From positions 186,001 through 250,000 of the forward strand of contig CAJTDX010000002.1 of the NCBI GenBank assembly GCA_910575155.1: a stretch of DNA of 64,000 nucleotides, written 5' to 3'. Positions 1-64,000 of this stretch are shown one piece after another. Within the stretch, counting starts at the first letter, position 1; each line of letters begins with the position of its first letter. This DNA is from Lachnospiraceae bacterium (GTDB taxonomy: Bacteria > Bacillota > Clostridia > Lachnospirales > Lachnospiraceae). The notes beneath the pieces are model-generated. The model did not search any database. It saw only the letters and a list, made by a program, of their open reading frames with translations, and was not told the DNA's origin. Made by a program: the position numbers and the translations under genes.

Positions 1-71
1 TTCTTTTATTTCCGGGGAAATATGCTGTTACTGTAATGCTTGACGTATACAGTGTTCCTTTGGAGTATTAT

Positions 72-118
72 AAAAGACCATGGTAGATCATGCTTATTGG
101 GCAGCCATGGTCTTTTCT
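72..118 (+). terminator. Rho-independent terminator of an upstream gene
   Basis: Inverted repeat AAAAGACCATGG (72-83) / CCATGGTCTTTT (105-116), 12 perfect pairs, ending in a T-run. It separates whatever lies left of the window from the MutS-like gene. Bases 1-36 read as an open frame ending in TAA at 34-36 and could be the last codons of that upstream gene, but this is too short to identify. Confidence 0.85.
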
Positions 119-267
119 TATGCCAGCGATAATAGATTGGCATGTTACCTGCCGGAATCTTTTGCCGTCATGTGACTGCCGGCGCGGCAAAGACTGGGGA
201 CCGCTTGTGGACCTGCTTTGCATTGTAAGGCAAAACAGAATCAGATATCAGGAAAGGAAATAAAAAC

Positions 268-2178
268 ATGAATATTGAAAAACAGATAGAATTTGACAAA
301 GTAAAAGAACTGTGGATGAACCTGGCAGTTACAGAAGGCGCAAAAGAGCAGATCAGAGAAACCACGGTCTGCCTGTCTGAAGCTGAATTAAGAAAACGTT
401 TGCGGGAAACCGGGGACGCCAGAACGTTTATGGAGAAGCGTGGTATGCCGCCGCTGCAGAACGTTACAGAAATCAAAGAAATTATGGAGGCGGCCAGGAA
501 GGGAGACTGTCTGACGCCATATCAGCTTGAGCGGGTGGAAAAGGTTCTTGTTTCCATAAAACGCCTTAAGGATTATCTGGCGAGAGGAAAAGACGACGGC
601 AATACGCTTGCGTACTATGAGGAAAACCTGGATGCCGCAGAAGAACTCAGAGAAGAAATCGGCAGACAGATCAGAGGCGGCGCAGTAGATGATTATGCAT
701 CCAGAGAACTTTGTCAGTTGAGAGGCAGCATTACCAGAAGCGAAGAACAGATGCGGCAGAAAGCAGAGCAGACGCTTCATGCGAATAAACAGTATCTAGC
801 AGATCATTATTGTACGGTTCGCAACGGAAGAATCTGCATTCCGGTAAAAAAAGAATATTGTGCAAAAATAGCGGGAAGTGTAATAGACAAGTCTGCCACA
901 GGAAATACTCTTTTTATAGAGCCAAAAGGCGCGGCAAAATGTTTTGAAGAGATGCAAATGCTTAAAATCAGTGAAGAAAACGAAGTGTACCGGATTTTAT
1001 ATACTCTGACGGCAATGACGGCAGAATGGGAAACCGTACTGGACGAAAATATCGCGATGATTGTCAGGCTGGATTTTATTTTTTCCAAAGGGAAGCTGAG
1101 TATGGATATGCAGGCGTTTGAACCGTCTCTCAATACAGAACGCAGAATCCTGTTAAAAGACGCCAGGCATCCTCTGATGGATCGAGAGAAAAATGTGCCG
1201 CTGCAGTTTGAGATTGGAGCGCATGTGCAGGGCATTGTCATCACTGGTCCCAATACAGGAGGAAAAACCGTGGCCATTAAGACGGTGATGCTCAATTGCA
1301 TGATGGCGCAGTGCGGGCTGCATGTGACATGCCAGAAGGCAGATATCTGCATAAACAGCGCTTATCTGTGCGATATCGGCGACGGCCAGAACCTGTCTGA
1401 GAATCTTTCCACGTTTTCAGCGCATATTAAAAATGTACTGGAAGTGCTTAGAATGGCAGATCAAAACAGCCTGGTGGTTCTGGACGAGCTGGGGTCGGGG
1501 ACAGACCCGGCAGAAGGCATGGGGATTGCCATTGCAATTCTCGAAGAATTAAGAAAGAGTAAGACTGCGTTCCTTGTCACCACGCATTATCCGGAAGTAA
1601 AAGAGTATGCGGAGCAGACCGAAGGGATTGTCAATGCGAGAATGGCTTTTGACAAAGATACGCTAAAGCCGACGTATCAGATGGTCATCGGCGAAGCGGG
1701 AGAGAGCTGCGCATTCTATATCGCAGACCGGCTGGGGATGCCCAATGAAATGCTGCGCACAGCAATTAAGGCGGCGTACGGAGCGCAGGCTGTAAATACT
1801 TATTCGTTTCAAAAGAAAGATTCTGAGATAAAGAAAATACATTCCCAGAGAATTTCCAGGATAAAAAAGACAAAGAATACAGAACTGCCTGGCGGAATGT
1901 TCCAATTGGGTGACAGTGTTATGGTTTATCCGGATAAAAAAATCGGCATTGTCTGTCAGACGGTCAATGAAAAAGGCGTCCTGCGGGTGCAGATGCCGGA
2001 CAAAAAGATCTGGATCAACCACAAGAGGGTAAAGCTTCATGTACACGCCGCGGAATTATATCCCGAAGATTATGATTTTTCCATTATTTTTGAGACAGTG
2101 GAAGACAGAAAAATTCGTCATGACATGGAACGAAAATATACCGCAGAAACCATTCAAAAGCCAGCGGCTGAAGTTTAA
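268..2178 (+). CDS. MutS2-like DNA-binding ATPase lacking the Smr domain
   Basis: The 636-aa product has a MutS-family core and clamp region (about residues 1-300) followed by an ABC-type MutS ATPase. Walker A GPNTGGKT is at residues 327-334, Walker B LVVLDE starts at 402 and is followed by the GSGTD signature, and a TTHYPE motif lies further on. A basic linker and a KOW-like segment (about 550-600, GDSVMVYPDKK) follow. MutS2 proteins are usually near 780 aa and end in an Smr endonuclease domain; here the protein stops after the KOW-like part, so nicking activity is not expected from this chain. MutS2 relatives act on branched DNA or collided ribosomes; the role of this short form is not known to me. 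The start has an AGGAAAGGA ribosome site. The downstream transporter is 100 bp away and probably a separate unit. Confidence 0.85.
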   Translation: MNIEKQIEFDKVKELWMNLAVTEGAKEQIRETTVCLSEAELRKRLRETGDARTFMEKRGMPPLQNVTEIKEIMEAARKGDCLTPYQLERVEKVLVSIKRLKDYLARGKDDGNTLAYYEENLDAAEELREEIGRQIRGGAVDDYASRELCQLRGSITRSEEQMRQKAEQTLHANKQYLADHYCTVRNGRICIPVKKEYCAKIAGSVIDKSATGNTLFIEPKGAAKCFEEMQMLKISEENEVYRILYTLTAMTAEWETVLDENIAMIVRLDFIFSKGKLSMDMQAFEPSLNTERRILLKDARHPLMDREKNVPLQFEIGAHVQGIVITGPNTGGKTVAIKTVMLNCMMAQCGLHVTCQKADICINSAYLCDIGDGQNLSENLSTFSAHIKNVLEVLRMADQNSLVVLDELGSGTDPAEGMGIAIAILEELRKSKTAFLVTTHYPEVKEYAEQTEGIVNARMAFDKDTLKPTYQMVIGEAGESCAFYIADRLGMPNEMLRTAIKAAYGAQAVNTYSFQKKDSEIKKIHSQRISRIKKTKNTELPGGMFQLGDSVMVYPDKKIGIVCQTVNEKGVLRVQMPDKKIWINHKRVKLHVHAAELYPEDYDFSIIFETVEDRKIRHDMERKYTAETIQKPAAEV

Positions 2179-2278
2179 TAAAATTTTGATAATGAAAAAC
2201 GAAATCCTCCCTTCAGGAATAAATCTGGACAAAGATGCAGAGAATAGGAACAGATCGTGACTGTTTGGAGGAAGATTT

Positions 2279-3694
2279 ATGAATGCAGAAAGCAATGGCA
2301 GACCCTTTGGCATGAGAGATAAGCTGGGGTATATGTTTGGAGATTTTGGAAATGATTTTACGTTTATTTTTGCAAGTTCCTTTTTGATGGTATTCTACAC
2401 CAATGTTTTAGGAATTGATCCTAAAATGGTGGGAGTCCTGTTTCTGGTGGCGCGGGTGGTAGACGCTTTTACAGACATTGGCATGGGACGGATTGTAGAC
2501 CGCCTTCCGGCTTCCGGAGATGGAAAATTCCGTCCCTGGCTGAAACGGATTTGCGTCCCGGTAGCGTTTGTGAGTTTTCTGATGTACCAGTCGGTACTGG
2601 CGTCTGCGCCTATGAGCGTCAAAATTATTTATATGTTTATCACATACATTTTGTGGGGTTCCGTCTTATATACGGCGATTAATATTCCCTATGGATCTAT
2701 GGCGTCGGCGATCACAGACAATCCCAGGCAGCGCGCGGAACTGTCAACGTTCCGTTCTATGGGAGCAACCTTTGCCAGCGTCGTTATTATGATGGTGGCG
2801 CCTGTGGTAGTTTACTATAAAGATGAAAATGGCAATCAGTTGGTGAGTCCGCAGAATTTTACGGTAATTGCGGGAGTCTTTGCCGTGCTTGCCGTGATCT
2901 GTTATCTTCTGTGTTACCAGATGACCACGGAACGCGTAAAAATTGAAAAAAAAGACGGCGGCAAGATGCCCGGGATGGGCGAGACGGTTCACGCCCTGGC
3001 TTCTAACCGCGCGCTGCTTGCCATTATCGGAGCGGCAATTTTTCTGCTGCTGAGTTCTCTGATGGCGCAGGCCATGAATAATTATCTCTTCGCAGAATGG
3101 TTTAAAAATACGAAAGCCCTCTCAATTATGGGGTTTGTGGGAGTGCCGACTTCCCTGATACTGGCGGCGTTTACCGGAAAGATTACAGAGAAATTTGGTA
3201 AAAAGGAAGCCGGGGCGGTGGGAATGCTGTTTACCGGAATTGTTTTTGTCCTGTTGTTTTTATTTAAGGTCACAAATCCATGGATCTTTGTCCTGGTTAC
3301 TTTTTTTGGGAATTTTGGTATGTACTATTTTAACATGGTAGTGTGGGCATATATCACGGATGTGATCGACTATCAGGAGGTAAAGACCGGAAACCGGGAG
3401 GACGGCACAGTATACGGCGTGTATTCCTTTGCGCGTAAAATCGGGCAGGCACTGGCAGGAGGACTCAGCGGTTTTGCATTAGCGGCGATCGGTTATGTGT
3501 CGGAGCCGGGAGCGGTGCAGACCGACAGCGTGCGGGAAGGAATCTATAATATTGCCACAATTTTTCCGGGAATTTGTTATGTGCTTGTGGCGCTGATTCT
3601 TATATTTGCATATCCTCTGAGCAAACGCGTGGTGGAACAGAATGGAGAAATACTGACGCAGCGCCGTAAGGCAAAAGCAGAGATACAGCAGTGA
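2279..3694 (+). CDS. GPH-family (MelB-type) sugar:cation symporter, probable hexuronide importer
   Basis: The 471-aa protein has about 12 hydrophobic segments and the N-terminal hallmark of the glycoside-pentoside-hexuronide family: an FGDFGND loop, then [11 protein letters not shown] in helix II, whose paired aspartates belong to the family's cation site. It starts at ATG 2279 after GGAGGAAG. Its stop codon (3692-3694) nearly abuts the ribosome site of the mannonate dehydratase gene, so the two are cotranscribed. Because the three downstream enzymes degrade glucuronate, the likely cargo is free glucuronate or a beta-glucuronide; substrate is inferred from context, family from sequence. No beta-glucuronidase gene lies in the window. 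Confidence 0.87.
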
Positions 3695-3708
3695 TCAGGA
3701 GGCAGGAA

Positions 3709-4773
3709 ATGGAACGAATGAAATTATCTTTTCGCTGGTATGGCGAAGACGACAAGGTGAGTCTTGCAAAGATCCGTCAGATACCGGGGATGCATACCGT
3801 GGTGACGGCAGTTTATGATGTCCCTCCGGGAGAAGTCTGGCAGACGTCTTCGATTGATTCTTTAAAACGGCAGATTGAGGACGCAGGGCTGCATTTTGAA
3901 GTGGTGGAAAGCATTCCCGTACATGAAGACATTAAGCTGGGCAAGCCGGGAAGAGACCAATATATCGAAAATTATTGTGAAAATATCAGGAGAGTGGCTG
4001 CGGCCGGAGTGAAATGTATCTGTTATAACTTTATGCCGGTATTTGACTGGACGAGGACGCAGCTTGACCATGTGCTTGCGGATGGATCTACTGCTCTGGT
4101 GTATTATCAAAAACAGGTGGATCAGGTAAATCCTCTGCAGAGCGACAGCGACCTGACGCTTCCGGGCTGGGACGCAAGCTATACCAGAGAGGAATTGAAA
4201 CAGGTGGTTTCCCAATATCAGGCAATGACAGAGGAAGATCTGTGGGCGAATCTGAAGTATTTTCTGTCGCGCATCATTCCGGTGGCGGCTGAGTGCGGCG
4301 TCAATATGGCAATCCACGAGGACGATCCCTGCTGGAGTATTTTTGGCCTGCCGCGCATCATCACCTGTGAAGAAAATCTGGACCGTTTTTTAAAGCTGGT
4401 GGATGATCCGCATAACGGAATTACGCTTTGTACCGGATCTTTGGGATGCTCCTGCCGCAATAACGTAGTAAAAATGGCAGAAAAATATGCGGCTATGGGC
4501 AGGATTCATTTCGTCCATATGCGCAATGTCAAAGTGCTTGAGGATGGTTTTGAAGAGCGGGCGCATTTGTCAGAATGCGGTTCCCTGGATATGTATGCAA
4601 TTATGAAGTCTTTATACGATCATGGATTTTCCGGTTATATCCGCCCCGATCATGGCCGGATGATCTGGGGAGAGACTGGACGGCCGGGCTATGGGCTTTA
4701 TGACCGCGCTCTGGGCGCCACATATTTGAACGGATTGTGGGAAGCGATTGCGAAAGGAGAGAGAAGAAAATGA
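3709..4773 (+). CDS. uxuA: Mannonate dehydratase
   Basis: This 354-aa enzyme dehydrates D-mannonate to 2-keto-3-deoxygluconate in glucuronate catabolism. Family features visible are the N-terminal [16 protein letters not shown], the metal-site region IHEDDP, LCTGSLG, VHMRNV and the C-terminal [11 protein letters not shown]. The start is set at ATG 3709 because AGGAGG (3697-3702) sits six bases before it; a GTG at 3691 and an ATG at 3718 are in frame but badly spaced. Its TGA overlaps the ATG of the next gene (ATGA at 4770-4773), a sign of translational coupling. Confidence 0.95.
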
Positions 4774-5618
4774 GAGTACCATTTCAAATGGATTTAAGCG
4801 GTAAAGTGGCGGTGGTGACAGGAGCGGGAGGGATTTTGTGTTCTTCTATGGCTCATGCGCTTGCAGAATGCGGCGCCAGCGTGGCGCTTTTGGATCTGAA
4901 CCGGGAGACAGCCGAAGAACAGGCGGCAAACATAGCCGCAGAGGGAAAACAGGCCAGAGGCTACCAGGCAAACGCACTGGATAAAGACAGCCTCAGACAA
5001 GCGCATGAGAAAATTTTAGAAGAGCTTGGCCCCTGTGACATTCTAATTAATGGAGCCGGGGGGAATCATCCTCTGGCAACTACAGATAAAGAATATTTTG
5101 CCATGCAGGATTTAGAGGAACATGTCAAAACCTTTTTTGATTTGGAGCAGAGCGGGGTAGAATTTGTGTTCAATCTGAACTTTATCGGAACGCTGCTGCC
5201 AACCCAGATTTTTTCCAGAGACATGGTGGGACGGGAAGGATGCAGTATTTTAAATATTTCTTCTATGAACGCCTATACCCCTTTGACGAAAATTCCGGCG
5301 TACAGCGGGGCAAAAGCGGCGGTGAGCAATTTTACGCAATGGCTGGCCGTTCATTTTGCCAGAGAGGGAATACGGGTCAACGCCCTGGCGCCGGGCTTTT
5401 TTGTCACCAAACAGAATGAACGGTTACTGTATCATGAAGATGGAACGCCCACAGAGCGCACCGGCAAAATACTGGCGGCTACGCCAATGCAGCGTTTTGG
5501 CAGAACAGAGGAGCTGCTTGGCAGCGTGCTGTTTTTGCTGAATGAGGAAGCGGCGGGATTTATCACAGGCGTGGTGCTGCCAATTGACGGCGGATTTTCT
5601 GCATATTCCGGCGTCTGA
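4770..5618 (+). CDS. SDR-family D-mannonate oxidoreductase (fructuronate reductase)
   Basis: The 282-aa short-chain dehydrogenase has the N-terminal NAD(P) motif TGAGGIL (about residues 15-21), NGAGG, the catalytic serine in NISSMN, and YSGAK as the Tyr-x3-Lys pair, then a PGF segment and a C-terminal PIDGG. It lies between uxuA and uxaC, so the expected reaction is D-fructuronate to D-mannonate. This matches the Bacillus YjmF type rather than the unrelated long-chain UxuB of enteric bacteria. Start ATG 4770 overlaps the uxuA stop; AAAGGAGAG precedes it. Specificity is inferred from position. Confidence 0.88.
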
Positions 5619-5672
5619 CGGTATGCGCGGTATAACTGCGGTTGTTGGTGAGAGAAAGGAATCGTTGTGCGT

Positions 5673-7094
5673 ATGAAGAAAACGACATTTATGGATGAAA
5701 ATTTTCTGCTGGAAACGGAGACGGCCAGAGAACTCTATCATGCCTGCGCGGAAAAGCTGCCGATTTTGGATTATCACTGCCATCTTGATCCCAGGGAAAT
5801 TGCAGAAGACAAAAGATATGAGAATCTGGCGGGGGTCTGGCTGGCAGGCGATCATTATAAATGGAGGCAGATGCGCAGTAACGGTGCAGAAGAAGCTTAT
5901 ATTACCGGAGATGCTCCGGATTTTGAGAAGTTCTGCCAGTGGGCGCAGACATTGGAAAAGGCAGTCGGCAATCCGTTGTATCATTGGAGCCATTTGGAAC
6001 TGCGGCGCTATTTTGGATACGAAGGGACGCTGGGAGCGGATACTGCTCAGGAGGTATGGGAGCTGTGCCGCAAGCGGCTGCTGGAGGAAGATATGAGCGT
6101 TCGCGGGATTCTGAGGGCTTCTCATGTAACCCTGGTGTGTACCACCGATGATCCGGGAGATGATCTGCGCTGGCACCGCCAGATTGCCAGTGAGGAACAT
6201 ATGGAAATCCAGGTATTGCCAACCTTTCGAGCGGACCGCGCCTGCTCCATCGAACAGGCAGGTTTCGCAGAGTATATGCAGGAGCTTGGAAGGGCGGCGT
6301 CCGTGGAAATAAAAGATTTTGGCAGTTGGAAAAAGGCGCTGTCAGAGCGCATGGATTATTTTGAGGAATCAGGCTGCCGCGTCAGCGACCACGGGCTGCT
6401 GTATCTGCCCTGGAAGCAGGCAAGTGAGAGTGAAATTGAGAAGATATTTGCAGACAGGCTCAGCGGGCGGGAGATTTCCCGGGAACAGGAATTGAAGTTT
6501 CAGACGGCGGCAATGCTGTGGCTGGGAGAAGAATACCAGAAACGGGGCTGGGTCATGCAGCTTCATTTTGGCGTTACCAGAAATAATAATGCCAGAATGT
6601 TTCAATTATTGGGAGCTGATACCGGGTTTGACGGCATTTATAATCAGGCGCCGCTCACAGAATTAAGCGCTTATCTGGACGCGCTGTGCCAGAAAAACGC
6701 CTTGCCGAAAACGATTCTTTACAGTCTCAATCCGGCGGATAACGCGCCTTTGGGAGCGCTGCTTGGATGTTTTCAGGAAGCGGGGACGTCAGGAAAAATA
6801 CAACAGGGGAGCGCCTGGTGGTTTAACGACCATAAAGCAGGGATGGAAGAACAGCTTACCTCCCTTGCCAATCTGGGTCTTCTGGGGAATTTTATTGGAA
6901 TGCTGACCGATTCCAGAAGTTTTTTATCCTATACACGCCATGAATATTTCCGGCGGATTCTCTGCAATCTCATAGGCGGCTGGGTGGAGAACGGGGAATA
7001 TCCCTATCACAGAGAAAAGCTGTTTTCACTGATAAAAAATATCTGCTATAACAATGCCGTGGAATATTTTGGATTTGATCTGGAAAAAGTTTAG
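5673..7094 (+). CDS. uxaC: Glucuronate isomerase
   Basis: The 473-aa protein belongs to the UxaC uronate isomerases and converts D-glucuronate to D-fructuronate (galacturonate to tagaturonate is the usual side activity). Visible are the MDENFLL start region, the HxH metal motif in DYHCHLDP, the HFGVTRNNN segment, and a C-terminal region with HEYFRRIL. Length fits the family (about 470). ATG 5673 is chosen; an in-frame GTG at 5667 is closer to the AGAAAGGA site and may be the true start. It is the last gene of the hexuronate operon; I see no hairpin after it. KdgK and KdgA, needed for the next steps, are not in the window. Confidence 0.95.
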   Translation: MKKTTFMDENFLLETETARELYHACAEKLPILDYHCHLDPREIAEDKRYENLAGVWLAGDHYKWRQMRSNGAEEAYITGDAPDFEKFCQWAQTLEKAVGNPLYHWSHLELRRYFGYEGTLGADTAQEVWELCRKRLLEEDMSVRGILRASHVTLVCTTDDPGDDLRWHRQIASEEHMEIQVLPTFRADRACSIEQAGFAEYMQELGRAASVEIKDFGSWKKALSERMDYFEESGCRVSDHGLLYLPWKQASESEIEKIFADRLSGREISREQELKFQTAAMLWLGEEYQKRGWVMQLHFGVTRNNNARMFQLLGADTGFDGIYNQAPLTELSAYLDALCQKNALPKTILYSLNPADNAPLGALLGCFQEAGTSGKIQQGSAWWFNDHKAGMEEQLTSLANLGLLGNFIGMLTDSRSFLSYTRHEYFRRILCNLIGGWVENGEYPYHREKLFSLIKNICYNNAVEYFGFDLEKV

Positions 7095-7112
7095 AAAGGG
7101 CGGCAGAAGTTC

Positions 7113-7144
7113 TTGACATTCCTTTTAGGTTAGTCTATACTAAC
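7113..7144 (+). promoter_or_regulatory. SigA promoter with overlapping palindromic operator (metal-regulator type)
   Basis: TTGACA (7113-7118), a 17-base spacer, then TATACT (7136-7141). The -10 lies inside the inverted repeat GTTAGT (7129-7134) CTAT ACTAAC (7139-7144). The left part reads TTAGGTTAG, identical to a half site of the DtxR/IdeR iron-box consensus, although the spacing differs. The downstream gene encodes a FeoB-associated peptide, which supports metal-dependent repression. Promoter is seen; regulator identity is inferred. Confidence 0.72.
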
Positions 7145-7230
7145 TTATGAAGATGTTTATTTGTATCTGTGAACATCCGATTCAGGTGTTGCAATGATCT
7201 GAAAAAGTCAGGAGGAAAGGAAGGAGCTTC

Positions 7231-7386
7231 ATGGGAACATTTGTCGTTTTTGTGATTGTGGCGGCTGTTGCCGGGCTGGCGTGTTTTCGTATTTACAGAG
7301 ACAAAAAGAACGGAACATGCTGCGGGTCCTGCGGCGGCTGCAGCGGCTGCGCGCGTGGTGATCAGCAGACGGAAATATTAAAATAA
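7231..7386 (+). CDS. FeoB-associated Cys-rich membrane peptide, orphan
   Basis: A 51-aa ORF starting at ATG 7231 after GGAGGAAAGGAAGGAG. It has one N-terminal membrane helix (FVVFVIVAAVAGLACF, residues 4-19), a short basic stretch and the cluster CCGSCGGCSGC (residues 30-40). This layout matches the small Cys-rich proteins usually encoded directly after feoB in Firmicutes, thought to help ferrous iron uptake. No feoA or feoB is nearby. Its own promoter with a palindromic operator lies at 7113-7144. Confidence 0.75.
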   Translation: MGTFVVFVIVAAVAGLACFRIYRDKKNGTCCGSCGGCSGCARGDQQTEILK

Positions 7387-7405
7387 TTTAATGAAAAAAT
7401 AAGAT

Positions 7406-7459
7406 ATACCTCCCGAAAATATGTTATGATATATTGTCATAACATTGTTCAGGAGGTAT
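7406..7459 (+). promoter_or_regulatory. Nested inverted repeats that sequester a ribosome binding site
   Basis: ATACCTCC (7406-7413) is the exact complement of GGAGGTAT (7452-7459), which contains the Shine-Dalgarno of the next gene. Inside the loop is a second perfect repeat, GTTATGA (7423-7429) / TCATAAC (7437-7443). In read-through RNA from the promoter at 7113 this would fold into a two-tier hairpin hiding the ribosome site. TATGAT at 7425-7430 could alternatively be a -10 element, in which case the outer arm would not be transcribed. Confidence 0.5.
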
Positions 7460-7469
7460 TTTATTTATT

Positions 7470-7892
7470 ATGAGAAAAAAGAAAAGGCATATCGGGCTAT
7501 TGGCAGTAACAGGGGTATTGGTAATCGGCGCAGGCGCTTTATTCGCGGGACGCCATGTGATTGTGGAGAAGGTGAAAACAAAAGCGGCGGTGGAAATTGG
7601 CAAGCGGCTGCTGGCGGAAGAATTTGGCAGTCAGATCAATGTCGGGGGACAGCAGGTAGATGTATCCCAGGTACTGGAGCAGATGGATGAAAAAGATGTG
7701 GAAACGATCACAGGGATCGCTGAAAAATACATATCACCGGAAAATATAAAACAGGCGGCCCAGATGGCGGCCAGCGGAGATACTGAAGGTTTGAAAGCGC
7801 TTGCCGGAGATCAGGTGAGTCAGGAGGACAAAGAACAGCTTCAGGGGCTTTACGAGAAATATAAGGATCAGATTCCCGTCAATGTTCCTTAA
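7470..7892 (+). CDS. Small membrane-anchored or exported protein of unknown function
   Basis: The 140-aa product starts MRKKKRH, then has a hydrophobic segment (about residues 8-27, GLLAVTGVLVIGAGALFAG) with no clear lipobox, so it is a signal anchor or an uncleaved signal peptide. The rest is soluble, acidic and helix-rich, with no cysteines and no motif I recognise. AGGAGG sits 13 bases before the ATG, a long spacing, and is part of the hairpin at 7406-7459. It follows the Cys-rich peptide gene by 83 bp and precedes the promoter of the hydrogenase-like sensor. No function is proposed. Confidence 0.7.
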   Translation: MRKKKRHIGLLAVTGVLVIGAGALFAGRHVIVEKVKTKAAVEIGKRLLAEEFGSQINVGGQQVDVSQVLEQMDEKDVETITGIAEKYISPENIKQAAQMAASGDTEGLKALAGDQVSQEDKEQLQGLYEKYKDQIPVNVP

Positions 7893-7910
7893 AGTTTTTT
7901 GAAAAGAAGG

Positions 7911-7940
7911 TTGACAGGGGTATTGGTAATATTTTATAAT
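7911..7940 (+). promoter_or_regulatory. SigA promoter of the hydrogenase-like sensor gene
   Basis: TTGACA (7911-7916), 18-base spacer, TATAAT (7935-7940). This leaves a leader of roughly 75 bases before the ATG at 8024. Confidence 0.82.
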
Positions 7941-8023
7941 TTTCTTGATAGTTTTCGCAAAAATGCATGATATATGCACAATAGACTGCAACCGGAAAAC
8001 GGTCGGGGAAGGTGAGCTTACGG

Positions 8024-9952
8024 ATGAGTATTATCAAAGTAAATGAGGAAAAGTGTGTGGGATGCAATGCCTGTGTCAGGGCGTGTCCCGCAAGTGAGGC
8101 GAATGTAGCGCAATTGGACGGGACAGGGCAGCTCCGTATTCTGATCAATGATGATAAATGCATTAAATGCGGCGCCTGTATCGAAGCATGTTCCCATGGC
8201 GCAAGATCTTTTGAGGACGATACGGACGACTTTCTGGCTGATTTGAAGTCAGGACGGGAGCTGGCGGTGATTGTGGCGCCCTCCATTAAGATTTCTTTCG
8301 GAGGTCAGTGGCGGCATGTGCTGAACTGGATGCGGACGCAGGGGAAGGTGAAGATTTATGATGTCGGTTACGGCGCGGATATCTGTACGTGGGCTCATCT
8401 GAGGTATCTGCAGAAACATCCGGATAAAAAACTCATTTCCCAGCCCTGCGCGGCGGTGGTGAATTATGTGTTATATCACAAACCGGAACTGATTGAGCAT
8501 CTTTCGCCGGTACAAAGCCCGATGATGTGCATCGCCATATATGTGCGCAAGGTTATGGGATTTCGGGGCAAGATCGCGGCATTGTCCCCCTGTATTGCCA
8601 AGATTGAAGAATTTCGTGATACGGGAGTCATTAATTATAATGTGACAATGGAGCATTTGAAGGATTATTTCCGGGAGAATGGAATTACATTTCCAACGGA
8701 AAAAGTATATTGTGATTTTGAATTTGACGGGTGTCAGGGATGGGAGGGAAATATTTTCCCCAGGCCCGGCGGGCTGATGAAGAATCTGTTGGTCCATGCG
8801 CCTGAGATGGAGATTACCACTTCCGAGGGGACGGAACGTTTATACGAAGAGCTGGACGCTTATCTGGATCAGAATCCCCAGACTCTGCCGACGGTATTCG
8901 ACGTGCTCAACTGTGAATATGGCTGTAACGGCGGGCCTGCGATTGGCGGAGAACGCCGGCGGTTTGTGATGAATGATATTATGCATCAGGTGGAACGTTA
9001 CAGCAGGAAAATGCGCAAAACCAATACCACGAAAAAAGGTGTGGATAAGCAGTATGAACAATTTGATAAGACGCTGAGAGTGGAAGATTTTCTGCGGACT
9101 TATACAGGGAAGAAGACCCAGAGCAAGGTTATTACGGAGGCTGATATTGAACAGGCGTACAGGGATTTAAGAAAATCAACCGATATTGAGCGTCATTTTG
9201 ACTGTCATGCCTGCGGCTATAAGTCCTGCCGTGAGATGGCGATCGCCCTTGCCAGAGGCATCAACGAGAAGGAAAACTGTTATGAATATATGATGAAAAT
9301 GGTGCGCGAGGAGAGGCAGAAGGTTTCAGAAGTGAACCAGGAAGTTCTGAGAATGAATCACGAACTGATGGAGATCTTTGGAGAACTTTCGCAGAATATT
9401 GACAGCGTCCGCGAAGAGGCGGAATCAATCCGCAACGTAGGCGTCAAGAGTTCGGAAGGTATGCAGAATGTTTCCGAGCATATGAATGATCTTAAGCAGC
9501 TTAACCAGAAGATTTTGGATTCTATGGGAAATATCAATGAGAGCGTGGATAAATATAATGTAATGACGCATGATGTGGAAAAGATTGCGGGAAAGATTAA
9601 TCTGTTGTCCCTGAATGCGGCGATTGAAGCCGCCAGAGCAGGAGAAGCTGGCAGAGGGTTTGCGGTGGTTGCCACGAATATCCGCGATTTGTCCGACAGC
9701 TCCAAGCAGTCTGTGGGAAGCGCCAGGGAAAATGATGAAGAAATACATATTGCAATGGAAGATATTAATCTGGTGGTAGACAGATTTGACACTACCATCG
9801 GAGAGCTTTTGGCGGCGGTGGAAGAAGCGATCAGCGGAGCCAGGCAGACTTCAGAGAACAGCGAACACATTACATTGTCTATGGAGAAGGTAAGCCGCAT
9901 TGCCGAGAAAGTTCAAAAAGTGATCCGCGATACCAATAATATTTTAAATTAA
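8024..9952 (+). CDS. Soluble [FeFe]-hydrogenase-like domain fused to a chemoreceptor signalling domain
   Basis: The 642-aa protein reads as four parts. Residues 11-21 and 46-56 form a 2x[4Fe-4S] ferredoxin domain (two CxxCxxCxxxC sets). Residues about 75-330 are the large-subunit C-terminal domain of iron-only hydrogenases: the first motif is SQPC (Cys142) in place of TSCCP, the second is [10 protein letters not shown] (Cys190), the third is NCEYGC (Cys297, Cys301). All four H-cluster ligand positions are therefore cysteine, but the cysteine used as proton relay in catalytic enzymes is replaced by proline. Residues about 394-416 form a further Fe-S domain (CHACGYKSC). Residues about 430-642 are a methyl-accepting signalling coiled coil with the hairpin tip [16 protein letters not shown]. 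There is no membrane segment. It looks like a cytoplasmic H2 or redox chemoreceptor; that role is inferred. The start is ATG 8024 (AAGGTGAG before it) rather than GTG 8012. It has its own promoter and terminator; no hydEFG maturases are nearby. Confidence 0.88.
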
Positions 9953-9998
9953 AAATCTGCTGCGCGCACGGTGGACACTATGCGCGCGGCAGATTTTT
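9951..9998. terminator. Bidirectional terminator between convergent genes
   Basis: AAAAATCTGCTGCGCGCA (9951-9968) and TGCGCGCGGCAGATTTTT (9981-9998) pair at 17 of 18 positions with a 12-base loop, giving an A-run on one side and a T-run on the other. It can end both the hydrogenase-like gene and the leftward spermidine synthase gene. Confidence 0.93.
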
Positions 9999-10022
9999 AC
10001 AGTATGCGTATTTTGAGGAACG

Positions 10023-11609
10023 TTAATGGAAAAATTCTCCCAGATAAAGTTCGCGGTAGTAATCAAGCTCTTCGGCAATGATTTCATCCAATACCCGCAT
10101 TCCCAGCACCTCTACCGGGGCTTTATCGTCAGTGAGAATCAGAGTTCCAGGTTCGCGGCGCGCAAGATCGTCGGAGACAGCCGCCATCATATCCTTAAGC
10201 GCAGGGTCTGTGAGACTGGCGCAGCCTTCCTCAAACATTTTTAAAGCGTCTTTATTTTGAAAGGCAAAGACTTCACAGTTTGTGCCGCCTTTTACGGGCG
10301 CCGTGCAGACGTTGGGAAAGACGGCGCTGATGGTATCGCAGAGATAGTCGTTGATGGAGTGTTCAGACTGTGATTTCATATTCATATTAACCACCATGAC
10401 GCCGTTGTCTGTCAGATGTGTCTGCACTTCTCTGAAAAACTCCACAGACGACATCTGAAAAGGAATGGTGATGTCCTGGTAGGCGTCAACCATGATCACA
10501 TCGTATTTTTTATCAGCGTCGGCAAGGTAAGAACGTCCGTCAGCGACGGATACTTTCACGGTATCCGGCAGTTCGAAATATTCCGCCGCAAGATCTGAGA
10601 TTTTTTTGTCAATTTCCACGCCTTCGATCGCTGTGCCGGGAAAATATTCATCACAGTATTTTGCAAACGTTCCAGTGCCCATGCCAAGAATGAGAATGCT
10701 GCCGTTTCTGTCCATCTGGGGTATTCCTGCCATGAGAGGCGCTGCAAGCGCATAGTCGTAGTACATTCCGGTCAGTTTTTCATTTTTCATCAGAATAGAC
10801 TGTACGCCGAACAGCACATTTGTGGAGAGCGTTACCGCCTGGTCCGTCTCTTTTACCTGCAGATAATTGTAAATGGATTCGTCTTCCAGGGTAAGGTCAT
10901 GTTCCCAGAAGGCAAAACGAAAAGAGGAAGAGGAAAGCCCGAGAATCAGGATCAGCGCCAGTGTCAGCGCGCATTTTAGCATTTTTTTCTTCATGGAGAA
11001 AAAATATACCATACTGATAGCCGCAAGTACGCCGGAGAAAATCAAAAAAGTCAGGGCGGTGCCCACCGCCGGGATCGTGACGAAGGTGGGAAGGAATGTG
11101 CCGATAATACTGCCGATGGTGTTCAAAGCGCCAAGTTCGCCTACGGTTTTTCCATTGTCATCCAGACTGCTGACAGAATACTTAACCAGGGAAGGCGTGA
11201 CGGTGCCAAGGAGCACGCAGGGGAAGGCAAATACGGCAAGACAGGCAAAAAGGGCTGCCCATACCAGGAAATTTTTGGTGATAAATACCGCCAGAAGCAG
11301 CGATATTCCTGTAATCAGGTATCTTCCCGCAAAAGGAATCAAGGCGGTCCAGGCAGCGGCCAGAAGCAGTCTGCCGTACAGCCTGTCCGGGGAAGGGTTT
11401 TTGTCGGCAATGCGTCCGCCCCATACGTTTCCCAACGCCATAGCGATCATAATAACCCCGATGATAACGGTCCATACAATCTGGGAAGAACTGAAATAGG
11501 GGGCCATCAGGCGGCTGGCGCCCAATTCCACAGCCATTACGGACATACCGGAGAAAAATTCTGTGATATACAGAAAATATTTGTTGCGCATCAAGTTATT
11601 TTTCATCAT
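10023..11609 (-). CDS. Membrane-fused spermidine synthase-like protein
   Basis: This 528-aa protein has an N-terminal half of about seven hydrophobic helices (residues 10-230), where FFSGMSVMAVELGASRLMAPYF opens the family's transporter-like part. The C-terminal half (about 250-500) is a spermidine-synthase fold with a nucleotide-binding loop (ILGMGTGTF), an acidic VEIDKK strand end, and DGRSYLADADKKYDVIMVDAYQ. Such fusions are common in bacteria, but whether they make polyamines is unsettled. It is monocistronic, leftward, with AAAGG upstream of paired ATGs at 11609 and 11606, and ends at the shared terminator. Confidence 0.85.
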   Translation of the reverse strand: MMKNNLMRNKYFLYITEFFSGMSVMAVELGASRLMAPYFSSSQIVWTVIIGVIMIAMALGNVWGGRIADKNPSPDRLYGRLLLAAAWTALIPFAGRYLITGISLLLAVFITKNFLVWAALFACLAVFAFPCVLLGTVTPSLVKYSVSSLDDNGKTVGELGALNTIGSIIGTFLPTFVTIPAVGTALTFLIFSGVLAAISMVYFFSMKKKMLKCALTLALILILGLSSSSFRFAFWEHDLTLEDESIYNYLQVKETDQAVTLSTNVLFGVQSILMKNEKLTGMYYDYALAAPLMAGIPQMDRNGSILILGMGTGTFAKYCDEYFPGTAIEGVEIDKKISDLAAEYFELPDTVKVSVADGRSYLADADKKYDVIMVDAYQDITIPFQMSSVEFFREVQTHLTDNGVMVVNMNMKSQSEHSINDYLCDTISAVFPNVCTAPVKGGTNCEVFAFQNKDALKMFEEGCASLTDPALKDMMAAVSDDLARREPGTLILTDDKAPVEVLGMRVLDEIIAEELDYYRELYLGEFFH

Positions 11610-11765
11610 TAATCTGTCAGCCTTTCTGTTTATTCCTGTGAAGAAACAACGATTCCATCCAGGTTTTTTGAATTGAATTTCATTTTAACACAGAGAAAAT
11701 AAAAAAAACAGAAAAATTTATAAATTAATGAATAAATACGAAGGATCTGCCAATAATAGTATTAT

Positions 11766-11896
11766 CCGAAAGAACAAAGCCCCCACTTGTTACTTTCGGG
11801 GAAAGTGATACACTTTTGAACCAAAGATAAGGTTAAATACTTATCCTCCCCTTTTTGAAATCCCCGCAGGCAGCGTCGGCGCTGTCTGCGGGGATT
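11766..11896. other. Array of four stem-loops in the divergent intergenic region
   Basis: The 425-bp gap between the spermidine synthase-like gene and the SEC-C gene holds four consecutive hairpins: CCGAAAGAACAA / TTGTT-A-CTTTCGG (11766-11799, loop AGCCCCCAC), AAAGTG-ATA-CACTTT (11802-11816), GATAAG/CTTATC (11826-11845), and a 17-bp stem closed by TCGG with arms AATCCCCGCAG (11859-11869) and CTGCGGGGATT (11886-11896). No T-run follows the last stem on either strand. It may be a structured RNA or leader; I could not match it to a known riboswitch class. Confidence 0.5.
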
Positions 11897-11939
11897 ATGT
11901 TGTAAAAAAGAAGAAATAGACAATTCTTTAAAAAATCCT

Positions 11940-11968
11940 TTGAAAAACTGCGGGAAATGAGTTATACT
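11940..11968 (+). promoter_or_regulatory. SigA promoter of the SEC-C gene
   Basis: TTGAAA (11940-11945), 17-base spacer, TATACT (11963-11968), about 65 bases before the ATG at 12035. Confidence 0.75.
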
Positions 11969-12034
11969 ATCATGTATGTGTAAAAACATAGTAAATTTAA
12001 AGACAGAGAATAGTAACAAAGGATGGGATTTAAT

Positions 12035-12541
12035 ATGGCATTATTAGAACAGTGGAGAAGTGTTGCGTATAACCAGGAGACAAATAAAGGTGAACTTCAG
12101 CGGTTCTGGCAGAGATATTTTCTGGTAGAGAAGGGCGTGTATGAAAAATTGCTGGAGAATCCGGACGAAGCAGTGGAAGGAACCGTAAAAGAGCTGGCAG
12201 AAAAATATGGCCTGTCCATTATGGATATGACAGGATTTCTGGATGGAATTAATGACAGCCTGATTAAGGAAAATCCGATTGAAGAGATGGAAGAGGACAC
12301 CAGGGTCAGTCTTGCCTTTGATAAGGAAGAACTGTATAAGAATATGGTCGACGCCAAAGCAGACTGGCTCTATGAGCTGCCCCATTGGGAAAAGATTTTT
12401 GATGAAGAGACACGCCGCAGACTGTATCTGGAGCAGAAGAAGTCCGGCACAGTTGTAAAGGAGCAAAAGGTTTACCCCAATGATCCATGTCCCTGTGGAA
12501 GCGGCAAAAAGTATAAAAAGTGCTGCGGCAGAAATAAATAG
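12035..12541 (+). CDS. SEC-C metal-binding domain protein
   Basis: The 168-aa protein is mostly helical and acidic, ending in a SEC-C zinc motif, [15 protein letters not shown] (about residues 151-165), as found at the end of SecA and in YecA-type proteins. Residues 1-145 resemble no family I can name with confidence; [14 protein letters not shown] opens the chain. ATG 12035 is preferred to ATG 12023 because AAAGGATGG lies at the right distance before it. It stands alone between its own promoter and the thrS leader. A role in ribosome or Sec-related metal binding is only suggested by the motif. Confidence 0.85.
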
Positions 12542-12642
12542 GCCGGATCCTGTTTCAGTAAGGGTACTGTCTGTTAAAAATGTTGTGCGCGAGATAATCG
12601 GTATTTATTTTGCGCTGTACCGGATTTTTATAAAATTTCCTC

Positions 12643-12671
12643 TTTACAGAATAGAAAAAAGAAGCTAGAAT
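12643..12671 (+). promoter_or_regulatory. SigA promoter of the thrS T-box leader
   Basis: TTTACA (12643-12648), 17-base spacer, TAGAAT (12666-12671). Transcription would begin near 12678, just before the T-box stem I. Confidence 0.72.
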
Positions 12672-12677
12672 ATATAC

Positions 12678-13005
12678 AGCAGTTATGTGATCGTTATTGT
12701 ACCAGACAGATAAAGCGTTGATAAGAAGAGTACGCTGTGGAACGCCGGATGTTCCGCCGTGATTTGCGGGCGGGCATGGGCAGAGAGAACCGCCGGAGAA
12801 TGAACATCATTCCAGCGCTGGAAGCGGTTTGGCAGGAAACAGCCGAAGACCACCTTGGAGCGGCTTTTACAGAGCACGGTGACTCCGTTATCGTCAAATG
12901 AAGAGGTTTTGTCTTTCGAGAAGCAGAAAGACAGGACAAGCAGGGTGGAACCGCGCATATTGCGTCCCATGCATTGCCAGTGGCATTGTATGGGACGTTT
13001 TGTAT
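12678..13005 (+). ncRNA. T-box riboswitch (threonyl-tRNA responsive) with terminator
   Basis: The leader holds a stem I with the AAGAAGAGTA element near 12722-12732, a candidate specifier ACC (12849-12851, followed by a second ACC at 12852) matching threonine, and the diagnostic antiterminator box AGGGTGGAACCGCG (12942-12955). Its TGGA pairs with the uncharged tRNA 3' end. A strong terminator follows: CGTCCCAT (12963-12970) / ATGGGACG (12990-12997) with inner pairing and then TTTTGT. Uncharged tRNA-Thr would favour the antiterminator and allow thrS transcription. Specifier choice is by eye; the class is certain. Confidence 0.93.
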
Positions 13006-13029
13006 ATACACGGGCTGCAAATAGAATCT

Positions 13030-13124
13030 GTCAGCAGGCTGACGGACGCCCGTCGCACGGGCAGGAGAAGATGAATTTTCTCTGCTCGATTTATAGGAGG
13101 AAATTCCCGGAAGTTCCTCATTGA
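13030..13124 (+). promoter_or_regulatory. Post-terminator leader of thrS with hairpins and a possible 17-codon ORF
   Basis: Between the T-box terminator and thrS are short stems GTCAG/CTGAC (13030-13043), GCCCGT/ACGGGC (13048-13062) and GAGGAAATT/AAGTTCCTC (13097-13119, one mismatch). A small frame ATG 13071 to TGA 13124 (MNFLCSIYRRKFPEVPH) follows AGGAG closely. It contains no threonine codons, so ordinary attenuation by Thr codons is unlikely. Function is uncertain. Confidence 0.35.
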
Positions 13125-13141
13125 TCTGAGAAAGGAGAACT

Positions 13142-15115
13142 ATGATGAAGATTACATTAAAAGATGGCTCTGTCAAGGAATATGCAGAGGCAAAAAGCGT
13201 CTATGATATTGCATTAGACATCAGCGGAGGACTGGCAAGAGCGGCCTGCGCCGGAGAGGTCGACGGCCGGGTTGTGGATTTGCGTACCGTTCTGGAACAG
13301 GACTGTACATTAAATATTTTAACCCAGAAGGATGCGGAGGGAATCCGTACGGTACGCCATACCTGTTCCCATGTGCTTGCCGAGGCGGTGAAACGGCTGT
13401 TCCCCCAGGCAAAGCTTGCCATTGGACCGTCCATAGACGAAGGGTTTTATTATGATTTTGAGGCGGAACCTTTTTCCAGGGAAGATCTTGATAAGCTGGA
13501 AAAGGAAATGAAGAAGATTATCAAAGAAGGAAACCGCCTGGAGAAGTTTACGCTTCCGCGGGCGGAGGCGATCCGGTTTATGCAAGAGCGGCAGGAACCT
13601 TATAAGGTGGAACTGATCGAGGATTTGCCGGAGGATGCGCAGATTTCCTTCTATAAACAGGGGGAAGGCTTTACCGACCTCTGCGCAGGACCGCATCTGA
13701 TGAATACGAAACCGATCAAAGCGTTTAAGCTGATTTCCTCGTCCATGGCATACTGGCGCGGAGATTCTGACCGGGCGCAGCTTCAGAGGATTTATGGCAC
13801 GGCTTTTGCTGCAAAAGATGAATTAAATGCATACCTGGAACATTTGGAGGATATCAAAAAGCGGGACCATAACAAGCTGGGCAGGGAGATGAAACTTTTT
13901 ACTACAGTGGATGTGATTGGCCAGGGGCTGCCGCTTCTGATGCCCAAAGGCGCTAAAATGGTTCAGACCATGCAGCGGTGGATTGAGGACCTGGAGGATC
14001 AGGAGTGGGGCTATATCCGTACCAAAACGCCTCTGATGGCAAAATCTGATCTGTATAAGATTTCCGGCCATTGGGATCATTATACGGACGGCATGTTTGT
14101 GCTGGGGGATGAAAAAGAAGACAAAGAAGTGCTTGCGCTGCGTCCGATGACCTGTCCCTTCCAGTATTATGTATATAAGGCGGAACAGCATTCTTACCGC
14201 GATCTTCCCCTGCGCTACAGTGAAACATCCACACTGTTCCGCAACGAGGATTCCGGGGAAATGCACGGTCTTACCAGAGTGCGCCAGTTTACCATTTCCG
14301 AGGGTCATCTGATTGTGCGTCCGGACCAGATGGTGGAAGAATTTAAACAGTGTATTGCTCTGGCAAAATATTGTCTGTCAACCCTGGGCGTGGAGGAAGA
14401 CGTGACCTATCATCTGTCCAAATGGGATCCGGACAACCGCGAAAAATATATCGGGGAACCCGAAGTCTGGGAGGAGACGCAGCAGCACATGCGGGAAATT
14501 ATGGACGAATTGAATATCCAGTATACAGAGGATGTGGGAGAAGCGGCTTTCTATGGACCGAAAATTGATATTAATACCAGGAATGTTTATGGCAAGGAAG
14601 ACACGATGATTACCATTCAGTGGGATGCGCTGCTGGCAGAGCAGTTTGATATGTATTACATCGATCAGAATGGAGAGAAAGCGCGTCCCTATATTATCCA
14701 CAGAACTTCTATGGGATGCTATGAGCGCACGCTTGCCTGGCTGATTGAGAAATATGCGGGCAAATTCCCGACCTGGCTGTGCCCGGAACAGGTAAGGGTG
14801 CTTCCTATTTCAGATAAATATGAAGCTTATGCCGCAGAAGTGGAGAAGGAATTAAAAACCAATGGCATCCTCTGTACGGTGGATAACCGTTCTGAGAAAA
14901 TTGGCTATAAGATCCGTGAGGCCCGTCTCGATAAGCTTCCCTATATGCTGGTGGTCGGGCAGCAGGAGGCGGAAGACCATACGGTATCTGTCAGAAGCCG
15001 TTTTGCAGGAGACGAGGGCGTAAAATCCCTGGAAACTTTTATCGACCAGATCAGTAAGGAAATCCGGACGAAAGAAATCCGCAGGGAAGAAGTACAAAAA
15101 GAGCAGGAAAAATAA
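13142..15115 (+). CDS. thrS: Threonine--tRNA ligase
   Basis: The 657-aa class II synthetase carries an N-terminal TGS domain (about residues 1-62), the second additional domain with the editing-site histidines in HTCSHVLAEAVKRLFP and the DLCAGPHL segment, the catalytic core with MTCPFQYYVYK, the class II motif region RVRQFTISEGH and HRTSMGCYERTLAWLIEKYAGKFP, and a C-terminal anticodon-binding domain. Length is normal (about 640). Two in-frame ATGs (13142, 13145) follow AAAGGAG; the second has slightly better spacing. It charges tRNA-Thr and is controlled by the T-box upstream, a closed feedback loop. Confidence 0.97.
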   Translation: MMKITLKDGSVKEYAEAKSVYDIALDISGGLARAACAGEVDGRVVDLRTVLEQDCTLNILTQKDAEGIRTVRHTCSHVLAEAVKRLFPQAKLAIGPSIDEGFYYDFEAEPFSREDLDKLEKEMKKIIKEGNRLEKFTLPRAEAIRFMQERQEPYKVELIEDLPEDAQISFYKQGEGFTDLCAGPHLMNTKPIKAFKLISSSMAYWRGDSDRAQLQRIYGTAFAAKDELNAYLEHLEDIKKRDHNKLGREMKLFTTVDVIGQGLPLLMPKGAKMVQTMQRWIEDLEDQEWGYIRTKTPLMAKSDLYKISGHWDHYTDGMFVLGDEKEDKEVLALRPMTCPFQYYVYKAEQHSYRDLPLRYSETSTLFRNEDSGEMHGLTRVRQFTISEGHLIVRPDQMVEEFKQCIALAKYCLSTLGVEEDVTYHLSKWDPDNREKYIGEPEVWEETQQHMREIMDELNIQYTEDVGEAAFYGPKIDINTRNVYGKEDTMITIQWDALLAEQFDMYYIDQNGEKARPYIIHRTSMGCYERTLAWLIEKYAGKFPTWLCPEQVRVLPISDKYEAYAAEVEKELKTNGILCTVDNRSEKIGYKIREARLDKLPYMLVVGQQEAEDHTVSVRSRFAGDEGVKSLETFIDQISKEIRTKEIRREEVQKEQEK

Positions 15116-15189
15116 AAATATAAATTTTTTAATTTTGTGAAAAAATAGATGGGCAGGATATGCATAAATTATTTCATATTCTCTGATAC

Positions 15190-15230
15190 TATAAAAGCGG
15201 ACAGAACGAGACTGTTTTGTCCGCTTTATC
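15190..15230 (+). terminator. Hairpin after thrS, possible terminator
   Basis: AGCGGACA (about 15196-15203) pairs with TGTCCGCT (about 15219-15226), followed by only a short T-run (TTTATC). It may end thrS or sit in the leader of the DUF1540 gene. Confidence 0.5.
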
Positions 15231-15272
15231 AGTCCCCTCATGGGAACACAGGAAAAGAAAGGAGAAATGAAA

Positions 15273-15590
15273 ATGACACGTTTGAAATGTTCTGTAAAAA
15301 ATTGTATGTATAACGAAGACCAGCTCTGTTCAAAAAGCGATATTATGGTGGGAGGGCAGGACGCTTCTAAGGCCAATGAGACGCGCTGCGACAGCTTCAG
15401 GGAGAGAACGGGCAGTATGACCAATTCTGTAGGAAACGCTACGGAAGAGACCAGCGTGGGATGCCATGCTGAAAACTGCCGTTTTAACCAGGACTGCAAG
15501 TGCCAGGCAGAGGAAATAGGAATTGCAGGAAGCAATGCATGCAGCTGCTCTGAGACAGAGTGCGCAAGTTTTGATTGTCAGTGTAAGTAG
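15273..15590 (+). CDS. Protein with two DUF1540 Cys-rich modules
   Basis: The 105-aa protein contains two cysteine-rich repeats, CSVKNCMYNEDQLC (residues 6-19) and CHAENCRFNQDCKC (about 66-79), each followed by a spacer and further cysteines. This is the DUF1540 pattern, small proteins frequent in spore formers with a probable metal-binding fold and no firmly assigned role. ATG 15273 is chosen because AAAGGAG is eight bases away; ATG 15267 is too close to it. The gene is single. Confidence 0.85.
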   Translation: MTRLKCSVKNCMYNEDQLCSKSDIMVGGQDASKANETRCDSFRERTGSMTNSVGNATEETSVGCHAENCRFNQDCKCQAEEIGIAGSNACSCSETECASFDCQCK

Positions 15591-15774
15591 ATTTTTGCAG
15601 TCAATACGAAGTCTGTATCTGCCAATTTAAATAAACCGCGAAAAAACACTTGTAATTTTAAGAAGCAGGAAGTAGAATATATCTGGAACAATTAATTTCA
15701 GCGTTCTGCTTTCTGACTTCAAGCAGAATCAGAACAGATACAGGCGCGGCAGTTGCGCTTTTTTGGAGGAAGCC

Positions 15775-16383
15775 ATGCGGAAGAAATCTCATATATCGTT
15801 AGCGAAATATCTTGTAAACAGTTTGGATGAACAGGAACTGGTGAAGCATAAAAAGGCATTTTATCTGGGCAGTATATTACCGGATTGTAAGCCGTCGTTC
15901 CTTACAGTGAGACATGAAATAGAAGGAACTTTTCCCAAACTTCAGGAGGATTTGAAGAAACTTCTGGAACGCCAGCGCGCATCTCAGATCAATATGCGGG
16001 TGTTTTACCGGAATCTGGGAGAAGTGCTCCACTATATCGCAGATTATTTTACGTTTCCGCATAACTCCCATTATATGGGAAATCTGAAGGATCACTGTTT
16101 ATATGAGAAACATCTAAAGTACAGTTTAAAAGTATATATCCAAAGCGGCGAGGCTGAGAGAAACCGGACAGAAATCCGAAGAACCGTAAGGAATCTCAAC
16201 AGTGTGGAAGCGATTTGTGCTTTTGTGAAAAATGCCCACGACGCATATGTCAAAATAAAGAATACTGTTGAGGGAGATTGCCGTCAAATTGTGTCGCTTT
16301 GTCATCAGGTGGCAGAAGCGGTTATTTCACTGGTTCAAAGGAAAAATGCGCTGAATCCGGCTGTTGTGGTAAATCAGGGATAA
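15775..16383 (+). CDS. Zinc-dependent phospholipase C-like protein
   Basis: The 202-aa helical protein resembles the zinc-dependent phospholipase C/S1-P1 nuclease-like family often annotated in Clostridia. Features are KSHISLAKYLV at the N-terminus, LGSILPDCKPSF (an Asp in the metal region), and LHYIADYFTFPHN with histidine and aspartate at the expected spacing. There is no signal peptide, so it is probably cytoplasmic, unlike secreted PLCs. ATG 15775 follows GGAGGA. A short GCGC stem with a T-run lies just upstream (15743-15764). Enzymatic activity is inferred only. Confidence 0.75.
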   Translation: MRKKSHISLAKYLVNSLDEQELVKHKKAFYLGSILPDCKPSFLTVRHEIEGTFPKLQEDLKKLLERQRASQINMRVFYRNLGEVLHYIADYFTFPHNSHYMGNLKDHCLYEKHLKYSLKVYIQSGEAERNRTEIRRTVRNLNSVEAICAFVKNAHDAYVKIKNTVEGDCRQIVSLCHQVAEAVISLVQRKNALNPAVVVNQG

Positions 16384-16391
16384 AATGTAAA

Positions 16392-16418
16392 TGTCGAGAA
16401 AAAGTATTTCTTGTCGAA
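16392..16418 (+). promoter_or_regulatory. Pair of candidate Spo0A boxes
   Basis: TGTCGAG (16392-16398) and TGTCGAA (16412-16418) are 20 bp apart, two helical turns. The second is an exact match to the Spo0A box core and the first has one mismatch. They lie roughly 55-85 bases upstream of the start expected from the promoter at 16448-16476, which drives a Spo0E-type phosphatase gene. Confidence 0.65.
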
Positions 16419-16447
16419 ATATAGTGTAAAAAAATGACGATTTTCGT

Positions 16448-16476
16448 TTGCCTTTTTCCTCTAAAAGGGCTACAAT
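16448..16476 (+). promoter_or_regulatory. SigA promoter of the Spo0E-like gene
   Basis: TTGCCT (16448-16453), 17-base spacer, TACAAT (16471-16476), with the ATG 31 bases further on. Confidence 0.75.
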
Positions 16477-16506
16477 AACATTGCGGGGGAGAAGGAGCAG
16501 GAACGA

Positions 16507-16686
16507 ATGGAATATTTGCAGGAGCTGCAAAGCGAGATTGAGAAAGTACGAAACGAGTTAAATGTAGCTGCTGAACAGAATGTCCGGAATGGAGACTGTT
16601 ACCAGACCAGCGTCCGTCTGGATAAACTGATTGAGGACTACATGCAGTATACGAAGGATAAAGTTCACTTTCGAAATTGCGGGTGA
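16507..16686 (+). CDS. Spo0E-family aspartyl-phosphate phosphatase
   Basis: The 59-aa protein has the two-helix layout of Spo0E proteins with the signature SVRLDKLIEDYM (residues 35-46; consensus SxxLDxLI). These phosphatases remove phosphate from Spo0A and so restrain sporulation. The start ATG 16507 follows GGGGGAGAAGGAGCAGG. Spo0A boxes upstream point to feedback of Spo0A on its own phosphatase. A strong terminator lies 75 bp downstream. Confidence 0.85.
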   Translation: MEYLQELQSEIEKVRNELNVAAEQNVRNGDCYQTSVRLDKLIEDYMQYTKDKVHFRNCG

Positions 16687-16761
16687 GGATGACAGAAGAG
16701 TGAGAGACAATTCTAAGCCTGAAATTGTGAATGAAAAAGAAAACAGCATAAGGAAAAGAGG

Positions 16762-16798
16762 AAAAAGAGCCTTGTATTTAAGGCTCTTTTTCTTATTT
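16762..16798 (+). terminator. Rho-independent terminator
   Basis: AAAAAGAGCCTT (16762-16773) / AAGGCTCTTTTT (16780-16791), 12 perfect pairs with a six-base loop and a T-rich tail. It ends the Spo0E-like gene and insulates the dcw promoter. Confidence 0.93.
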
Positions 16799-16860
16799 TA
16801 TTGGGAAATGCCTTGTCATGCGAAGGACATGATGTCGCTAAGACGCCCACACACGGCCCT

Positions 16861-16904
16861 TCAACTCCCTCTATTCCTCAATCTTGAGGTGTAGAGGGAG
16901 TTGA
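16861..16904. repeat. Large perfect hairpin without T-run
   Basis: TCAACTCCCTCTA (16861-16873) and TAGAGGGAGTTGA (16892-16904) are perfect complements; an inner CCTCA/TGAGG pair closes a loop of ATCT. There is no T-tract on either strand, so it is not a standard terminator. It could be a REP-like palindrome or the end hairpin of a lost IS200/IS605-type element, but no transposase or tnpB remains. Confidence 0.55.
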
Positions 16905-16939
16905 TAGCGGACTGGTTGAAATATGAGACAAATTTGCTA

Positions 16940-16968
16940 TTGCTTTTTTGAAGTCAATAAGCTAAAAT
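16940..16968 (+). promoter_or_regulatory. Promoter of the dcw cluster (PmraZ)
   Basis: TTGCTT (16940-16945), 17-base spacer, TAAAAT (16963-16968). Transcription would start at the first MraZ box. Confidence 0.65.
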
Positions 16969-16974
16969 GAAATG

Positions 16975-17022
16975 AAAGTGGAGAGAAGTGGTAAAAAAGG
17001 GAATAAAGTGGTGAATAAGTGG
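16975..17022 (+). promoter_or_regulatory. Array of five MraZ boxes
   Basis: Five copies of AAAGTGG or a near match occur at 16975, 16985, 16995 (AAAAGGG), 17005 and 17016, nearly exactly 10 bp apart and so on one face of the helix. MraZ binds direct repeats of this type (AAAGTG in Mycoplasma, TGGG in Escherichia) at its own promoter. The array lies just downstream of the -10 element, the right place for autorepression. Confidence 0.82.
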
Positions 17023-17080
17023 ATGGAGATATTAATCGTTCTGTAAACTTACCACAACCTCTGTGTTAGAAGGTGATTTC

Positions 17081-17512
17081 ATGTTCATGGGAGAATACAA
17101 TCACACAGTTGATGCAAAAGGCAGACTGATCGTTCCATCTAAATTCAGAGAATCTCTGGGTGAAGAATTTGTTGTTACAAAGGGACTGGATGGATGCTTG
17201 TTTGTGTATTCTTCAGAAGAATGGAAAATCATTGAAACAAAATTCCGTGAAGTATCACAATTTTCCAAAGAGGCCCGAAAGTTCGCAAGGTTTTTCTTTG
17301 CGGGGGCAGCTTCCTGCGAGGTAGACAAGCAGGGGCGTGTACTTCTTCCGGCAATCTTAAGAGAATTTGCCGGAATTGAGAAAGAGGTCGTACTGGCAGG
17401 CGTGGTGAACCACATTGAAATCTGGAGTAAAGACAAATGGCAGGAGACCAGTGAATATGACGATGTAGAGGAGATTGCAGAGCATATGGCGGGTCTGGGG
17501 CTTATGATCTAA
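17081..17512 (+). CDS. mraZ: Transcriptional regulator MraZ
   Basis: The 143-aa protein has two AbrB-like repeats, each with the DxxGR signature: DAKGRLIVPSKFRE (about residues 12-25) and DKQGRVLLPAILRE (about 83-96). MraZ forms a ring that binds repeats upstream of its own operon. ATG 17081 gives the typical MFMGEYNHT start and follows AGAAGGTGA; a GTG at 17063 is in frame but less likely. First gene of the dcw operon, 56 bp before rsmH. Confidence 0.96.
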   Translation: MFMGEYNHTVDAKGRLIVPSKFRESLGEEFVVTKGLDGCLFVYSSEEWKIIETKFREVSQFSKEARKFARFFFAGAASCEVDKQGRVLLPAILREFAGIEKEVVLAGVVNHIEIWSKDKWQETSEYDDVEEIAEHMAGLGLMI

Positions 17513-17568
17513 GCAGCTTTTGTACAGCAAAAAGTGAGTAAGCACAGAGCAACAGGAAAGGAACGGCC

Positions 17569-18507
17569 ATGGAATTCAAACATAAATCGGTGCTTTTAAA
17601 GGAAACAATTGAATACCTGAATATCAAGCCGGAAGGGATTTATGTGGATGGCACTGTGGGCGGAGGCGGACATGCATACGAGGTATGCAAACGACTGACA
17701 GCAGGAGGAAGATTCATTGGAATTGATCAGGATGAAGACGCAGTCAAAGCTGCATCCAGAAGACTGTCCGAATTTGAGGACAGACAAAGAATCATAAGAG
17801 GCAATTACTGTGAAATGCGGGAAGTATTGGCACAGATTGGAATATACAAGGCAGATGGAATCGTACTGGATCTGGGAGTTTCGTCTTACCAGTTAGACGA
17901 TCCTGGCAGGGGATTTACCTATCGTGTGGAAGACGCCCCTCTGGATATGCGGATGGATCAAAGGCAGCATTTTACAGCGAAAGAGCTCGTGAATACATAC
18001 AGTGAGACGGAGCTGTACCGGATCATCCGTGATTATGGGGAGGATAAATTTGCTAAAAATATTGCGAAACATATTGTGGCGGCAAGAAAAGAGAAGGAAA
18101 TAGCAACAACAGGAGACTTGTCAGAGATTATCAAAGCGGCGATTCCGGCAAAAGTGCGGATGAACGGAGGCCATCCGGCGAAACGCACCTTTCAGGCAAT
18201 AAGAATTGAATTGAACCGGGAACTGGAAGTCTTACAGTATTCTCTGGAGGCTATGATTGATCTGCTGAATCCCGGAGGAAGGCTGTGTATCATTACCTTT
18301 CACTCTCTGGAGGACCGGATTGTCAAGAATATATACAAAAAAAGCGAACAGCCATGCACATGTCCCAAAGAATTTCCGGTATGTGTATGCAAAAAGAAAT
18401 CATTGGGAAGCGTAGTAACCAAAAAACCTGTCATTCCCACCGGGGAAGAAATCGTGTATAATTCCCGTTCTAAGAGTGCAAAGCTCAGGGTATTTGAGCG
18501 GAAATAA
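17569..18507 (+). CDS. rsmH: 16S rRNA (cytosine1402-N4)-methyltransferase
   Basis: The 312-aa SAM-dependent methyltransferase (MraW) has its cofactor loop in [14 protein letters not shown] (about residues 26-39), [19 protein letters not shown], the helical insert domain, NRELEVL, and [10 protein letters not shown] near the C-terminus. It modifies C1402 in the decoding site of 16S rRNA. Length and order after mraZ are standard. Confidence 0.97.
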
Positions 18508-18548
18508 TTAGCTTAACAGGGAGACTTAAAAGGATAGGAGCTGAAAGG

Positions 18549-19076
18549 ATGAGACAACAGGAAGATTACACTTACCAGGAGAGAAGAGGCGGTTATATCG
18601 ACGGAAATACAGTCAGAAGAGTGCAGACAGAGCCAAGACGGCGCAGTGAAGAAATTCACAGAGAATATGTACAGAAGCAAAAAGAGGACAGGGAGCGGAA
18701 GCTGCGTCAGAGAAACGCGAGAGCTGCCGCGCGCAGAAATCGTGAACAGGCGCTTTTGATGAGTCCGGGATACGTTATGTTTCTCGCCGCCGCTATGCTG
18801 CTGCTGATGGGAGTATTTGGCATCTATCTGCTGCAGCAGTCTCAGTTGAATAATTATATGAAAAGTGTGACGGCCTTAGAAGCAAATTTGATGAATCTCA
18901 AAAATGATAATGACGCCGCGCAAAAGAAGATTAATTCATCGGTTGATCTGGATGTCATCCGGCAAAGAGCAATGGGAGAGCTGGGCATGGTGTATCCCAG
19001 TGAGAATCAGATCCAGTACTTTGAAGTGGATGAGGATGATTACATGAATCAATACGAAGATATTCCGGAAAGGTGA
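18549..19076 (+). CDS. ftsL: Cell division protein FtsL-like
   Basis: The 175-aa protein has a long, very basic cytoplasmic tail (residues 1-75), one membrane helix (about 78-97, VMFLAAAMLLLMGVFGIYLL) and a short extracellular coiled coil ending in DVIRQRAMGELGMVYPS, as in FtsL/DivIC proteins. Sequence conservation in FtsL is low, so the call leans on the topology and on the position between rsmH and ftsI. It should form the FtsQ-FtsL-FtsB complex that activates septal synthesis. AGGAG precedes the ATG. Confidence 0.85.
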   Translation: MRQQEDYTYQERRGGYIDGNTVRRVQTEPRRRSEEIHREYVQKQKEDRERKLRQRNARAAARRNREQALLMSPGYVMFLAAAMLLLMGVFGIYLLQQSQLNNYMKSVTALEANLMNLKNDNDAAQKKINSSVDLDVIRQRAMGELGMVYPSENQIQYFEVDEDDYMNQYEDIPER

Positions 19077-19083
19077 GAGAGCA

Positions 19084-21117
19084 TTGAGCAGCAGAACGAA
19101 CAGACGCCGCAAAAAGAGAAGACCAGCCAGATTTTCCAAGATTATGAAAAAAAAGCTGTTGCTGGTGTTTACCTTTATTCTGATTTTGTCGGGCGTGCTT
19201 GTAGGAAGACTGGTGTATATTGACCAGGTAAAAGGCGAGGAGTATGAAAAGCAGGTTTTGAGCCAGCAAAGTTATGGGAATCAGAGCATTCCCTACCAGC
19301 GGGGAGAGATTCTGGATACCAAGGGAACGATATTGGCAACCAATGAGGACGTGTATAATGTAATTTTGGACTGTAAGCTGATAAATGAAAAAGAAGATTA
19401 TGTGGAACCTACCATAGCGGCTTTGGTGAAGTGTTTTCCAGGCATTACGGAAGAAGAGGTGAGAACGGCGTTGGCGAAGCAGCCAGACAGCCGTTATTAT
19501 ACTTTATGCAGGAAACTGCAGTATCAGGAAATTGAAGGATTTCAGAAGCTGCAGGCAGAAACGAATAAAGACGATAAGAAAGTGAATCCCAATGTGCAGG
19601 GGGTTTGGTTTGAGAAGGAATATAAAAGGGTCTATCCCTATAACAGTCTTGCCAGCAAGGTTTTAGGATTTACCACATCCGGAAATGAAGGGATCGGCGG
19701 GTTAGAAGATTATTATAATGATACGTTAAACGGAATTAATGGAAGACAGTATGGATATCTGAATACAGATAACAACGTGGAAAAGACGATCAAAGAGCCG
19801 GTAAACGGCAACAGCCTGGTGACTACCATTGATTTGAATATTCAGAAAGTGATTGAAGAAAAGATCACGCAGTTTCAGGAGGAATATCGGGATAAGGAAA
19901 AAGAAGGAGACGGAAGCCAGCACACGGGTGTTCTGGTTATGAATCCTCAGAATGGTGAGATTCTGGGAATGTCGGATAATTTTACATACGACCTTAACAA
20001 TCCCAGGGAATTATCTCCGTTTTACACTGCAGAAGAAATCGCCAGTTTTGGGGAAGAAGGCGAACTGGAGAAGCTTAATTCCATCTGGCAGAATTTCTGT
20101 ATCACTTATACGTATGAGCCAGGTTCCACAGCCAAACCCTTTACGGTAGCTACGGGTCTGGAGACAGGGAAGATCAAAGACTCCTATTATTGTGATGGTG
20201 TGGAGAAGATTGGGGGATATGATATCAAATGTATCAATCGCTCCGGACATGGAATGGAGAGCACGGAACAGGCAGTGATGGATTCCTGCAATGATGCGCT
20301 GATGCAGATGGCGGCGGATATCGGCAAAGAAGATTTTTATAAATACCAGAATATTTATAACTTTGGACTGCGCACCAATATTGATCTTCCGGGAGAGTCC
20401 AGAACAGATACTCTGGTTTATACGGCGGAGAATACCAACGCCACCTCGCTCGCCACCAATGCTTTTGGACAGAATTATAACGTGACCATGGTGCAGCTTG
20501 CCGCGGCTTTTTCTTCTCTGATCAACGGAGGCTATTATTATCAGCCGCATTTGGTAAAAAGAATTCTGGACGATAAAGGAAATACCGTACAAACCATAGA
20601 AACCACGCCTTTGAAGCAGACCATTTCCAAACAGACCAGCGACAAGATTAAATCTTACCTGTATAAGACTGTGTCCGAGGGAACAGGAAAAAGCGCCAAG
20701 GTGGAAGGGTATTCCATGGGCGGAAAAACCGGAACGGCTGAGAAGGGAAATCGTGAGGATGATAAATATGTAGTCTCTTTTATCGGTTTTGCTCCGGTGG
20801 AAGAACCGCAGGTGCTGGTCTATGTAGTGATTGATGAGGCAAATGTTCCGGAGGATGAACAAAGCAGCGCTCTGGCGACGGCTCTGGCGAAAAAGATTTT
20901 TGCAGAGATTCTTCCTTATATTAATATCTTCCAGGATGAGGCAGTGGTCACTGCGGATGATGGAACAGCGCAGGAAGGCAATGAACCGTCCGCAGAACCT
21001 CAGCAGGAAGGGCTGCCGGACGGGATTCCCAACGCCATGCCGGAAGGGGGAAACGGAACTTCTCAGGAGCCGGAAGATCTTGCGGGCAGAATAGGGCCGG
21101 AAACTGAGACGCCCTGA
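19084..21117 (+). CDS. ftsI: Septal peptidoglycan transpeptidase (class B PBP)
   Basis: The 677-aa protein has a basic N-terminus, one membrane anchor (about residues 22-42), a PBP dimerisation domain and a transpeptidase domain. The active-site motifs are STAK (Ser348-Lys351), SCN and KTG (548-550). The acidic, proline-rich tail after about 620 is disordered and there is no PASTA domain. The start is TTG 19084 with AAAGGTGAGAG before it; an internal ATG at 19144 would leave an unusually short N-terminus. It works with FtsW in septum synthesis. A hairpin immediately follows. Confidence 0.93.
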   Translation: MSSRTNRRRKKRRPARFSKIMKKKLLLVFTFILILSGVLVGRLVYIDQVKGEEYEKQVLSQQSYGNQSIPYQRGEILDTKGTILATNEDVYNVILDCKLINEKEDYVEPTIAALVKCFPGITEEEVRTALAKQPDSRYYTLCRKLQYQEIEGFQKLQAETNKDDKKVNPNVQGVWFEKEYKRVYPYNSLASKVLGFTTSGNEGIGGLEDYYNDTLNGINGRQYGYLNTDNNVEKTIKEPVNGNSLVTTIDLNIQKVIEEKITQFQEEYRDKEKEGDGSQHTGVLVMNPQNGEILGMSDNFTYDLNNPRELSPFYTAEEIASFGEEGELEKLNSIWQNFCITYTYEPGSTAKPFTVATGLETGKIKDSYYCDGVEKIGGYDIKCINRSGHGMESTEQAVMDSCNDALMQMAADIGKEDFYKYQNIYNFGLRTNIDLPGESRTDTLVYTAENTNATSLATNAFGQNYNVTMVQLAAAFSSLINGGYYYQPHLVKRILDDKGNTVQTIETTPLKQTISKQTSDKIKSYLYKTVSEGTGKSAKVEGYSMGGKTGTAEKGNREDDKYVVSFIGFAPVEEPQVLVYVVIDEANVPEDEQSSALATALAKKIFAEILPYINIFQDEAVVTADDGTAQEGNEPSAEPQQEGLPDGIPNAMPEGGNGTSQEPEDLAGRIGPETETP

Positions 21118-21152
21118 ACGATTACATATAGTAAAAGAAATAAAAAGTACAT

Positions 21153-21203
21153 AACCTCATAAAAACCGTAATAGATTGTAGTAACAGCTTTTATGAGGTT
21201 TTT
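21153..21203 (+). promoter_or_regulatory. Terminator-like hairpin that overlaps the next ribosome binding site
   Basis: AACCTCATAAAA (21153-21164) pairs perfectly with TTTTATGAGGTT (21189-21200) and is followed by TTT, so it resembles an intrinsic terminator. The right arm contains ATGAGG, the only Shine-Dalgarno for the gene starting at 21206. The structure could both end ftsI transcripts and block translation of the downstream PBP. Confidence 0.7.
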
Positions 21204-21205
21204 CA

Positions 21206-23020
21206 ATGATTAGGAATAAAACATACAACAGGAAAAAAATACTGATTATTTTTGCAGCAGTTACCATGGTTTTAGCGCTGCTGGCGGGGAGACTGGTTTA
21301 TCTTATGGTATTCTGTTCGGAATATTATGGGAAGAAGGCAGAAGATTTGCATGAGCGGGAGCGTGATATTAAAGCGGCAAGAGGAAAAATAATTGACGCC
21401 TCAGGAACAGTCCTTGCTACGAACCGTACCGTCTGTACGATTTCGGTTATCCACAGCCAGATTAAGGAGCCGGAAAAAGTCATACAGACGTTGGTGAAAG
21501 AATTGGGGATGGAGGAAGAAACCGTCAGAAAGCGCGTGGAAAAGGTAAGCTCCATAGAGCGGGTCAAGTCGAACGTAGATAAAGAAATCGGGGATAAAAT
21601 CCGCAATTACAGGCTTGAGGGAGTAAAAGTGGATGAGGATTACAAACGCTATTATCCCTTTGACAGCCTGGCTTCCAAAGTGCTGGGGTTTACCGGAGGA
21701 GATAATCAGGGGATTATCGGACTGGAGGTTATCTATGAAGATTACTTAAAAGGAACCAACGGCAAGATCCTGACGCTGACAGACGCCAGAGGGGTGGAAA
21801 TTGAAAATGCCGGAGAACGGCGGCAGGAGCCTGTTGACGGAAATAATCTGCACATCAGCCTGGATTATAATATTCAGATGTATTGCGAGCAGGCGGCGAA
21901 GAAAGTAATGGAAGCAAAATCGGCGGACAGCGTGTCGGTGATCGTCATGAATCCTCAGAATGGTGAAATTATGGCGATGGTAAATGTGCCGGAATTTAAC
22001 CTCAATGATCCGTTTACCCTGGTAACCGCGCCGGAACAGAAGGAGGAAAAGAGTCAGGAGACTGCCGCATCCGGCGAAGATCGTAAACAGGATCTTCTGA
22101 ATCAGATGTGGCGCAATCAATGTATGAACGATACGTACGAGCCGGGATCTGTGTTCAAAATTATTACCGCAGCCTCTGCATTTGAGGAGGGCGTGGTATC
22201 TTTGTCAGATAATTTTTTCTGTCCGGGTTATAAAATGGTGGAGGACAGGAGAATCCACTGCCATAAACGTACCGGACACGGCGCGGAGGATTTTACCCAG
22301 GGAATTATGAATTCCTGTAATCCGGTGTTTATTGAACTGGGAATGCGTCTGGGAACAGATAACGTTTATAAATATTTTAAACAGTTTGGGCTTTTGGAGC
22401 GAACGGGCATAGATCTGCCGGGAGAAGCAATGACGATTATGCACGATAAGAAAAATGTGGGTCCCGTAGAGCTTGCGACCGTTTCCTTTGGACAGTCTTT
22501 CCAGATTACGCCCATCCAGCTTGCGACTACCGTTTCCTCTCTTATCAACGGCGGAAACCGGATTACGCCCCATTTTGGAGTGTCTGTAAAAAATGACCAG
22601 GGAGAGCTGGTGGAAACCCTGCAGTATCCGGTACGTGAAGGCATTGTCAGCAGCGAAACGTCAAAGACGCTGCGGACTGTGTTAGAGAAGGTAGTTTCAG
22701 AAGGCAGCGGAAAACGCGCCAAGATCGAAGGGTTTTCCATCGGGGGAAAAACGGCCACATCCCAGACGCTTCCCAGAAGCGCAAATAAATATATTTCGTC
22801 TTTTCTGGGCTTTGCTCCGGCAGAAAATCCCCAGGTTCTGGCTCTGACAATTATTAACAATCCCCAGGGAATTTATTACGGCGGAACCATCGCCGCTCCG
22901 GTAGTGCAGGAAATTTTTTCCAATATTCTTCCTTATCTGGGCATTGAAAGAGACGAAACAGCAGTAAAACAGGAAGAATCCGAAGATTCCGCACAGGAAG
23001 ATACGGCGACGGCAGAATAA
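21206..23020 (+). CDS. spoVD: Second class B PBP, SpoVD-like
   Basis: The 604-aa protein has a membrane anchor (about residues 13-35), a PBP dimerisation domain and a transpeptidase domain with SVFK (Ser315-Lys318) and SCN. The third motif reads K515-T516-A517 where the family has KTG. No PASTA domain is present; the tail is acidic. In spore formers the PBP encoded after ftsI in the dcw cluster is normally SpoVD, which makes spore cortex with SpoVE; that assignment rests on synteny. The start lies directly behind the hairpin at 21153-21203, so expression may be uncoupled from ftsI. Confidence 0.8.
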   Translation: MIRNKTYNRKKILIIFAAVTMVLALLAGRLVYLMVFCSEYYGKKAEDLHERERDIKAARGKIIDASGTVLATNRTVCTISVIHSQIKEPEKVIQTLVKELGMEEETVRKRVEKVSSIERVKSNVDKEIGDKIRNYRLEGVKVDEDYKRYYPFDSLASKVLGFTGGDNQGIIGLEVIYEDYLKGTNGKILTLTDARGVEIENAGERRQEPVDGNNLHISLDYNIQMYCEQAAKKVMEAKSADSVSVIVMNPQNGEIMAMVNVPEFNLNDPFTLVTAPEQKEEKSQETAASGEDRKQDLLNQMWRNQCMNDTYEPGSVFKIITAASAFEEGVVSLSDNFFCPGYKMVEDRRIHCHKRTGHGAEDFTQGIMNSCNPVFIELGMRLGTDNVYKYFKQFGLLERTGIDLPGEAMTIMHDKKNVGPVELATVSFGQSFQITPIQLATTVSSLINGGNRITPHFGVSVKNDQGELVETLQYPVREGIVSSETSKTLRTVLEKVVSEGSGKRAKIEGFSIGGKTATSQTLPRSANKYISSFLGFAPAENPQVLALTIINNPQGIYYGGTIAAPVVQEIFSNILPYLGIERDETAVKQEESEDSAQEDTATAE

Positions 23021-23038
23021 ACGGGGTTATAATAATGG

Positions 23039-23075
23039 TTGACGGGAAATAGAAGGAATGGCATACTATAGTATG
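23039..23075 (+). promoter_or_regulatory. mraY promoter with 14-bp palindrome over the -10
   Basis: TTGACG (23039-23044) is 17 bases from CATACT (23062-23067). The -10 is the left half of the perfect palindrome CATACTATAGTATG (23062-23075). The core ATACTATAGTAT recurs upstream of ftsZ. Confidence 0.55.
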
Positions 23076-23122
23076 AAAAAGATACAAAGCATAAAACAGT
23101 GTAGAAACAAAGAGGTGTAAAA

Positions 23123-24088
23123 ATGTCACAGCGAATATTAATTCCGGTATTGATTGCATTTGTAATTACGGCGGTGTTAGGCCCGGTGGTGATTCCGGTC
23201 CTGAGAAAATTAAAAGTAGGGCAGACAGAACGGGAAGAACTGAAATCCCATTTGAAGAAAGCGGGAACCCCCACCATGGGAGGACTGATGATCCTGGCGG
23301 GAATCGTTATCACCTCTGTCATTTATATCAGTGATTATCCGGCGATTATGCCGATCCTTTTTGTCACCGTAGGATTTGGAATTATCGGATTTCTGGATGA
23401 TTATCTGAAAGTGGTGCTGCGCAGGTCCGACGGACTGCTTCCCTGGCAGAAAATGCTGGGACAGATTGTGGTAACGGGGGTATTTGTATTTTATATGGTA
23501 CGCTATACCGATATTTTCTCGAAAATGCTGCTTCCATTTACGGGAGGATTTGAGCATGGAATTTATCTTGATCTGGGCTGGCTTGCCATTCCGGTCATGT
23601 TCCTGGCAATCATTGGAACGGTAAACGGAGCGAACTTCACCGACGGGCTGGATGGGCTTGCTTCCAGCGTTACTGTGCTGATCGCCACTTTTTTCTCGGT
23701 GGTTGCAATCGGCACCGGAAGCGGGCTTGAACCTATTACCTGTGCAGTGGCGGGCGCTTTGCTGGGATTTTTACTGTTCAATGTTTATCCGGCAAGCGTT
23801 TTTATGGGAGATACCGGTTCCCTTGCCCTGGGAGGTTTTGTGGCGTCTACGGCGTATATGCTGCAAATGCCGGTGTTTATTCTGATTGTGGCATTGATTT
23901 ACTGGGTAGAGCTTTTGTCTGTGATGATACAGGTCGCGTATTTTAAAAAGACGGGGGGAAAACGCATTTTCCGTATGGCTCCCATTCATCATCATTTTGA
24001 GCTGGGAGGATGGTCTGAAACCAGAGTCGTAGCGGTATTTTCCATAATTACCGCAATCTTGTGCCTTGTGGGTCTGATGGCGCTCTGA
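23123..24088 (+). CDS. mraY: Phospho-N-acetylmuramoyl-pentapeptide transferase
   Basis: The 321-aa polytopic membrane enzyme makes lipid I from UDP-MurNAc-pentapeptide and undecaprenyl phosphate. Signature segments are GTPTMGG (with the preceding SHLKKA), FLDDYLKV, the catalytic-loop NGANFTDGLDGLA, and APIHHHFELGGW near the C-terminus. About ten hydrophobic helices; normal length. GAGGTG precedes the ATG. MurD follows after about 40 bp. Confidence 0.96.
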   Translation: MSQRILIPVLIAFVITAVLGPVVIPVLRKLKVGQTEREELKSHLKKAGTPTMGGLMILAGIVITSVIYISDYPAIMPILFVTVGFGIIGFLDDYLKVVLRRSDGLLPWQKMLGQIVVTGVFVFYMVRYTDIFSKMLLPFTGGFEHGIYLDLGWLAIPVMFLAIIGTVNGANFTDGLDGLASSVTVLIATFFSVVAIGTGSGLEPITCAVAGALLGFLLFNVYPASVFMGDTGSLALGGFVASTAYMLQMPVFILIVALIYWVELLSVMIQVAYFKKTGGKRIFRMAPIHHHFELGGWSETRVVAVFSIITAILCLVGLMAL

Positions 24089-24128
24089 TGTGTTTCTTAC
24101 AGGCATGAAAAAAACAGGAGGAAAAACA

Positions 24129-25496
24129 TTGAATTTGAAAGGGAAAAAATTCTTAGTGTTTGGAACTGGAATCAGCGGCATTGCCGCTGCAGAGCTTTTG
24201 GTGCGCCACGGCTGTTTTGTGGTACTCTATGACGGCAATGAAAAATTGACCGAAACAGAAATCCGGCGGAAGTCAGAATTATTCAAAGATATTAAAATCG
24301 TTCTTGGGACATTGCCGGAGTCCGTACTGTGTACCTGTGATATCGCCGTGCTGAGTCCCGGTGTGCCGACAGATCTTCCGGTGGTGGAGCGGATGCGACG
24401 CCAGGGACTGGAAATCTGGGGGGAAATCGAGCTTGCCTATGCCTTTGAACAGGGAAGGGTTCTCGCCATCACGGGAACGAACGGGAAGACCACGACAACC
24501 TCTCTTCTGGGAGCGATTATGGAACACGCAGTTTCCAAAGTAAAGGTTGTGGGCAATATCGGCATCCCCTACACCAGCGTTGTGGCGGATACCGATAAAG
24601 AGTCTGTGACAGTTGCGGAGATCAGCAGCTTCCAGTTGGAAACCATACATAATTTCCGGCCTCAGATTTCTGCGATATTGAATATTACGCCGGATCATCT
24701 GAACCGTCATCATACCATGGAGAATTACCAGAAAGCGAAAATGCAGATTACGGTCAATCAGGACAAAGAGCAGTTTTGCGTATTGAATTATGAAGACCTT
24801 GTCCTGCGGGAATTTGCCGGACAGGCGCGGGCGCGGGTGGTATTTTTCAGCAGCCAGAGGAAGCTGGAAGAGGGAATTTATCTGGACGGTGAAGAAATGA
24901 TCTGGGCATGGGACGGGCAGAAAAAGTCCGTTTGCAGCGTGAGAGAGCTGAACCTGATCGGAAGGCATAATTATGAAAATGTTATGGCGGCGGCGGCGAT
25001 GGCGCTTTTGTCCGGCGTTTCCATAGAAAAAATACGGGAAGTTCTGGTTCGTTTTACAGCAGTTGCGCATAGAATAGAATATGTGGTGACGAAACGGGGC
25101 GTTCGTTTTTATAATGATTCCAAGGGAACCAATCCGGATGCGGCAATTCAGGCGATTCATGCAATGGAGTGGCCGACATTGCTCATCGGGGGAGGATATG
25201 ACAAAGAATCAGAGTACGCGGAGTGGATTAATGCTTTTGAGGGGAAAGTACGGAAGCTGGTTCTGCTGGGGGCTACCAGAGAAAAAATCAGAGAGTCTGC
25301 GCTCAGGCAGGGATATCCGGCGGAAGATATTATTCTGGTGGATAATCTTGCGGACGCAGTGGAGGTCTGTTATAACAATGCCAGAGAGGGGGACGCCGTA
25401 TTACTGTCTCCGGCATGTGCAAGCTGGGGAATGTTTGAAAATTACGAACAGAGAGGAGACCTGTTTAAAGAACTGGCAAGAGCGCTGAGAGAATAG
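24129..25496 (+). CDS. murD: UDP-N-acetylmuramoylalanine--D-glutamate ligase
   Basis: The 455-aa Mur ligase adds D-glutamate to UDP-MurNAc-L-Ala. It has an N-terminal Rossmann domain (FLVFGTGISGIAAAE), the ATP loop GTNGKTTT (about residues 116-123), the central H-bearing NITPDHLNRH, and the C-terminal FYNDSKGTNPDA. The start is set at TTG 24129 because a perfect AGGAGG lies six bases before it; the upstream ATG at 24105 has no good ribosome site. murE, murF and murG must be elsewhere. Confidence 0.95.
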   Translation: MNLKGKKFLVFGTGISGIAAAELLVRHGCFVVLYDGNEKLTETEIRRKSELFKDIKIVLGTLPESVLCTCDIAVLSPGVPTDLPVVERMRRQGLEIWGEIELAYAFEQGRVLAITGTNGKTTTTSLLGAIMEHAVSKVKVVGNIGIPYTSVVADTDKESVTVAEISSFQLETIHNFRPQISAILNITPDHLNRHHTMENYQKAKMQITVNQDKEQFCVLNYEDLVLREFAGQARARVVFFSSQRKLEEGIYLDGEEMIWAWDGQKKSVCSVRELNLIGRHNYENVMAAAAMALLSGVSIEKIREVLVRFTAVAHRIEYVVTKRGVRFYNDSKGTNPDAAIQAIHAMEWPTLLIGGGYDKESEYAEWINAFEGKVRKLVLLGATREKIRESALRQGYPAEDIILVDNLADAVEVCYNNAREGDAVLLSPACASWGMFENYEQRGDLFKELARALRE

Positions 25497-25534
25497 GCTC
25501 AGGATATAATTGAAAAAAATATAGAGGTGCTGAT

Positions 25535-26650
25535 ATGAGCAGAGAGGAAAGGACTGACAAAAGACAAAGAAATTTCCGCTATTTTGACTATAGTCTGCTG
25601 GTGATCGTACTGTTTATGGTATGTTTCGGACTTGTGATTTTGTACAGCACAAGTTCTTACAACGGACAGGTCAAATTTCAGGATAGCGCCTACTATTTGA
25701 AAAAGCAGCTTTTTGCAGATATACTTGGAATTGCCGTAATGGCGTTTGTAGCGCAGATTGATTACCGCGTCTGGAAAAACTTCTGGTTTCTGGCATATGC
25801 GGGGGCCTTCGGCATGTGTACGCTGGTACTGTTTATAGGGCAGGAATTAAACGGGGCGAAACGGTGGCTGAAGCTTGGACCGGTCAGCTTCCAGCCTTCC
25901 GAAATGGCGAAGGTGGCGATTATTGTCTTCCTTGCCACCATTATCAGTAAAATGCCCAAACAAATGGGAAAGTTTACAGCTCTGATTAAAGTGATGCTGC
26001 TGGTCATGCCTATGGTGGTGATTGTGGCCTCAGAAAATTTAAGTACGGCAATTATTATTCTGGGCATCGCCATCTGTCTGGTGTTTGTATCCAGCCCAAA
26101 ATACATGCAGTTTATTGTAATGGGAGGCGTGGTGATTGCATTTGGAGCCGCCTTTATTATGTTAGAGTCTTATCGGGCGGAACGCCTGAAAATCTGGCTG
26201 GAACCGGAAAAGTATGAAAAAGGATATCAGACCCTGCAGGGATTGTACGCGATTGGTTCCGGAGGTCTGTTTGGAAAAGGACTGGGCGCCAGTATGCAGA
26301 AGCTGGGTTTTGTGCCGGAGGCGCAGAACGATATGATTTTTTCCATTATCTGTGAAGAACTGGGATTGTTTGGGGCCGTCAGTGTAATCCTGCTGTTTCT
26401 GGTGCTGATCTGGCGTTTTATGGTGGTTGCCAGCAACGCGCAGGATTTGTATGGAGCGCTGATTGTGACGGGCGTGCTTGCGCATATTTCCATTCAGGTT
26501 ATTCTGAACATAGCAGTAGTGACCAACACCATACCAAATACGGGCATTTCCCTGCCGTTTATCAGTTACGGCGGTACTTCCGTGGCTTTCTTGCTGGCAG
26601 AAATCGGCCTGGTTTTAAGTGTGTCCAGGGGGATCCGTCTGGAGGAATAG
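25535..26650 (+). CDS. ftsW: Peptidoglycan glycosyltransferase FtsW (SEDS family)
   Basis: The 371-aa SEDS protein has about ten membrane helices. It polymerises lipid II at the septum with a partner class B PBP. Conserved segments are RWLKLGPVSFQPSEMAK, the SENLSTA loop and PNTGISLPFISYGGTS. Position between murD and ftsQ supports FtsW rather than RodA; in spore formers a SpoVE role is also possible since two class B PBPs lie upstream. Confidence 0.92.
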   Translation: MSREERTDKRQRNFRYFDYSLLVIVLFMVCFGLVILYSTSSYNGQVKFQDSAYYLKKQLFADILGIAVMAFVAQIDYRVWKNFWFLAYAGAFGMCTLVLFIGQELNGAKRWLKLGPVSFQPSEMAKVAIIVFLATIISKMPKQMGKFTALIKVMLLVMPMVVIVASENLSTAIIILGIAICLVFVSSPKYMQFIVMGGVVIAFGAAFIMLESYRAERLKIWLEPEKYEKGYQTLQGLYAIGSGGLFGKGLGASMQKLGFVPEAQNDMIFSIICEELGLFGAVSVILLFLVLIWRFMVVASNAQDLYGALIVTGVLAHISIQVILNIAVVTNTIPNTGISLPFISYGGTSVAFLLAEIGLVLSVSRGIRLEE

Positions 26651-26653
26651 AAT

Positions 26654-27403
26654 ATGGGAAGAGGAAGAAAAAGACGTAAGAAAAAATGGAAAATGGCGGG
26701 ATTGACGTTTCTGTTCTTCCTGCTGTTTCTTGCCGTGGGGGCTTTGATCGCCTTCAAGGTATTTACCGTGGAAAAGCTGGAAGTGACAGGGAGCGAACGA
26801 TATTCAGATGAAGTGATTGAAGAATGGCTGCTGGATGATGAACATTCCTGGAACAGCCTGTACGTGTATTTTAAATATAAATTTCAGGAACCGAAAGAGC
26901 TGGCTTTTGTGGATTCCATGGAGCTTTCGCTGAAATCTCCGCATATCCTCAAAGTGAACGTGCAGGAGAAAGCGCTGCTGGGCAGGGTTTACATAGATAC
27001 AATGGGACAGAACGCCTATTTTGACAAAAATGGCATTGTGGTGGAAATGTCCTCAGAGGTGATTAAGAACGTACCGAAAATTAATGGCCTTGATGTAAAA
27101 CAGATTGTTTTAAATGAGAAGCTTCCAATCAAAGGAAAGAGCGTCCTCAAAAATCTGCTGGCTCTTACACAGGCGCTGAAAAAGTATAAGCTGATACCTG
27201 GAAGCATCAAATATGGAGAAGAGGGAAATTACACGCTGAAATATGGAAAAATTTCAGTAAATCTTGGACAGGCAGAGAACTTTAATGAAAAAATACTGAG
27301 ACTTTCCTATATTATGCCGAAACTGGAAGGTGAGCAGGGTGTTCTGCACCTGGAAAGCTGGACAGAAAATACGACGGATATAACTTTTGAGAAATTAAAA
27401 TGA
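26654..27403 (+). CDS. ftsQ: Cell division protein FtsQ/DivIB
   Basis: The 249-aa bitopic protein has a very basic cytoplasmic tail, one membrane helix (about residues 15-37), and an extracellular POTRA domain that begins FTVEKLEVTGSERYSDE, followed by the FtsQ beta domain. It forms the divisome sub-complex with FtsL. The start ATG 26654 follows GGAGGAATAGA directly after the ftsW stop. Length is typical for Clostridia. Confidence 0.9.
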   Translation: MGRGRKRRKKKWKMAGLTFLFFLLFLAVGALIAFKVFTVEKLEVTGSERYSDEVIEEWLLDDEHSWNSLYVYFKYKFQEPKELAFVDSMELSLKSPHILKVNVQEKALLGRVYIDTMGQNAYFDKNGIVVEMSSEVIKNVPKINGLDVKQIVLNEKLPIKGKSVLKNLLALTQALKKYKLIPGSIKYGEEGNYTLKYGKISVNLGQAENFNEKILRLSYIMPKLEGEQGVLHLESWTENTTDITFEKLK

Positions 27404-27475
27404 CAGACCGAAAGGAATATCTTGAAAAAAATATATGAAAATGAAAAGTTTTTATTGATTAATTTGCCAAAAAAC

Positions 27476-27489
27476 TATACTATAGTATA
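27476..27489 (+). promoter_or_regulatory. 14-bp palindrome in the ftsZ promoter region
   Basis: TATACTATAGTATA is a perfect palindrome that contains possible -10 hexamers on both strands. TTGATT (27455-27460) and TTGCCA (27464-27469) are candidate -35 elements but spacing is not ideal for either. The core ATACTATAGTAT is identical to that upstream of mraY. Confidence 0.5.
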
Positions 27490-27561
27490 CAGGAGTTTAA
27501 ACTGGCTATTTAAGAATAGAAATAATAAAAGTTCAGATAGAGAATAAAAGGAGGAAGTACC

Positions 27562-28827
27562 TTGCTTGAAATTATGACAAACGAAGCAGAGTCCAGCGCC
27601 AAGATTATTGTAATCGGTGTGGGAGGCGCCGGAAACAATGCAGTAAATAGAATGATAGAGGAGAACATCGGCGGTGTTGAATTTATTGGAATTAATACAG
27701 ATAAGCAGGCGCTGGCCCTGTGTAAGGCTCCCACGTTGGTTCAGATCGGTGAGAAACTGACCAAGGGCTTAGGAGCCGGGGCCCAGCCGGAGATCGGACA
27801 GAAAGCAGCAGAAGAGAATATTGAAGAGCTGACTTCAGAGATCAAAGGTGCGGATATGGTGTTTGTCACCTGTGGTATGGGCGGAGGAACCGGAACCGGA
27901 GCAGCGCCTGTAGTCGCAGGAATTGCCAAGGAAATGGGTATTCTGACAGTAGGTGTAGTGACGAAGCCTTTTAAGTTTGAGGCAAAGGCGCGTATGGTCA
28001 ATGCATTGGGAGGCATCGAACGTCTTAAGGAAAGTGTGGATACTCTGATTGTGATCCCAAATGATAAGCTGTTGGAGATTGTGGACAGAAGGACAACCAT
28101 GCCGGATGCCTTAAAGAAGGCCGATGAAGTGTTGCAGCAGGCAGTACAGGGAATTACCGACCTGATTAATGTACCTGCGCTGATTAACCTGGATTTTGCA
28201 GATGTGCAGACCGTTATGAAGGATAAGGGACTGGCGCATATTGGCATTGGTTCTGCGAACGGCGACGACAAGGCGATAGAAGCAGTGAAGACTGCAGTGG
28301 CAAGCCCTCTTCTGGAGACAACGATCACAGGCGCTTCTCATGTTATTATCAATATTTCGGGAGATATTTCCCTGATGGATGCCAATGACGCGGCGAGCTA
28401 TGTACAGGATCTTGCCGGGGATAATGCGAATATTATTTTTGGAGCCAAGTTCGATGAGAAGATGACGGATGCGGCCATTATTACAGTAATTGCAACAGGG
28501 CTTGAGGGAGCGGCGGCGGCGTCTCCCAAGGTTATGCCGAATATGAAGTATCCTCAGGGAACGACGGCGAGAACGAATACCATGACAAGACCCAATACCA
28601 TGGCAAGGCCCGCGGCCACTACGGCAGCAAGACCTTCCGGAATGGGGATGAATACAGGCGCAGGGGCGCGTCCGGTCAATCCTTATGGAACGCCTGCAAA
28701 GCCCGCGGGAAGCAATCTGGGCGTAACTCCGGGCAGTATGGGAATCAGGCAGCCCAGGAAGCCGGAGAGCAGCGTGCCGGAACGTGATATCAAGATCCCG
28801 GAGTTTTTGAAGAATACAAGGAAATAA
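27562..28827 (+). CDS. ftsZ: Cell division protein FtsZ
   Basis: The 421-aa tubulin homologue polymerises at midcell. Seen are the GTP-binding [13 protein letters not shown], the tubulin signature [11 protein letters not shown] (about residues 110-120), a linker rich in Thr, Arg, Pro and Gly (about 325-400), and the conserved C-terminal peptide DIKIPEFLK that binds FtsA, SepF and ZapA. The start is TTG 27562, seven bases after AAAGGAGG; the ATG at 27574 is too far. ftsA is not adjacent, so SepF or a distant FtsA must anchor it. Confidence 0.97.
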
Positions 28828-28841
28828 TATTACATAGAAGG

Positions 28842-28869
28842 AGAATCTCAGTTTGCGAGATTCTTTTTC
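28842..28869 (+). terminator. Terminator of the dcw cluster
   Basis: AGAATCTC (28842-28849) / GAGATTCT (28857-28864), followed by TTTTT. Confidence 0.92.
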
Positions 28870-28929
28870 TGTAATTTGGATACAAGCTACAGAACACTTA
28901 GTTTTAAGAGAAGAAAGCGGAGGAGAGCT

Positions 28930-31017
28930 ATGAAAACCATACATATGAAGATTATTTCCGGAATATTATTATGTTCATTGCTTACGGCGGCTATTATCGG
29001 GGTACTGGCAATCATTAATTCAGCTCAGATGGAGGGCGACAATTCCAAAGAACAAATGCGGCTTGAGTCCAGGCAGGACGCGCTGGAATTAAACAGTATG
29101 ATTTCTGGAATCGAGCAGTCGGTAGATACATTGAGCGATACATTGATGAATCAGTTTGATTATGCGGCTTTTCGGAAAGATAAAAGTTATGCAGATACCT
29201 ATACGGAGCAGATATCACCCATTATAGACGTCTTTGGCGACAGAACAGACGGGGCGATTACAGCATATATCCGCTACAATCCGCAGTATTCCAATCCTAC
29301 TTCCGGTTACTTTATTTCCAGAAGTTCTGTGGAGGCAGAGTTTGAGACGGTGGTTCCCACAGATTTTTCCATGTATGACGAGGATGATGCGGAGCATGTG
29401 GGCTGGTACTATATTCCGGTGAAAGCCGGCGAGGCTGTCTGGATGGCGCCCTATCTCAATGCTAATATTGACGTCTATATGATTTCCTATGTGGTTCCGC
29501 TTTTTGCAGACGACGGCACATCCATAGGCATTGTGGGAATGGATATTGATTTTTCTCAGATTACCAATATGGTAGACGAAATAACATTTTCGAAAAGCGG
29601 CTATGCATTTCTTGCAAATCCGGACGGTGAAATTGTACATAGTAAGAATCTGGAAGCAAATACAAATATTTCCGGGCTGGATGCGTCCCTGTCAGGAATT
29701 GCGGATTTGCTGAATGATCCTCAGCAGGAGGGCTGTGAGCAGTATTATTCCTATCAAAATGAGAAAAAGGAGTTTGTGTATCATAATCTTGAGAATGGGA
29801 TGAAACTTGTGCTGGCAGTGCCTGATACGGAAATTTATGAGCGGGCGAATCATCTGGCGCAGATTATTTTGGCGGCGGTGCTGATTGCCCTGATATTTTC
29901 CGGAGTTGTAGGCATTTTTGCGGGCAGCAGTATTTCAAGGCCGATCAAACAGTTGACTGCAGTGATTGAGCAGACCTCCAGACTGGATTTTCGGGCGACA
30001 GAATTTGGTTCGAGGCTCCGCAGACAGAAGGATGAAATCGGCGTTATGGCAAGGGAGATTCATTCTATGCGCGTGGTACTGCGGAAAATGATGGGAAGCC
30101 TGGATGAAGCGGAACGTTCCATCTCAGACAATGTGGCAAGTTTGAGTGAAATTATGGAGAAAAACAAAGTCCATGCCCAGGATAACTCTGCCGCGACTCA
30201 GGAGCTTGCGGCAAGTATGCAGGAGACCAGCGCCAATACGGCAAATATCATACAGAATATAGAAGAAGTAAAACACAGCTCCCAAAGCATTCATCAGATG
30301 GCTGCGGAAGGAGAGGAGAACTCCAGGCAGGTGCGCCGGCGTGCAGATGAAATGGAGAAGACAAGCCGCAAGTCCAGAGATAAGACGGATGAAATGTATG
30401 CGGTGATGAAGCAGAAGAGCGATGCGGCTATGGAGCAGTCCAAAGCGGTAGAAAAGATTAATGAGCTGACGGAGGCCATCAAGGATATTTCTTCTCAGAC
30501 GAACCTGCTTGCCTTAAATGCCAATATTGAGGCGGCCAGAGCCGGGGAGGCAGGAAGAGGTTTTGCAGTGGTGGCGTCGGAGATCGGTTCTCTGGCAGAG
30601 CAGACTCTGCACACCGTAGATAATATCAATGGAATTGTCAGCGAGGTAAATGAGGCGGTCTTTCATATGACGGAGTGTATCATGACCGCAATGAAATTTT
30701 TAGAGAGTACCGTGTTGGGCGATTATGAGAATTTCAGCAAATCAGGCGGGCAGTACCTTGCAGATGCAGATGAGTTCCAGGGAATCATGGGACATACGAA
30801 GGAGGCAATTGGCGTTTTAGAAGGATATATTTCTCAGATTGTAGGAGCAGTGGAAGATATCAATGATATGATAAACCAGTCTGCGGGAGGTATCAATATC
30901 ATTGCCGAGAAGTCCGGTGAGACGGAAGGGACTACGATGGAAGGTTATGCAAGACTTCAGGATTGTATGAAATCCATAGAGGAATTAAGAGACATTGTCG
31001 GCCAGTTTGAGTTATAG
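28930..31017 (+). CDS. Methyl-accepting chemotaxis protein with extracellular Cache sensor
   Basis: The 695-aa receptor has a first membrane helix (about residues 9-30), a large extracellular double-Cache-type sensor (about 35-290, with [16 protein letters not shown] typical of dCache), a second membrane helix (about 300-325), a HAMP segment and a cytoplasmic coiled coil whose tip reads [19 protein letters not shown]. It should signal to CheA/CheW; the ligand is unknown. ATG 28930 follows GGAGGAGAGCT. The gene has terminators on both sides and is monocistronic. Confidence 0.92.
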
Positions 31018-31047
31018 AATAAGGCTGTAAATTTAAAATACATATGA

Positions 31048-31087
31048 CAGGGCAGTATCTTTGCAAAGATACTGCCCTGATGTTTTG
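31048..31087 (+). terminator. Terminator after the chemoreceptor gene
   Basis: A perfect 32-bp palindrome (31048-31079) with left arm CAGGGCAGTATCTTTG and right arm CAAAGATACTGCCCTG, followed by ATGTTTTG. Because it is symmetric it may act on both strands. Confidence 0.85.
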
Positions 31088-31161
31088 TCGTATACTGTAA
31101 ACAAATTTTCGGAAAATCGGACAATGATTTGACAAAATAATCTGCATGTTTCTTTTATACT
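31084..31161 (+). promoter_or_regulatory. spoIIG-type promoter with Spo0A boxes and long spacer
   Basis: TTGACA (31129-31134) and TATACT (31156-31161) are separated by 21 bases, close to the unusual 22-base spacer of the Bacillus subtilis spoIIG promoter, which needs Spo0A. TTTGACAAA (31128-31136) is an inverted Spo0A box over the -35, TCGGACAA (about 31116-31123) is a degenerate copy one helical turn upstream, and TTTGTCGTA (31084-31092) is a forward copy with one mismatch. Confidence 0.78.
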
Positions 31162-31230
31162 TAATGCCATGGCGCGCCGGGAGCGTGTTGGAACAATGCT
31201 CTGGAGAGGCTCAAAGTAAGGAGGGTGAGA

Positions 31231-32010
31231 GTGGAATATGAATTGTATGCAGACATCTGGTTTCTGACAAATTTGGTTATGGACTGCATTGCACTGGGGC
31301 TTGCAGGAAAAATAATGAAACAGCGCATTTACATAAAACGGCTGCTGCTGGCAGCATGTTGGGGAACCGCAGGTTCTATAGGATTTTTCCTGCTGCTGCA
31401 TAAGTTCTTATACTATCAGATATTGGTGCATATCCTGGTGAATCCTTTGATGGTGTGGTTGTGTTTTAGGGCCAGGAAGCTGAAACAGTTTGTATGCCAA
31501 TGGACGCTTACTTATTTGTCTGTAATTCTGCTGGGAGGAAGCCTGGAGTGGAGCGTATCGAATCTGACAGGCATCAGATACTTTTTGCCCTGTCTTTTGT
31601 CTGCCATAGTATTTTTATGGATTGCAGAAAAAATCCTGGAATATTTCCGAAGAGAAAAGGAGACGGTATACGACCTTCTGCTGGTGACTGCAGAAGGAAC
31701 GATAGCGGCGAAAGGATTTTTTGACACCGGAAATCTTCTTGTAGATCCTTTGGTGGGTAAACCTGTACATATTATTAAGAAAAAGATTTTAGAGGAACAG
31801 ATAGAAAAAGGGAAGCTTCTGATCAGGATGATTCCCTTTCACTCTCTGGGGACGGAGAACGGCATCATGGAAGCCGTAACGATTGAGGGTATGTATATTT
31901 TAAAAGAGGGTCAGCCCCTGTATCTGGAAAAGCCGGTGCTGGGACTTGCGGAGGAACGTTTATTTCGGGATGACGGATGCGGCGTGATCCTGAATGGAAA
32001 GAGTCTGTAA
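31231..32010 (+). CDS. spoIIGA: Sigma-E processing peptidase SpoIIGA
   Basis: The 259-aa protein has five N-terminal membrane helices (about residues 1-145) and a cytoplasmic aspartic-protease domain with the catalytic [11 protein letters not shown] (about residues 163-173). SpoIIGA cleaves pro-sigma-E in the mother cell after activation by SpoIIR from the forespore. The start is GTG 31231, giving the typical [11 protein letters not shown] opening, six bases after GGAGG. sigE follows after 34 bp. Confidence 0.94.
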
Positions 32011-32044
32011 GATCCATCAGGGGGTAATAGAAAGGAGAAAAGAC

Positions 32045-32785
32045 ATGTATATAAAAATAACGATACCGCAGCACTTCCAATTAAAACTGATTCCCACGCT
32101 GCATAATCTGCTGCTGATGCGAAAAGGAGACGTCCATTATATCGGAGGAGCCGAAATACTCCCGCCGCCTTTGGAGGCAAGGGAAGAAAACCGCTATATC
32201 CAGATGCTGGACGGACCGGAGTCGGAAAAGGCGCGAAGCGTGCTGATTGAGCATAATCTTCGTCTGGTAGTCTACATAGCCAAGAAATTTGATAATACCG
32301 GAATCGGAGTGGAAGATCTGATTTCCATTGGCACAATTGGTCTGATTAAGGCGATCAATACCTTCAATCCCACCAAAAATATAAAGCTCGCCACTTATGC
32401 TTCCCGGTGTATCGAGAATGAGATTTTAATGTATTTAAGGAGAAATAATAAAACCAGGATGGAAGTATCCATTGACGAGCCGCTGAATGTGGACTGGGAT
32501 GGAAATGAGCTGCTGCTGTCTGACATTTTAGGTACCGACGAGGACATTATTTACCGGGATATTGAGACGGAGGTGGAGAAAAATCTGCTGCGCCATGCGG
32601 TAGATAAGCTTTCGGAGCGGGAAAAGACGATTGTGGAACTTCGGTTTGGTCTGAAAGATCCGCATGGAGAGGAGATGACTCAGAAGGAGGTGGCGGATTT
32701 ACTGGGGATTTCCCAGTCCTATATTTCCCGCCTGGAAAAAAAGATTATGAAACGTCTGAAAAAAGAAATTGTCAGGTTTGAATAA
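32045..32785 (+). CDS. sigE: RNA polymerase sporulation sigma factor SigE
   Basis: The 246-aa sigma-70-type factor has regions 2 to 4: [33 protein letters not shown] (region 2), and [14 protein letters not shown] through [18 protein letters not shown] (region 4 helix-turn-helix). The N-terminal pro-sequence (about residues 1-27, ending near [16 protein letters not shown]) is removed by SpoIIGA. It directs early mother-cell transcription. ATG 32045 follows AAAGGAGAAAAGAC. Confidence 0.96.
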
Positions 32786-32841
32786 ATATATAAGCTGTGA
32801 TATACTGAACTTATACAAAAAGTACAAAAGGAGATGGTGCG

Positions 32842-34443
32842 ATGAGGCTTGAATTTTTGGGAGCGGCTCATGAAGTGACCGGAAGCTGTCATTATTTGCA
32901 AATGGGGGAAGTGAATCTTCTGGTTGACTGCGGTATGGAACAGGGACCGGATTTGTATGTAAATCAGGAGATACCGGTAAATGCGGCGGAAATTGATTAT
33001 GTACTGATTACCCACGCGCATATTGACCATTCCGGACTTCTGCCCCTGTTATACAGCCATGGGTTCCGGGGAAAAATTTACGCTACCAGAGCTACGTCAG
33101 AGCTTTGCAACATTATGCTGAAAGATTCCGCGCATATCCAGATGTTTGAAGCGGAATGGAAGAACCGCAAGGCGCGCCGGGCAGGCAGGCCGCTGGTGGA
33201 ACCGATGTACGATATGGATGACGCCCGCGGAGTGCTGGAGCATTTTGTTCCATGCGCATATAACGAGAAGATTGCCGTCTGTCCACAGATCACCGTACGT
33301 TTTATTGATGCAGGGCATCTGCTTGGTTCTTCCAGTATTGAAGTGTGGGGCACCGAGGATGACAAAACGGTTAAGCTGGTATTCTCAGGAGACATTGGCC
33401 CGGGAGACCGCCCGTTGATCCGTGATCCGCAGTACATAGAAGAGGCGGACTATGTGGTTATGGAGTCTACTTATGGAGACAGGATGCGTAAGCATCCGCC
33501 GGATTATGCCGCAGAACTTGCAGAAGTGTGCAGGGAGACTTTTTCCAGAGGCGGCAATCTGGTCATTCCTGCGTTTTCTGTGGGCAGGACCCAGGAAATG
33601 CTGTTTTTTATGAGAAAGATCAAAACGGAAAATCTTCTTCCGGAATTTGCGGATTTTGAGGTCTATATCGACAGTCCGCTGGCGGTGGAGGCGACCAATA
33701 TTTTCCATAAAAATGTGGAAGAGTGTTTTCGGGACCGGGCGCTGGATTTAATTCGAAAAGGTATTAATCCGATTAATTTTCCGGGTCTTAAAGTGGCGGT
33801 GTCCAGCGATGAATCGAAAATGATTAATTTTATTCAGAAACCGATAGTGATTATCTCTGCTTCCGGTATGTGTGAAGCCGGAAGAATCCGCCACCATTTA
33901 AAACATAATCTGTGGCGGTCTGATTCCACGGTTCTGTTTGTAGGGTATCAGGTGCCGGGAACTCTGGGAAATCATCTGCTGGGCGGGGCTAAGGAGGTCA
34001 GGCTGTTCGGTGAGACCATTGAAGTGAAAGCAAGAATTGCCAATCTCGCGGGAATCAGCGGCCATGCAGACCAGGAGCATTTACTGCAATGGGTGAAAGC
34101 TTTTGGCAAGACTCCCAAACGGGTATTTGTGGTGCATGGACAGGACCATGTGTGCGATGAGTTCGCGGAACTGGTGGAGAGAGAAACCGGAGTCCGGGCG
34201 TCCGCGCCTTACAGCGGAGACATATATGATCTTGCCGCCAATGCCTGCGTAGCCAGAGGCAGCAGGGAACGCGCGGTGAAGAAAGTGAAAGACGCCCGCA
34301 TGGTTTCCAATGTATTTGCAAGGCTTGTGGCGGCTGGCGAACGTCTCCTTGCGGTTATCCGCAAGCTGGAGGGGCGTCCGAACAAGGAGCTTGGAAAGTT
34401 TGCTGACCAGATCAATTCCCTTTGTGATAAGTGGGACCAATAG
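32842..34443 (+). CDS. MBL-fold beta-CASP RNA-type metallo-hydrolase
   Basis: The 533-aa protein has a metallo-beta-lactamase domain with THAHIDHSG (metal-binding HxHxDH, about residues 55-62) and DAGHLLGSSSIEV, then a beta-CASP insert, and KPIVIISASGMCEAGRIRHHL and SGHAD near the C-terminus, as in CPSF73-like and YsnA/RNase J-related exonucleases. RNA processing is expected; the exact substrate is unknown. Its 3' end overlaps the convergent sigG gene by 32 bp. It sits where sigG would be expected after sigE. Confidence 0.88.
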   Translation: MRLEFLGAAHEVTGSCHYLQMGEVNLLVDCGMEQGPDLYVNQEIPVNAAEIDYVLITHAHIDHSGLLPLLYSHGFRGKIYATRATSELCNIMLKDSAHIQMFEAEWKNRKARRAGRPLVEPMYDMDDARGVLEHFVPCAYNEKIAVCPQITVRFIDAGHLLGSSSIEVWGTEDDKTVKLVFSGDIGPGDRPLIRDPQYIEEADYVVMESTYGDRMRKHPPDYAAELAEVCRETFSRGGNLVIPAFSVGRTQEMLFFMRKIKTENLLPEFADFEVYIDSPLAVEATNIFHKNVEECFRDRALDLIRKGINPINFPGLKVAVSSDESKMINFIQKPIVIISASGMCEAGRIRHHLKHNLWRSDSTVLFVGYQVPGTLGNHLLGGAKEVRLFGETIEVKARIANLAGISGHADQEHLLQWVKAFGKTPKRVFVVHGQDHVCDEFAELVERETGVRASAPYSGDIYDLAANACVARGSRERAVKKVKDARMVSNVFARLVAAGERLLAVIRKLEGRPNKELGKFADQINSLCDKWDQ

Positions 34444-35215
34444 AGAGATAGTTTTTCATATTTTTTAAAGCGGATTTTTCCAGTCTGCTGACCTGAGCCT
34501 GGGAGATGTGAATTTCTTCGGCGACTTCCATCTGGGTTTTTCCCTCAAAGAAACGGAGCTTGATGATGTAATTTTCCCGTTCATTCAATCGTTTCATGGC
34601 GTCGCTCAGGGAGAGTTCCTCTACCCAGGTTTCTTCTTTGTTTTTTTTATCGCTGATCTGATCCATGACATACAGGGTGTCGCCGCCGTCCGTATAGACC
34701 GGATCGTAGAGGCTTACCGGACATTGTATGGCGTCCAGGGCGAAAACGATGTCTTCTTTGGAAATTTCAATTTTTTCTGCAATATCTTCAATAGTAGGCT
34801 CCCTGGAGAGTTCTTTGGACAGCAGTTCTCTGGCATGGATTGCCTTGTACGCCGTATCTCTCAGGGAACGGCTGACGCGGATGGAATTGTTGTCCCTCAG
34901 ATAACGGCGGATTTCTCCGATAATCATCGGCACGGCATAAGTTGAAAATTTTACGCCGATTTCAGGGTTAAAGTTATCAATAGATTTGATAAGGCCGATA
35001 CAGCCTATCTGAAATAAATCGTCTACATTTTCATTGCTGTTGGAAAAACGTTTGATAACGCTTAAGACCAGGCGGAGATTTCCCTTAATGTAAGTTTCCC
35101 GCGCCGTCAGATCTCCGGCCTTGATGCGGGTAAAGAGATCATTTTTCTCATCCTCTTTTAATACAGGGAGTTTGGATGTGTTGACTCCGCAGATTTCTAC
35201 TTTGTATGCAGCCAT
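34412..35215 (-). CDS. sigG: RNA polymerase sporulation sigma factor SigG
   Basis: The 267-aa factor carries the SigG hallmark N-terminus KVEICGVNTSKLPVL, region 2 (NLRLVLSVIKRFSNSNENVDDLFQIGCIGLIKSIDNF), region 3, and region 4 with TQMEVAEEIHISQAQVSRLEK. It drives late forespore genes. It is read leftward, convergent with the metallo-hydrolase gene, instead of following sigE in the same direction. Its start follows GGAGGTAAC. A SigF/SigG-type promoter lies upstream at 35246-35277. Confidence 0.95.
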   Translation of the reverse strand: MAAYKVEICGVNTSKLPVLKEDEKNDLFTRIKAGDLTARETYIKGNLRLVLSVIKRFSNSNENVDDLFQIGCIGLIKSIDNFNPEIGVKFSTYAVPMIIGEIRRYLRDNNSIRVSRSLRDTAYKAIHARELLSKELSREPTIEDIAEKIEISKEDIVFALDAIQCPVSLYDPVYTDGGDTLYVMDQISDKKNKEETWVEELSLSDAMKRLNERENYIIKLRFFEGKTQMEVAEEIHISQAQVSRLEKSALKNMKNYLSIGPTYHKGN

Positions 35216-35245
35216 GACGTTACCTCCGGAAAGTTTGATGTATTA

Positions 35246-35277
35246 AAAGAATGCACGAAATTTACTACTTTTATTCA
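35246..35277 (-). promoter_or_regulatory. Candidate SigF/SigG promoter of sigG
   Basis: On the minus strand TGAATA (35272-35277) is 18 bases from CATTCTTT (35246-35253), close to the forespore consensus TGMATA / CATNNTA. It is about 30 bases before the sigG start and fits forespore autoregulation. Confidence 0.6.
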
Positions 35278-35288
35278 AAGAATTTTCG

Positions 35289-35297
35289 TGATATAAT
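35289..35297 (+). promoter_or_regulatory. Extended -10 promoter for the coiled-coil gene
   Basis: TGATATAAT (35289-35297) is an extended -10 element with no good -35. It is divergent from the sigG promoter and leaves a leader of about 90 bases. Confidence 0.55.
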
Positions 35298-35394
35298 AAT
35301 TGAGAAGCAGAAGGAGTCCAAACGGGCGAGCCGGTAAAGCAGACAGTAATTTAAAAATGTTATTAAGATAAAGCAGGAATTAGGAGAAATAGTT

Positions 35395-35982
35395 ATGAAA
35401 GACGCCATTGATAAAAGAAATGAACAGGACAGGATGGCAAGGACCATTGTAAAGCGCAGGAATATTATCTATACCAGCAAAGAGGAATTAGAGCGCAGAG
35501 AACAGGAAGAGCGTGAACAGAAAATGCAGAAAGAGCGGCGTGCGGCGGAGGAAGTGGTAAAGAAATTAAAGGATGACGCCAATAATAAGATGGCCATGGA
35601 AATTCAGAGACTGATTGCAGACCGGGAAATGTTAGAACGGCAATTGCAGACCGGAATGGATGCGACCGGAAAGAAGCCGATGAATGAAGTGACTCAGGAG
35701 AGAGTAGAGGCGATTTTAAGTGAGAAAAACAAGATGCTGCAGGATCTTATTGCCGCGCACAGCGTGGACAGCGCTCCAAAAGCTGAGACGGTGGAGACGG
35801 CAGTACCAGAAGCTGATACAGCAGATGAATCCCCGGCAGAAAAGGCAGTTGAGGAAACTGGTATACCAGTTCCGGAAACAGACGCCACAGAAGCTGGGCA
35901 GAATCTGGAGGCAGGGGAGCAGGATGCTTACAAAGGTCCGAAAGTAGTTCAGGAAGAACGAATGGAAGAAGATGAGTATTGA
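35395..35982 (+). CDS. Charged coiled-coil protein of unknown function
   Basis: The 195-aa protein is extremely hydrophilic. Residues 25-80 are a Glu/Arg/Lys coiled coil (EELERREQEEREQKMQKERR), and residues 125-195 are acidic and Pro/Ala-rich, probably disordered. No membrane segment, cysteine or catalytic motif is visible. AGGAG precedes the ATG. The stop overlaps the ATG of a 46-aa ORF, implying coupled synthesis. It is divergent from sigG, but nothing in its promoter looks sporulation-specific. Confidence 0.75.
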   Translation: MKDAIDKRNEQDRMARTIVKRRNIIYTSKEELERREQEEREQKMQKERRAAEEVVKKLKDDANNKMAMEIQRLIADREMLERQLQTGMDATGKKPMNEVTQERVEAILSEKNKMLQDLIAAHSVDSAPKAETVETAVPEADTADESPAEKAVEETGIPVPETDATEAGQNLEAGEQDAYKGPKVVQEERMEEDEY

Positions 35983-36122
35983 TGTATAAACCAGAAGATC
36001 GGCCGGAAGTTTCTGATAAAGAACAGAAAGATAAGGTTTCACTGAGTGAGACATGGTCTCAGGATGCTCAGGATGAATTAGAGGATTTTATTGAACAGCA
36101 GGGAATTTATATCCGTCAGTAA
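35982..36122 (+). CDS. 46-aa acidic protein translationally coupled to the coiled-coil gene
   Basis: The ATG at 35982 overlaps the upstream stop as TGATG. The product starts MYKPEDRPEVSDKEQ and ends EDFIEQQGIYIRQ; it is acidic, soluble and without recognisable motifs. A terminator follows after 50 bp, so it ends the two-gene unit. Coding status rests on the coupling and the intact frame. Confidence 0.6.
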   Translation: MYKPEDRPEVSDKEQKDKVSLSETWSQDAQDELEDFIEQQGIYIRQ

Positions 36123-36175
36123 AATTTCCGGAGAATAGAAGAGAAAGCGGCTTTAAGAGCCGGATTAATTAAGAG

Positions 36176-36221
36176 AAGGCGATCTGCAGCCCCCTTGTAC
36201 GGGATGCAGTCGCCTTTTTCC
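36176..36221 (+). terminator. Terminator of the coiled-coil operon
   Basis: AAGGCGATCTGCA (36176-36188) pairs, with one bulge, with TGCAGTCGCCTT (36205-36216), followed by TTT. Confidence 0.85.
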
Positions 36222-36316
36222 TGTAGAAGAAACATCTGATCTTTTGTTTCTGGCACACAGGCGGTGGAAGAGGCATAATATAAAGAAAGTCTGGAAGTTT
36301 GCGGGAAGGGTAAATA

Positions 36317-37162
36317 ATGAAGGATATTACGTTACAAAAATATCAGGGGCTGGGAAACGATTATCTGATCCTGGATCCGGAGAAGAACGAGCGGTCTTTG
36401 CAGACCAGAAATATAGAAATGCTGTGCCGGAGAAATTTTGGCGTGGGAGCGGATGGGATTCTGTTTGGCCCTCTTTGGGAGCAGGGGAAAATCGGACTTC
36501 GCATCTTTAATCCGGATGGTTCAGAGGCGGAACAGAGCGGGAATGGGGCCTGCATTTTCGCAAAATATCTGCTGGATGAAGGATATATTACGGAGAGAAA
36601 AATTGTTTTAGATATGTTGTCAGGAGAAACAGAAGTGGAATTTCTAAGAGAAGACGGAGGAAAAATGCGGGTTAATATGGGCAGACCGGCGTATGCTGGC
36701 CCCGGTCTTCCTCTGAAAGGCTTAGAAGGAGAGATCGTGAACGCGCACCTGCGTTTCTGTGATAATGATTATAACAGTACCTGTTTGTCTGTGGGAACAC
36801 CAAACTGTGTAATTATGCTGGAAGAGGTAACGCCTCAGAAAGCAAAAGAGCTGGGACCTTACGTAGAACAGGCGGAATATTTTCCCGACCGTATGAATAT
36901 GCAGCTATGTAAGGTGACAGACCGGAAGCATATCATGATTGAAATTTATGAGCGGGGCGCAGGATATACGCTTGCTTCCGGGACAGGAGCCTGCGCAGCG
37001 GCGGCAGCGGCAAAGCGTATGGGTCTGGTGGATGAAACGGTTATCGTACAGATGCCGGGAGGCAGCCTTTTGATAGAATTTGAACAGGACGATATCATTT
37101 ACATGACGGGAAGCGTGGAAAAAGTGGGCAGCTTTACCGTGGCGGAACATTTTTTTGCTTAG
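36317..37162 (+). CDS. dapF: Diaminopimelate epimerase
   Basis: The 281-aa enzyme interconverts LL- and meso-diaminopimelate for lysine and peptidoglycan synthesis. It has the two catalytic cysteine regions, SGNGACIFAKYL (about residue 78) and ASGTGACAAAAAA (about residue 223), plus NPDGSEAEQSGNG. Length matches the family. GGGAAGGG is a weak ribosome site. It stands 110 bp before argS, which has its own promoter. Confidence 0.94.
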   Translation: MKDITLQKYQGLGNDYLILDPEKNERSLQTRNIEMLCRRNFGVGADGILFGPLWEQGKIGLRIFNPDGSEAEQSGNGACIFAKYLLDEGYITERKIVLDMLSGETEVEFLREDGGKMRVNMGRPAYAGPGLPLKGLEGEIVNAHLRFCDNDYNSTCLSVGTPNCVIMLEEVTPQKAKELGPYVEQAEYFPDRMNMQLCKVTDRKHIMIEIYERGAGYTLASGTGACAAAAAAKRMGLVDETVIVQMPGGSLLIEFEQDDIIYMTGSVEKVGSFTVAEHFFA

Positions 37163-37211
37163 AGCGCGTTTCCATATGTTCCTGTGGCCGTCTGCCGATA
37201 AGAAAAAATAA

Positions 37212-37240
37212 GTGACATCCGCTGTACTTTTTGTTATGAT
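37212..37240 (+). promoter_or_regulatory. SigA promoter of argS
   Basis: GTGACA (37212-37217), 17-base spacer, TATGAT (37235-37240). The short leader leaves no space for a T-box. Confidence 0.75.
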
Positions 37241-37272
37241 AAAAAGAACAGTGGAAGGAAGGAAGAACAAAT

Positions 37273-39042
37273 ATGGAAAAAATATTAGATCTTATCGGCA
37301 GCAAAGTAGTGAAGGCATTTCAGGCAAATGGCTATGATGAAAAATATGGCAAAGCGACGCTTTCAAACCGTCCGGATTTGTGCGAATACCAGTGCAATGG
37401 AGCCATGGCGGCGGCAAAAGAATATAAATGCGCGCCGTTTATGATATCGGACAAGGTCGCGGACAGCTTAAAGGGGAATCCCATGTTTGAGTCTGTGGAT
37501 TCTGTAAAGCCGGGATTTTTGAATTTGAAGCTCAGTGCGGAATATTTGGCGCAATATCTGCGCAGAATGGCAGAAGATCCCACCCGCCTGGGATGTGATA
37601 AATGTGAGAATCCCAAAACGATTATGATTGATTACGGCGGGCCCAATGTGGCAAAACCGCTGCATGTGGGACATCTGCGCTCCGCGATTATAGGAGAGAG
37701 TGTGAAACGGATTGGAACGTTTATGGGACATACGATGATAGGCGACGTGCATCTGGGAGACTGGGGCCTGCAGATGGGACTGATTATTACAGAATTAAAA
37801 GAACGCAAGCCTGATTTGGTCTATTTTGACGAGACATATTCCGGGGAATATCCGCAGGAGGCGCCCTTTACCATTGGAGAGCTGGAAGAAATCTATCCTG
37901 CGGCGAGCGCAAAATCCAAAGAAGACGACGCCTACAAAGAGGCGGCAATGCAGGCGACGTTTGAATTGCAGCACGGAAAGGGAGGCTATCAGGCGCTGCT
38001 GAAACATATTTTAGATGTCTCAGTCAGTGATTTAAAACGCAATTATGAGAATCTTGGGGTTTCCTTCGAATTGTGGAAAGGAGAATCGGACGCCCAGCCT
38101 TATATTCCTGATATGGTAGAAAAAATGAAAAAAGACGGTTATGCCTATATCAGTGAAGGTGCGCTGGTGGTAGATGTAAAGGAGGACACAGACACGAAAG
38201 AAATTCCTCCCTGTATGATTTTAAAATCAGACGGAGCGTCCCTTTATAATACCACGGATCTGGCAACCATTGTCTGGCGTATGAAAGATTATCAGCCGGA
38301 TGAGATTATATATGTGGTGGATAAGCGGCAGGAACTGTATTTTACCCAGGTGTTCCGCTGCGCCAGGAAAACAGGGCTGGTGAAGCCGGAAACAGAACTG
38401 AAATTTCTGGGATTCGGCACCATGAACGGGAAAGACGGCAAGCCGTTTAAAACCAGAGAGGGCGGAGTAATGCGACTGGAATACCTTGTGTCAAGCATCA
38501 ATGAAGAGATGTATCAAAAAATTGCGGACAACCATACGGTAGAGGAGGAAGAAGGACGGAAAACGGCCAAGGTGGTAGCTCTTTCCGCCATCAAGTATGG
38601 AGATTTATCCAACCAGGCTTCTAAGGATTATATCTTCGATGTGGAACGCTTTACTTCCTTTGAGGGGAATACCGGGCCATATATTCTCTACACCATTGTA
38701 AGGATTAAGTCTATTTTGAAGAAATATCGGGCGCAGAAAGAACTTCCGCAGAATGCGAAGATTTTAGCGGCGCATTCTCACAGTGAAAAAGCGCTGATGT
38801 TAGAGCTGTGCAAATTTAACGGGATGATGGAAGCCGCGTTCCAGGAGACTGCGCCCCATAAAGTATGCGCTTATATTTATGACCTTGCAAATGCGTTCAA
38901 TCATTTTTATCATGAGACGAAGATTATGGCGGAGCAGGATGAAATGGTACAGGCAGGCTATATCTGTCTGCTGGACCTGACCAGGCAGGCGCTGGAACTT
39001 TGCATAGAAACGCTTGGATTTGAGGCGCCGGAGCGGATGTAA
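37273..39042 (+). CDS. argS: Arginine--tRNA ligase
   Basis: The 589-aa class I synthetase has the N-terminal Add-1 domain, the HIGH-type motif in GGPNVAKPLHVGHLRSAIIGE (His-Val-Gly-His near residue 137), and a C-terminal DALR anticodon-binding domain (about residues 465-589). The KMSKS site is replaced by FGTMNGKDGKPFKTREGG, as in many ArgRS, so it is not an anomaly. Length is normal. Confidence 0.96.
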   Translation: MEKILDLIGSKVVKAFQANGYDEKYGKATLSNRPDLCEYQCNGAMAAAKEYKCAPFMISDKVADSLKGNPMFESVDSVKPGFLNLKLSAEYLAQYLRRMAEDPTRLGCDKCENPKTIMIDYGGPNVAKPLHVGHLRSAIIGESVKRIGTFMGHTMIGDVHLGDWGLQMGLIITELKERKPDLVYFDETYSGEYPQEAPFTIGELEEIYPAASAKSKEDDAYKEAAMQATFELQHGKGGYQALLKHILDVSVSDLKRNYENLGVSFELWKGESDAQPYIPDMVEKMKKDGYAYISEGALVVDVKEDTDTKEIPPCMILKSDGASLYNTTDLATIVWRMKDYQPDEIIYVVDKRQELYFTQVFRCARKTGLVKPETELKFLGFGTMNGKDGKPFKTREGGVMRLEYLVSSINEEMYQKIADNHTVEEEEGRKTAKVVALSAIKYGDLSNQASKDYIFDVERFTSFEGNTGPYILYTIVRIKSILKKYRAQKELPQNAKILAAHSHSEKALMLELCKFNGMMEAAFQETAPHKVCAYIYDLANAFNHFYHETKIMAEQDEMVQAGYICLLDLTRQALELCIETLGFEAPERM

Positions 39043-39068
39043 GCGCCGGGCATTGTACAGATTCCGTA

Positions 39069-39114
39069 CAGGAATCCGCTTTGCATTCATTTATCTGCAA
39101 GGTCAGGATTCCTG
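39069..39114. other. Two-tier hairpin between convergent argS and tautomerase genes
   Basis: CAGGAATCC (39069-39077) pairs with GGATTCCTG (39106-39114), and CTTTGCA (39079-39085) with TGCAAGG (39096-39102) inside it. There is no T-run on the plus strand. It may still terminate or stabilise both convergent transcripts. Confidence 0.5.
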
Positions 39115-39129
39115 CCGGACTTCCATATG

Positions 39130-39474
39130 CTAAAAATTACTTCCATTCCATCCCCAGTTTGAAACGGCTTCATATTTTACGTAAATATGATCCTGGGGAA
39201 TGTTTAATACCTCATGGAACATAGAGCAGATTTCTGAAGTCAAAGCCGAAAAGGCGCTTTTATTTTCTGTGCCGAACACTTTGACTTCCACAAATGCGGT
39301 TGGCGTGCTGTCGTCCCCGCGGAAATAAAGATGATATTCCGGTTCAAAACCGGTCATCAGCCAGCTTTCACTTTTACCGGGAATCAGGGAGATTGCCTGA
39401 CCCAGTCGTGAAACCAGTGTTTTTTCCTGTTCCTTTGATAAAGAAACGCTTACTTTTGAATTGATAAATGGCAT
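39130..39474 (-). CDS. MIF/phenylpyruvate tautomerase-family protein
   Basis: The 114-aa protein starts MPFINSK; after methionine removal Pro1 would be the catalytic base of the tautomerase fold. The rest fits the MIF family: VEVKVFG, then a C-terminal half with IPQDHIYVKYEAVSNWGWNG. Bacterial members tautomerise phenylpyruvate-like keto acids; the biological substrate is unknown. AGGAGGTAATC precedes the ATG. Single leftward gene. Confidence 0.88.
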   Translation of the reverse strand: MPFINSKVSVSLSKEQEKTLVSRLGQAISLIPGKSESWLMTGFEPEYHLYFRGDDSTPTAFVEVKVFGTENKSAFSALTSEICSMFHEVLNIPQDHIYVKYEAVSNWGWNGSNF

Positions 39475-39583
39475 AATGATTACCTCCTGAATGAATTTTC
39501 TTCATTATACGTTTTTCTGCACGCTGCTGTCAATTCTTTTACACACAGGTATATTTTGCGCAAAACCGGTAATCATCCCGGAT

Positions 39584-39598
39584 GCAACAGATTGTTGC
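39584..39598 (+). promoter_or_regulatory. Inverted repeat upstream of the XRE regulator
   Basis: GCAACA (39584-39589) GAT TGTTGC (39593-39598) is a perfect 6-bp dyad about 60 bases before the XRE gene. It may be its autoregulatory operator. Confidence 0.4.
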
Positions 39599-39660
39599 TG
39601 GTTATTTTGAAGAAAAAATGCTAAGGTGAAAGCACAACAAAAGGGAAAGGAATGTGGTTT

Positions 39661-40620
39661 ATGGAAAAGAGCGTAGGAGAGAGATTAAAGGAATGCCGCA
39701 CAGAGCGCCAGTTAAGCCAGCAGGATCTTGCCGAAAGGCTTCATGTGACAAGACAGGCGATTTCCAACTGGGAGAGGGACAAGACGCTGCCGGATGTGTA
39801 TATGTTAAAGGAGATCGCTTTAGCGTTTGATATGACCCTGGATGAGTACATGGAACATACCAGACAGGCAGAGGTGAAGATGCCTAAGACGCCGGGCAGA
39901 CTTACAGCGGCGGCTTTGGCGCTGATACCTCTGTATTTGACTGCAGGGGGATTTACCGGCCATTTAGCGGCAGAACTTGTCATAGGGATGGTGATTATCG
40001 CTGTTTTTTGTCAGATGTTTTTGCATCTGTATTTATCGGGTTCGGTAAAAAGCGGTAATTTTTCCATGCTGGCAGGATATGACGGCAAAGTAGAGTACCG
40101 GGTGGAAGAAGTGAAGAAAGTATTGATACAGATGGATATGCATAATTCCTGTTCTGCATTTGGAGCGGTACTGCTGCTGGGAATTTGCGGATTTATGGGG
40201 GGAAAGCAGGGAGAACTTGTCAGTATCTTTGTGATCGTATCGTATTGTATTGATCTGGCGCTGGCAATCTGTGTTCTCAATTACCGCAGCATAGAGCGGG
40301 TTATGGTAAAAGAAAAAGACCAGAAAACGGCAAAAGCAGGTTATATTTCAGTCTTCTGGTTTATGGCCTGTCTGTTTGCCTTTATAGGGGCGGTTTTTGC
40401 GAAGATGGAGCTTGCGGGCATTGAGAATAATTCAAAAGAATCCGCCGGAATTTTAGGCTGGATCATTCTTTTTCTGGCGGTTGTAGTTATAGAGTTGTTT
40501 TATGAGCAGCACAGGGCCAAAAAAGAGGTGGAGGCGGAGCGCAGGTACAGGCCTGGAAAAGCTTTTTTGCTGAGCAATCTTCTGGTGGCAGGGATTTTTC
40601 TGGGGATGCTGTTTTGTTAA
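39661..40620 (+). CDS. XRE-family transcriptional regulator with membrane domain
   Basis: The 319-aa protein opens with a Cro/CI-type helix-turn-helix (about residues 6-58: LSQQDLAERLHVTRQAISNWERDKTLPD), followed by a linker and about seven hydrophobic segments (residues 82-319). It is thus a membrane-tethered DNA-binding protein, a layout common in Clostridia and often placed near the transporter it controls, although no transporter is adjacent here. ATG 39661 has better spacing from AAAGGA than ATG 39652. Signal and target genes are unknown. Confidence 0.85.
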   Translation: MEKSVGERLKECRTERQLSQQDLAERLHVTRQAISNWERDKTLPDVYMLKEIALAFDMTLDEYMEHTRQAEVKMPKTPGRLTAAALALIPLYLTAGGFTGHLAAELVIGMVIIAVFCQMFLHLYLSGSVKSGNFSMLAGYDGKVEYRVEEVKKVLIQMDMHNSCSAFGAVLLLGICGFMGGKQGELVSIFVIVSYCIDLALAICVLNYRSIERVMVKEKDQKTAKAGYISVFWFMACLFAFIGAVFAKMELAGIENNSKESAGILGWIILFLAVVVIELFYEQHRAKKEVEAERRYRPGKAFLLSNLLVAGIFLGMLFC

Positions 40621-40691
40621 AGGATCATACATATTTTTTGTAAAGCAGAGAATACTATCAGGGATAAATATTATATGGAAAGGAGATTCCT

Positions 40692-40877
40692 ATGAATCCA
40701 TTATCAGAAAAAGAATTATCTGCTTTGAATGATCTGCTGACCGGAGAGGAACTTTTGATTAAGAAATTCCAGGTGCTGGCAGATAACTGCACCGATACGG
40801 AAATTAAATCAAAGTTTACTGAGATTTCGAATGAGCACAAAGAGCATTTCCGTTCTCTGTATTCCCAGTTGAGCTAA
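40692..40877 (+). CDS. Small CotF-like spore coat-associated protein
   Basis: The 61-aa helical protein (MNPLSEKELSALNDLLTGEE) resembles the short ferritin-like/CotF partner proteins often encoded before a cotF-type gene. Its conserved surface, LLIKKFQVLADNCTD through EHKEHF, looks like half of a four-helix bundle. AAAGGAG precedes the ATG and 26 bp separate it from the next gene, so the two probably work as a pair. The assignment rests mainly on this pairing. Confidence 0.65.
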   Translation: MNPLSEKELSALNDLLTGEELLIKKFQVLADNCTDTEIKSKFTEISNEHKEHFRSLYSQLS

Positions 40878-40903
40878 TAATCGCTAAAATCAGGAGGTAA
40901 ATC

Positions 40904-41179
40904 ATGCAGCAGTCATTTTATTCAGAAAAAGAAATGTTAGCGGATGCGCTGACCGCAGAAAAAACAGCCACCACCCTTTATAATACGTTTTCCAATGAAT
41001 GCGTTCACAACAACGTCAGAAACGCTATTCTGGACTGTCTGGAAAAAGAACATAATATCCAGAATGAGGTGTTTAATATGATGCACGACAGAGGTTATTA
41101 TCCTACGCCTTCTGCGGAGACTCAAAAGATCGACGAGGCGAAGCAGAAATTCGGGCAGTGTATGCAGAATTTTTCATAA
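40904..41179 (+). CDS. CotF-family spore coat protein
   Basis: The 91-aa protein matches the Coat F pattern: KEMLADALTAEKTATTLYNTFSNEC, then LDCLEKEHNIQNEVFNMMHDRGYYPT near the C-terminus. These proteins coat spores or their close relatives in Clostridia and are made in the mother cell. AGGAGGTAAATC precedes the ATG. A terminator follows directly. Confidence 0.83.
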   Translation: MQQSFYSEKEMLADALTAEKTATTLYNTFSNECVHNNVRNAILDCLEKEHNIQNEVFNMMHDRGYYPTPSAETQKIDEAKQKFGQCMQNFS

Positions 41180-41187
41180 GAGAGCTG

Positions 41188-41224
41188 ATTCACCTGCTGT
41201 ATTTTGCAGCAGGTGAATTTATTG
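41188..41224 (+). terminator. Terminator of the CotF pair
   Basis: ATTCACCTGCTG (41188-41199) / CAGCAGGTGAAT (41207-41218), then TTATT. Confidence 0.88.
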
Positions 41225-41314
41225 TGCGTATACCGCCTTTTGCTGCCGGCATACCGCGAAACGGACTGGGGGCGGTAATTTGTAAACGGACCGAAACCGT
41301 CTGAAAAACTTATA

Positions 41315-41342
41315 TTGAATAATCAGTAATTCTTGCTATAAT
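41315..41342 (+). promoter_or_regulatory. SigA promoter of the receiver-alarmone synthetase gene
   Basis: TTGAAT (41315-41320), 16-base spacer, TATAAT (41337-41342) with an extended TGC before the -10. Confidence 0.78.
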
Positions 41343-41382
41343 AAATATAGAAGCCATTTATGGAATAAATTTGGAGGCTGAT

Positions 41383-42453
41383 ATGCAAAAGATACTGGTA
41401 GTAGACGATGTGGAATTGAATCGTGAATTACTGCGCTACATATTGGAGGAAGAGTATACGATTGAGACGGCGGCGGATGGGAAAGAGGCCATACAAAAGC
41501 TGCAGGAATCCAGAGAGGAGACCGGGGCGGTTCTTCTGGATTTGCAGATGCCGGATATGGATGGATTTGCCGTTATTTCAGAGCTGAAAGAGAGAGGATG
41601 GATGCAAAGCTTTCCCGTGCTGGTGATCAGCGGGGAATATACGATAGATGTGGAGAACCGCTGTCTGGAGCTGGGCGTTTCTGACTTTATCCATAAGCCT
41701 TTTGGCACTTCTGTTGTCAGAAACAGAATCAGGAACGCTATGGAGCTGTTTTCTACCAGGAAAAAGTTAGAGCGGAAAGTGGAAGAACAGGCGGAGGCGC
41801 TGAGAGAACAAAATGAAATTATCAGACGGCATACGGAAAAGCTGCGTCAGAAAAAGTCGTTTAACAGACTGATGATGGAATACCGGTCCGTCATTATGGA
41901 AGTGGAAACCAGGCTTAAGGTGCTGAATGAAGAATTTTCCCAGGAATATAACCGGAATCCCTTTGAGGCGATCGAGAGCCGGTTGAAAACACCGGAAAGT
42001 ATTTTTGAAAAACTGGACCGCAAGGGTTATCCCGTCACTCTGGAGAGTATTCGGGAAAACCTTACAGACGTGGCGGGACTGCGGGTGATCTGTTCTTTTC
42101 CGGATGATATATACCGTCTGGCGGAACTTTTGACGAAGCAGGACGATATCATTATAATACGGGAGAAAGATTATATTAAAAATCCCAAGCCGAATGGCTA
42201 CCGCAGTCTCCACTTTATATTGAGCGTGCCTATTTTTTTGTCCAATGAGAAAAAGTATATGAACGCCGAGGTGCAGTTCCGCACCATTGCCATGGATTTC
42301 TGGGCAAGTCTGGAACATAAATTAAAATATAAGAAAAATGTCGGCAGCGCGGATGAAATCGTGGCGATGCTGAAAGACTGTGCGGATTCCATAGAAGCGC
42401 TGGACTATCAGATGCAGGAGATACGAAATAAGATTGACCGTTCCAGGCAGTAG
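41383..42453 (+). CDS. Response-regulator receiver fused to a (p)ppGpp synthetase
   Basis: The 356-aa protein has an N-terminal CheY-like receiver (residues 1-118) with the acidic pair Asp8-Asp9, the phosphoacceptor Asp53 in LLDLQMPD, and Lys105 in HKPF. A coiled coil (about 122-170) leads to a RelA/SpoT synthetase domain (about 175-350). The latter shows [17 protein letters not shown] (Arg200, Lys202), [20 protein letters not shown] (269-277), the catalytic-region EVQFRT (296-301) and [11 protein letters not shown]. No HD hydrolase, TGS or ACT domain is present, so the output half is a small alarmone synthetase. It would make pppGpp or ppGpp under phosphorylation control; that link is inferred. 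ATG 41383 follows GGAGG. No histidine kinase is adjacent. Confidence 0.92.
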
Positions 42454-42461
42454 GGTTCGGC

Positions 42462-42490
42462 TTGACAGCCGTGAGGGCATATATTATAGT
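42462..42490 (+). promoter_or_regulatory. SigA promoter of trpS
   Basis: TTGACA (42462-42467), 17-base spacer, TATAGT (42485-42490), 40 bases before the ATG. No T-box fits in this leader. Confidence 0.87.
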
Positions 42491-42530
42491 GTATAGAGAA
42501 AAACTTGAGAAAAACAGGCGAGGGCAGATT

Positions 42531-43616
42531 ATGAGTAAAATTATTTTAACAGGCGACAGACCTACCGGAAAGCTTCATGTGGGGCATTATGCGGGTTCTC
42601 TCAGAAGAAGAGTGGAACTGCAAAATTCCGGGGAATATGATAAGATCTTTATTATGATTGCGGATGCGCAGGCATTGACGGATAATGCGGACAATCCGGA
42701 GAAAGTAAGGCAGAATGTGGTGGAAGTGGCGCTGGATTATATGGCATGCGGTCTGGATCCGGCAAAGTCAACGCTGTTTATCCAGTCGCAGATCCCGCAG
42801 CTTTGCGAGCTGTCCTTTTATTATATGAATCTGGTGACGGTATCCCGTTTACAGCGTAATCCTACCGTAAAAGCGGAGATTCAGATGCGCAATTTTGAGG
42901 CGAGCATTCCGGTGGGATTTTTTACATATCCGATCAGCCAGGCTGCGGATATTACGGCGTTCCAGGCGACTGCGGTTCCGGTAGGAGAGGATCAGATGCC
43001 AATGCTGGAGCAGACCAGAGAGATTGTCCATAAATTTAATTCCGTGTATGGCGAGACGCTGACAGAGCCGCAGATTTTACTTCCGGATAACCAGGCGTGT
43101 ATGCGGCTGCCTGGCATTGACGGCAAGGCGAAAATGAGTAAGTCTCTCGGCAACTGTATCTATCTCTCAGAAGAAGCGGACGAGATTAAGAAGAAAGTCA
43201 TGAGTATGTTTACGGATCCCAACCATCTGCGCGTGGAAGATCCGGGTTCTCTGGAAGGAAATACGGTATTTACGTATCTGGACGCCTTCTGCCGGGAGGA
43301 ACATTTTGGCAGATATCTGCCTGATTATGCCAATCTGGAGGAACTGAAGGCTCATTATAAACGCGGGGGCCTGGGAGACGTGAAGGTGAAGAAATTCCTG
43401 AACAATGTAATGCAGGAAGAATTAGAACCCATCCGCAGCCGCAGAAAGGAACTGCAAAAAGACATTCCTTATATTTATGAAGTGCTGAAAAAGGGAAGCG
43501 AAGAGGCGGAGCGTGCGGCGGCAGATACGCTTGAAAGAGTGCGCAATGCCATGAAAATCAATTATTTTGCAGATCAGGAGCTGATTCAGCAGCAGTCAGA
43601 AAAATTCAAAGGATAA
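42531..43616 (+). CDS. trpS: Tryptophan--tRNA ligase
   Basis: The 361-aa class I synthetase has the HIGH-type motif in [17 protein letters not shown] (about residues 8-24) and the KMSKS motif in [11 protein letters not shown] (about 200-210). The [20 protein letters not shown] and [21 protein letters not shown] segments are typical. Length is about 20-30 aa over the Bacillus enzyme, fitting the TrpRS II subgroup. The ATG is preceded by only a weak GAGGGC ribosome site. Confidence 0.96.
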
Positions 43617-43747
43617 AAGAAGCAGAACGAAGCTAAGACTTTGGTTGAACTGCAGTGTGGGGTACAAGTGCGGCAGCGCATCATGGGTGTTCCTTTATAG
43701 GAAATGCACTTTCATATTTTAGTGTGACAATGTATTCCCTATAGGGT

Positions 43748-43786
43748 AAAAAAGTCCGGAAGAGCGCGGCTCCTCCGGGCTTTTTG
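43748..43786. terminator. Bidirectional terminator between trpS and the LUD gene
   Basis: AAAAAG-T-CCGGA (43749-43760) pairs with TCCGG-G-CTTTTT (43774-43785), including one wobble; A- and T-runs flank it, serving both strands. The 130 bp before it hold the palindrome CCCTATAGGG (about 43738-43747) and a related TTCCTTTATAGGAA, but no gene. Confidence 0.85.
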
Positions 43787-43813
43787 CAGTAAGCGGGCGT
43801 TTCTCTGCGCGGC

Positions 43814-44452
43814 TTAATATCCCAGTTCTTCGCCAATGAGAATGACTTTGATGCGGTTTGCCTGGTTACTGCGGCGTGTGATCACGGTCTGGGCACAGAT
43901 ACATTCCGGGCTTTGGCAGTCGCTGCAGACGCCGGAAGCCGCGCAGGGGGTATTCCGCCTGAGCCGTATGGCGTTGATGGGGGAGGCTGTGTTTTTTACC
44001 CGCGTCAGCGCTGCTTCCACAGAGGGCGTAACTTTGTTCATACCGGCCAGAATTATAACGTTGGAAGGGCCGTAAATCAATGCGGCAAGGCGGTTTCCGG
44101 TACCGTCGGTATTCACCAGTTCTCCGGTAACGGAAATGGCGTTGCTGCTCATAAAGTAATAATCGGCGTTTAATGACTTGTGATAGATTTCAGACACTTC
44201 TTCTTCTGACCTGGCTTTGCTGCGGTCTAAAAGCGTGAGGTCTTCACGGCTTTGCAGAGCTTTTATCATGCCGGATTCTGTCAATGTCACAGAACCGCCA
44301 AAAGATACGGTGCTGCCGGATGCAACCATAGACAGGGCAAGTTCAGCCGCGTCTTTGGCAGTAGGGCAGTAATGGGCTTCTATCTGGCGCAGCTGCAGGT
44401 TTTTCATGGCAGTGGCAGCCAGTTTTTCATAATAGGTTTTGACTGGAGTCAT
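43814..44452 (-). CDS. LUD-domain (LutC/YkgG-like) protein, orphan
   Basis: The 212-aa protein belongs to the LUD superfamily of lactate-utilisation proteins. It shows SGSTVSFGGSVTLTESGM, then LNADYYFMSSNAISVTGELVNTDGTGNR and IYGPSNVIILAGMNKV, and ends in a Cys-rich stretch, CAASGVCSDCQSPECIC (about residues 175-191), suited to an Fe-S cluster. The lutA and lutB partners are not adjacent. ATG 44452 is chosen (AAAGGGG eight bases before it) rather than an upstream in-frame start at 44485. The exact reaction is unknown. Confidence 0.83.
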   Translation of the reverse strand: MTPVKTYYEKLAATAMKNLQLRQIEAHYCPTAKDAAELALSMVASGSTVSFGGSVTLTESGMIKALQSREDLTLLDRSKARSEEEVSEIYHKSLNADYYFMSSNAISVTGELVNTDGTGNRLAALIYGPSNVIILAGMNKVTPSVEAALTRVKNTASPINAIRLRRNTPCAASGVCSDCQSPECICAQTVITRRSNQANRIKVILIGEELGY

Positions 44453-44655
44453 ATGTAATTCCCCTTTCTTATACGTTTTCTGCATTCAGGGTAACACAGA
44501 TGAAGAAAAGAATCCAGAGTTTTCCATGGAATTTGAATTACTTTTTCAAATGTGCTATAATTCTGGGAGCGTGTTTGCGCGATGTGCGCGGCAGACAGAC
44601 GGCAGGCGTGGTTTTTGCGGCGCGTTTTAAAAACAGTGGACAGATGGAGGTAGGA

Positions 44656-46386
44656 ATGGGAGAGAGATTAAGGAAACTGGCATCGTACTACAAACCGTAC
44701 ATGCCATTATTTCTTGCAGATATGTTTTTTGCAATACTGGGCGCGGGAGTGACATTGGTGATTCCGCTGATTGTGCGTTATATCACGGACCAGGTAATTG
44801 TTTTGGAGGCGCCAGAAGCCCTCGATAAGATCATGGCGCTGGGAGTGATGATGCTTGTTTTAGTTGCCGTGGAGTGTTTCTGCAATTATTTTATTGCAAA
44901 TTACGGTCATGTGATGGGAGCTAAAATTGAATATGATATGCGGGCTGAAATCTTCGGGCATTATCAGAAATTGTCGTTTTCTTTTTTTAATAATCAGAAG
45001 GTAGGGCAGCTCATGTCCAGGATTACCAGCGATTTGTTTGACATCAGTGAGCTTTTGCATCATGGCCCGGAGGATCTGGTGATTTCTCTGATTAAAATTA
45101 TCGGCTCTTTTGTAATTCTGATTAATATTGATGTGAAACTGACGCTGGTTGCCTTTGCTTTTGTGCCGGTGATGCTGGTATACGCAGCTTACTTTAATAC
45201 CAGGATGAAGCGGGCGTTTAAGCAAAACCGGGTCAAAATTGCAGATATCAACAGTCAGATTGAGGATAATCTTTCAGGGATCCGTGTGGTAAAATCTTTT
45301 GCCAATGAAGAGGCGGAGATGGAGAAGTTCCGGGAGGGCAACCAGGGATTTCTGGCGGCGAAGAAGAACAGCTATGTGTATATGGCGGGCTATCATTCCG
45401 GGCTGGGAGCGCTTACGACCATGATTACCATTGCGGTGCTGGCGGCGGGCGCGGCGTTGATTACCCAAAAACAGGTCAGTGTGACGGATCTGATTACGTT
45501 TCTGTTGTATATCAATACGTTTACCGAGCCTGTAAAGAAATTGATTAATTTTACCGAACAGTTTCAGAATGGCTATACTGGTTATGAACGTTTCCAGGAA
45601 ATGATGGCGATTGAGCCGGATATTGAAGATCGACCGGGGGCGGTGGAACTTAAAAACGTAAAAGGAGATATTTCTTTTGAAGACGTGTCTTTTCATTATG
45701 AAGAACATACAGAGACTGTCCTGCATCATATCAACCTTGAGGTGCGGGCGGGTTCTTATATGGCGCTGGTGGGTTCTTCCGGCGCGGGCAAAAGCACGTT
45801 GTGCAGCCTGATTCCCCGGTTTTACGATGTGACGCAGGGAGCGGTTAAGATTGACGGAATGGATGTCAGGGACATTCAGTTAAAAAGCCTGCGCAGCCAG
45901 ATTGGAATTGTGCAGCAGGATGTGTATCTGTTTGTGGGAACAGTGCTGGACAATATCCGTTACGGCAGGCCCGGCGCTTCCAGAGCGGAGGTGGTCGAGG
46001 CGGCAAAGAATGCCAATGCCCATGATTTTATTATGGCGCTGCCGCAGGGATATGATACAGATATCGGCCAGCGGGGCGTGAAGCTTTCCGGCGGACAGAA
46101 ACAAAGATTGTCCATCGCCCGTGTATTTTTGAAAAATCCGCCAATACTTATTTTTGACGAGGCAACTTCCGCATTGGATAATGAAAGTGAAAAAGTCGTG
46201 CAGGAATCCTTAGAGAAGCTTGCCAAAAACCGTACTGCGTTTGTAATTGCACACAGATTGTCCACCATACGCAACGCCCAGAAAATTCTGGTGCTTACGG
46301 ATACCGGGATAGAGGAAGCGGGAACGCATGAGGAACTGCTGGAAAAAAATGGCATCTATGCAAAATTTTATTCCGACGGGAAATAA
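44656..46386 (+). CDS. ABC exporter, fused permease-ATPase
   Basis: The 576-aa half-transporter has six N-terminal membrane helices (about residues 1-320) and a nucleotide-binding domain with Walker A GSSGAGKST (about 372-380), Q-loop, signature LSGGQKQR, Walker B ILIFDEATSALD and the switch histidine in AHRLST. It should homodimerise or pair with another half. Relatives export lipids, peptides or drugs; the cargo is not deducible here. The start is ATG 44656 after GGAGG; the open frame extends upstream to 44500 but lacks a ribosome site. Confidence 0.92.
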   Translation: MGERLRKLASYYKPYMPLFLADMFFAILGAGVTLVIPLIVRYITDQVIVLEAPEALDKIMALGVMMLVLVAVECFCNYFIANYGHVMGAKIEYDMRAEIFGHYQKLSFSFFNNQKVGQLMSRITSDLFDISELLHHGPEDLVISLIKIIGSFVILINIDVKLTLVAFAFVPVMLVYAAYFNTRMKRAFKQNRVKIADINSQIEDNLSGIRVVKSFANEEAEMEKFREGNQGFLAAKKNSYVYMAGYHSGLGALTTMITIAVLAAGAALITQKQVSVTDLITFLLYINTFTEPVKKLINFTEQFQNGYTGYERFQEMMAIEPDIEDRPGAVELKNVKGDISFEDVSFHYEEHTETVLHHINLEVRAGSYMALVGSSGAGKSTLCSLIPRFYDVTQGAVKIDGMDVRDIQLKSLRSQIGIVQQDVYLFVGTVLDNIRYGRPGASRAEVVEAAKNANAHDFIMALPQGYDTDIGQRGVKLSGGQKQRLSIARVFLKNPPILIFDEATSALDNESEKVVQESLEKLAKNRTAFVIAHRLSTIRNAQKILVLTDTGIEEAGTHEELLEKNGIYAKFYSDGK

Positions 46387-46454
46387 AAAAGAGCCTCTGT
46401 TTTGGCAGTATGTTAAGACGTACGCAGTCTGGCAGATAAGGAGATAAAATTTAT

Positions 46455-47372
46455 ATGGAAATATCATTTCAAAAGATTGAGTTAAAAGACAAAGAGCTGA
46501 TAAGCGCCTACCTGGATCAGAAAGTGTACAGAAGCTGTGATCTTGTGTTTCCGAATATTTATTTGTGGAGCCGCAAGTATCCCACAAAGTATGCTGTGGT
46601 GGAGAATACGCTGATTTTTCAGGGAATTGCGGAAAATGGTGCGCCGAGCGTTACATTTCCGGCAGGAGAGCCAGAAGACGTGCGCAGGGCGCTGGAAGCG
46701 GTCATACAATGGTTCCAAAAGCAGCAGGCGTCGTTTCGTATGCATCTGGTGCAGCCGAAGGAATTTGAACTGCTGGAATCCTGGTTTCCCGGCAAATACC
46801 AGATCGATTATAACAGGGATATTGCGGATTATGTGTATGAGACAGAGAAACTGGCAAGCCTTGCCGGGAAAAAGCTCCATGGCAAACGAAATCATGTGAA
46901 TCGTTTTCTGGAACACAATCCGGAATGGGTTTATGAAGCAATCTCGCCGGAAAATGTGGAGGACTGTTTTCAGATGGCATTGAAATGGCGGGAGGAAATG
47001 CAGTGTGAAATTGACGTGGAGAAGCGGGATGAGATGTGTGTGACATTAAACGCCCTGCGCCTGATGGAAGAGCTGGGGTTAAAGGGAGGTCTTTTGAGAA
47101 CCAGACCGCAGGGGGAGGTCATTGCCTTTACGGTCGGGGAACCTTTAGGCAAAGATATGTTTGTGGTGCATATTGAAAAAGCGTTTGCGCAGATCCAGGG
47201 CGCTTATCCTATGATAAATCAGCAGTTTGTGCTCCATGAGGCGCAGAATTACAAATATGTGAACCGGGAGGAAGATACCGGCGCAGAAGGTTTGCGAAAA
47301 GCAAAGCTTTCGTACCGCCCGGTATTTCTGATCGAAAAAGGCGTGGTGACGCTTAAGGATTGTTCGCAGTAG
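46455..47372 (+). CDS. DUF2156 (MprF C-terminal-like) protein
   Basis: The 305-aa protein resembles the soluble aminoacyl-transferase half of MprF (two GNAT-like folds). Seen are YRSCDLVFPNIYLW near the N-terminus, KLHGKRNHVNRFLEHNP in the middle, and AYPMINQQFVLHEAQNYKYVNREEDTGAEGLRKAKLSYRP at the end, which is characteristic of this family. It lacks membrane helices. Stand-alone members are common in Clostridia and of unknown substrate. It starts 68 bp after the ABC transporter, probably the same operon. Confidence 0.85.
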   Translation: MEISFQKIELKDKELISAYLDQKVYRSCDLVFPNIYLWSRKYPTKYAVVENTLIFQGIAENGAPSVTFPAGEPEDVRRALEAVIQWFQKQQASFRMHLVQPKEFELLESWFPGKYQIDYNRDIADYVYETEKLASLAGKKLHGKRNHVNRFLEHNPEWVYEAISPENVEDCFQMALKWREEMQCEIDVEKRDEMCVTLNALRLMEELGLKGGLLRTRPQGEVIAFTVGEPLGKDMFVVHIEKAFAQIQGAYPMINQQFVLHEAQNYKYVNREEDTGAEGLRKAKLSYRPVFLIEKGVVTLKDCSQ

Positions 47373-47495
47373 CTGTCTGGCCGGGAATGTCTGAATGGTT
47401 ATGTCCACAGGGCATACTGTAATTCATGCCCCTGACGGGGCGGACGGACTTCGTTTGGTGATGTATGAAATATGTGAAAACAGGAGGAAAAGAAT

Positions 47496-48704
47496 ATGAC
47501 AAAAATAGATATTATTTCTGGTTTTTTAGGAGCTGGAAAGACAACTTTTATCAAAAAGATGCTGGAGGACGTCTTTAAGGGTGAGAAGATTGTGCTGATT
47601 GAGAATGAGTTTGGGGAGATTGGCATTGACGGCGGTTTTTTGAAAGATTCCGGCATTGAGATCAGCGAACTGAATTCCGGTTGTATCTGCTGTTCTCTGG
47701 TGGGAGATTTTGGCAAGAACCTGCGGGAAGTTATGGAGCGTTTCCATCCCGACCGCATTCTGATTGAGCCGTCCGGTGTGGGAAAATTGTCTGACGTGAT
47801 GAAGTCCGTACAGGAGGTGGAAGCGGAAAATGAGGTGAAACTCAACGGGCGTCTTACCGTGGTCAATACGGCAAAAGCCAAAAAGCAAATGAAAGCATTT
47901 GGAGAATTTTTTAATAATCAGATTATGTATGCCACGGTTGTAGTGTTAAGCCGGACCCAGAACGTGAAGCCGGAACAGACAGAAGAGGTGGTAAAGGCAA
48001 TCCGGGAGAAAAATCCACAGGCCGCCATCATCACCACGCCCTGGGATGAGATCGACGGAACGCAGATTTATAAACTGATGGAACACCAGAAATCATTGGA
48101 ACAAGAGCTTATGGAAGCGCATACATGCGATCATGAGCATGGACACGGCGATCATCATGACCACAACCATGAGCATGGATCAGACTGCGGCTGTCATGAG
48201 CATGACCATCATGACCACAACCATGAGCATGGATCAGACTGCGGCTGTCATGAGCATGACCATCATGACCATCATCATGAGCATGGATCAGACTGCGGCT
48301 GTCATGAGCATGACTGCGATCATCATAACCATCATGAGCATGGATCGGACTGCGGCTGTCATGAGCATGACCATCATGACCATCATCATGAGCATGGACA
48401 CGGCGATCATCATGACCACCATCATGCAGACGAAGTATTTACAAGCTGGGGGAAGGAGACGCCTCACGTATTTTCCAGGGATACCATTGAACACGCAATG
48501 AAAGTGTTCTGTGAGACAGAGGAGTATGGAACGGTTCTGCGTGCAAAAGGAATGGTTCCGGGCCAGGACGGAACATGGATTTATTTTGATATGGTAGATG
48601 GAGAATATGAGCTCAGGAGCGGGGAAGCAGATTATACCGGAAGGCTCTGCGTGATTGGTACGAATCTTGAGGAAGAAAAACTGGAAGCATTATTTGGCAT
48701 ATAA
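47496..48704 (+). CDS. CobW/COG0523-family GTPase with His/Cys repeat array
   Basis: The 402-aa metal-chaperone-type GTPase has the P-loop GFLGAGKTT (residues 9-17), ENEFGEIGID, the metal-binding GCICCSL (CxCC, about 67-71) and a CobW C-terminal domain (about 325-400). Between the domains lies a roughly 100-residue block of four near-identical SDCGCHEHD units, flanked by HGHGDHHDH units, able to bind many Zn, Ni or Co ions. The usual NKxD base-recognition motif reads SRTQ, so nucleotide preference may differ. AGGAGG precedes the ATG. It is followed 28 bp later by a second CobW-like gene. Confidence 0.92.
   Translation: MTKIDIISGFLGAGKTTFIKKMLEDVFKGEKIVLIENEFGEIGIDGGFLKDSGIEISELNSGCICCSLVGDFGKNLREVMERFHPDRILIEPSGVGKLSDVMKSVQEVEAENEVKLNGRLTVVNTAKAKKQMKAFGEFFNNQIMYATVVVLSRTQNVKPEQTEEVVKAIREKNPQAAIITTPWDEIDGTQIYKLMEHQKSLEQELMEAHTCDHEHGHGDHHDHNHEHGSDCGCHEHDHHDHNHEHGSDCGCHEHDHHDHHHEHGSDCGCHEHDCDHHNHHEHGSDCGCHEHDHHDHHHEHGHGDHHDHHHADEVFTSWGKETPHVFSRDTIEHAMKVFCETEEYGTVLRAKGMVPGQDGTWIYFDMVDGEYELRSGEADYTGRLCVIGTNLEEEKLEALFGI
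48132..48425 (+). repeat. In-frame 54-bp tandem repeat coding for His/Cys-rich units
   Basis: Full units begin at 48168, 48222, 48276 (57 bp long) and 48333, each starting CATGAGCATGGATC, flanked by partial units at 48132 and 48387. Units are nearly identical at the DNA level, which points to recent expansion and copy-number instability. Confidence 0.95.
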
Positions 48705-48731
48705 AAAGTCAGTCAGAAAGGGTGTGAGAGC

Positions 48732-49673
48732 ATGGAAATTCCGGTATATTTATTTTCCGGATTTATGGACAGCGGCAAAAGCTCCCTGATACGGGAAACT
48801 CTGATCGAGGGGGACTTCAGCCAGCAGGGAAAGACTTTGCTGATTCTGTGTGAAGATGGAGAGACAGAATTTGAGGAGGAAGAGCTGGCAAAAGTAAATA
48901 CAGTGATGGCGATGATAGAAGAGGAAGAAGCATTCACTTCTGCGAAGCTGAAAGAACTGCAGCTTGCCCATCAGCCGGATCAGGTATTTATTGAATATAA
49001 TGGAACCTGGCAGATGTCTGCTTTTCTGGAACTGGAGCTGCCAGCGGACTGGGTGCTGGTACAGTCTCTGGCCACAGTGGACGCCACGACTTTTGAAATG
49101 TATCTGAATAATATGCGCGCTATGATTATGGAACAGCTTTTTGCGGCAGATGTGGTAATTTTAAACCGCTGTGAAGACGATACCCCCAAAGGAAAATTCC
49201 GCCGTGCCATCAAAGCTGTGAACCGCAAGGCGCAGATTGCCTATGAGCGCACAGACGGCACGATTGATGAAAATGATTTGGAAGAACTGCCTTACGATCT
49301 GAATCAGGAAATTATAGATATTTCCGATATGGATTATGGAATCTGGTATATGGACGCGCTGGATGATCCCAGGAAATATGAAGGGAAGAAGGTGCGGTTT
49401 TTAGCTCTGGTTTACCGTCCGGAGAAGATGAAGAAGGGGGTGTTTGTGCCGGGGCGTTTCGCCATGACCTGCTGTGTGGACGATATAACGTTTGTGGGAT
49501 TTAAATGCAAATATGAGAAAGCAGCGGAAATAGCCCATAAATCCTGGATAACCATTACAGCGCAGATGCACTGTGAATTTGCTATGGAATATAAAGGAAA
49601 GGGGCCGGTGCTGTACGCACTGGAAATTCAGCCGGCAGAAAAACCGGAGGATGAACTGATTTATTTTAGCTGA
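48732..49673 (+). CDS. CobW-like GTPase fused to a YcgQ-type (DUF1980) domain
   Basis: The 313-aa protein starts with a CobW-like P-loop, SGFMDSGKSSLI (residues 8-19). It lacks the CxCC motif, and its base-recognition site reads NRCE. From about residue 210 it resembles the C-terminal domain of the TIGR03943/YcgQ proteins: KKVRFLALVYRP, VPGRFAMTCCVDD and GFKCKY. YcgQ works with permease YcgR and is tied to metal stress in Bacillus. So this is a fusion of a GTPase and a partner domain normally found elsewhere. It is cotranscribed with the His-rich CobW gene; metal homeostasis is the likely theme. Confidence 0.82.
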   Translation: MEIPVYLFSGFMDSGKSSLIRETLIEGDFSQQGKTLLILCEDGETEFEEEELAKVNTVMAMIEEEEAFTSAKLKELQLAHQPDQVFIEYNGTWQMSAFLELELPADWVLVQSLATVDATTFEMYLNNMRAMIMEQLFAADVVILNRCEDDTPKGKFRRAIKAVNRKAQIAYERTDGTIDENDLEELPYDLNQEIIDISDMDYGIWYMDALDDPRKYEGKKVRFLALVYRPEKMKKGVFVPGRFAMTCCVDDITFVGFKCKYEKAAEIAHKSWITITAQMHCEFAMEYKGKGPVLYALEIQPAEKPEDELIYFS

Positions 49674-49690
49674 TTGTATGGAAGGCGGTT

Positions 49691-50374
49691 ATGGTGATGG
49701 AAGCAGACAGCAGGCTGTCGGAGCGGATTGCGGACAGTATTTTGTCTATGATTACAGCGGAACAGCGGTTCTTGCCAGGCAGTAAACTGCCAAATGAAAA
49801 TATATTGTCCCAGGAACTTAAGGTAAGCCGTACCACGCTGCGGGAGGCGATCCGTATTCTTGCCACAGAAGGAATTTTGGAGATCCGGCGCGGTAAAGGA
49901 ACGTTTGTACGGGAGGATTTTAAGACAGACCGGACAAAAGAACTGTCTGGTCTTGCCATGGCAAAGGTGAACGCGAGGGATTTATATGAAATGCGTTTGA
50001 TTTTTGAGCCGGAAGCAGCTTATTATGCGGCGCTGCGCGCCACAGAAGAAGAAATTCACAGGATTCTGGCGTTAGGAGCAGAAATTGAAGAGCGGATCCG
50101 GCAGAACAAAGACCGCACAGAGGTGGAGCAGGCATTTCACAAATCAATTGCCAGAGCCACCCACAATGAATTTATGAATCAGCTTATGCCTGTGATTTAC
50201 GAGGGGATCAATAAAGGCGTCCGGCTTTCCCGTGTCCATGAGGAGGCGGTGCAGGCTACGCTTGTGGATCATAAGATATTGATGGATTTTTTGAAAGCAC
50301 GGAATGGAGAAGGGGCAAGAAACGCCATGCGCATTCACATTTTACATGCCATGGCCCAGCTTCCCATGGATTGA
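49691..50374 (+). CDS. FadR-subfamily GntR regulator
   Basis: The 227-aa protein has an N-terminal GntR winged helix (about residues 8-75: LPNENILSQELKVSRTTLREAIRILATEGILEIRRGKGTFV) and a C-terminal FCD ligand-binding domain with metal-site histidines (FHKSIARATHN, about 155-165; DHKILMDFL; IHILHAM). FCD regulators respond to organic acids and sugar acids. The neighbours are CobW-like GTPases and lepB, so its target is unclear; the hexuronate operon is far away. Two start codons, ATG 49691 and ATG 49697, are both possible. Confidence 0.9.
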   Translation: MVMEADSRLSERIADSILSMITAEQRFLPGSKLPNENILSQELKVSRTTLREAIRILATEGILEIRRGKGTFVREDFKTDRTKELSGLAMAKVNARDLYEMRLIFEPEAAYYAALRATEEEIHRILALGAEIEERIRQNKDRTEVEQAFHKSIARATHNEFMNQLMPVIYEGINKGVRLSRVHEEAVQATLVDHKILMDFLKARNGEGARNAMRIHILHAMAQLPMD

Positions 50375-50415
50375 AAACTTGTATCATCAGAAAGAATGTG
50401 AAGGAGGAACGGCAG

Positions 50416-51009
50416 ATGGGACGGCAGGACAGGTACGAAACAGAAGAAGCTATGCAGGAAGAAACAGGGGACAGGAACGGGGAGAAGCATGACAAGAGGA
50501 GAAAAATTCTGAAAGAAGTTTTTAATAATGCGGTTATGATTATGATTGCTCTGGGAGTTGGTTTTTTTCTCAATAAATATGTGGTTGCCAATGCTCAGGT
50601 TCCCACAGGATCTATGGAAACGACGGTAATGGCGGGAGACAGAATACTGGTGAATCGTTTGTCGTACGTATTTGGAGAGCCGCAGAGAGGGGATATTGTG
50701 ACGTTTATTTATCCCGACGATGGAGAAACGCTTTACCTGAAACGGATTATGGGGCTGCCGGGAGAAACCATTGCCGGAAAAGACGGCGTAATCTACATCA
50801 ATCATAAGCCTTTGGAGGAGGATTTTACCCAGGAAGTGAGCGATGATTTTGGTCCCTATACCGTCCCGGAAGGAACCTATTTTATGATGGGAGATAACCG
50901 CAATAATTCCTGGGATTCCAGGTACTGGGAACATAAATTTGTAAAAACAGAGGACATTATCGGAAAAGCGGAGATAAGCTATTTTCCGCATCCGCGTCTG
51001 TTAAAATAG
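50416..51009 (+). CDS. lepB: Signal peptidase I
   Basis: The 197-aa membrane protease removes signal peptides. It has one N-terminal membrane helix (about residues 42-60), the catalytic serine in PTGSMETTV (Ser near 70), the catalytic lysine in YLKRIMGLPGE, and GDNRNNSWDSRYW. Length fits Gram-positive type I enzymes. The start ATG 50416 follows GGAGG; the upstream extension of the frame has no ribosome site. A hairpin with ATACAGC/GCTGTAT (51021-51054) and a T-rich tail lies after it. Confidence 0.95.
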   Translation: MGRQDRYETEEAMQEETGDRNGEKHDKRRKILKEVFNNAVMIMIALGVGFFLNKYVVANAQVPTGSMETTVMAGDRILVNRLSYVFGEPQRGDIVTFIYPDDGETLYLKRIMGLPGETIAGKDGVIYINHKPLEEDFTQEVSDDFGPYTVPEGTYFMMGDNRNNSWDSRYWEHKFVKTEDIIGKAEISYFPHPRLLK

Positions 51010-51020
51010 CAGGATGAGAG

Positions 51021-51063
51021 ATACAGCCAGTTGCCAAAGGACAATGCGCTGTATTTCTTTATT
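51021..51063 (+). terminator. Weak terminator after lepB
   Basis: ATACAGC (51021-51027) / GCTGTAT (51048-51054), followed by TTCTTTATT. The loop is long (20 bases). Confidence 0.5.
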
Positions 51064-51110
51064 CTGTAAAAAAGTAATCGCTCTGAGGCAGGAATAAGAG
51101 GAGAAGAAGC

Positions 51111-54100
51111 ATGTCATTACAGTTAATTTTCGGAGGCTCCGGCAGCGGAAAATCTGATTATGTATACCAAAGAATTTTAGATCAGTCAGAGAGAGAGCCA
51201 GACTGCACCTTTTTTGTTCTGGTGCCAGAACAATTTACCATGCAGACGCAGCGGGAACTGGTGGGAAGACAGGAAAACCACAGTATTATGAATGTGGACG
51301 TGGTAAGTTTCAATCGCCTTGCTTACCGCATTTTTGACGAGCTGGGTATGGGAAATCTGAATATTTTGGAGGAGACAGGAAAAAATCTGGTACTGCGCCG
51401 GGTGGCGGAAGAACAGCAGGGTAATTTAAAACTGCTGAAGGCAAATATGAAAAAAACCGGATATATTACGGAGATGAAGTCTATTATTTCTGAGCTGACC
51501 CAATACCGGATTGCGCCGCAGCATCTGAACGCGCTGATTGAAGAGCAGAAGCATCTGCCTTCATTCCGCTATAAAATGCAGGATATTCAGACCATGTATC
51601 AGGGGTTTTTGGATTATCTGGAAGGCAGATTTATTACGGCGGAAGAATTGCTTGAAGTGTTTGCCAACGAGGCGGAACGCTCGCAGATTCTTCGAAATTC
51701 CGTGATAGTCCTGGATGGATTTACCGGGTTTACGCCAGTGCAGTATTATCTTTTAGAACGCCTCGTAAAACTTGCCAGAGACATTCTGGTGACAGTAACG
51801 CTGGATCAGAGGGAGGACCCGTATCACGACAGGGGCGTTCAGGATTTGTTTTATATGAGCAAGAAAACAGCGGCGGCTCTGACAAAAATTGCAGCCAGAC
51901 AACATGTGGACGTTGCGGAGCCGCTTTGGATTCCCCATAGCGATAAAAGCCGTTTTACAAACTCTCCGGCTTTGTTGTGGCTGGAGCAGAATTTGTTCAG
52001 GGTAAAACCGGAAGTATATAATCTGTCTGGGACGGAGCAGGCACAGGAGCAGGATATTTTTCTTTACTCTCTGGCGAATCCCCGGCAGGAGCTGGAATTT
52101 GTGGCGGGAAAAATCAGGGAGCTTGTCAGAGACAGGGGCTATCGCTATCAGGACATTGCCATTGTCTGCGGAGACGTGGAACTGTATGGAACTTATGCGC
52201 AGGAGATTTTCGATACCTTTGAAGTCCCGTTATTTTTAGACGCCAGGAAGGATATTTTATTTCATCCAATGACCGAATTTTTAAGAGGAGTTCTGCTGAT
52301 TGCGGAGCAGGATTTTTCTTATGAAGCGGTGCTGGGATATCTGCGCTGCGGCTTGTCCGGCTTTTGCATGGAAGAAATCGATTTGCTGGAAAATTATATT
52401 CTTGCAGAAAATATCCGGGGATTTCGAAAATGGCAGAAAAAATGGGTGCGCAGGGGCAGTGTCAATGATCAGGAGGAACTGGACGAGATCAACCGCCTGC
52501 GGGAACGGTTTATGGAACAGTTTACGCCGTTGCGGGAAATATTCACAGGGGGCGGGCATAGCGTGCTGGAGGAATCCAGAGTCCTCTATGAGCTTATGTG
52601 TTCCCTGGACGTGGAAGGGATGCTCAACGAGTATGAGGAAAGCTTTCAGGAACAGGGGGAGACGGCTCTTGCCAGGGAATATGCGCAGATTTATAAAACG
52701 GTGATGGATCTTTTGGATAAGATGGTGGAGCTTCTGGGAGAAGAACAGATGCGCGTCAGGGAATACCGGGAGATTCTGGAAGCGGGCCTGGAAGCGGCGG
52801 CGATTGGGATTATCCCTCCCGGCTATGACCGTGTGGTGTTCGGAGACATAGAGAGAAGCCGCCTGTCCCATATTAAGGCGCTCTTTTTTATCGGAGTGAA
52901 CGACGGGCTGATCCCCAAAATGGTGGAGCACGGAGGAATTATTTCGCAGACAGACCGGGAATTGTTTGCCGCGAATGAAATGGAACTATCTCCCACGGAC
53001 CGGGAGCGGAGTTTTATCCAGAAATTTTATCTCTACCTGAATCTGACCAAGCCCTCGGAAAAGCTGTATATTACCTGGTTTCGGGTAAATCAGGAAGGAA
53101 AAGAAAGCCGCAAATCCTATCTGGCGGCAGCGATTCAGAAAATGTTTCCGGACTTTGCGCCTCTGAGAGTGGAGGAGCTGTCAGGATTTGAGCAGATTGT
53201 AACGCCCAAAAGCAGCCGCAGATTTCTGGTGGAGGGACTGAAAAAAGCCAAAAGAGGAGAATGGTCCCAGGAATGGATGGGACTGTATCAATGGTATGAG
53301 AAACAGCCAGAATGGCGCGGGCAGCTTCTGCCATTTCTGGAGGCGGCATTTTACCAGTATCAGAAGCAGAATATGGGAAAACAGGTCACAAGAGAACTCT
53401 ATGGGAGCGTGCTGGAACACAGTGTCACCCGTTTGGAGCAGTTCAGCGCCTGTGCCTGCAGTCATTTTCTGCAGTATGGCCTCAAACTTCAGGAACGCAG
53501 CCTGGGAGAGTTTGCAGCGGTGGATATGGGAACCATGTTTCACCAGGTGCTAGAGCATTATGCGAACGCTATGGAGCGGGCGGGCTATCATTGGTTCGAT
53601 GTGCCAGAGCAAGAGCAGGAGCGGCTGATGGACGAGGCAATCGAGGAAACGCTGGGCGCCGGGTTCGACAGTCTGCTATTGCAGGAAGCGAGGACGGCAT
53701 ATCTTCTCGAGCGGATGAAACGCATTTTAAAACGAACGGTGGAAACGATTGCCGAGCAGATTCGCACCAGTCATTTTTCGCCGGAGGGCTACGAGATTTC
53801 CTTTTCCTTTGTGGAAGATTTGGAATCTGTGAATTTTATTTTAAACGATCAGGAAAAAATGCGGCTGCGGGGCAGAATTGACCGCATTGATACGCATAAA
53901 ACAGAGGACGCGGTTTATGTGAAGGTGGTGGATTACAAATCCGGCAATCAGGATTTTCAGCTTTTATCCCTGTATCATGGCTTACAGCTTCAGCTTGTGG
54001 TATATTTGAACTCCGCCATGGAGCTGCTTAAGAAAAAATATCCGCAGAAAGAGGTTTTGCCGGGGGGGATGTACTATTATCATCTGGACGATCCTATGAT

Positions 54101-54467
54101 AAAAGGGGAACCCGGAAAAACGGACGTTCAGATTCAGGAGGAAATCTTAAAGGAGCTGAAATTAAAGGGAGTGGCCTCCCAGATCGCGGATGACAGCGTC
54201 AGCGCTAAGGCAAAAAAAGCCGCAGCGGAAGAATTCCGGATTCTTTCCGGGTATGTGAATCACAAGATACAGGAAATCGGCAGGAAGATTTTTCAGGGAG
54301 AGATTCTGGCGAATCCCTATCAGTTGGGAGACAGTACCGGATGTGATTTTTGCCCCTATCATGGGATCTGCGGATTTGATGCCGGAAGGCATGGGCAGGA
54401 TTACCGGAAACTGGAAAATATCAAAGATGAGGGAGAAATTCTGAGAAAAATGCAGGAGGAGATGTAA
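51111..54467 (+). CDS. addB: AddB subunit of the AddAB helicase-nuclease
   Basis: The 1118-aa protein has a P-loop at the N-terminus (GGSGSGKSD, residues 8-16), a degenerate helicase core that in AddB recognises Chi, and a C-terminal RecB-type nuclease with VVDYKSG and LQLQLVVYL. The 4Fe-4S cluster is formed by a cysteine before the nuclease (in ACACSHFLQYG) and the C-terminal CDFCPYHGIC. With AddA it resects double-strand breaks for RecA. addA starts five bases after its stop. Confidence 0.95.
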   Translation: MSLQLIFGGSGSGKSDYVYQRILDQSEREPDCTFFVLVPEQFTMQTQRELVGRQENHSIMNVDVVSFNRLAYRIFDELGMGNLNILEETGKNLVLRRVAEEQQGNLKLLKANMKKTGYITEMKSIISELTQYRIAPQHLNALIEEQKHLPSFRYKMQDIQTMYQGFLDYLEGRFITAEELLEVFANEAERSQILRNSVIVLDGFTGFTPVQYYLLERLVKLARDILVTVTLDQREDPYHDRGVQDLFYMSKKTAAALTKIAARQHVDVAEPLWIPHSDKSRFTNSPALLWLEQNLFRVKPEVYNLSGTEQAQEQDIFLYSLANPRQELEFVAGKIRELVRDRGYRYQDIAIVCGDVELYGTYAQEIFDTFEVPLFLDARKDILFHPMTEFLRGVLLIAEQDFSYEAVLGYLRCGLSGFCMEEIDLLENYILAENIRGFRKWQKKWVRRGSVNDQEELDEINRLRERFMEQFTPLREIFTGGGHSVLEESRVLYELMCSLDVEGMLNEYEESFQEQGETALAREYAQIYKTVMDLLDKMVELLGEEQMRVREYREILEAGLEAAAIGIIPPGYDRVVFGDIERSRLSHIKALFFIGVNDGLIPKMVEHGGIISQTDRELFAANEMELSPTDRERSFIQKFYLYLNLTKPSEKLYITWFRVNQEGKESRKSYLAAAIQKMFPDFAPLRVEELSGFEQIVTPKSSRRFLVEGLKKAKRGEWSQEWMGLYQWYEKQPEWRGQLLPFLEAAFYQYQKQNMGKQVTRELYGSVLEHSVTRLEQFSACACSHFLQYGLKLQERSLGEFAAVDMGTMFHQVLEHYANAMERAGYHWFDVPEQEQERLMDEAIEETLGAGFDSLLLQEARTAYLLERMKRILKRTVETIAEQIRTSHFSPEGYEISFSFVEDLESVNFILNDQEKMRLRGRIDRIDTHKTEDAVYVKVVDYKSGNQDFQLLSLYHGLQLQLVVYLNSAMELLKKKYPQKEVLPGGMYYYHLDDPMIKGEPGKTDVQIQEEILKELKLKGVASQIADDSVSAKAKKAAAEEFRILSGYVNHKIQEIGRKIFQGEILANPYQLGDSTGCDFCPYHGICGFDAGRHGQDYRKLENIKDEGEILRKMQEEM

Positions 54468-54472
54468 GCGGC

Positions 54473-57400
54473 ATGGAAAAAAAATGGACCAGACAACAAC
54501 AGCAGGTGATTGATCTTGGCAACCGGAACCTGCTGGTGTCGGCGGCTGCGGGAAGCGGCAAGACAGCCGTATTGGTGGAACGTATTATTCAAAAGATCAC
54601 AAATACAGAACATCCGGTGGATATTGACCGTCTGCTGATTGTAACCTTTACCAATGCGGCGGCGGCAGAGATGCGGGAGCGGATCGGCATTGCCCTGGCG
54701 GAGGCTTTGGAACAGCGTCCGGACAATATTCATCTGCAGCGGCAGCAGACCTTGTTGCATACGGCGCAGATTACCACCATACATAGCTTTTGTCTGTACG
54801 TAATACGGAATTATTTTCATCGGATTGATCTGGACCCGGAGTTTCGGGTGGCGGAAGAAGGCGAACTGAAGTTAATGCAGAGCGACGTGCTCGATCAGGT
54901 GCTGGAACAGTATTACCGGGAGGCGAAGCCGGAATTTCTGGCGCTTTCTGAGACGCTTGCCACGGGCAAAACGGACCAGCCGTTCAAAGAGACGATATTA
55001 AAATTGTTTCGTTTTGCCATGAGTTATCCCTGGGTGGAGGAATGGCTTTGGGATTGTAAAAAGCCCTTTCATGTGCAAACCCGGGAGGAGTTTGACCGTC
55101 TTTCCATGACAGAAGAATTGTTAGAATATCTGGGAAATCTTTCGCTGCAGTGGAAAGAACAGATCAAACAGTGCCACAGGCTCAGTCTGGCAGAGGACGG
55201 CCCTTCAGCCTATGCAGAACTTCTGGAACGGGAAACGGCGGCTATGGAAGAAATAGCGGCGAGCCGGACATATCAGGAATATTATGAGCGTATCCGCGCA
55301 TGTTCTTTTGCCCGTCTGCCTGCTTTGCGTAAATTTTCCGGAGATCCGGCAAAGAAAGAGCAGGCACAGAAGCTGCGCAATGAGGTAAAGGCTTCTGTGA
55401 AAAAAATGACGGAACAGTTTTTTTTCCAGAGTCCTGAGGATATGAGAAAGGATCTGGAAAAGTGCCGTCCGGCAGCGGATATGCTGATTGAGGTCACGCT
55501 CGCCTTTATCCGGGCTTTTTCAGAGAAAAAGCGGGAAAAAAATATGCTGGACTTTAATGATCTGGAGCATTTTGCCTTAAAAATCCTGGTGGATGAAAAG
55601 ACGCGCGAGCCGAGCCAGACGGCGGAAGAGCTGCGGAACAATTATCAGGAAATTATGATTGATGAATATCAGGATTCCAATTATGTACAGGAGACGATCT
55701 TGCGGGCAGTGTCGAAGGAAGCACAGCAGGGGCACAACATGTTTATGGTGGGCGATGTGAAGCAGAGTATTTACCGTTTCCGTATGGCGCGGCCGGAGCT
55801 TTTTATGGAGAAATATCATACTTACTGCCAGGAGGACAGTGAGAACCAGCGCATAGATCTGCATAAAAATTTCCGCAGCCGCCGGGAGGTTTTAGAGACG
55901 GTCAATGATATTTTCTATAAAATTATGAATCAGGATATCGGAAATATCACCTATGACGAGCAGGCGGCTCTTTATGCGGGGGCTGTATTTCCACAGGGAG
56001 AGCCGGGGATGTTTGACACCAGATTTGTGGTGATTGAGCCAAAAGAGGACGACCAAATGACCAAAGTGCAGGAGCTGGAGGCAAAGGCGGTGGGCAATGA
56101 AATTCATGAGCTGATGAAACGCCAGAAGGTGACTGATCAGATGCCTTCCGAAGACGGGGAGGGGAGTCTTCGGCAGGTGCGTTATTCAGATATTGTGATT
56201 TTACTGCGTTCCTTAAGCGGCTGGGCAGATACCTTTGTGAAGGTTCTGGGAGAGATGGGAATTCCCGCCCGTGCGGCGGCTGGTACCGGGTATTTTTCTG
56301 CATTTGAAGTGCAGACTGCTTTAAATCTCTTGAAAATTGTAGATAATCCCAGGCAGGATATTCCTCTGGCGGCGGTGCTGGCTTCTCCTGTCGTAGGTCT
56401 GACGGGGGAGGAGCTTGCCATTTTAAGGGTTCAGTTTCCGGAAGAAAAGTTTTATCAGGCCGTCATGCATTATCAGGCCAAAGATGTACCGGATTGTTCC
56501 GAAAAATTTCCCGTATTATCTCCAAAATCCAAAGAGAAGCTCCAGAATTTTCTTGAACTTTTACAACGGTTCAGAACAAAGGTCAGTTATACGCCCATTC
56601 ACAAGCTCTTATATGAGCTGCTGGAAGAGACGGGGTATCAGGCTTACGTCTATGCGCTTCCGGATGGAGAAGTGAAACGGGCAAATCTTCAAATGCTGGT
56701 GGAGAAGGCGATTGCCTATGAGGGCACCAGCTATCGGGGCCTGTTTCATTTTATCCGCTATATGGACCAGCTTCAGAAATACGAGGTGGATTTTCCCCTG
56801 GCAGAAGGAGAGGAAGCGGAGGATGCCGTGCGGATTATGAGCATCCATAAGAGCAAGGGCCTGGAATTTCCGGTGGTGTTTGTCTCTGGACTGGGAAAGA
56901 TGTTTAACAGCCAGGATCTCAGGGAACGGGTCGTGCTCCATCCGGGGCTTGGGATTGGCATGGATGTCACAGATTTAAAAAGAAGGCTGAGAACGCCGGG
57001 GCTTACCAGGCAGTTTCTGGCGCGAAAAATTGCCATGGAGAATACCGGAGAAGAACTGCGGGTTTTGTATGTGGCGCTGACCCGCGCCAGAGAGAAATTG
57101 ATTCTTACAGGTGTTTTGAAAAAGGCGGAGCAGAAATTAGAAGAGCTGGAAACGGAATTTCTGCAGGAATCGCAGCAGTTTCTTTCATTCCTGAAACGGC
57201 TGAATGCCAGTACGTTTTTACAGTTTCTTTTGATGGCGGCCGCGTCCTATCCCGGAAAATATCCGGTGCAGCTTATCACCCAGTCTCAGCTTCAGTCGGC
57301 CTCTGAGCGGCGTCTTGCCAAAGAGGAGCTGACGAAAATAGAACTGTTTGCGAAACTCAAAACTGCCAGTCCGCAATGGGAACAGAGGGTAGGAGAGCGT

Positions 57401-58129
57401 TTGTCCTATCAATATCCTTATGAGGAGGAGACCGTAATGCGTACCAAGGTATCAGTTTCGGAATTAAAGCATCGCCTGAGCGGCAGGATGCCGGAAGAGG
57501 AACCGATACAGCAATTGGCCTGGAGCGAAGAACAGCGGCAGGAGGCGCAGAGAGAAGAGGCAGCAGGGGAAAAGGAGCGCTATATTCCGGCGTTTATGGA
57601 AGGAATACGGGAAGAAAATATGGGTGCGAAACGGGGAACAGCCATGCACCGTGTGCTGGAATGTTATGATTTTACCCAGGCTTCTGACACGCTGAACGGG
57701 CAGCTTGCGCTTATGGCGGAGAACAAGAGAATGGAAAAGGAACTTCTAAAGCTGGTAAATGTCAATGCACTGCGAAGATTTCTCGCAACTCCTCTGAGCC
57801 ATAGGATGCAAAAAGCTGCGCGGGAAGGGAAACTGTATAAGGAAAAACCGTTTGTTATGGGAAAACCGGCCTGTGAGGTTTTGCAAGAAAGCGAAAGCCG
57901 GGAAATGCTGCTGATTCAGGGAATTGTCGACGTATTTTTTGAGGAGGCGGACGGAATTGTACTGCTGGATTATAAAACAGACCGGGTACAGACAGGCGCG
58001 CAGCTGGCAGAACGCTACCGCGGGCAGATGGAATGGTATCAGGAGGCCGTTGAGCGGGCGCTGAAGAAACCAGTGAAGGAGAAGATGTTATATTCCTTTT
58101 GTCTGCAGGAAACCGTTCCGGTATCATAA
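54473..58129 (+). CDS. addA: AddA subunit of the AddAB helicase-nuclease
   Basis: The 1218-aa UvrD-family helicase has Walker A AAAGSGKTAVL (about residues 23-33), TFTNAAAAEMRERI, Walker B IMIDEYQDSN, the QSIYRFRMA motif and LRVLYVALTRAREKL, and ends in a nuclease domain with VLLDYKTDRV and RGQMEWYQEA. It is translated right behind addB (five-base gap; addB end provides GGAGGAG). Gene order addB-addA is the rule in Firmicutes. Confidence 0.96.
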   Translation: MEKKWTRQQQQVIDLGNRNLLVSAAAGSGKTAVLVERIIQKITNTEHPVDIDRLLIVTFTNAAAAEMRERIGIALAEALEQRPDNIHLQRQQTLLHTAQITTIHSFCLYVIRNYFHRIDLDPEFRVAEEGELKLMQSDVLDQVLEQYYREAKPEFLALSETLATGKTDQPFKETILKLFRFAMSYPWVEEWLWDCKKPFHVQTREEFDRLSMTEELLEYLGNLSLQWKEQIKQCHRLSLAEDGPSAYAELLERETAAMEEIAASRTYQEYYERIRACSFARLPALRKFSGDPAKKEQAQKLRNEVKASVKKMTEQFFFQSPEDMRKDLEKCRPAADMLIEVTLAFIRAFSEKKREKNMLDFNDLEHFALKILVDEKTREPSQTAEELRNNYQEIMIDEYQDSNYVQETILRAVSKEAQQGHNMFMVGDVKQSIYRFRMARPELFMEKYHTYCQEDSENQRIDLHKNFRSRREVLETVNDIFYKIMNQDIGNITYDEQAALYAGAVFPQGEPGMFDTRFVVIEPKEDDQMTKVQELEAKAVGNEIHELMKRQKVTDQMPSEDGEGSLRQVRYSDIVILLRSLSGWADTFVKVLGEMGIPARAAAGTGYFSAFEVQTALNLLKIVDNPRQDIPLAAVLASPVVGLTGEELAILRVQFPEEKFYQAVMHYQAKDVPDCSEKFPVLSPKSKEKLQNFLELLQRFRTKVSYTPIHKLLYELLEETGYQAYVYALPDGEVKRANLQMLVEKAIAYEGTSYRGLFHFIRYMDQLQKYEVDFPLAEGEEAEDAVRIMSIHKSKGLEFPVVFVSGLGKMFNSQDLRERVVLHPGLGIGMDVTDLKRRLRTPGLTRQFLARKIAMENTGEELRVLYVALTRAREKLILTGVLKKAEQKLEELETEFLQESQQFLSFLKRLNASTFLQFLLMAAASYPGKYPVQLITQSQLQSASERRLAKEELTKIELFAKLKTASPQWEQRVGERLSYQYPYEEETVMRTKVSVSELKHRLSGRMPEEEPIQQLAWSEEQRQEAQREEAAGEKERYIPAFMEGIREENMGAKRGTAMHRVLECYDFTQASDTLNGQLALMAENKRMEKELLKLVNVNALRRFLATPLSHRMQKAAREGKLYKEKPFVMGKPACEVLQESESREMLLIQGIVDVFFEEADGIVLLDYKTDRVQTGAQLAERYRGQMEWYQEAVERALKKPVKEKMLYSFCLQETVPVS

Positions 58130-58215
58130 GAACTGTCAATGACGCCGCCGCGCTGCTTCACTCCTTATAATTTTCTGGTTTCAACCGCCTGTCTGCCGGT
58201 ATGTTGTGTGTGCTG

Positions 58216-58731
58216 CTATTTCATCAGAAGATCCATCAGGTAAGCATAAACTTCTTCGTTCTGCTTTTGCCAGTTGGCGCAGACGGCTTCTGCCTGTTCG
58301 CGGGTCTTCACGGCGATGGTCAGGTCAATGAGAGAATACTCTTTTTCTTTGATCTGACAGCGCGCGGCAAATTCCTGACCCGTAGTCTTATAATAATCAG
58401 CGATTACAGAGATTTCCTGACGCAGCTCCATATTGTTTTCTGCAAAATAAGAGAGTACGTCCGATTTAATGGCGGGAGAAATTTTATCCGGAAAATAGGA
58501 GAGCGTTTCTCTTCCGGCCGGGGTGATATAGTAATGCGTATTATTGTGGGTAGATTCGGTGCGCACCAGTTCCGCGCTGATAAGTTCGCTGATTGCCTGT
58601 TGAATGGTAAAATAAGTCGTATATTCTTTTTCCAGCACGAAGTTGGAAATCTGGGTGTTGGTCAGAGGAAAATCCACATGATCCAGCATATACAGTACAA
58701 TTAGTTTATATTGCGTCAGGGCTTCTGCCAT
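58216..58731 (-). CDS. DUF4364 family protein
   Basis: The 171-aa protein opens with a winged-helix-like domain, LTQYKLIVLYMLDHVDFPLTNTQISNFVLEKEYTTYFTIQQAISEL, followed by YYITPAGRETLSYFP. This matches the DUF4364 family of Clostridia, probably a DNA-binding or PadR-like regulator; no target is known. AAGGAGTGA precedes its ATG. It is the last of three leftward genes, 11 bp after the radical SAM gene. The 86-bp convergent gap to addA contains no hairpin that I see. Confidence 0.85.
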   Translation of the reverse strand: MAEALTQYKLIVLYMLDHVDFPLTNTQISNFVLEKEYTTYFTIQQAISELISAELVRTESTHNNTHYYITPAGRETLSYFPDKISPAIKSDVLSYFAENNMELRQEISVIADYYKTTGQEFAARCQIKEKEYSLIDLTIAVKTREQAEAVCANWQKQNEEVYAYLMDLLMK

Positions 58732-58742
58732 GAAATCACTCC

Positions 58743-59732
58743 TTACTCTTCATATTGTGCGGGTGTTTCTTTCCATGTTTTTATTTGCATAAATTTCTCT
58801 GACTTTTCATCATTGGCGTAATATTTTCCCTGCCAGGTATCTCTGAGTTTTAAGGTTTGTTCGATCTGGTTGAGCACGCTGCGTTTGGCCAGGCTCCAGA
58901 GGGGCGCGGTCAGCAGTTCTTTGGGACCGTCCCCGGTAAGGCGGTGAATGGTGATTGTCTGCGGCAGCCGTTCCAGACAGTCCGCGATCAAATCGCAGTA
59001 AGCGTCCTGCGTCAGAAGAGGGAACGGCTGCTTTTTATAGAAGTCTCCCAGATCTGTGTCAGATAAAATGTGTAGTAACTGCAGTTTGACGCCAAATACC
59101 TGTAAAGCTCCCACATGAGCGACAGTTTCAAGCATCTGTGCTCTGGTTTCGTTGGGAAGTCCCAGAATCACATGTACGATGACCGGAAGGCGGCGAAGAG
59201 TCAATGCATGTACCGCCTGATGAAAACATTCCAGCGTAAAGCCGCTGCGGATAAAACGGCTGGTATCAGGATGAATGGTCTGCAGTCCCAGCTCCACCCA
59301 CACCGGTTTGATCTGGTTCAGTTCTGCCAGGAGATTCAGAATATCAAAAGAGAGACAGTCCGGGCGGGTGGCGATGGAAAGAATCACCACATCGGGATCC
59401 AAAATAGCCTCGGTAAAAATTTTCCGCAGATAATCTACTGGCGCATAGGTGTTGGTATATGCCTGAAAATAAGCGATAAATTTGCGGCAGTTGCGCTTGG
59501 CGCGTATTTGTGCTTTGGCTTCTGAGAGCTGCAAAGAAACAGGCTGGCAGCTTTTTTGAGCAAAATCGCCGCTGCCAGCCTGGCTGCAGAAAATGCAGCC
59601 TCTGCTGCCAAGCGTGCCGTCGCGGTTGGGGCATGTCATGCCGCCGTTTAAAGCCAGGCGGTAAACTTTCTCGCCAAAAGTCTGTTTTAAGTAGTAATCA
59701 AGAGCGTAATATCGTTTTCCATTCCAGAACAT
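58743..59732 (-). CDS. TIGR01212-family radical SAM protein (YtqA/YhcC-like)
   Basis: The 329-aa protein has the diagnostic cluster motif TCPNRDGTLGSRGCIFC, a longer spacing than the usual CxxxCxxC, followed by the radical SAM barrel (YTNTYAPVD, SIATRPDCL, VELGLQTIH, HVILGLPNET). This is the TIGR01212 family, with members in most Firmicutes and of uncertain substrate; tRNA or metabolite modification is suspected. ATG 59732 gives the typical FWNGKRYYALDYYLKQ start; an in-frame GTG at 59744 overlaps the upstream gene's end. Confidence 0.92.
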   Translation of the reverse strand: MFWNGKRYYALDYYLKQTFGEKVYRLALNGGMTCPNRDGTLGSRGCIFCSQAGSGDFAQKSCQPVSLQLSEAKAQIRAKRNCRKFIAYFQAYTNTYAPVDYLRKIFTEAILDPDVVILSIATRPDCLSFDILNLLAELNQIKPVWVELGLQTIHPDTSRFIRSGFTLECFHQAVHALTLRRLPVIVHVILGLPNETRAQMLETVAHVGALQVFGVKLQLLHILSDTDLGDFYKKQPFPLLTQDAYCDLIADCLERLPQTITIHRLTGDGPKELLTAPLWSLAKRSVLNQIEQTLKLRDTWQGKYYANDEKSEKFMQIKTWKETPAQYEE

Positions 59733-59733
59733 G

Positions 59734-60891
59734 TTATTTTCCACAGATATGAGATTTGACGGCGCTGCTTACTGCCGGCGCCACGCGGGGATCAAAAGCT
59801 TCCGGCATAATAAAATCTTCGCTGAGCTGTTCTGGCGGTACCAGTCCGGCAATTGCCTCCGCGGCCGCAAGCTTCATTTCTTCTGTAATCTGAGCGGCGC
59901 GGCCTTCCAGAGCGCCCTTGAAAATGCCTGGGAACGCTACGACGTTATTAATCTGGTTGGGAAAATCGCTTCGTCCGGTTCCAATTACTTTTGCCCCGGC
60001 AGCTTTGGCGATGTCCGGCATAATTTCGGGGACAGGGTTTGCCATGGCGAATAATATGGCGTCTTTGTTCATGGAAGCCACCATTTCCGCAGTGACAATA
60101 TTGGGAGCGGAAACGCCCACAAAAATATCGGCGCCCTGCAAAGCGTCGGCAAGACTGCCGCTTTTCTGTTCCAGATTGGTGATTTCCGTCATTTTCTGCT
60201 GCATCCAGTTCAGATCCGGATAATCTTTGCCGATCATGCCCAGGCGGTCGCACATGGTTACATGGGGAAATCCGTAGGTGAGCAGAAGCTTTGTGATGGC
60301 AATACCGGCGGAACCTGCGCCGTTTACGACAACCCGGCAGTGTTCCTTTTGTTTGCCAGTCACTTTTAAGGCATTAATGATGCCGGCCAGAACCACGATT
60401 GCCGTTCCGTGCTGGTCGTCGTGGAATACAGGGATAGAAAGCGTTTTCTTGAGGCGTTCTTCAATTTCGAAACAGCGGGGAGCGGAAATATCTTCCAGAT
60501 TGATGCCGCCGAAACCGGGAGCCAGATAAGTAACGGCTTTGATGATCTCTTCTGTATCCTGAGTGTCCAGACAGATGGGGACGGCATTGATCCCGCCAAA
60601 TTCTTTGAAAAGCACGCATTTTCCCTCCATGACCGGCATGGCGGCGTACGGACCGATATTTCCAAGTCCAAGCACGGCGCTTCCGTCGGAGACGACGGCT
60701 ACGGTATTTGCCTTCATGGTGTATACATAGGCGTCTTCGGGATGTTCGGCAATGAGTTTACATGGCTCCGCAACGCCGGGGGTGTAGGCGATGGACAGGT
60801 CTTCCCTGGATGTTACAGGGGCTTTTGCAGTTGTTTCCAGCTTGCCCTGCCATTCTTTATGTAAAAGTACTGCCTGTTCCTGTAATGTCAT
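59734..60891 (-). CDS. NAD(P)-dependent malic enzyme
   Basis: The 385-aa enzyme decarboxylates malate to pyruvate. It has the short bacterial architecture (YtsJ-like, no phosphotransacetylase tail): YTPGVAEPC near the N-terminus, KEFGGINAVPICLDT, FHDDQHGTA, the nucleotide loop GAGSAGIAI (about residues 193-201), and MANPVPEI. AAAGGAGTGAAC precedes the ATG. First gene of the leftward three-gene unit; promoter at 60940-60968. Confidence 0.94.
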   Translation of the reverse strand: MTLQEQAVLLHKEWQGKLETTAKAPVTSREDLSIAYTPGVAEPCKLIAEHPEDAYVYTMKANTVAVVSDGSAVLGLGNIGPYAAMPVMEGKCVLFKEFGGINAVPICLDTQDTEEIIKAVTYLAPGFGGINLEDISAPRCFEIEERLKKTLSIPVFHDDQHGTAIVVLAGIINALKVTGKQKEHCRVVVNGAGSAGIAITKLLLTYGFPHVTMCDRLGMIGKDYPDLNWMQQKMTEITNLEQKSGSLADALQGADIFVGVSAPNIVTAEMVASMNKDAILFAMANPVPEIMPDIAKAAGAKVIGTGRSDFPNQINNVVAFPGIFKGALEGRAAQITEEMKLAAAEAIAGLVPPEQLSEDFIMPEAFDPRVAPAVSSAVKSHICGK

Positions 60892-60939
60892 TTGAGTTCA
60901 CTCCTTTGTGTTGTTTAAATATTCAGAAAGATTCGATTA

Positions 60940-60968
60940 ATCATAGCATGAAAAAAAATGTAAATCAA
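60940..60968 (-). promoter_or_regulatory. SigA promoter of the malic enzyme operon
   Basis: On the minus strand TTGATT (60963-60968), 17-base spacer, TATGAT (60940-60945). It is divergent from the rho promoter. Confidence 0.75.
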
Positions 60969-61002
60969 GAAAAATGGACTTTCTATTTATAAAAAGATAG
61001 TG

Positions 61003-61008
61003 TATAAT
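61003..61008 (+). promoter_or_regulatory. Probable rho promoter -10
   Basis: TATAAT at 61003-61008 with no convincing -35 (best TTTCTA at 60980-60985). The leader to the ATG at 61088 is about 75 bases. Confidence 0.5.
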
Positions 61009-61087
61009 AGATTCATTACATTATGAAATCAGTCATGGTCAACTCTGACATAGATTCCCATATCATAGCGGTTAAAAGGAGAAATAT

Positions 61088-62587
61088 ATGAGAGAAAAGT
61101 ATGAAAGTTTATCTGTAGTAGTATTGCGGGATGTGGCTAAATCCAGAGGATTGAAGCATCTTTCAGGACTCAAAAAAAGTGAACTGGTAGATTTAATGCT
61201 GAAAGAGGATGAGAAGGCTGCCAGAGAAGAAGAGAAGACTCCCGGTATGGCCGCAGAGGAAGAGGATACGCAGCAGGCGGAAGAAGAGAGGGAAGAAAAG
61301 GGAAAACAGGAAGGAAAAAATTCTTCCCAGTATGACAGCCATAACGAACGTGGGGAAAGAAATGCCAGAAATGAACGCCTGGAACGAAGTGAACGGCAGG
61401 AACGGAAATCTGCCAGGATTATTACAGCAGACGGTATTGAAATTGATAATCCTGAGCTGGACAGCGGAATCAGCGCCCATGGAATTTTGGAGGTTATGCC
61501 GGACGGATATGGATTTATCCGATGTGAGAATTATCTGCCAGGCGAACACGATGTCTATGTTTCTCCGTCTCAGATTCGAAAATTTGGTCTTAAGACGGGC
61601 GATATTATCAATGGAAATACCAGGGTGAAAACCCAGCAGGAGAAGTTCAGCGCACTGTTATATATCCGCAGCATCAACGGCTGTCATCCCTCGGAAATCT
61701 TAAGGCGTCCGAATTTTGAAGATTTAACGCCGATTTTTCCCAATGAACGGATTCGTCTGGAAACGGACCGGGGAGCGGTTCCAATGCGCATTATGGACGT
61801 AGTGTCTCCCATTGGCAAGGGGCAGCGCGGCATGATTGTCTCCCCGCCCAAGGCAGGAAAGACAACCCTGTTAAAGCAGGTGGCCAGGGCAGTGACCAGA
61901 AATCATCCGGATATGCATCTGATTATTCTGCTGATTGACGAGCGTCCGGAAGAAGTCACAGATATCAAAGAGGCGATTGAGGGGAAAAATGTGGAGGTAA
62001 TTTACTCTACGTTTGACGAGCTTCCGGAGCATCATAAGCGTGTGTCAGAGATGGTGATTGAGCGTGCAAGACGTCTTGTGGAACATGGAAAGGACGTCAT
62101 GATTCTCTTAGACAGCATCACCCGTCTGGCAAGGGCGTATAATCTGATTGTGCCCCCCAGCGGAAGGACGCTTTCCGGCGGTATCGATCCGGCGGCCTTG
62201 CATATGCCCAAACGGTTTTTCGGCGCTGCCCGCAATATGCGCGAAGGGGGAAGCATTACGATTCTGGCGACGGCTCTTGTGGATACCGGAAGCCGTATGG
62301 ACGATGTGGTTTACGAGGAATTTAAAGGTACGGGCAATATGGAACTGATCCTGGACCGTAAGCTGTCGGAACGCCGGATTTTTCCTGCGGTGGATATTAT
62401 AAAATCCGGAACCAGGAGAGAGGATCTGCTGCTGAGCCGCGAGGAGCAGGAGGCAGTGGAAGTGATGCGTCGGGCCGTCAATGGAATGAAGCCCGACGAA
62501 GCGGTGGAGAGTATTTTGAATTTGTTTGTACGTACCAGCCATAACCGCGAGTTCTGCCAGATGGTAAAAAAGACCAAACTTTTGTGA
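61088..62587 (+). CDS. rho: Transcription termination factor Rho
   Basis: The 499-aa hexameric helicase has an N-terminal Rho helical domain ([29 protein letters not shown]), then a low-complexity Glu/Lys/Arg/Asn insert (about residues 38-112), the cold-shock-like RNA-binding fold ([41 protein letters not shown]) and the ATPase core with Walker [12 protein letters not shown] and [11 protein letters not shown]. The insert makes it longer than the 419-residue Escherichia protein; such inserts are common in Clostridia and bind RNA. AAAAGGAG precedes the ATG. Confidence 0.97.
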
Positions 62588-62640
62588 TGCGGCGGCTGAA
62601 TGCCAAAAAGGATTTGTCTGTAAATATTTTATAAAAGAAC

Positions 62641-62669
62641 TTGCATATAAATAAAATCTATGCTACAAT
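62641..62669 (+). promoter_or_regulatory. SigA promoter of rpmE
   Basis: TTGCAT (62641-62646), 17-base spacer, TACAAT (62664-62669). The 75-base leader may carry an L31 autoregulatory RNA, but I cannot identify its structure. Confidence 0.78.
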
Positions 62670-62750
62670 AATAGAGCTGTTGCGCAGGCAATAGTACAAG
62701 CAGAAAATCAGGTTAACAATTTTGAAATATAGAATGAAGAGGTGAAAAAT

Positions 62751-62957
62751 ATGAGAGAAGGAATCCATCCGAATTATCATCAGGCGACGGTAACTTGCAA
62801 CTGTGGAAATACTTTTGTAACAGGTTCTACCAAGGAAGATATCCACGTTGAAATCTGTTCTAAATGTCATCCGTTCTATACTGGACAGCAGAAGGCTGCT
62901 CAGGCTCGCGGACGTATTGACAAGTTCAACAGAAAGTATGGCATGAACAATCAGTAA
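62751..62957 (+). CDS. rpmE: 50S ribosomal protein L31
   Basis: The 68-aa protein starts [22 protein letters not shown] and has the zinc-binding pairs CNC (residues 16 and 18) and [10 protein letters not shown] (about 37-46), so it is the zinc-containing (C+) form. Length is normal. ATG 62751 follows GAAGAGGTG; an in-frame GTG at 62742 is part of that site. A terminator follows. Confidence 0.97.
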
Positions 62958-62979
62958 GAGGGTTACGTTCAACCAAAGG

Positions 62980-63015
62980 GAGGATGTCTTTTCAGTCGGC
63001 ATCCTCTATTTTATT
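62980..63015 (+). terminator. Terminator between rpmE and the DUF1385 gene
   Basis: GAGGATG (62980-62986) / CATCCTC (63000-63006) with a T-rich tail TATTTTATTT. It lies 22 bases before the next start, so it may act as a partial terminator. Confidence 0.8.
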
Positions 63016-63037
63016 TGTTCATAAAGGAGTGAAAAAC

Positions 63038-63982
63038 GTGGCTTATTCCGGAATCGGCGGGCAGGCTGTCATAGAGGGCGTGATGATGAAGCATAAAGAT
63101 ACGTATGCCGTGGCAGTGCGCAAACCAGATCATGAAATAATTGTAGAGAAAAAGCAATATCATGGAATATGTAAAAATGAGGTTTTGCGTAACATGATAT
63201 TTATTCGTGGAATCATCAGTTTTATTGAATCCATGGTGCTGGGTATGTCCACGCTGACATATTCTGCTTCCTTTTTTGAGGAAGAAGATAAGAAAAAAGA
63301 TACTTCTGCCAAAGATGCGTGTTCTTCCGGGGAACGGCGTAAAAAGAGGGAAAATATAGAGATGGGGCTGACAATTGCGCTCTCTGTTGTACTTGCAGCA
63401 GCAATTTTTATGGTACTTCCCTTTTACGTATCTTTAATTTTCCAGAACTTTGTTTCCTCAAAGACTTTGGTGATTCTCATTGAGGGAGCGTTGCGGATTC
63501 TGATATTTTTTGCTTATATTCTTCTGATTTCTCAGATGGAGGACATCCGGCGGGTATTTATGTATCACGGCGCGGAGCATAAGTGCATCAACTGTCTGGA
63601 GCACGGCCTGGAGCTGACAGTGGAAAATGTAAGGAAGAGTTCCAGAGAACATAAACGCTGCGGAACCAGTTTTCTGTTTTTCGTGGTGATTATTTCAATT
63701 ATTGCAACGATGTTTATACGCGCAGATTCCAGGATGGTGCGGCTTTTGCTCAGGATCGCGATCATTCCTCTTGTCGCAGGAATTTCTTATGAGTTTATCC
63801 GTCTTGCAGGAAGAAGTGAACAAAGGCTGGTCAATTTGCTAAGCAAACCAGGATTGTGGATGCAGAAATTGACGACCAGAGAGCCGGATGAGGAGATGAT
63901 TGAAGTTGGCATTGCTTCTGTGGAGGCAGTCTTTGACTGGAGAAGTTATGTGGAAACGATAAGAAAGGGAGAGGAGTCATGA
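63038..63982 (+). CDS. DUF1385 membrane protein (YqhQ-like)
   Basis: The 314-aa protein opens with the family signature YSGIGGQAVIEGVMMKHKDTYAVAVR, then has four or five membrane helices (about residues 115-260) and the conserved YHGAEHKCINCLEHG and REHKRCGTSF segments, whose His and Cys could bind a metal. Its role is unknown; it is nearly always found between rpmE and prmC in Clostridia. The start is GTG 63038, eight bases after AAAGGAG. Its TGA overlaps the next ATG. Confidence 0.92.
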   Translation: MAYSGIGGQAVIEGVMMKHKDTYAVAVRKPDHEIIVEKKQYHGICKNEVLRNMIFIRGIISFIESMVLGMSTLTYSASFFEEEDKKKDTSAKDACSSGERRKKRENIEMGLTIALSVVLAAAIFMVLPFYVSLIFQNFVSSKTLVILIEGALRILIFFAYILLISQMEDIRRVFMYHGAEHKCINCLEHGLELTVENVRKSSREHKRCGTSFLFFVVIISIIATMFIRADSRMVRLLLRIAIIPLVAGISYEFIRLAGRSEQRLVNLLSKPGLWMQKLTTREPDEEMIEVGIASVEAVFDWRSYVETIRKGEES

Positions 63983-64000
63983 CGTTTAAGAGGGCATGGA
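63979..64000 (+). CDS. prmC: Start of probable prmC (release-factor glutamine methyltransferase), cut by window end
   Basis: ATG 63979 overlaps the DUF1385 stop (ATGA) and follows GGAGAGGAG. Only seven codons (MTFKRAW) are inside the window. The name is inferred from the conserved order rpmE, DUF1385, prmC, prfA in Clostridia, not from the sequence itself. Confidence 0.5.

Follow-up and report, generated by a model that had tools for sequence, protein, structure and literature searches.

A CheY-like receiver fused to a predicted RelP-type small alarmone synthetase in Lachnospiraceae

A receiver and an alarmone synthetase in one reading frame

Judged from its sequence, the gene at positions 41383..42453 (+ strand) of the 64,000-nucleotide stretch of Lachnospiraceae DNA analysed here (the window) joins a CheY-like receiver (REC) through a coil-like helix to a small alarmone synthetase (SAS) of the RelP type that is complete and has no hydrolase. 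We propose that the encoded protein is a response regulator with an enzymatic output, in which phosphorylation of Asp53 would switch (p)ppGpp synthesis through the coil-like helix, and we give this reading a probability of roughly 0.6. Synthesis of ppGpp is usually linked to starved ribosomes (Rel) or to small-synthetase expression (PMC5794853). A receiver placed before a RelP-type enzyme would let a kinase-read signal adjust alarmone levels with no need for new transcription, and such control would bring small alarmone synthetases into two-component signalling.

The reading frame extends from an ATG at 41383 to a stop codon ending at 42453 and encodes 356 amino acids, with a ribosome binding site (GGAGG) located by inspection at 41373..41377 (+). 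Pfam assigned Response_reg to residues 4-116 (E 2e-25, over the curated cut-off) and RelA_SpoT (PF04607) to residues 199-319 (E 8e-35; 120 bits against a cut-off of 27), and reported no third family at E 0.001, so that neither an HD hydrolase nor a TGS or ACT domain is seen. These results agree with the initial annotation, which had described a receiver with Asp8, Asp9, Asp53 and Lys105, a coiled-coil linker and an intact synthetase lacking a hydrolase: the four residues lie where it placed them, together with Ser83; the linker fits a heptad pattern, as read by eye, and forms a single continuous helix in a structure model; and the G-Y-R-S-L-H, E-x-Q and E-H-K motifs of the synthetase are present, with the two Pfam families as the only ones. 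The model reached a pLDDT of 83.8 and a pTM of 0.59, and because of the latter value the relative placing of the domains in it is unreliable. Chance overlap, a pseudogene and an assembly join were excluded, since one full-length frame recurs in 80 loci and the fusion in 13 of 397 family genomes. A 574-aa frame in genome G333, considered as a further fusion, was rejected; among frames of at least 300 aa no fusion was seen there.

The phosphorylation pocket of the receiver is maintained

The receiver domain (residues 4-116; 41392..41730, +) carries its phosphoacceptor, Asp53, at 41539-41541. Asp9, Asp53, Ile82, Asp101 and Pro106 are invariant in all 81 aligned copies, while residue 8 is Asp in 78/81 and Glu in 3/81, residue 83 is Ser in 73/81 and Thr in 8/81, and residue 105 is Lys in 76/81, as in the window, and Arg in 5/81. 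The 28 copies obtained by protein search, the window's own included (L006-L023 and L116-L125, many from the same genomes as the 80-locus set), all have Asp8, Asp9 and Asp53, with Thr at residue 83 once and Arg in place of Lys105 once. A search pattern containing Asp53 is present in only 2 of 110 full-length copies, which equals the number of copies from the window itself (L002 and L006), and the copy set was therefore not shaped by this pattern. The domain thus combines the receiver fold, acidic pocket, phosphoacceptor Asp, Ser/Thr and Lys by which a response regulator is recognized.

A coil-like helix leads into a RelP-type synthetase

Residues 117-157 (41731..41853, +) form a predicted coil-like signalling helix that continues REC alpha5, as indicated by the structure model, the heptads and homology to the linker of REC-HD-GYP regulators. 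In the model, alpha5 extends as a single helix over residues 109-155 and is followed by the first helix of the synthetase (158-189). Hydrophobic heptad positions are strongly conserved (L129 80/81, V133 69/81, L140 78/81, I147 81/81, L154 80/81), as are polar ones (Q136 79/81, Q143 74/81 and Q150 80/81, where the window has H), in a pattern read by eye from conservation and not by a coiled-coil program; such heptads might suit a switchable helix. Signalling helices are described in PMC1592074 as connecting an upstream receiver with a downstream catalytic domain of the histidine kinase, HD-GYP or diguanylate cyclase type, and the words 'SpoT' and 'ppGpp' are absent from its main text.

The synthetase half (residues 158-356; 41854..42450, +) lacks a hydrolase and belongs, by homology, to the RelP type. 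Residues 160-352 align with Staphylococcus aureus RelP (6ewz) at E 6e-54, interrupted by just one gap of a single residue. The aligned G-loop (residues 264-277; 42172..42213, +) contains Pro268, equivalent to Pro146 of S. aureus RelP, along with Tyr273, Arg274 and His277. Pro268 and Tyr273 are kept in 81/81 copies. Glu296, a catalytic residue in the E-x-Q motif (42268..42270, +), is present in 81/81 and 28/28 copies, and the motifs at about 229-236, KDYI, GYRSLH, ExQFRT and EHK vary little or not at all among the 81 aligned copies. Fifteen of the 16 tabulated synthetase positions are invariant in the 28 protein-search copies, the exception being Arg213, which is Lys once.

The residues of the RelQ pppGpp site, Phe42, Thr44 and Asn148, are replaced by Ala196, Glu198 and Asp305, the equivalents having been matched by eye on the alignment; among the 81 copies residue 196 is Ser in 70, residue 198 is Lys in 77 and Asp305 is kept in all. 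The NCBIfam model NF053588 (GTP diphosphokinase YjbM, the RelQ equivalog) scored 172.4 bits, below its curated cut-off of 320. According to PMC5794853, the G-loop proline of RelP accompanies an ordered loop and an active enzyme that does not respond to pppGpp, while the N-terminal helix alpha1 of RelP forms part of the tetramer interface. A RelP-type SAS is a single-domain protein; with a receiver in front of the synthetase, the fusion is therefore classed as a dual-domain SAS.

The fusion is scattered through the family and under purifying selection

A scan of genome contigs found the full-length fusion in the best 80 of 294 relatives, at 65-91% identity. By the labels given in the record titles, these loci come mostly from Lachnospiraceae, a family common in guts, or from a genus within it, with some assigned to other clostridial families, such as Peptostreptococcaceae (L062), Clostridiaceae (L072) and Oscillospiraceae (L091), and one to Bacteroidales (L050); the named Lachnospiraceae species Petralouisia muris is among the bearers (L046). 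Among 61 genomes close to that of the window, a full-length fusion is found in 18, namely the window's own, 16 of 28 from the same genus and one from another genus. In the family sample it occurs in 13 of 397 genomes across 12 genera, the window's own included, and in a phylum sample of 398 genomes only in the window's own, when queried with the whole fusion at E 1e-50, a search that fusions of unrelated halves could escape. Mobile spread was rejected as an explanation: viral contigs had no match to six peptide patterns of the fusion, and none of the 449 plasmid and 51 phage records that gave matches contained a place covering 80% of the query.

Between the window and L036, dN/dS is 0.07 for REC, 0.11 for the coil and 0.026 for SAS; the medians for close pairs are 0.095 for REC (52 pairs) and 0.031 for SAS (48 computable pairs), synonymous change being near saturation in some pairs other than window/L036. 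Both halves are, by these sequence comparisons, under purifying selection. The rate of change in REC is roughly three times that in SAS, and the distances of the two correlate only at r 0.42 (all pairs); upkeep of the fold could therefore account for part of the conservation. The receiver is thus under looser conservation than the enzyme, yet its predicted phosphorylation pocket is not eroding.

The synthetase appears to have acquired the receiver once

In a tree of the synthetase domain, of the kind the initial annotation had suggested (n=120; 57 fusions, one further match omitted for shortness and none for stops, and 63 others), the receiver fusions lie on one side of a branch with SH-aLRT 98, and the same branch was recovered with SH-aLRT 99 in a smaller tree of 42 fusions in which the window is the sole same-genus copy. 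A single origin fits this grouping; it is not proven by it, because the trees were built by a quick method and midpoint-rooted, and some of the long branches are uncertain. Closely related synthetases that lack a receiver (53-63% identity) are common in the family, and at E 1e-60 one is seen beside the fusion in five of the 13 family genomes that bear it (G163, G239, G384, G389, G422). PF04607 matches four other frames in the window genome: one of 781 aa, the size of a long Rel, and three small ones.

The two best receiver matches in the window genome, among those listed, are REC-HD-GYP regulators (L171 3805-4905 and L172 2070-3158). They have a homologous receiver and linker, with the receiver before the enzyme domain, and share 41-42% identity with the fusion over 155-167 residues, from the receiver through the linker. 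They differ from it in their output, which is HD_5 (HD-GYP type), a domain of the c-di-GMP phosphodiesterase family, whereas the fusion has a ppGpp synthetase and no HD match. With receiver and coil closest to REC-HD-GYP proteins of the same genome, the second-messenger output has apparently been exchanged, and in the simplest history that the sequences suggest, a REC-coil module of the REC-HD-GYP type was joined a single time to a RelP-type synthetase. A wider reading is that Lachnospiraceae once swapped an HD-GYP output for a RelP-type synthetase, so that hybrid kinases would set ppGpp without transcription, ribosome or tRNA sensing, with a kinase-synthetase operon in at least one species; we hold it tentatively, at slightly under even odds.

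Among known systems, RelP/SAS2 (S. aureus 6ewz/6fgj, Bacillus subtilis YwaC 6fgk) resembles the synthetase of the fusion over its full length, with 41-43% identity, the rigid-loop proline and the catalytic motifs, but consists of a single domain, to which the fusion adds a receiver and coil in front. RelZ (MS_RHII-RSD) of Mycobacterium smegmatis (PMC7591505) is likewise a dual-domain SAS with its second domain in front, which is RNase HII instead of a receiver. PleD chains occurred among the structure matches of the fusion's receiver; in REC-GGDEF proteins such as PleD, a receiver governs the synthesis of a nucleotide second messenger, as proposed for the fusion, but the product is c-di-GMP and the catalytic domain is unrelated. 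The receiver-synthetase architecture may already be listed in domain databases. No description of a receiver-alarmone synthetase fusion was found in the accessible parts of the open-licence literature searched (PMC3153485, PMC4558063, PMC8622095, PMC7591505, PMC1592074, PMC5794853, PMC6416229, PMC6667448, PMC12421884, PMC10732058). Within the accessible parts of that literature, the fusion would represent both a new response regulator output and a new SAS input.

Two other arrangements of the synthetase were each seen in one genome: an SAS 62% identical to the window's and followed by a GDSL/SGNH-type hydrolase domain (G034, L024 1149-2600, +; 483 aa), and a glycosyltransferase family 8 domain preceding an SAS (G234, L175 1311-2963, +; 550 aa).

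The gene neighbourhood is not constant

In the window, the fusion is preceded by a CotF-like gene and a DUF2383-like gene (below the Pfam cut-off) and followed by trpS (42531..43616, +; TIGR00233 over cut-off). Between the CotF-like gene and the fusion lies a hairpin with a terminator-like stem (41187..41219, +; RNA fold -22.7 kcal/mol, z -5.8), which 0 of 200 shuffles equalled and which is absent from a terminator scan that requires a T run. It is followed by a promoter-like site, TTGAAT-16-TATAAT (41315..41342, +), in which TG precedes the second hexamer, matching the consensus at 10/12 positions. Taken alone this site is weak, because two further promoter-like sites, one within the gene (42130-42158), score 11/12; the stretch is kept in L036 and L038 while its flanks diverge. 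No riboswitch or other RNA element was found between 39000 and 44600 at Rfam gathering scores.

Neither neighbour is a steady companion. trpS directly adjoins the fusion in L036-L038 only, among the 80 loci, and lies about 2 kb off in L039-L041 and L043. It has a promoter-like site of its own (TTGACA-17-TATAGT; 42462..42490, +; 11/12 consensus), of which the second hexamer region is kept in L036-L038 and the first hexamer is not kept in L037. Membership of the fusion in a trpS operon was rejected on both counts. The CotF-like gene stands before the fusion only in the window and in 5/80 loci (L036, L038-L041), and no cluster of neighbouring genes (frames of at least 70 aa) is common to more than 11/80 loci. 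The initial annotation had taken the organism for a spore former, which the spo0A gene in the window genome fits, and had imagined cross-talk with sporulation kinases; the latter is unsupported, since the fusion has a vegetative-type promoter-like site to itself, a strong hairpin stands between it and the CotF-like gene, and that gene is restricted to the window and these five loci.

A candidate kinase lies elsewhere in the genome

That no kinase gene adjoins the fusion, as the initial annotation observed, is true of the window, where the next genes are the CotF-like gene and trpS. Its further statement that the input was open can now be narrowed by a hybrid histidine kinase found at L037, with an ortholog in the window genome, although this kinase is no universal partner. 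At L037, a locus from a single MAG, the kinase gene comes first and a fusion with 87% identity to that of the window second, the two being joined by the kinase TGA, 7 bases and the ATG of the fusion. The kinase (PAS-PAS-HisKA-HATPase-REC-REC, 1047 aa) is 82% identical over its whole length to its ortholog in the window genome, at G000:C5:20335-23472. Together with the gene two places further upstream it is syntenic with that contig, G000:C5, and from the next base on the DNA aligns with the window from 41374. Since L036, L038-L041 and the window itself have the CotF-like gene in front of the fusion, the kinase arrangement looks derived. It is seen in one MAG, G019 being no independent sighting of it, since it matches the L037 kinase at 100%; an assembly error is a possible but unlikely source of so exact an operon-like join.

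Three fusion-bearing genomes that are 98-99% complete (G017, G024, G028) have no full-length match to an L037-type kinase, which is why we do not regard it as universal. Across the genus, 13 of 29 genomes contain both the fusion and this kinase, 4 the fusion alone, 8 the kinase alone and 4 neither (Fisher p 0.68), several of these genomes being incomplete, with one fusion-alone genome 84% complete and the kinase-alone group including G008 (split) and G010 (partial). The profile shows no association, and a dedicated kinase identified by co-occurrence was rejected. The nearest genes (at least 100 aa, within 1.5 kb) contain HATPase_c in 3/73 cases upstream and 2/77 downstream, those identified being L037, L048 and L098 upstream and L057 downstream. 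Enrichment of kinases beside the fusion was likewise rejected, as 5/150 neighbours is not clearly above background (Poisson p 0.08-0.14, for 60 or 71 kinases in an assumed 3,900 genes). The upstream gene of L098 (3207-5906, +) is itself unusual, an 899-aa frame combining a hybrid histidine kinase with a DegV-family domain.

A regulator gene and a kinase-like gene lie directly downstream of the fusion in 8/80 loci (L042, L045, L046, L047, L049, L061, L069, L080), which belong to same-genus genomes by matching contig coordinates. The L042 regulator is of the OmpR type (Pfam), and the kinase-like sequences of L042 and L045 were identified by eye, the motif script having left them unflagged. Further downstream, a weak ABC-transporter-like cluster is present in 7/8 of these loci and a cluster of ~680-aa proteins in 6/8, a neighbourhood that resembles BceRS-BceAB antimicrobial-peptide modules. 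The window genome contains 71 HATPase_c matches, not all of them kinases, and five Hpt matches over cut-off. The kinase of the fusion is probably encoded away from it, the best named candidate being G000:C5:20335-23472.

Proposed mechanism and alternatives

We propose that a histidine kinase, directly or via a phosphorelay, would phosphorylate Asp53, upon which the receivers may pair or rearrange in some oligomeric form. The coil-like helix would pass this change into the first helix of the synthetase, the tetramer-interface helix in RelP, and thereby switch the putative synthesis of ppGpp/pppGpp from ATP and GDP/GTP. The enzyme would presumably be off when unphosphorylated and on when phosphorylated, as expected if a rigid, always-active RelP-type G-loop needs a brake. 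With Pro268 present, the RelQ allosteric residues absent and the coil entering the N-terminal helix, we infer that the receiver may replace allosteric control. Phospho-control of the fusion is likely on present comparative evidence; that alarmone synthesis stands under such control, as had been suggested at the outset, is borne out in part, an apparently intact receiver and synthetase being kept across many genomes under the purifying selection that it predicts. Because the protein is small, its phosphosite is clear and one kinase is at hand as a candidate, the question lends itself to direct testing.

The receiver could instead be purely structural, serving assembly or cell placement, with control by transcription as in an ordinary RelP. 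This would accord with the fusion's own promoter-like site and its conservation in close relatives, with the always-active enzyme that a RelP-type G-loop predicts and with the failure to find a constant kinase partner. Yet some lineages should then have lost the pocket, whereas Asp9 and Asp53 are kept in 81/81 copies and Ser or Thr occupies residue 83 in 81/81, and we consider a structural receiver unlikely. Rather less probable still is a receiver that gets its phosphate chiefly from acetyl phosphate or from several kinases at once, and so would read the energy or acetate state and not one sensor; the operon-like pairing with a single hybrid kinase at L037 and the regulator and kinase-like gene directly behind the fusion in 8/80 loci speak against it, while the lack of any neighbour cluster shared by more than 11/80 loci, and the many candidate kinases that 71 HATPase_c matches leave, agree with it.

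A toxin-like or defence role for the synthetase half, as a toxSAS that makes other products or modifies tRNA, is very improbable. The PADLOC candidate model PDC-S33 matches residues 136-308 (1e-23). The constant antitoxin neighbour expected of a toxSAS is wanting, no cluster (frames of at least 70 aa) occurring in more than 11/80 loci. Regulation of (p)ppGpp synthesis through Asp53 remains our preferred reading of the fusion.

Other genes of the window

Two further genes of the window deserve mention. A CobW-type GTPase (47496-48704, +) contains a long internal series of near-identical repeats rich in His, Asp and Cys (HDHHDHNHEHGSDCGCHE), which probably binds metal. A small protein of the MIF (macrophage migration inhibitory factor) family is encoded at 39130-39474 (-) in this genome of Lachnospiraceae type.
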